DNA of 20,094 nt from a virus. The notes beneath the pieces were generated by a model. The model was not told where the DNA came from. It was given only the letters and a program-made list of their open reading frames with translations, and did no database searches. Positions 1-20,094 of the stretch are shown in pieces. Each line of letters begins with the position of its first letter. Position 1 is the first letter of the stretch. The stretch lies in the IMG/VR virus record IMGVR_UViG_3300038309_000134, positions 1 to 20,094 of that record, one strand, 5' to 3'. The position numbers and the translations under genes were made by a program.

Positions 1-47
1 CGTACCGGCTGTGGAATATCGTACAGTCTCCTATAATTCGTGCTTAA
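1..47 (+). CDS. 3' end of an unidentified upstream gene (partial)
   Basis: The frame starting at base 3 is open for 14 codons from the window edge and closes with TAA at 45-47, giving a C-terminal peptide ending IVQSPIIRA. The next gene begins 21 bases later with its own Shine-Dalgarno site, so an upstream late gene ending here is plausible. In such phages the large terminase subunit is often near the portal gene, but 14 residues are too few to identify it. The open frame could be chance. Confidence 0.3.
   Translation, partial: YRLWNIVQSPIIRA
32..37 (+). promoter_or_regulatory. Possible -10 element before the first complete gene
   Basis: A perfect TATAAT lies 32 bases before the ATG at 69. 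No convincing -35 box sits 16-18 bases upstream, and there is no TG extension, so this is only a weak promoter candidate. It may be chance within the end of the upstream reading frame. Confidence 0.2.
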
Positions 48-68
48 GTAGCGTAGGGAGTCTACTAT

Positions 69-446
69 ATGGGTGGCAACAGGGAAGCAATAAAGGAAGC
101 GGTAAAAGAATTAAAAGCAAAAGAAAAAAAGGAAAGGCCAAGTCGCAGGCGAACGATTCTGTTCAAGGAAGCAAGCGCGGATGTAGGTATTTTAAAAGAC
201 AAGATAAAGGCCAGAGGACTCACTCTTAGCGCGTTAAACATGGTGAAGCGCTGGGGGTATAAGAAGGGTAGTGTGGAATCAGACGAGTACGTTAAGATAT
301 GGGTCGAAGAGAAAGACAGAATATTATTCACCAGTGGAATACATAATAGAATTGTTTCATCTTTAAGGAAGGAGTACGGCACAGTAGTTTTGTTAAAGTA
401 TGCTGTAATTGATTCAGATGGGAAAATGAGAAATGAGAGCGACTAA
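69..446 (+). CDS. Hypothetical charged phage protein, 125 residues
   Basis: I do not recognise the family. The first 30 residues are dominated by Lys, Glu and Arg (KELKAKEKKERPSRRR region), probably a basic helix. A mixed alpha/beta-looking stretch follows, with a hydrophobic core segment near residues 105-115 (TVVLLKYAVI). No membrane segment or signal peptide is seen. The start is supported by GGGAG at 56-60, eight bases before the ATG. The stop TAA shares its last base with the ATG of the next gene (TAATG), so the two are probably translationally coupled. The basic N-terminus would suit nucleic acid binding, but that is inference only. Confidence 0.7.
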   Translation: MGGNREAIKEAVKELKAKEKKERPSRRRTILFKEASADVGILKDKIKARGLTLSALNMVKRWGYKKGSVESDEYVKIWVEEKDRILFTSGIHNRIVSSLRKEYGTVVLLKYAVIDSDGKMRNESD

Positions 447-646
447 TGGATGATTTAGCAAAAGAACAAGAGCGTGATTTGTGGCGTTCATCTGCCCATG
501 CTCGCAGCAGAAAAAGTTGCAGTGGGCACGAATGGATGCCTGTATCATGGAGAATAACAGCTCGTAGCAAGCACGTAACAACGATTATGTGTACGCGCTG
601 TTTCCATGAAGTGGTAATCAGCGAAGCTTATAAAAATAGAGACTAA
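446..646 (+). CDS. Small putative zinc-binding protein, 66 residues
   Basis: The gene begins in a TAATG junction with the preceding gene. Two metal-ligand pairs are visible: Cys25-x2-His28 and Cys49-x2-Cys52, separated by 20 residues, as in a small zinc ribbon. An aromatic residue follows the first pair (HEW). Many phages carry similar one-finger proteins of unknown role, some of which bind DNA or host RNA polymerase. No specific function can be given. Its TAA overlaps the stop of the minus-strand gene by four bases (643-646), so the two genes converge without a gap or visible terminator. Confidence 0.65.
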   Translation: MDDLAKEQERDLWRSSAHARSRKSCSGHEWMPVSWRITARSKHVTTIMCTRCFHEVVISEAYKNRD

Positions 647-1122
647 GTTTTCTTAGCTCCGATAAAAGAGTTATAGGCCGCGATGGATTTATCTTTCGTA
701 GCCTTTCCAAGAGCTGAGTTATAATAAGATTTGTAATAATCCCATATGCCATCAATATCATTCTTTTCAGGAAGGGCTTGGGATTCTCGCCTGTAATCAA
801 TTCGGCACATAGCAGTTGCAAAATGAAGGTCATAAATTAATCTTGAGGGGTCAGGGATTCTTGGGGCGTTAAAATTTAGACTTAACATCATTAACAAAGA
901 ATGGCGGTGAAGGATATAATTATTCCACAGGTCAGAATAGGTAGAAGGTTCGCATTGATAAATGCCAAGAGCACGTCCTTTTACCTGGTGAAGATAGGTT
1001 CCACCTTTTGATTCAGTAGCGCAGGTAAATACGAGCAACTCCTCGGCATTATCAGAATACATTTGCAAGTTATTTAAAACCGGTTGTATGATTAATTCTC
1101 TAAACTGTTTTATATTAAACAT
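643..1122 (-). CDS. Putative phage lysozyme-like protein, 159 residues
   Basis: The sequence matches my memory of a small phage family with a lysozyme/transglycosylase-like core. It has a candidate catalytic Glu37 in the motif ATESKGG, then ALGIYQCEP (51-59) and an Asp-Leu-Trp pair near 64-66. A later conserved-looking block reads ATAMCRIDYRR, and a C-terminal YYKSYYNSALGKAT block follows. There is no signal peptide, so if it is lytic it would need a holin or be packaged in the virion. No holin is seen in the window. It is one of only two reverse-strand genes here. The ATG at 1122 has only a poor Shine-Dalgarno site, so a later start cannot be excluded. It may replace the lytic domain that appears absent from the large core protein at 13769-17668. 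Confidence 0.55.
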   Translation of the reverse strand: MFNIKQFRELIIQPVLNNLQMYSDNAEELLVFTCATESKGGTYLHQVKGRALGIYQCEPSTYSDLWNNYILHRHSLLMMLSLNFNAPRIPDPSRLIYDLHFATAMCRIDYRRESQALPEKNDIDGIWDYYKSYYNSALGKATKDKSIAAYNSFIGAKKT

Positions 1123-1188
1123 AAGAAGCCAACGTTAACAAAAGACCTAGTAATGGATGTTAACAAATAAAGGATTAAAAGGCACTTT
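1123..1188. promoter_or_regulatory. Divergent intergenic region with a repeated GTTAACAAA
   Basis: These 66 bases separate the minus-strand lysozyme-like gene from the plus-strand terminase-like gene, so promoters for both could lie here. GTTAACAAA occurs twice in direct orientation, at 1134-1142 and 1159-1167, 25 bases apart. Its GTTAAC core is itself a palindrome, which suits binding by a dimeric regulator. No strong sigma-70 pair is evident on either strand. AAAAGG at 1177-1182 is the ribosome site of the gene at 1189. Confidence 0.35.
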
Positions 1189-1773
1189 ATGAAAAACACA
1201 GTTGATAACGGCGTAGAAGTTTACAAGCAATTAAAAAGTCAAAAGGCTGGGTATGATGAAAAAATTCATTGCCCAATGATAATCAATATTTTATGCAATC
1301 CCAACGAAGGTACGATGGCGGCCTTTTGTGTGGCAGCAAAAATAACGGACAGCACATTTTATCGATGGTTAGCCAAGTACAAAATATTCAATGATTGTTA
1401 TCGATATGGAATCCTAATGGCTAGGGTCAATTGGGATGAAGAGGGTCGCAACAGCCGTGATGAAGAAGGGTTTAATCTTGAATACTGGCGTATCGTAGGT
1501 GCTTCAAGGTTTGGCGTTGGAAAAACGAACCGCGTTCGAGTATCAATAGATTCAGATTCTAATCCCTATGAGCAATATAAACAGCTTATATCACAAGCAA
1601 GTCTTGGAGACTTCACTGCCGGTGAACTTAAGCAACTTATGGAATCGATTAACGTTGGAACACGAACGTATGAAACATTTGAACTGCAAAAAGAAATTGA
1701 TGAAATGAGAAAGGATTTACTTAAGATGGAACAAAATCATGGCAACAATAGCGGCGCAGTTGCGAAAACTTAG
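1189..1773 (+). CDS. Putative small terminase subunit / phage DNA-binding protein, 194 residues
   Basis: Residues about 42-64 (TMAAFCVAAKITDSTFYRWLAK in part) look like a helix-turn-helix of the kind found in phage packaging and transposase-type DNA-binding proteins. Next comes the stretch FNLEYWRIVGASRFGVGKTNRVRV (95-118 in part), then a C-terminal helical region with FTAGELKQLMESIN (142-155) and a likely coiled coil at 165-182. The size and place just before the portal suit a small terminase subunit, which recognises packaging sites and feeds DNA to the large subunit. The large subunit is not in the window. AAAAGG six bases before the ATG supports the start. A transcription regulator is the main alternative. 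Confidence 0.5.
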   Translation: MKNTVDNGVEVYKQLKSQKAGYDEKIHCPMIINILCNPNEGTMAAFCVAAKITDSTFYRWLAKYKIFNDCYRYGILMARVNWDEEGRNSRDEEGFNLEYWRIVGASRFGVGKTNRVRVSIDSDSNPYEQYKQLISQASLGDFTAGELKQLMESINVGTRTYETFELQKEIDEMRKDLLKMEQNHGNNSGAVAKT

Positions 1774-1897
1774 AAAATTAATCAATATACCCTATACAAT
1801 AAAATTCGTTGACCATAAAATTGACGAAGCGGATTTTGAAGATAAAGTAATTTACGTTCATATATGGATTAAAGGAAAAGGGGCCAAGGATGAGTAA
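1739..1897 (+). CDS. Overlapping small hypothetical protein, 52 residues
   Basis: This short frame starts at ATG 1739 inside the end of the terminase-like gene (35-base overlap) and ends at TAA 1897, overlapping the next gene by eight bases. It fills an otherwise empty 116-base gap. The product begins MATIAAQLRKLRKL, a basic amphipathic helix, and continues with alternating beta-like segments (YTIKFVDHKI, KVIYVHIWIKG). A weak GGA lies eight bases before the ATG. The tight nesting between neighbours is typical of real phage micro-genes, but there is no homology evidence. The alternative is a non-coding spacer. Confidence 0.45.
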   Translation: MATIAAQLRKLRKLINIPYTIKFVDHKIDEADFEDKVIYVHIWIKGKGAKDE

Positions 1898-2180
1898 GCT
1901 GTCGAAAGGTTTGAAGAAGATAGAAAAAAAAATAAGCAATATTATTCCCCACGCTCACTCAGCACAAACGCGGGCTGAAATGGCTGCTGCCAAAGAACAA
2001 CTCGATTATTATCAACAGCAAAAAGAAACCCTCAAAAAAGAAACCGAACGTGCCGATGCGCAGCGTGAACAAGAACGAAGAAAATTGCATCAAAAACAAA
2101 TTAGAACGCTAAGACGCAACTATAGCTCTGGCGGCTTCATGGAAGGGCCAAACACAGGCGAATCCGATCAGCTAGGTTAA
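1890..2180 (+). CDS. Small Lys/Gln-rich coiled-coil protein upstream of portal, 96 residues
   Basis: The N-terminus is lysine-rich (MSKLSKGLKKIEKKIS). Residues about 28-75 form a highly charged helix rich in Glu, Gln, Lys and Arg, almost certainly coiled coil. The C-terminus is flexible and glycine-rich (SSGGFMEGPNTGE). In T7-like phages a small Lys-rich virion protein with a Gly-rich end (gp7.3, a tail or adsorption component) sits at this spot just before the portal gene. The resemblance is in position and composition only, so I infer a minor virion or assembly protein. AAGGGG at 1878-1883, six bases before the ATG, supports the start. The portal start lies 11 bases after its stop. Confidence 0.6.
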   Translation: MSKLSKGLKKIEKKISNIIPHAHSAQTRAEMAAAKEQLDYYQQQKETLKKETERADAQREQERRKLHQKQIRTLRRNYSSGGFMEGPNTGESDQLG

Positions 2181-2191
2181 TAAGGAAATTA

Positions 2192-3784
2192 ATGGCTACT
2201 CTAAGCAATGACACCAGACTTTTAGAGCAATTTCAAAAGCGATACAAAAAAGCCCAAGGAGTCGCCGACTTGTGGGCTTCCTTGCATCAAGAGTGCTATC
2301 ACTATGCGATACCTAATCGCAATCGGTTTTGGCGACCTAAAGAGCAGCAAGGTGAATTAAGGGGTAGTCGGGTATTCGATACAACAGCCATTGAATCGAC
2401 TAAAACGTTCGTATCAAAAATGCATACGGCCATGACACCCCCTCAGACTCAATGGGGTTACTTAGAGCTCGATGATAATTGGGATACTGAGAACATTGTA
2501 GATAAAGAAAATGCACAAATTATCCTAGATAATTACATGCGCAAGTTATTTGCCTACATTCATGATTCAAATTTTGATGTGGTAATTAACGAATGTTATT
2601 TTGATTTAGCAGTCGGTACAGCTTGCTTAGTAATCAATAGCCACAATGATAAACAACCCCTTATGTTTACATCAGTCCCAATGGATAAACTTGCAATTGA
2701 AGAAGCCATGACTGGTAAATGCGAATCATGGTATCGCAATTGGGAAGATGTAAAAATAAATGAAATAACTAAGCGATGGACGAAAGCAGTAGTGCCTGAT
2801 GCTTATATGGCTTTAACAAAAGATGATCCAGATGCCGTAGTTCGCATGGTTTATGAAGGGGTGATGTATGTTCCTACAGAGGCCAAACCCTATTGCTATG
2901 TAGTATGTGCGGACGATGCAATTTTTTATAAAGAATACTTAGAGTTAAATCCAGGTATCGTTTGGCGATTCCAAAAAACGAACAATGATGTGTTTGGACG
3001 TGGCCCAGTTATGGATGCTTTGCCCAGCATTGTTAGCTTGAATGAGATGGCACGAATAGAATTAGCGAGTGCTAACTTAAACGTGTTCAAACCATTCATG
3101 GGATTCAGTGACGCTGTATTTAATCCTCATACCTTCACCATGCAACCTATGAGCATTATTCCTATTGCGCCAATTGGAGCAGATGGACAAGCGCCATTAA
3201 TACCACTTCCAGATACATCTAACCCACAATTCGCACAGTTAACCATCATGGATTTGCGTGGACAAATTCAAAGGCTATTATTTGCTGATTCACCCGTTCC
3301 TACTGACAGCCGACAACCACCTAGCGCAACTGAATTGATGGTTAATCAACAACTATTAGCTGAACGGATTGGGCCATTGTTCTCTCGATTACAACAAGAG
3401 TTTTTGTTCCCTGTAGTCTCACGTTGTATGTATATCCTGGACAAGATGGGATTGCTGCCAAAGCCTAAAATCAAAGGAAATGCTTTAAACTTTCAGTACC
3501 GTTCGCCTCTAGCTCTCGCCAAAGGACAAGAACAGATAGCAAGGTTTACTCAATTCTATCAAATATTGCAGGGAATCAATGGGCCTGATATGGCGCAGAT
3601 GTATGTTAATCCTGCCGTGTTCCCCTTTGTTATGGCTGACTTAATGCAAATAGATAGCCGCTTCTTGAATACGCCAGAGGGAGTTCAGCAAGCCGCCCAA
3701 AATCTACAAAACAAAGTAAATGAAAGCGGAGGTATGGTTCAGCAAGGGCAAGAATCCGCACCCCCACCACAACAAGGAACTTAA
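2192..3784 (+). CDS. Portal protein (head-to-tail connector)
   Basis: The 530-residue length is almost that of T7 gp8 (536), and the sequence follows the podovirus head-to-tail connector family throughout. The N-terminal helix reads KRYKKAQGVADLWASLHQECYHYAIP in part (residues 16-42), followed by the DTTAIESTKTFVSKMHTAMTPP region in part, then the clip/stem region with VFGRGPVMDALPSIVSLNEM. Residues 370-400 carry PPSATELMVNQQLLAERIGPLFSRLQ in part, typical of the family. The C-terminus is a Gln/Pro-rich tail (residues about 505-530). Twelve copies should form the ring through which DNA is packaged and ejected and on which the tail proteins assemble. AAGGAA before the ATG supports the start. 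Its stop overlaps the next ATG in a TAATG junction. Confidence 0.93.
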   Translation: MATLSNDTRLLEQFQKRYKKAQGVADLWASLHQECYHYAIPNRNRFWRPKEQQGELRGSRVFDTTAIESTKTFVSKMHTAMTPPQTQWGYLELDDNWDTENIVDKENAQIILDNYMRKLFAYIHDSNFDVVINECYFDLAVGTACLVINSHNDKQPLMFTSVPMDKLAIEEAMTGKCESWYRNWEDVKINEITKRWTKAVVPDAYMALTKDDPDAVVRMVYEGVMYVPTEAKPYCYVVCADDAIFYKEYLELNPGIVWRFQKTNNDVFGRGPVMDALPSIVSLNEMARIELASANLNVFKPFMGFSDAVFNPHTFTMQPMSIIPIAPIGADGQAPLIPLPDTSNPQFAQLTIMDLRGQIQRLLFADSPVPTDSRQPPSATELMVNQQLLAERIGPLFSRLQQEFLFPVVSRCMYILDKMGLLPKPKIKGNALNFQYRSPLALAKGQEQIARFTQFYQILQGINGPDMAQMYVNPAVFPFVMADLMQIDSRFLNTPEGVQQAAQNLQNKVNESGGMVQQGQESAPPPQQGT

Positions 3785-4116
3785 TGACTTATAAACCATC
3801 GCACTTGCACGATACAGACTATTTTTCCGGCTATAGAGAAAGTATGAAAAACTTTCTTGATTCACCAGATAGGCTTGAACTTGATAGGCTAATGTATGAA
3901 GTGTTTGGTAAAACAGACTCAGGAAAGAAGTTGCTTGAAATATTTAAAGACCGATTCATCTATGCGCCAACGCCCGGACAAATTTCAGCAAGCTATGACC
4001 ATTCCTGTATTTATCATGAAGGGTATCGCTCGGCATTTCGCTACATAATTGCAATGGTCAATTCCTACAAAGACAGAAAAGAGCATGAAGCAAAAATGGC
4101 ATCAGAAGATAAATAG
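3784..4116 (+). CDS. Bbp19-like structural protein, 110 residues
   Basis: Residues about 36-100 fit the Bbp19-like phage domain, known from Bordetella podovirus BPP-1 and relatives and usually found between the portal and scaffold genes. The visible pattern is RLMYEVFGKTDSGKKLLEIF followed by a partly conserved HEGYRSAFRYIIAMV block near the C-terminus. The precise role of this family is unclear; it is treated as a head-associated structural or assembly protein. The gene starts in a TAATG junction with the portal gene, implying coupled translation. It ends eight bases before the scaffold ATG, and the scaffold ribosome site AGGAG overlaps its stop codon. Confidence 0.75.
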   Translation: MTYKPSHLHDTDYFSGYRESMKNFLDSPDRLELDRLMYEVFGKTDSGKKLLEIFKDRFIYAPTPGQISASYDHSCIYHEGYRSAFRYIIAMVNSYKDRKEHEAKMASEDK

Positions 4117-4124
4117 GAGAGGGG

Positions 4125-4811
4125 ATGAGTTTATTTAGCACAGTAATTGAATCAGAGGAACCAACAGATGATGGGATTGAAACAATTGATACGGAAGGTG
4201 GGCAAGAAATTGAAGAAAGCGCTCAAAGACCTGATTGGCTACCTGAAAGGTATAAAACACCCGAAGACTTCGCCAAGGGATTTAGCGAGCTCGAAAAGCG
4301 ACTAGGTGTAGCTCCCAAGGAATATGACTTTAAAGCTGGTGAAGGATGGATAGATTTAGAATATGAACCATTTCATGAGTTGGCTGATTTTGCTAAATCA
4401 AAGCATGTTCCGCAAGATGTTATGGATAAGATGCTTAGTACAGTTGGAACATATCTTGATGAGTTTAAATCGGATATCAATGAAGAAAAAGCCAAGCTTG
4501 GAGAAAATGCCCAAGAGCGATTGAGCGTTTTAAACAATTGGGCCAAAGCAAATTTCAGTGAAAATGCGTTTGCTGCTTTGACAGACAACATGCGTACCGC
4601 CGCCGCAATTGAGGCGCTAGAAGAGGTAAGGAACAAAATGATTAATAACGAAACCAAAATCCCAACAGGAAATGAAGATACTACTGATGGTGGCTTAACG
4701 CTTGAATCAGTACAACAAGAGCTTACTGATAACTTAGAAAAATATCAAAAAGATGTTACATATCGTAAACAGTTGCAACAAAAAATAGCTTCATTAAGGC
4801 AAACAGATTAA
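4125..4811 (+). CDS. Scaffolding protein, 228 residues
   Basis: The protein is acidic and mostly helical. It has an Asp/Glu-rich N-terminus (residues 8-34), the hallmark PDWLPERYKTPEDFAKGF with an ELEKRLG helix (36-61), an amphipathic central part, and a basic, Gln-rich C-terminal helix (about 195-228). The motif of a LPERYKTPEDF type followed by a helix is typical of podovirus scaffolds that line the procapsid interior, binding the coat protein through the basic C-terminus and leaving before or during packaging. The position directly before the capsid gene fits. AGGAGAGGGG just before the ATG is a strong ribosome site. The stop TAA (4809-4811) lies in a palindrome described separately. Confidence 0.85.
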   Translation: MSLFSTVIESEEPTDDGIETIDTEGGQEIEESAQRPDWLPERYKTPEDFAKGFSELEKRLGVAPKEYDFKAGEGWIDLEYEPFHELADFAKSKHVPQDVMDKMLSTVGTYLDEFKSDINEEKAKLGENAQERLSVLNNWAKANFSENAFAALTDNMRTAAAIEALEEVRNKMINNETKIPTGNEDTTDGGLTLESVQQELTDNLEKYQKDVTYRKQLQQKIASLRQTD

Positions 4812-4826
4812 TTCTTGACAAGAATT
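4810..4826. repeat. 17-bp perfect palindrome at the scaffold stop / capsid promoter
   Basis: AATTCTTGACAAGAATT reads the same on both strands around a single central base (8-base arms). It contains the TTGACA of the candidate capsid promoter and starts at the last bases of the scaffold stop codon. A one-base spacer is too short for an RNA hairpin of full stem length, so an operator for a dimeric protein fits better than a terminator. Confidence 0.5.
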
Positions 4827-4844
4827 GAGAATAGGCTTTAAGAT
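4815..4844 (+). promoter_or_regulatory. Candidate sigma-70 promoter for the capsid gene
   Basis: A consensus -35 box TTGACA (4815-4820) is followed after 18 bases by TAAGAT (4839-4844), a 4-of-6 match to the -10 consensus. Transcription from here would start near 4851 and give a leader of about 130 bases before the capsid ATG. A dedicated promoter for the most abundant virion protein would make sense. The -35 lies within a perfect palindrome, suggesting control. Confidence 0.45.
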
Positions 4845-4859
4845 TTAAAAATCATTCGA

Positions 4860-4917
4860 GCAGCCATATTGCTGCCTGAAGGGGTACTTTATCAAAGCGG
4901 TCTGGGAACAGATACCC
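4860..4917 (+). promoter_or_regulatory. Structured capsid mRNA leader: hairpin plus three-way junction
   Basis: The 168 bases between scaffold and capsid hold no gene but show dense base pairing. GCAGC (4860-4864) pairs with GCTGC (4871-4875) around a six-base loop. Next, GGGTA (4882-4886) pairs with TACCC (4913-4917) and encloses two arms: CTTT/AAAG (4887-4890 with 4894-4897, loop ATC) and TCTG/CAGA (4901-4904 with 4909-4912) capped by GGAA, a GNRA-type tetraloop. The outer stem joins both arms with no unpaired base, leaving only CGG between the arms. This is a geometric prediction by eye. No known riboswitch or ribozyme consensus was recognised. Confidence 0.4.
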
Positions 4918-4942
4918 GCAAACTTGGTAAATCCTTTTAGAG

Positions 4943-4960
4943 AATAGTTACTTAACTATT
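4943..4960 (+). repeat. 18-base palindrome/hairpin next to the capsid ribosome site
   Basis: AATAGTTACTTAACTATT has 8-base arms around a two-base centre; as RNA it would form a seven-pair stem with an ACTT loop. It ends nine bases before the GGGG (4970-4973) that serves as the capsid Shine-Dalgarno site, with the ATG at 4980. It could be an operator, an RNA stability or standby element, or chance in an AT-rich leader. Confidence 0.35.
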
Positions 4961-4979
4961 TCAACTATAGGGGTTTACC

Positions 4980-5810
4980 ATGTCTATATCTTTAACCAAT
5001 GTTCAACAAATCGAATTTGATGCGCTTGTAAAAGCCGTCTATCGTTCACGTGGCTTCTTACTACGAGATACCGTCCGTCAAAAAACTGATGTAATCGGTA
5101 ATCAAGTTTCTTTCCGTAAAGTAGACCAAGTAATCGCGGTTGAAACTGCCTACCTGCAAGCCGTAACAATTCAAGATCCTGGTTATGCAAAAGCAAACGC
5201 TACTCTTTTGAAATACACCGCGCCTACTGCTGTGGATGAAGTTCAAGAGTTGACGGTTAACTTCGATGCCAAAATGGAAAACGCGATGTTAGTAGCTCAA
5301 GCTATGGGCCGACGTTCTGACCAAATTCTTATCGATGCTTTAGATGCTGATCCAGGCGATACCATTGTGAATGGTGGAACTAACTTTACCTATGACAAAT
5401 TCACGCAATGCTTAGAGTTTTTTGATGACAACGCTGTTCCACTACCTGAGCGTTTCGTTGCAATGTCGGCTAATAACTTCCGTAGTTTGTTGGGCGATGA
5501 CCAGTTCGTTTCTACCTTCTACACCAAAAATGATGTTATTGACCGAGCAAGAATCCGTGAATACTTAGGATTTAACGTTGTCGTTATCCCTTCAATGACG
5601 GAGGGAGGTTTGCCTAAAACTGGAAACATTCGCACAGCTCTTGCTTGGCACAAAATGTCTACTGGTTCCGGTATCGGTAAAAACTTCCGAACTGAAATCA
5701 ACTACATTCCACAAAATACTTCCTTCTTGATTAACGGAATATTTTCTATGGGTGCGGTCGTAATTGATAACCGTGGTGTATTAGCAATTGATTGCGACGA
5801 AACAGCTTAA
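4980..5810 (+). CDS. Major capsid protein
   Basis: The 276-residue protein follows the scaffold and matches the coat proteins of BPP-1-like and related podoviruses, expected to adopt the HK97 fold. The visible family pattern includes an N-terminal FDALVKAVYRSRGFLLRDTV helix, a Gln/Val-rich strand region (QVSFRKVDQVIAV), then a central RRSDQILIDALDAD helix and a C-terminal beta region with GFNVVVIP, TALAWHKM and a closing MGAVVIDNRGVLAIDCDE. It is on the short side for the fold. Its own leader with promoter and RNA structure suggests independent, high expression. AGGGG six bases before the ATG is the ribosome site. No sign of a protease or a cleaved delta domain was noticed. Confidence 0.88.
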   Translation: MSISLTNVQQIEFDALVKAVYRSRGFLLRDTVRQKTDVIGNQVSFRKVDQVIAVETAYLQAVTIQDPGYAKANATLLKYTAPTAVDEVQELTVNFDAKMENAMLVAQAMGRRSDQILIDALDADPGDTIVNGGTNFTYDKFTQCLEFFDDNAVPLPERFVAMSANNFRSLLGDDQFVSTFYTKNDVIDRARIREYLGFNVVVIPSMTEGGLPKTGNIRTALAWHKMSTGSGIGKNFRTEINYIPQNTSFLINGIFSMGAVVIDNRGVLAIDCDETA

Positions 5811-5854
5811 TGATTAGCTGCTTTCAAATAAATTTTAACTAAGGAGTTAATCAT
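5810..5854 (+). promoter_or_regulatory. Stem that may occlude the start of the capsid-fibre gene
   Basis: Bases 5810-5819 (ATGATTAGCT) can pair with 5845-5854 (AGTTAATCAT) to give ten pairs, one of them G-U, around a 25-base loop. The 3' arm includes AG of the AAGGAG ribosome site and AT of the ATG at 5853, while the 5' arm begins at the capsid stop codon. Ribosomes finishing the capsid gene would open it, giving coupled translation and a fixed protein ratio. The stem is AT-rich, so its strength is uncertain. Confidence 0.35.
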
Positions 5855-6884
5855 GGCTTTTGATAGAGACAGATGGACACGAGTATCGTTAGCGGATAAT
5901 ACCGGTGCGATTACTTTAGATGATGCAAGCGTGGTAAATGGCCCAGCATTTTTTACTTATAAAAATGCGAGCGATACACTGGCTACAATTGAAGCAGCAA
6001 ACTATTTTTCAGCCGCAGCTTATGACTTGGCTATTGGTGACTTTCTTATGGTTACTGGTAGTGATGGTAATAGTATTGAAGTTGTGAGCGCTGTTGATAG
6101 AAGTGCCAACCCAGCAACAGTTAGTGTAACTGCCTATGCAATTAGTGGTGGAATCTCAACTACGTTACCCTCCGGTGATATTCTTGTCGGTTCCGCTTTA
6201 AACGTTGCTACTGATGTAACAATGTCTGGCGATGCTACCATTATTGCTGATGGAACCTTAACTATTGCTGCTGGCGCAATCGATAATGCTAAAGTAGATG
6301 CGGCTGCTGGAATTGTATTTTCCAAGCTAGAAACCTTAGCTTCTGGAGAATTGATTGTTGGTTCTGCTGGTGGTGTTCCGACTGCTGTAGCAATGTCTGG
6401 TGACGTTGCCATCATTGCAAGTGGTGCTACTACTATCCAAGCAGGTGCGGTTGATTCATCCATGATGAATGCAAACATGCTTCGTTACGCGACTGTTACT
6501 ATGAGTGCTGCTGAATTTAACGGTGCGTACGTTACGCCTCATCTATTGGTAGCTGCTGCTGGTGCAGATACCATGTTGGTTCTTGAGTCCGCACAAGTAT
6601 TGATGACTTACGGAACTACACAATTTGCCAATGGTGGTGTAGCTCATATTCAATATGACTCAACTACTTTAGGTGCTGGTATTATTGCTTCTAGTACCCA
6701 AGCGGCTGCAAACTTCTTTGATGCCGCTGATACGGCTCTTGGATTTAATCAAGGCACTGTTAAACAGCCTTTCGCTACTGCGATCAACAAAGGACTTTAC
6801 TTCTCGAACGTAACAGGCGCGTTTGACACTGGTGACAGTACATTTGTTGTTCATGTATGGTACAGAACTATACCAAGTGTTTAA
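5853..6884 (+). CDS. Capsid-associated decoration / head-fibre-like protein, 343 residues
   Basis: It directly follows the capsid gene, where podoviruses place decoration or head-fibre proteins. The first ~97 residues form a compact domain with the pattern seen in phage capsid-associated proteins: an aromatic-Thr strand (FFTYKNASDTLATIEAANYF), a D-L-x-x-GD turn (58-63), and a VSA-x-x-x-x-ANPATVSVTA end. Residues 107-206 contain two copies of a 57-residue repeat, beginning SGDILVGSALNVAT (107) and SGELIVGSAGGVPT (164), each with MSGD and an AI-rich triad, consistent with a trimeric beta-helical shaft. The C-terminal 130 residues look like a globular beta tip. AAGGAG supports the ATG. It ends sharing four bases with the minus-strand HNH gene. 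A tail component is a less likely alternative. Confidence 0.65.
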   Translation: MAFDRDRWTRVSLADNTGAITLDDASVVNGPAFFTYKNASDTLATIEAANYFSAAAYDLAIGDFLMVTGSDGNSIEVVSAVDRSANPATVSVTAYAISGGISTTLPSGDILVGSALNVATDVTMSGDATIIADGTLTIAAGAIDNAKVDAAAGIVFSKLETLASGELIVGSAGGVPTAVAMSGDVAIIASGATTIQAGAVDSSMMNANMLRYATVTMSAAEFNGAYVTPHLLVAAAGADTMLVLESAQVLMTYGTTQFANGGVAHIQYDSTTLGAGIIASSTQAAANFFDAADTALGFNQGTVKQPFATAINKGLYFSNVTGAFDTGDSTFVVHVWYRTIPSV

Positions 6885-7432
6885 TTTTTAGTTAAATAGT
6901 TGGTTGCGGATTGGGTTAGCTCTGGATTGTCATTGAAGTAACCCAATCCCATATTGCATTTATAGCATAGTAGTCCGCGAATAAGTCCTGTTGAATGACA
7001 ATGGTCTACAGCAAAATTTACATCTTTAGTTTTATTAGCTTTATGTTCTTCAATATGAATCAAGCAAATTGCACATCGGTGTCCTTGTGAGAAGAGTAGT
7101 TTTTCAAAAAAATCGACCGATATACCATAGCGTTTTTCTAAGCGCCAATTTGTTTGACGACGTTTATATTTTTTTTGATATTTTTTTTGTGTGGAAGGAT
7201 TATAGTTAGAGTTTACACATAACCTGCATACCGTACTCCCATTTTTTCGAAACGTAGTATCATTAATTTTTATAAGTCCATGAAATGGGCAGCGTTTTCC
7301 GCACCAAAAAGGCAAGAGTTCCTTATAAGGTTTTACTTTATATTTTTCTCTTTCCCATCGATGGACGGGGCACCATGCATGATTTTTGTTACGTGGATTA
7401 TCACAAAAGGGGGCATTGCAGACTAATGGCAT
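6881..7432 (-). CDS. HNH endonuclease, endonuclease VII type, 183 residues
   Basis: The C-terminal part (residues 101-180) fits the endonuclease VII family: RYGISVDFFEKLL, Cys120-x2-Cys123, the active-site AVDHCHSTG with Asp143-His144-x-His146, IRGLLCYKCN with Cys156-x2-Cys159 and Asn160, and GYFNDNPE. These proteins cut DNA; free-standing copies in phage late operons often act as homing endonucleases. The N-terminal 75 residues hold further ligand groups (Cys5, Cys10, Cys21, His24; Cys44, Cys48, His51; Cys69, Cys72), probably extra zinc knuckles for DNA binding. The start at 7432 is chosen because GGAG lies six bases upstream; an in-frame ATG at 7522 has a hydrophobic, unsupported extension. 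The gene is reversed relative to its neighbours and unusually T-rich in places (T-runs around 7170-7190), suggesting acquisition. Confidence 0.85.
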   Translation of the reverse strand: MPLVCNAPFCDNPRNKNHAWCPVHRWEREKYKVKPYKELLPFWCGKRCPFHGLIKINDTTFRKNGSTVCRLCVNSNYNPSTQKKYQKKYKRRQTNWRLEKRYGISVDFFEKLLFSQGHRCAICLIHIEEHKANKTKDVNFAVDHCHSTGLIRGLLCYKCNMGLGYFNDNPELTQSATNYLTKN

Positions 7433-7563
7433 TTTACTCTCCAGTAAACTCAGTAAGAAGCAAAACCAAACTGCTGAGTAAACAGTCTTTCGCGTTGCAA
7501 TCGCTAGGTTTTGCAGTTGCATTATAAAGGTATATACTATATTTATCTACTTAGGGGCATATT
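7433..7563. promoter_or_regulatory. Spacer between HNH gene and tail genes with weak promoter and repeats
   Basis: The 131-base divergent spacer contains AGTAAAC twice (7443-7449 and 7477-7483) and an inverted ACTCAG/CTGAGT pair (7448-7453 with 7474-7479). TTGCAG (7511-7516) and TATACT (7533-7538), 16 bases apart, form a modest sigma-70 match that could restart transcription of the tail genes downstream of the reversed HNH gene. AGGGG at 7553-7557 is the ribosome site of the next gene. No terminator is visible. Confidence 0.35.
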
Positions 7564-8160
7564 ATGAGCTTATCCAAAGTACAAATAATTTCAAATGCCC
7601 TCCTGCAATTAGGCCACGCACCTATTTCATCTTTAGTTGATGGGGATGAGCTAGTGGTCGCTGCTGAAAGCATTTATGATATTAAGTTACCTGCTGTATT
7701 GAGCCAAGGAAACTGGCGCTTTGCGGTTCAACGAACGCAATTAACACGCCTTAATGAAACACCCCCAAAACCTTGGAAAACAGTCTATAGCTTACCGGCT
7801 GGTTTTCTTAAAACGATTCAGCTTTATCCCAATATCTATGACTGGGATATCTATCGCAACGAAAAAATTTATACTTACATGGAAAGTGAACTTTGGATGG
7901 AATATGTGTTTCAGCCGGAAGTATCGCATTTTCCAGCACACTTTGCTGATTACTTTACCTATGAAATTTCAGCGCCTCTTGCCTTAAGCAATGCTGAAAA
8001 GACAGAGTATTACGCAGCGCTTGAAGCGAAACGCCGTTCGATGGCTGCTATGTCTAATGCGATTGAAACAGCTAATAGACCTAATTTCTCACAAGTTTTA
8101 TTTCCTGTATTGGCTAATCGCAATCTTGGTGGTTTAATGGGTAATAGCTTTAACCAATAA
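7564..8160 (+). CDS. Tail tubular protein A (T7 gp11-like)
   Basis: The 198-residue length and sequence match the podovirus tail tubular A / gatekeeper family (T7 gp11, 196 residues). Characteristic features are the opening SKVQIISNALLQLG with PISSL, the AESIYDIKLPAVLSQGNWRFA segment in part, where a Trp follows the QGN turn, then PAGFLKTIQLY, and the final helix and LFPVLANRNLGG stretch. The protein forms a ring under the portal and holds the tail nozzle, closing the filled head. The start is supported by AGGGG six bases upstream. It is followed after eight bases by its partner, tail tubular protein B, as is usual. Confidence 0.9.
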   Translation: MSLSKVQIISNALLQLGHAPISSLVDGDELVVAAESIYDIKLPAVLSQGNWRFAVQRTQLTRLNETPPKPWKTVYSLPAGFLKTIQLYPNIYDWDIYRNEKIYTYMESELWMEYVFQPEVSHFPAHFADYFTYEISAPLALSNAEKTEYYAALEAKRRSMAAMSNAIETANRPNFSQVLFPVLANRNLGGLMGNSFNQ

Positions 8161-8168
8161 GGCATGGA

Positions 8169-10685
8169 ATGGCACAAGTTACCTGGTCGCAATTAGTTTT
8201 TTCTAAGGGTGAGTTATCGCCTTTAATGTATTCTCGTGTGGATACTGAGAACTATTACAAAGGATTGAAAACCGCTACAAACGTATTGAACTACCCATCA
8301 GGCGGTGCAGGAAAGCGGTTTGGTACAATCTACGATGCGACCATTACAGGTGCTTCTAGCTATGAGGAAATCTTTTTTGAGGCTTTTCCGTATGCAAATG
8401 AATGCACTTATCAGCTAGTATTTGTTCCCGATAGTGTTCAAATTTATTTAGAAGGCGTTTTATGCGCAACAGTAACCACAGGAATTGTTGCTAGTGAAAT
8501 GTCGAATATTGACACGACTATTTTAGATACAAATTTCAGAGTTTGCACTGGAACGTTACAACCGAAAGATTTGGTTCGTTCGGCATCGTCAGCTAGTACA
8601 ATTGCATCAGTTGCGTCAGATGTATTTACTTTTACAGGTGCGCTATCGGCAGATGTAATTTACCCTGTAAAGTTCGCAACTACTGGCACGCTTCCTGCTA
8701 CGACACCTCAAGTTAGAACAGGGAAGGTTTATTTTATAAGGCCTGATACGACCTTAACCACTAAAGTTTACGGCACATCGCAAGATGCTAAAAATGATAC
8801 CAATGCGTTTACGCTAACCGATGTGGGAACAGGTACGAACACAATAATCCCTCAAAATACTTGGACGTTTGGAAATGTTTCATTTAAAACATATCCTTTT
8901 TACATTTTCCCCGATGTTAGTTATAGCGCTTTAACTTTTACACCAGGTGCTACAACAGGTTATGGCGTAACTATTACAGCAAGTGGCGCAATTTTCAGTA
9001 CGGCGTTTGTAGGTGGTGCGTTTATTGGTAATGGTGGATTCTCAAGGATTGTTGGCTATACAAGTACAACCATCGTTACAGTTGATATTATTGACCCATT
9101 CGATTCAACTGCTGCAATTCCTGGAACAGAAGCTGTACTGGCTGAACCAGCATGGTCAACCGATCGTGGATGGCCGACTAAATGCTCGTCTTTTCAAAGT
9201 AGAGCTATCTTTGCTAATACATCATCGCTTCAAAACGGATTGTGGCTATCAGCAATCAATAGTTACAACGAGTTCAGTCAGATTGAAACGGACGCTGATG
9301 ACCCTATCGCCTATTTTCCATCATCTGATACAGTTAACTCAATTCAATTTATTGTTCCCTATCGCAGCTTAACTGTTCATACAAATACGGGAATATACTC
9401 AAGCCCATTGTCTGTAGAATCAGCACTTACTCCATCTAATTTTTCACTGGCATTGCAAGATTCAACCCCTGCCACAGACGTACAGCCGCGCGGTATTGAT
9501 AATCAGATTGTTGTTATTTCCGGTAATGATGTTCACTCGATGCTATGGGATGGCTTCAATAACTCGTATCAATCCAACATCGCCTCAGTATCATCCGAAC
9601 ACTTAATTAATAGCCCTCATGATGAAAGTGCCTACACTGATTTAAACAGAGCTGGTTCGCGCTATATGTTTATTATCAATGACGATGGCACGCTTGTAGT
9701 GTTTCAAACGTTGATAGCTGAAAACGTACAAGGGTTTACACCGCACAGATTAGAACAACCCTATGGCAATGCTTATTTTAGATGGGCTACTTCAAGCCCT
9801 GATGGACGCGCGTGGTTTGTCACAGAGCGTGAGATTGCCTCGGCAGCTAGTGGGGTAGTTATTACGGCATTTGATGCTGATGAGGATACGTTAACAGCGA
9901 CAGGCGTGGCATTTTCAACAACCGATGCGACTGTTTGTGAATTTACAACTACAGGAACACTGCCTGCCTCTTCACCTCAAATTGCAGTCGATGTTAATTA
10001 TTGGGCTATAGGTGTGACGACCGATACATTTAAAGTCTACCTAACCAAAGAAGATGCCCTGGCTGATGAAAATGCAATTGAATTTACCGATGCTGGAACA
10101 ACTTCAACAGTAGTGCCATGGCCTTTATCAACTGTATTTTATTTAGAAGAATTAAGTTTTGAGACTTATGTTGATTGCGCCTATCGTTATAGTGGAACCG
10201 CCGCTAGTAGTTTTGGCAGTCTTCCGAGATTTAATGGCCAAACAGTCACTATAAATGGAGATGGATTCGAGTTTAACGATAATGTGATAAACGATACCGT
10301 TGAAATTACTGCTCATGGCGAGGCGGTTGAGGTTGAAGAAGTTCAAATTGGTTTTCCAATCACAATGACGATTGTACCAATGCCAGTCTCACCGCCTGGT
10401 CAGATGGGCGCAAGAGGTTCAAGCCTGGTGTTTCCACAGCTAATAAGAACAGCGACGATTATGTATACCGATAGTATTGGTGGAACAATTAATGGAATCC
10501 CTATCCCATACAAAAATCTCGAAAATACAATCCCAGGAAATGCCCCAACACCTTCGACTGGGATATTCGAATTTACCCCAATGAAGGGATGGAATAACTT
10601 TAGTACAGATGCCATAACAATTTCGCATTCAAGCCCGTTTGAGTTTAAACTTATTGGCATATTCTACAAAATAGAGGTTTCATAA
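8169..10685 (+). CDS. Tail tubular protein B / nozzle (T7 gp12-like)
   Basis: The N-terminus (WSQLVFSKGELSPLMYSRVD, then YYKGLKTATNVLNYPSGGAGKRFGT in part) is the hallmark of the T7 gp12 nozzle family, and residues 330-540 carry its typical beta-propeller segments (WPTKCSSFQSRAIFANT, LWLSAINSYNEFSQ, MLWDGFNNSYQSN, HRLEQP). Six copies should form the tail nozzle. At 838 residues it is slightly longer than T7 gp12 (794). Two related beta-rich modules of about 85 residues are inserted, at 146-228 and 565-650; each has TTGTLPA-x-x-PQ, then an aromatic strand, a DA-x-x-x-x-NA turn and a TD-x-GT end. The stop overlaps the next ATG (TAATG). Confidence 0.9.
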   Translation: MAQVTWSQLVFSKGELSPLMYSRVDTENYYKGLKTATNVLNYPSGGAGKRFGTIYDATITGASSYEEIFFEAFPYANECTYQLVFVPDSVQIYLEGVLCATVTTGIVASEMSNIDTTILDTNFRVCTGTLQPKDLVRSASSASTIASVASDVFTFTGALSADVIYPVKFATTGTLPATTPQVRTGKVYFIRPDTTLTTKVYGTSQDAKNDTNAFTLTDVGTGTNTIIPQNTWTFGNVSFKTYPFYIFPDVSYSALTFTPGATTGYGVTITASGAIFSTAFVGGAFIGNGGFSRIVGYTSTTIVTVDIIDPFDSTAAIPGTEAVLAEPAWSTDRGWPTKCSSFQSRAIFANTSSLQNGLWLSAINSYNEFSQIETDADDPIAYFPSSDTVNSIQFIVPYRSLTVHTNTGIYSSPLSVESALTPSNFSLALQDSTPATDVQPRGIDNQIVVISGNDVHSMLWDGFNNSYQSNIASVSSEHLINSPHDESAYTDLNRAGSRYMFIINDDGTLVVFQTLIAENVQGFTPHRLEQPYGNAYFRWATSSPDGRAWFVTEREIASAASGVVITAFDADEDTLTATGVAFSTTDATVCEFTTTGTLPASSPQIAVDVNYWAIGVTTDTFKVYLTKEDALADENAIEFTDAGTTSTVVPWPLSTVFYLEELSFETYVDCAYRYSGTAASSFGSLPRFNGQTVTINGDGFEFNDNVINDTVEITAHGEAVEVEEVQIGFPITMTIVPMPVSPPGQMGARGSSLVFPQLIRTATIMYTDSIGGTINGIPIPYKNLENTIPGNAPTPSTGIFEFTPMKGWNNFSTDAITISHSSPFEFKLIGIFYKIEVS
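8604..8852 (+). repeat. First copy of an internal nozzle-protein module
   Basis: These bases encode residues 146-228 of tail tubular protein B. Key residues shared with the second copy (9861-10118) are VFTFTG/VAFSTT-type strands, TTGTLPA, PQ, the pair KVY or VYLT followed by DA, NAF or NAI, TD-x-GT and a closing I/V-P. The shared positions are visible at protein level only; the DNA has diverged, so the duplication is old. Confidence 0.6.
9861..10118 (+). repeat. Second copy of an internal nozzle-protein module
   Basis: These bases encode residues 565-650 of tail tubular protein B, the counterpart of the module at 8604-8852. This copy keeps the more typical phage form of the domain, with EFTTTGTLPASSPQ, NYWAIGVTTDTFKVYLT, EDALADENAIEFTDAGT and a closing VVP. 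Similar modules are common in phage fibres and other virion proteins. Confidence 0.6.
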
Positions 10686-11200
10686 TGACCCCATATTTAG
10701 GCTTTTTAGTAGCCATGCAAGCGGCTGGAATGATTGTTGATTTATCTTCTTATCACAGCAATCAAAAGATTATTAACATGGGCCGTCAGCTTGAAAATGC
10801 TGCGTTTGAAACAAACATGCAAGCTCTAAAACTAGAATCAACGGAAGCGTCAATTGCTGAAATGAAACAATTGCGAGAGAACCTTGGCAATCAAATTGCA
10901 ACCAATGCTGCTCGAGGTACGAGCTCAAGCCAAGGAAGTGCACTATCATTACAACAAAAATCAATTGGAACGTTTAATGCAGATGAGCGAACTAGACGTA
11001 TTAATTTAATGGCCAAAGAATCACAACTCAGAGCGAACAAGGTATTATCTGGTTTGCATACCCTACGTTCCGAGACTGAATTAGGTCGGGCAATGGTTGG
11101 AAGACAGATTGATAAAATCCCAACTTCAGCCACAGTCGAAGCTTTTGGTAAAACAGACCTTGGAAAAAAATGGGGTTTTGGAATTAAGGAAACAGCATAA
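10685..11200 (+). CDS. Internal virion protein, T7 gp14-like, 171 residues
   Basis: Sequence similarity to T7 gp14 is not obvious, but the size, order and composition fit. An N-terminal hydrophobic stretch (PYLGFLVAMQAAGMIVDL, residues 3-20) precedes a long Gln/Ala/Glu-rich helix (about 25-135) with a small Gly/Ser-rich break near residues 77-88 (ARGTSSSQGS). In T7, gp14, gp15 and gp16 form the core and are ejected to build a channel through the envelope, with gp14 in the outer membrane. The next two genes are of the sizes expected for gp15 and gp16. It starts and ends in TAATG junctions, so translation is coupled on both sides. GAGG before the ATG supports the start. Confidence 0.65.
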   Translation: MTPYLGFLVAMQAAGMIVDLSSYHSNQKIINMGRQLENAAFETNMQALKLESTEASIAEMKQLRENLGNQIATNAARGTSSSQGSALSLQQKSIGTFNADERTRRINLMAKESQLRANKVLSGLHTLRSETELGRAMVGRQIDKIPTSATVEAFGKTDLGKKWGFGIKETA

Positions 11201-13776
11201 TGGCAAACCCTATTGAACCATCAATAAAAAATCCCAGTGGCGCTGAGGTTAAAACATTAAAAAGACAAGAAACCTTGGATGCTACGGTAGGAACCCCTGA
11301 TTTTGGTCAAGCTTTTAATGCGTTAGCGATGACACCTACTCTTACGCAGGAATTAGGCTCAAGAGCCGCTCAGAGCGCGTCAAACGCTATGATGACTAAG
11401 CTTGGTTATGAAGCTGGAAAAAATCCCCATGGTGATTTATTTCCATCATTAACTAAAGCAGATGAAGTATATAAAAGCGCATACTTAGCTCAATCACAAA
11501 ATACATTGCAGTTAAACTTTTCATCGCTTATGAATCAGTCCCAAGAGGATTTGGCACAAGCTCAAAATTTAACGCCCGAATTAATATCATCCTACACCAA
11601 ACAATTAGCTCAAAGCGCCAAAGAACTGGTCGATTCAGCCCCTACCGAAATTAAAGGTCAGTTAGCGTTTGGATATGCTAACCGTCTTCAAAACAGTTCT
11701 CATAATCTAAATATGAAGCTCATTCAGCAAAACAAAGCGGCTGAATTAGATAAAATGAAAACGGCAGATAAACAGACTGATATTGATATCATGAATAATG
11801 CAATGGGTGGCAATCAAGAGGATGCCTATACATTGTACCTAGACAAAGTAGCTACAAATAAAAAGCAACGAGAGTCTGGAATGATGACTGCCAGTGAAGA
11901 GCTGGCAAGCAATGAATCAGCAAAGATTAGTTATTATACGGCGGTAAGTAATGCTCAAGCGATAGCAGCTCGTGAAAAAGGCGACAAGGCATTAATGACC
12001 TATATGGATAGTTTGGCTGATTTTAAAAACAAACCTGCCGACCTAAGTTATGACCAATATGTGGCGATGGGACGAAACACATTATCCTTAATGAACCACA
12101 TGGATAGCTTGCAACAATTAGACCGACAAACAACGCTTACAGGCCTAAATGCAAAAGTGGCTGATCGAACATTAACTGATTTAGATGTTAAACAGGCAGC
12201 CGCTAATCCAGCTCTTAAAGATCAGGATATTAATAATCTTACTGCAAAATGGGCAACGGCTTCTAATAAAAGCCAAAATGAAGCCCTAAAGCTTGCCCAA
12301 GCGACCACTGGATTTACCAATACCTTTTCTTACGCGGCATTAAGTACGTCAGACCAAAACAAAGCTTTTGATGCCATAGTTCAAGCACGAAAAGAATCAA
12401 ACCCTGGATTGGCTCCTGGAGTGATTGAGGCGGAAGTTGCAAGTCTAGCCGGCGGCCCTAACACTCGATTTTTTGGTGAACTGACGGCTCTTTCACGCTC
12501 ACCATTGCCAGAGGAGCTCGACCAAGCTTCAACGATGTTTCATAGCGTGTATGCTAGAAGTCCTGAGAATTTAATTGGTTTAGACCAAGCAACCTTTGAT
12601 AATATTGCAGCATTTGATTCGTTCAAAAACCTGAACCCAAACGATATTAATAAGGCCGCATTTGAAACACGACAAGCCATGCTTCCCAAAACAAAAGACC
12701 AGAAAGAAGCTATTTATAATAGTTGGAAAGAATATTCAAAAGACAACCTTGCAACCAGCGCACAAAAAATGTCATTTGCTAAAAAAATATTAGATGCCAA
12801 TGACTTTTTCTTTAAGCCTGACGTTTTAGGTTCCAATGTTACAGCTCAGCATATATATAACATTATGAATCGATTTCATACCATCCTTGGTGACACTGCT
12901 GCTGCAAAAAAATCAACTGAATTAGCCGCTAAAATGACCTATGGTGAAACCTATGTGAACGGCAAAAAAGAAGTAGCTAATTTACCGATTGAAAAGTTTG
13001 TTAATGGTGGGCCAAGTACCTCATTTTTCGCGCAACACGATATAGTTAATCAAATGCAAGCACAGTTCGGAGAGTACCGAGCAGCTTATGATGCTGGTAA
13101 ACAAAATATGTTTTATCGGATTAAAAATCCTGAACGATGGAATCTATCGACTATTCAATCGAATTTAAATACACGTGATGAACTAATCAAACAAATTGAT
13201 AGTATTAAAGATTCAATGCTAAAAATATCCGACCAAGGGTATTACAAAGGCATGGCACAAGAAACTAAATATCAAAACTTAATGAAAGAACAAGAACAAT
13301 TGGTAACCAAACTTCAACCAATAAACAAAGCACTTTATGCGCTGAATAATTGGAAACAACCTATTGAGGTTGAGCAGGTTTATCGGGGCCAAGGTGATGA
13401 GGAAGGCCGAACTAACACCTTCAATCTATCCGTAGATGCCGGAGAAAATACATCGTTCTCTTACGACTCTACACAGCCCATCATCGGAAACTATGATGTC
13501 TTCTTAAATAACGAAAAAGGTGGCAGACAATCTATTCAGGAAATGGGTGGTCGCTCTGTTAATCATGTAGTTTATACCCCTAATAGCGCAATGATAAAGA
13601 ATTATGCTAACGCTCTTACTAACAAACTCGGTGACGCTAAATCCTACGAAGAAGCAATGAAAGAATTTAATCTTCGCACCAAAAAAGAAAGTGAAGACCC
13701 TGGCACATATATGGAACAAGCGTTTAGTGCGGTTCAAGAAGCCATTATAAAGCGGAGAAAAAATAATAATGGATGA
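11200..13776 (+). CDS. Internal virion protein, T7 gp15-like, 858 residues
   Basis: This long, Ala/Gln/Asn-rich, mostly helical protein lies between the gp14-like and gp16-like genes and is of the size class of T7 gp15 (747 residues), though longer. The N-terminal part has an Ala/Ser/Asn-rich pattern around residues 50-75 and a PSLTKADEVYKSAYLA segment near 80-97, seen in podovirus core proteins. No membrane segment is apparent. It would form part of the internal core and, after ejection, the periplasmic tunnel for DNA. Identification rests on order, size and composition, with little residue-level evidence. AAGGAA precedes the ATG at 11200, which overlaps the previous stop (TAATG). Its end overlaps the next gene by eight bases. 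Confidence 0.65.
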   Translation: MANPIEPSIKNPSGAEVKTLKRQETLDATVGTPDFGQAFNALAMTPTLTQELGSRAAQSASNAMMTKLGYEAGKNPHGDLFPSLTKADEVYKSAYLAQSQNTLQLNFSSLMNQSQEDLAQAQNLTPELISSYTKQLAQSAKELVDSAPTEIKGQLAFGYANRLQNSSHNLNMKLIQQNKAAELDKMKTADKQTDIDIMNNAMGGNQEDAYTLYLDKVATNKKQRESGMMTASEELASNESAKISYYTAVSNAQAIAAREKGDKALMTYMDSLADFKNKPADLSYDQYVAMGRNTLSLMNHMDSLQQLDRQTTLTGLNAKVADRTLTDLDVKQAAANPALKDQDINNLTAKWATASNKSQNEALKLAQATTGFTNTFSYAALSTSDQNKAFDAIVQARKESNPGLAPGVIEAEVASLAGGPNTRFFGELTALSRSPLPEELDQASTMFHSVYARSPENLIGLDQATFDNIAAFDSFKNLNPNDINKAAFETRQAMLPKTKDQKEAIYNSWKEYSKDNLATSAQKMSFAKKILDANDFFFKPDVLGSNVTAQHIYNIMNRFHTILGDTAAAKKSTELAAKMTYGETYVNGKKEVANLPIEKFVNGGPSTSFFAQHDIVNQMQAQFGEYRAAYDAGKQNMFYRIKNPERWNLSTIQSNLNTRDELIKQIDSIKDSMLKISDQGYYKGMAQETKYQNLMKEQEQLVTKLQPINKALYALNNWKQPIEVEQVYRGQGDEEGRTNTFNLSVDAGENTSFSYDSTQPIIGNYDVFLNNEKGGRQSIQEMGGRSVNHVVYTPNSAMIKNYANALTNKLGDAKSYEEAMKEFNLRTKKESEDPGTYMEQAFSAVQEAIIKRRKNNNG

Positions 13777-16700
13777 AATAGAAGAGCGCGAACAACAGCT
13801 ATTAGAAGCGGCAAACCGAATGCGTCAGGCTCAAGCGCCTGTTGTAGTTAATATGCCAACTGATGTAAATGATGCGCTCGACCAAATGGACTCATGGAAT
13901 GAATTACATCCTGTGAAGCCTGTCACCTATACTCCGTTGCCTAAGAATGAGCTTGAACAGAAACCTGGAATTTTTGAGGGGATTGGCCACGAATGGTATG
14001 ACTGGTCATTGACCGGCGGCCTCATTAAAGATTATCAAAAATCAAAGGCCATCGCACAAAGCCCCATTAATGACTTAAACCCATCGAAAGATATAATCCC
14101 CTTAAATTGGAACTCGATGGATAATGAGGATTATTACAAACAAACGAGCCCTAAATATTGGGACTTGTTAAGAATGAGCCAAGGACCAGGCGACCAGCAA
14201 GCGAGATTTAATTATGCCCAAGACCAAATGGCTAAAGATGCTTATTACAAAAATGGCTCATTGATTCAAAAAATAATATCAAAAGGCATAGGCATACCAG
14301 CCGGATTCCTCATTGACTTACCAACGCTAATTCCATGGGCTCAGTCCATGAAGTACGCGAAACTTTCTGAAAATATCCTATACAATGCCCCAAAAGATTG
14401 GGCTTTAGTTGCAGGAATCACGGGCGCTGATGAGGCGCTCAAGTATGGCATTGACCCTGATCTAAGTATGAAAGATGCCGGAAATGCTGTCTTGTTTAAT
14501 TCCATAGCTGGCATGGCCATGCTTGGGGGTGCGCGAGGCTTAACTGCTGGTTGGGAAGGCTACAAGATGAAGAGGGCGCTTCCTAAAGCGCTTGAGCTTA
14601 ATAGTGAGGGGATAGGGGGCACGTACCAAGTTAATGCCAAGGGGGACATTACAGACGTAAATGCGGCTATTTCTAACTCTGATGCTTTATCGGCTGACAA
14701 GGTTTCAAATGCTGATTTATTCTATGGTTCACAACTTTCTAAGACGGGATTATTCTGGTTTCCTAAAGTTGGCAATATTTTCAAGCCGATATCACCCATA
14801 TTCAAAGGGCTATCTAGTGAAAGTCCGGTCATTAATCATTACACCAATGTTATGACTTCCCATGGAATTAATACCATCAATGGGAAAAAATACGTTCCTA
14901 ATCAACAATCTTTCCAAGATAAGATGTATGCAATGCAAGGGGATGCACAACAGTTCGGTGTATACACGGAAGGATTAAGAAAATCTTATAATGGCATTGA
15001 TTTATCGTTAGATGAGATGGAATCCCTAAAACACCTAGGCTCCTCCTTCAAGAAAACAGACCCAGCCGACCCCGCGTCTTTTGGATATCAAGTAGCCAAC
15101 TCAATCATCTTACAAGAAACGCATCAAACACCACAAGTTAATGAAGCCAAAACGATGTATGAAGATTTTACAAATAAATATTCCAATCGATACCTTAAGG
15201 CTTTTGGTAAAAATGAAAACATGTACAACATGTGGAATGATGAGGGTTATTTTGGACGTGTTTATAACCGTGAAAGCATTTCAAGAAACAAGCAAGAGTT
15301 TATTGACTGGGGAACTAACGAGATAACCGAATTAGATTCTATGATTGCGGACGTTGAGCGTCCTTTACGTGAAGCAGAGGAATCAATCGCACTTCATGAA
15401 AAACAAATTTTAAATGGTGTTGAGATTGAATCACATCGACAAATGCTTGAGGATGCTAAAGAACTTAAAAAGCTGGCGATTGAAAGCATTCAAGAAAACA
15501 TTGAAACACGTCCTGAATTAAGTATCTTGTTGGATGAGCCGCATTATCTAAACCGTGAAGATAGGTCTGGCTTAAAGAACTTTATGAAGCCTTTGGAAAA
15601 AGTACAAAAGGAATTAGCTGATACTAAGGCTTTATTGTCTGCCGTTAAAGGCCAGTATTCCAAGGTTAAATCCAAAATCACAAAGCCATCTAAGAAGAAA
15701 ACGGAAGCTGCTGTTAAAAAAGAGTATGACACCTTAAGGGCCAAACTTGATGAATTAGAGGCACAGATTAAACAACACCAGAAAACCACTGCTCAACATG
15801 AGCAAAAAATTCTTGATTTACAGTCCGATATGGCTGGAAAAGCTCAAGCGAAAGAAATACCTGATACATGGTATTACAAACACCCAGACACAGGATTTAT
15901 TCATTTTAGAGAATACAATAAACCTCCCAAGTTTAGACCTCTGTATCGTGATTTAGAACATAAGCAAGATGAAATGAATGGGCTATGGGAAAGTCTCATG
16001 AACTTGTCAGACGATGAGCTCGCAACTAAGTTTATGAATAACTTTACAGGCGTTGCAGAAAACAATCCTAATCGCGCACGCTCAGTGATGCTTAGAACAA
16101 AAAGCTTGTTGTCTGGTGGATGGCTTAAGACTGACTTGCCTGGAATGGCTCATAACTACGCCATGACTGTTGGAAAGGCCGCAGCCCGTGAAGAGTCGCT
16201 CTCACAGTTTAAAACGCGCTATGGAACGTCTACTGGGATTGATGGCGTATTTAAAGCGATGCGTGATGACCACAAAGCGCGGCTAAACAAATTACAAAAA
16301 CTTCCACCGGAAAAACGAAAGAAAGCGATACAGAAAGAAAACCGCCAATATGCTAAAGACCGAAGATTCATTGAGCGCTTTGATGATGCTTTAATGGGTG
16401 TTAAGTCTAATGATCGAGAAGTCGAACAATATACCACCATCCTGAAAAATTTAGCGGCAGGGTATAAACTCGGCTTCACCTTTTTATCTCAAGGAACGGA
16501 CACTGCTGGAATTGTATTTAAAAATGGCCCCCTGGCTTTTGTTAGGGATGGTTTTCTACCAGCCATTAAATCAATAAATGGGTTGATTAAATCGGAGTCT
16601 GGAAAGCGTTATAGAGCTTATGCTAGTGAAGCACATTTAGGGTTTGAAGGGTATCGAACCAATATGACTAAGAAGTATTACGGTTCCGATTCATATAACT

Positions 16701-17668
16701 CGATCACTCCCAACAGTAGTGCTGCAAAATACATTTCACAGTATGCCAACTCGTTTGCACATGCCACGTCCAAACTAACGGGAATGGATTTCATTGAGAA
16801 TTTTAACCGCTTCCAAACGGCTAATGTTGTTCAAAGTCGCATCATGAAGTGGATGGCACAAGCTGAAAAAGGAAACTTATCAAGCAATAATCGCCAAAAA
16901 TTATCCATGTTGGGTATTGAAGCTGACGAATGGGCGGCTGAATTTAACAAAGAATTTAAAACTCATGGGCGTAAAGGCATAGCTGGTGGCTACCAATCCT
17001 ATTATTACAATTGGGCAAACACCCAAGCCAAGAACAAAATGGGTAATGCAATTAATATGGCTGTTAATGGAACCATTATCAAGCGGCAAGTAGGTAATGA
17101 GCCTTTTGTGTTTTCTAATCCAATTATATCTATGGTAACTCAGTTCATGGGATGGGGATTTTCATCTTTCAATCGTTATACATTGCCTATGCTTCAAAAA
17201 GCTGACGCTAATATGGTTATTGGAACGATGGGGCTTGGGATGATGAGCGTTCTTGAAGAGGCTTCCAGAAAATGGGCAAGAGGTGAGGAAGTTGATTTAG
17301 ACTCAGATGAAATGTTAATTGCTGCCTTTTCAAATTCTGCGCCTTTTGTAATGCCTTACAAAGCAGCTATGCTTGCCAACACGTTCATTGAAAGTGATAC
17401 TCTTAATAAGCTTAAGAATGATAAACATAAAAATATTTTTCAATTAGGACTTGTTGGTGGGCCTGCGTTTGGATTTGTTAAAGATTTTGCTACCGCAGTT
17501 CATATGTTTGGTTCGGGGAAATTCAATCAAGATGGATTTAAAAAAGCCACTAAAATGATACCAGGAACCCAATGGTGGTGGACTTATCGCATGGCTGATA
17601 TGCTTAGGGAAAGTTTTACAGACGGACTTCCAAAAACTAAGCAAAATGCCCCTGGCTATTGGGAATAG
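13769..17668 (+). CDS. Large internal virion protein, T7 gp16-like, 1299 residues
   Basis: The length is close to T7 gp16 (1318), and it closes the gp14-gp15-gp16 series. Hydrophobic patches occur near residues 172-192 (GIGIPAGFLIDLPTLIPW) and 240-262. A motif of NDEGYFGRVYNRESI type at about 490-504 resembles a conserved spot in large podovirus virion proteins. A long charged coiled coil runs from about 512 to 700, and the C-terminal region (about 1110-1170) has QFMGWGFSSFNRYTLPMLQ in part, typical of the family. Unlike T7 gp16, the first 150 residues show no transglycosylase motif (no E-x-x-x-GLMQ). It should be ejected to span the inner membrane and help pull in DNA. The start overlaps the previous gene by eight bases; GGAG lies about 11 bases upstream. 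Confidence 0.72.
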   Translation: MDEIEEREQQLLEAANRMRQAQAPVVVNMPTDVNDALDQMDSWNELHPVKPVTYTPLPKNELEQKPGIFEGIGHEWYDWSLTGGLIKDYQKSKAIAQSPINDLNPSKDIIPLNWNSMDNEDYYKQTSPKYWDLLRMSQGPGDQQARFNYAQDQMAKDAYYKNGSLIQKIISKGIGIPAGFLIDLPTLIPWAQSMKYAKLSENILYNAPKDWALVAGITGADEALKYGIDPDLSMKDAGNAVLFNSIAGMAMLGGARGLTAGWEGYKMKRALPKALELNSEGIGGTYQVNAKGDITDVNAAISNSDALSADKVSNADLFYGSQLSKTGLFWFPKVGNIFKPISPIFKGLSSESPVINHYTNVMTSHGINTINGKKYVPNQQSFQDKMYAMQGDAQQFGVYTEGLRKSYNGIDLSLDEMESLKHLGSSFKKTDPADPASFGYQVANSIILQETHQTPQVNEAKTMYEDFTNKYSNRYLKAFGKNENMYNMWNDEGYFGRVYNRESISRNKQEFIDWGTNEITELDSMIADVERPLREAEESIALHEKQILNGVEIESHRQMLEDAKELKKLAIESIQENIETRPELSILLDEPHYLNREDRSGLKNFMKPLEKVQKELADTKALLSAVKGQYSKVKSKITKPSKKKTEAAVKKEYDTLRAKLDELEAQIKQHQKTTAQHEQKILDLQSDMAGKAQAKEIPDTWYYKHPDTGFIHFREYNKPPKFRPLYRDLEHKQDEMNGLWESLMNLSDDELATKFMNNFTGVAENNPNRARSVMLRTKSLLSGGWLKTDLPGMAHNYAMTVGKAAAREESLSQFKTRYGTSTGIDGVFKAMRDDHKARLNKLQKLPPEKRKKAIQKENRQYAKDRRFIERFDDALMGVKSNDREVEQYTTILKNLAAGYKLGFTFLSQGTDTAGIVFKNGPLAFVRDGFLPAIKSINGLIKSESGKRYRAYASEAHLGFEGYRTNMTKKYYGSDSYNSITPNSSAAKYISQYANSFAHATSKLTGMDFIENFNRFQTANVVQSRIMKWMAQAEKGNLSSNNRQKLSMLGIEADEWAAEFNKEFKTHGRKGIAGGYQSYYYNWANTQAKNKMGNAINMAVNGTIIKRQVGNEPFVFSNPIISMVTQFMGWGFSSFNRYTLPMLQKADANMVIGTMGLGMMSVLEEASRKWARGEEVDLDSDEMLIAAFSNSAPFVMPYKAAMLANTFIESDTLNKLKNDKHKNIFQLGLVGGPAFGFVKDFATAVHMFGSGKFNQDGFKKATKMIPGTQWWWTYRMADMLRESFTDGLPKTKQNAPGYWE

Positions 17669-17691
17669 TTTAATTTTTTCAAAGGACTGAA

Positions 17692-19671
17692 ATGAGCACA
17701 TCAACGCAAATTATTAGTGATGTACTACCAAAGACTCAAGCGATCGCTACGTCCGGCCAAACTGTTTTTGATACTGATTGGACGGCTGATGCTACTACCG
17801 ATATTTTGGTTTATGCCAGAGCTGATGGCGTAGAACCAGATGACGCGACTCAATTAGTTTCAAGTGCTGATTACACCGTTACGTTTGTAGGTACTACTTT
17901 AACCGTACGAGTAACCTTCTCAAGTGGTCGAACCCTTGATGATATTATTACAATCGTTCGAGATACGCCTTCCACGAGAGAAAACCTTTATACTAATACC
18001 AACTTTACCCCATCCATGCTAAATCAGGATTTTGGTATTCATACCTTAGTTGACCAACAAAACCAACTTTATGACCAAGCTCTTGCTCCTCATTATAATG
18101 TGTCAGCTACCATACAAGATTTTGATTTGGTCTTGCCTATACTTGGAGCTAATCAGATATGGGCTAAAAACAATGCTGATGATGAAATTATTGTCTATGA
18201 TGTTCCTGCTGGTGGAGGGCTTGCGCCTAACGATGCAACCTACATTTTACAAATAGCTAATTCAGAACTTGCTAATGCCCAAGCAATGGGCGCACTGGCT
18301 ACAGGATTCGTTTGGAATACAACAACTACCGGCGTTCAAGCTGTACGAACACTTACAGGAACCACTAACGAGATTGACGTTGCTAATGGTACGGGAGCTG
18401 GTGGAAATCCTACCTTTAGTATTGCAACAAACCCAACACTTCCAGGAACGGGGTATATGATACCGCCTAGTGGTACTACAGCCGAAAGACCTGGAGCACC
18501 TACTGATGGAATGGTTCGATACAATACCACCCTTAGTGCTTTAGAGGTTTATGAAGCAAGCGTTTGGGATCCACTTTCTGGCGGCGTTGTTGATTCAGTA
18601 GTAGGCACGGCCAATGAAATTGATGTTGATGCGACTGACCCAGCCAATCCAATCTTGAGCTTATCAGCAACGCTTGTGGCTCCTGGTACGGTGACAATTG
18701 GTGATTTATTAATCGATACCGATACGATAACCAATACGGTAACAGGTAGGAATATAACGCTCATACCTGACACTACTGGCGGAGTTGATATTTATGCGCC
18801 ACCAGCATCAGAAGTAAATGGTATTAATGTTAATGGTGTGACTTATGATACGGCATTTAGGGTTAATGACATTGGATTAGTAACCCCCGCTCAAGCAATT
18901 TTGCATCGGCATTCAACCACGCTTGCCCCTAATCTTTTGGGTGCGCGAACGAATAGTAATACAGACAGCCATGCCGCCGTAACCGCAGGGCAATCTACAT
19001 TAACAATACTTGGTGCTGGATGGACTGCAACTTCATATCAGCTTAACGCATCCATTGATTTAGCCATGGATACTACAGGCACAATTAGTGCCTCAAGTGC
19101 GCCTGGTAAGATTACATTTAATGTAACGCCTGATGGTGCTGTGATTCCAGCAGCAGCACTAACAATTACTAATGATAAAAAGGCCACGTTCGCCGGTGAT
19201 GTTGATTTTGGTTTAACTGATGGCGAGTTGTTGATTGGTAGCACGGGCCTTAGTGCTGTTAAAGCAAACCTTACGGCAGGGCCCGGTATATCAATCGCCA
19301 ATGCTGCTGGGGCTATAACTATATCGGGCACAGGCTCAGGTATTGGCTGGACTGAAGTTACAGGAACTACGCAAGCAATCACCACCGACAACGGTTATGT
19401 TGCAAACAATGTTGGGCTTGTAACCTTCACTTTGCCTGCCACTGCCGCCTTTGGTACGGTGATAAATATTGTCGGAAAAGGTGCGGGCGGCTGGCAGGTT
19501 GACCAGAATGCCGGACAGAATATCCAAATTGGTAGCGTGTCATCGACCGTGGGGGCCGGTGGTAGTATCGCATCAAGCAACCAATTTGATTCTATTGCGC
19601 TTGTTTGTACAACTGCCGATACCGTGTTTACTGCTATTACAGGGCCTCAAGGCAACATAACAATTGTTTAA
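17692..19671 (+). CDS. Tail fibre protein with T7-type N-terminal anchor, 659 residues
   Basis: Residues 1-125 match the T7 gp17-type tail-attachment domain: QTVFDTDWTADATTDILVY, a DYTVTFVGTTLTVRVTF strand pair, ITIVRDTPSTRENLY, and NQDFGIHTLVDQQNQLYDQA. The shaft follows, with two copies of a GT-x-NEIDV repeat (about 222-252 and 304-332), an SGTTAERPGAPTDGMVRYNT module (260-279), an ARTNSNTDSHAAVTAGQ beta domain (418-500), and a DGELLIGSTG stretch. The last 108 residues (from GWTEVTGTTQ, 552) are a tip common in phage fibres, with NGYVANN, FTLPATAAFG, VGKGAGGWQV and GAGGSIASSN. Trimers should bind the host surface. AAAGGA five bases before the ATG supports the start. Confidence 0.88.
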   Translation: MSTSTQIISDVLPKTQAIATSGQTVFDTDWTADATTDILVYARADGVEPDDATQLVSSADYTVTFVGTTLTVRVTFSSGRTLDDIITIVRDTPSTRENLYTNTNFTPSMLNQDFGIHTLVDQQNQLYDQALAPHYNVSATIQDFDLVLPILGANQIWAKNNADDEIIVYDVPAGGGLAPNDATYILQIANSELANAQAMGALATGFVWNTTTTGVQAVRTLTGTTNEIDVANGTGAGGNPTFSIATNPTLPGTGYMIPPSGTTAERPGAPTDGMVRYNTTLSALEVYEASVWDPLSGGVVDSVVGTANEIDVDATDPANPILSLSATLVAPGTVTIGDLLIDTDTITNTVTGRNITLIPDTTGGVDIYAPPASEVNGINVNGVTYDTAFRVNDIGLVTPAQAILHRHSTTLAPNLLGARTNSNTDSHAAVTAGQSTLTILGAGWTATSYQLNASIDLAMDTTGTISASSAPGKITFNVTPDGAVIPAAALTITNDKKATFAGDVDFGLTDGELLIGSTGLSAVKANLTAGPGISIANAAGAITISGTGSGIGWTEVTGTTQAITTDNGYVANNVGLVTFTLPATAAFGTVINIVGKGAGGWQVDQNAGQNIQIGSVSSTVGAGGSIASSNQFDSIALVCTTADTVFTAITGPQGNITIV

Positions 19672-19683
19672 GGAGATTGCAAA

Positions 19684-20094
19684 GTGGCAACAAACAATTC
19701 ACTGAATAACGATATAAAGACCGCAGTTGGTGATAGCTTAAATCTTGGCTCAAGTACCACAATTGATGGTTTTATTGATGACGATACGTTTGCCACTGCT
19801 AGTAATACCACGGGAGCAACAAGCGAAAGCATTAAAGCTTATGCTGATAGTCTTGTTGCTACTACTCCTAGTATCCAACAATTTTTAAGTGGTTCAGGGA
19901 CTTATACTACGCCAACAAGTCCAGCGCCTAAATATATAAGAGTTGTATTGGTTGGCGGTGGAGGCGGTGGTTCTGGTTCTGGTTCTGCAAGTGTTGGAAC
20001 CGGTGGAACAGGTGGAGATTCTACTTTTGGTACAACTTTACTTTCTGGAAGCGGTGGAGTTGGGGGTGTTGGTGGAGCTTCCAATGGAGGCGTT
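19684..20094 (+). CDS. Second adhesin with glycine-rich domain, GTG start (partial)
   Basis: The frame opens with GTG at 19684, eight bases after AAGGAG, a strong ribosome site that overlaps the preceding stop codon, and runs off the window (137 residues seen). The N-terminal part has DDDTFATAS and TSESIKAYADSLVAT (about 35-61), a connector common in phage fibre proteins. From residue 67 it reads FLSGSGTYTTP, then KYIRVVLVGGGGGG, and Gly/Ser-rich repeats (VGTGGTGGDSTFGTTLL), which is the glycine-rich domain found in phage tail adhesins. No T7-type anchor is seen, so it probably attaches to the fibre upstream or the nozzle. A short fibre or receptor-binding tip is inferred. Where it ends is unknown. 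Confidence 0.8.
   Translation, partial: MATNNSLNNDIKTAVGDSLNLGSSTTIDGFIDDDTFATASNTTGATSESIKAYADSLVATTPSIQQFLSGSGTYTTPTSPAPKYIRVVLVGGGGGGSGSGSASVGTGGTGGDSTFGTTLLSGSGGVGGVGGASNGGV

Follow-up and report, generated by a model that had tools for sequence, protein, structure and literature searches.

A conserved twin-bulge RNA in the capsid gene leader of podophage-like viruses changes together with two residues of the scaffolding protein

The leader of the major capsid protein gene in a large group of uncultured phages harbours a conserved RNA, a hairpin within a hairpin whose two bulges change together with each other and with two residues of the scaffolding protein. This co-variation suggests that the scaffolding protein reads the RNA to set the amount of shell protein. 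We consider it probable that the leader is a conserved cis-regulatory RNA, and that, by binding the two bulges, the scaffolding protein governs capsid translation through a choice between two mutually exclusive helices, P1 and P3.

The window, by which we mean the whole 20,094-base IMG/VR virus record that was analysed, has a podophage-like head and tail module (portal, scaffold, capsid, tail). The surroundings of the capsid leader are as follows:

4125..4811, plus strand: gene of the scaffolding (capsid assembly) protein (phrog_1052 head assembly, E 2.2e-8)
4815..4844, plus strand: sigma-70-like promoter TTGACA-18-TAAGAT, with 10/12 matches, which opens the leader
4855..4880, plus strand: tentative 5' hairpin, GCAGC/GCTGC with a TTC/GAA extension, overlapping the 5' strand of P1
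4980..5810, plus strand: gene of the major capsid protein (phrog_3437 major head protein, E 7.1e-39)

The leader is indeed a non-coding stretch of 168 bases between the scaffold stop at 4811 and the capsid ATG at 4980, as the preliminary description of this DNA had it, and its transcript is expected to start near 4851. A promoter scan of the window found 2 sites, against 1.3 in shuffles. Across homologous leaders, a best site scoring at least 10/12 is present in 52 of 100, against 15 of 500 shuffles of the same stretches. Further downstream, at 6881-7522 on the minus strand, a gene for a recombination endonuclease VII-like protein (PF02945, E 1.7e-19) lies inside the structural operon, and is possibly a homing-type insertion.

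The conserved fold spans 4878-4938, where helix P1 encloses hairpin P2. One type of asymmetric loop, a wobble-type pair followed by a three-base bulge, breaks both P1 and P2, and the bulge sequence UAC occurs twice in the window, at 4885-4887 and 4913-4915. We number the bases of each loop N1 to N4. The elements of the fold and of the alternative hairpin P3 are:

4878..4883, plus strand: 5' strand of the P1 outer helix, GAAGGG, pairing with 4933-4938
4884..4887, plus strand: loop 1, with N1 = G opposite T4932 and the bulge N2-N4 = TAC
4888..4895, plus strand: 5' strand of the P1 inner helix, TTTATCAA, pairing with 4924-4931
4897..4919, plus strand: hairpin P2, with GCGG/CCGC, U4901 opposite A4912 and the tip CTG-GGAA-CAG
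4912..4915, plus strand: loop 2, with N1 = A and the bulge N2-N4 = TAC, identical to bulge 1
4924..4938, plus strand: 3' strand of P1, TTGGTAAA-T-CCTTTT, which doubles as the anti-Shine-Dalgarno strand of P3
4926..4979, plus strand: predicted hairpin P3, sequestering the Shine-Dalgarno sequence AGGGG (4969-4973) and mutually exclusive with P1

The motif common to the leaders can be written GG-R-YAM-CUU ... C-CC-tip-GG-R-YAM ... AAG-C-CC. In the window, the segment 4876-4940 folds at -22.5 kcal/mol (z -3.96), and none of 200 shuffles is as good. Folding energy is of little use as evidence in the homologues, as the core alone is no better than shuffles in some of them (z of +1.0 and -0.61 in two loci, L224 and L189).

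A different fold had been proposed at the outset, namely a compact three-way junction at 4882-4917. Its complementary segments exist at those coordinates, so that the junction pairs are possible in the window sequence, but the minimum-energy fold of these 36 bases differs from the junction. Taken alone they reach -7.4 kcal/mol (z -0.65), which 52 of 200 shuffles equal. Across 74 distinct aligned homologues, 53.7% of cells pair as the junction requires, whereas the fold with P1 and P2 reaches 85.7%; of the five closing-stem pairs, three are lost in 70, 56 and 49 of these homologues, and the arm CTTT/AAAG is paired in 36.8%. As for the arm TCTG-GGAA-CAGA, its outer T-A pair fails in 66 of 74, whereas its CTG-GGAA-CAG tip is conserved as the end of P2, the sole part of the junction to be so. 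The chance that the junction is the functional fold, with an energy no better than shuffles and with the closing stem and first arm lost in homologues, is in our view negligible. The bulged hairpin that had been mentioned as its competitor comes nearer to the conserved fold, which is nevertheless a longer hairpin with bulges.

The GCAGC/GCTGC hairpin that had been placed before the junction is present at 4860-4875, but a 5' hairpin reaching P1 is not predicted in most homologues: the GG of P1 is paired upstream with a probability above 0.5 in 35 of 99 leaders. We also observed that the hairpin preceding P1 is often capped by a loop containing UGAC (in L050-L080 and others), which may be a further conserved element.

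Homologous leaders were collected by capsid-based searches of IMG/VR, with 80 loci for each of several queries and much overlap between them. A covariance model (alignment A3) built from 10 leaders matched 83 of 99 sources in a first round, once each: 83 of the 88 of the window type and none of the 11 of a second type, found in phage MEP301 and described below. All these matches immediately precede the capsid gene and have its orientation; no other match up to E 1 was found in the 494 kb of that first search. In a second round 61 of 68 sources matched; of the seven misses, L311 and L403 break off within the capsid gene, and the other five show the element by eye (L047, L049, L077, L381, L406). 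Altogether, the capsid start lies at most 160 bases downstream for 100 of 101 distinct cores. A conserved, covarying RNA thus lies directly upstream of the presumed target gene, as in protein-responsive translational leaders.

In 74 distinct rows of the alignment, 85.7% of cells hold standard pairs, against 64.8 (sd 0.8) in shuffles, and the two P2 helices (helices 4 and 5) are 94.1% and 98.5% paired. Both partners have changed in 347 cells; shuffles give 126 (sd 10) and a slid partner strand 28-82. Such double changes are seen in 17 of the 21 pairs. Paired counts are biased upwards by the fitting of the alignment to the fold, but the slid and shuffled controls show that this fitting is not the whole of the covariation effect.

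The distribution of the element was also addressed independently of the capsid gene, with a DNA pattern made of the two loops and the AAGCCC strand. It retrieved 48 viral contigs, 45 of which were confirmed by the covariance model; the capsid gene is directly downstream in 44 of these, and the remaining one is cut at the contig end. In GTDB genomes the same pattern hit 13 contigs, none below E 1 with the model, and the element is thus found in no cellular gene at that stringency, although the pattern is strict and distant copies could escape it. At this stringency the element is confined to one phage capsid gene family. No Rfam 15 family reached its gathering threshold in the window, in 20 window-type loci or in 20 loci of the MEP301 type, and the leader gave only sub-threshold matches when compared with Rfam at E up to 10. 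No account of an RNA preceding phage capsid genes was found in the literature searched, with most subscription journals outside its coverage.

The two bulges vary in concert. In all 101 distinct cores the two loops agree at N4 (A/A in 80, C/C in 21) and at N3 (A/A in 98, C/C in 3), whereas N2 varies freely between them. N4 changed at least five times on the capsid tree, at least four times on the scaffold tree and six times on a quick tree of 105 rows; N3 changed three times on the capsid tree, two of them on well-supported branches. Each N4 or N3 change on the capsid tree affected both loops, while N2 changed 11 and 20 times in the two loops, not together. Gene conversion between the loops was rejected as the source of the agreement, since copying of a loop would carry N2 along; the agreement at N3 and N4 points instead to one reader of both loops. 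A count on 53 leaders leaves out L044 and L063 (mis-set or without a parse). N1 and the base facing it appear to behave as a wobble-type pair, being A.C in 97 and G.U in 4 of the 101 cores in P1, and A.C in 91, G.C in 5, G.U in 2 and other combinations in 3 in P2. In a group of six loci (L168, L171, L177, L179, L205, L208), loop 2 apparently has one additional base, with U replacing the facing C, and this seems to be a variant of the binding site.

The identity of the putative reader is suggested by a short region of the scaffolding protein:

4227..4307, plus strand: scaffold residues 35-61, RPDWLPERYKTPEDFAKGFSELEKRLG, a motif with Y43 (codon 4251-4253) and G52 (codon 4278-4280)

Around columns 43 and 52 the motif reads RPxWLPxK[F/Y]KxxxDxAK[S/A/H]xxELExxxG. 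Residue 52 (window numbering) was tabulated in 99 scaffolds, three of which lack it. With the 73 leaders whose N3N4 is AA it is mostly S (70), the others being one A and two G; the 20 AC leaders go with A (19) or G (1), and the three CA leaders all with H. The Ser52 codons are AGY in 57 cases and TCN in 13, hence it is the amino acid and not the codon that follows the RNA, and RNA-RNA pairing with the scaffold codon was discarded on these grounds.

To each sufficiently filled, variable column of six proteins we gave a score, the number of the five independent N4 switches on the capsid tree that it follows. Among 401 columns of the scaffold (201) and capsid (200) and 634 of four other neighbouring proteins, only scaffold columns 52 (4.9/5) and 43 (4.8/5) track all five switches; the next-best columns reach 3.0 in the scaffold, 2.05 in the capsid and 3.04 in the four other neighbours. 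The capsid protein is therefore unsupported as the RNA partner, its best column following 2.05 of five switches. This co-evolution supports the suggestion in the preliminary description of an element that could regulate capsid translation or be bound by a phage protein, except that the coat protein, named there as an example, gives way to the scaffolding protein as the likelier partner. Linkage or recombination as the cause of the scaffold correlation was rejected, given that only two of 201 scaffold columns, and none in the four other neighbours, behave in this way.

The same result bears on the idea that the ligand is a metabolite, an ion or a host protein, the scaffold correlation then stemming from linkage or host specificity. 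Doubled binding sites are known in some riboswitches, and the strand that P1 has in common with P3 is reminiscent of translational riboswitches, in which the binding domain overlaps in this way with the helix hiding the Shine-Dalgarno sequence. Nevertheless, linkage would not pick out two of 201 columns in the adjacent gene, the GTDB pattern matches were not borne out by the model, Rfam gave no match, and the strict pattern search in GTDB brought up no aptamer shared with cellular genes of a ligand pathway. We regard such a ligand as improbable.

A two-residue rule summarises the correspondence: AC if Y43 occurs with A or G at 52, CA if H52, and otherwise AA. The rule was made post hoc, and its fit to 95 of 95 scaffolds is to the data it was made on (101 cores less 2 without a scaffold, 3 with the scaffold cut, L206, L220 and L222, and L050, with no residue aligned at 43). 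It also holds in seven of seven held-out loci (L411, L472, L473, L474, L381, L077, L046), the first four of which were fetched after the rule was made; L406, whose scaffold is not in the locus, and L047, L049 and L078, which are near-copies of L046/L077 or have the scaffold cut, were left out of that test. L472 and L474 (AC) and L473 (AA) are relatives, their capsids being 80-93% alike, that differ in both partners. Sign tests on independent pairs, five for N4 and two for N3, do not reach 0.05 alone, and the weight of the co-evolution lies in the uniqueness of the two columns and in the held-out cases.

An AlphaFold2 model of the scaffold (mean pLDDT 81.5) places residue 52 in a helix, 46-60, and residue 43 just before it. 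No solved structure resembles this model, the fold search having given nothing credible. With PF05396 (Phage_T7_Capsid) the window scaffold scores 16.3 bits, under the cut-off of 27.1, which the scaffolds of MEP301 (132.7 bits) and Hodr (33.0) pass. The scaffold motif is also found in Hodr and in a Vibrio phage, whose related capsid genes are preceded by short spacers without such a leader; the form shared with the scaffolds of leaderless phages is P-x-W-L-P-x-K-F/Y ... A-K-S-Y/W-x-x-L. The motif must thus serve at least one further purpose. In L046 about 2 kb, occupied by other genes, separate the end of the scaffold gene from the capsid gene downstream, and the leader is still beside the capsid gene, which is what a cis element of the capsid mRNA should do. 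The intervening block in L046 (about 940-2830), and likewise in L047 and L406, looks replication-like by eye, an unusual place for such genes.

How binding might affect translation is suggested by the predicted hairpin P3, an alternative pairing that hides the Shine-Dalgarno sequence, as in protein-responsive translational leaders. The segment 4925-4979 folds at -20.9 (z -4.95), with none of 200 shuffles as good. The two P3 strands co-vary across leaders: their duplex energy averages -8.44, against -6.92 (sd 0.16, best -7.37 of 200) when strands are re-dealt among leaders, and no re-deal is as good. In unconstrained RNAfold predictions P3 has a probability above 0.5 in 82 of 99 leaders, and P1 in 1 of 99. 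Forcing P1 against P3 costs a median of 12 kcal/mol in these 99 leaders; the Shine-Dalgarno sequence then becomes more open in 67 and less open in 16. The natural reading of these predictions would be that P3 is the OFF state and P1/P2 an ON state in need of a stabiliser. The chief concern with this switch model is how costly P1 is predicted to be. As P1 is rarely favoured and costly relative to P3, switching would call for a kinetic (co-transcriptional) mechanism or a strong drive by protein; P1 can form before P3 is transcribed, and its stabilisation would thus probably take place during RNA synthesis.

The prevalence of P3 would also suit a leader that only stabilises or processes the mRNA, with P3 either cleaved by RNase III or shielding the message, and everything else passive; T7 late mRNAs are cut by RNase III. 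We find this most improbable, as it leaves the conserved loops, their lock-step change and the scaffold correlation unexplained. Another possibility is that the scaffolding protein does bind the twin bulges but represses capsid translation, or is tethered there for co-translational assembly. The co-evolution fits binding whatever its effect, and the predicted energies, which disfavour P1, do not of themselves yield an opening effect. However, P1 of the window ends about 31 bases upstream of the Shine-Dalgarno sequence, and the usual ribosome footprint stops short of that distance. Moreover, P1 excludes the covarying, sequestering P3, and a tether would need neither of these features. Repression or tethering thus appears unlikely, though less so than the two preceding alternatives, and activation is favoured on the predicted geometry of P1 and P3.

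We therefore infer control of capsid translation by the leader, and the co-evolution argues for direct binding of the RNA by the scaffolding protein. In the activation model, P1 and P2 would present two copies of one site, a three-base bulge beside a wobble-type pair, and the scaffolding protein would recognise both through residues 35-61, with residues 43 and 52 reading bulge bases N3-N4. Since the 3' strand of P1 is the anti-Shine-Dalgarno strand of P3, scaffold-bound P1/P2 would keep the ribosome site open, and P3 would close it without scaffold. Free scaffold would switch capsid synthesis on, and excess capsid would consume the free scaffold, switching its own synthesis off. It is tempting to speculate that free scaffold is a stoichiometric feedback signal that opens the ribosome site, restricting capsid synthesis to times when scaffold is available to chaperone the product, and that the motif is an unrecognised RNA-binding module with a partly readable code of two residues for two bases; we put the chances of this fuller proposal slightly below even.

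A second type of leader, different and strongly conserved with multiple hairpins, is found in MEP301 and in 80 further loci retrieved with its capsid protein (L082, L086-L165), which is 36% identical to that of the window. MEP301-type leaders similarly precede a related capsid gene and have two asymmetric internal loops, C-NN-A facing C, on mirrored, opposite strands. Pairing in their inner stems reaches 96% and 88% of positions and drops to 68% and 65% on re-dealing; A was a fixed requirement at N4 in the loop patterns used, where agreement is thus partly by construction. Their scaffolds have F and S at the positions of 43 and 52, with S at position 52 in 49 of the 49 distinct loci parsed, of 65. 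Unlike the window type, these leaders comprise several hairpins in another order, and the window model finds none of the 11 searched. We therefore treat them as a related kind of leader and not as members of the window type. MEP301, whose host is Methylophilales FZCC2181, is a cultured phage and could serve for experiments.

The loop of the window type might be compared with the C-loop, an asymmetric loop described in PMC8983868 as having a longer strand that usually starts with C and makes two non-Watson-Crick pairs to the other strand. MEP301-type loops begin with C, whereas those of the window type begin with A or G and their N1 covaries with the facing base (A.C, G.U, A-U, G-C), which argues against a C-loop in the window type.

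Several known systems share features with the proposed one. The T4 gp32 pseudoknot and the gp43 and RegA targets are described in PMC3014915 as leader RNAs bound by a phage protein, often one with another main job, that controls translation of phage mRNAs. A phage protein with another main job would similarly be the translational controller here. Unlike in the autogenous T4 operators, this protein would be the scaffold and its target another gene, that of the capsid; furthermore, the sites in the capsid leader are two bulges that precede the helix sequestering the Shine-Dalgarno sequence, and the ribosome site would be opened by binding, not covered. In the operator of MS2-type RNA phages, the coat protein binds a single bulged hairpin over the replicase start and represses translation. 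A structural phage protein would likewise read a bulged hairpin in the capsid leader, but in a dsDNA phage, with two sites in one element and the scaffold as partner. The P22 scaffolding protein reportedly regulates itself post-transcriptionally, unassembled scaffold lowering its own synthesis (work attributed to King, Hall and Casjens, and to Wyckoff and Casjens), and we know of no such RNA element for it. In both cases unassembled scaffold would feed back on head-protein synthesis, the target here being the capsid gene and not the scaffold's own synthesis. As for translational riboswitches and ribosomal-protein leaders, their binding domain shares a strand with a Shine-Dalgarno-sequestering helix, as P1 does with P3; unlike them, the capsid leader has no cellular homologue found in our searches, and its recognition appears to co-evolve with protein residues.

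The proportion of capsid to scaffold in tailed phages is usually explained at the level of assembly. For T4, King's review (PMC9576892) describes structural proteins translated at the same rate whether or not they are assembled, with minimal feedback. If our proposal is true, an RNA tying capsid translation to the scaffolding protein would be a direct control loop. Among uncultured phages we count 101 distinct cores, hence roughly a hundred variants of the element. Some of these phages are natural relatives in which RNA and scaffold both differ, so that the hypothesis can be put to the test straight away. If it holds, the motif that the scaffolding proteins of several phage groups have in common would moreover acquire a role in RNA binding.
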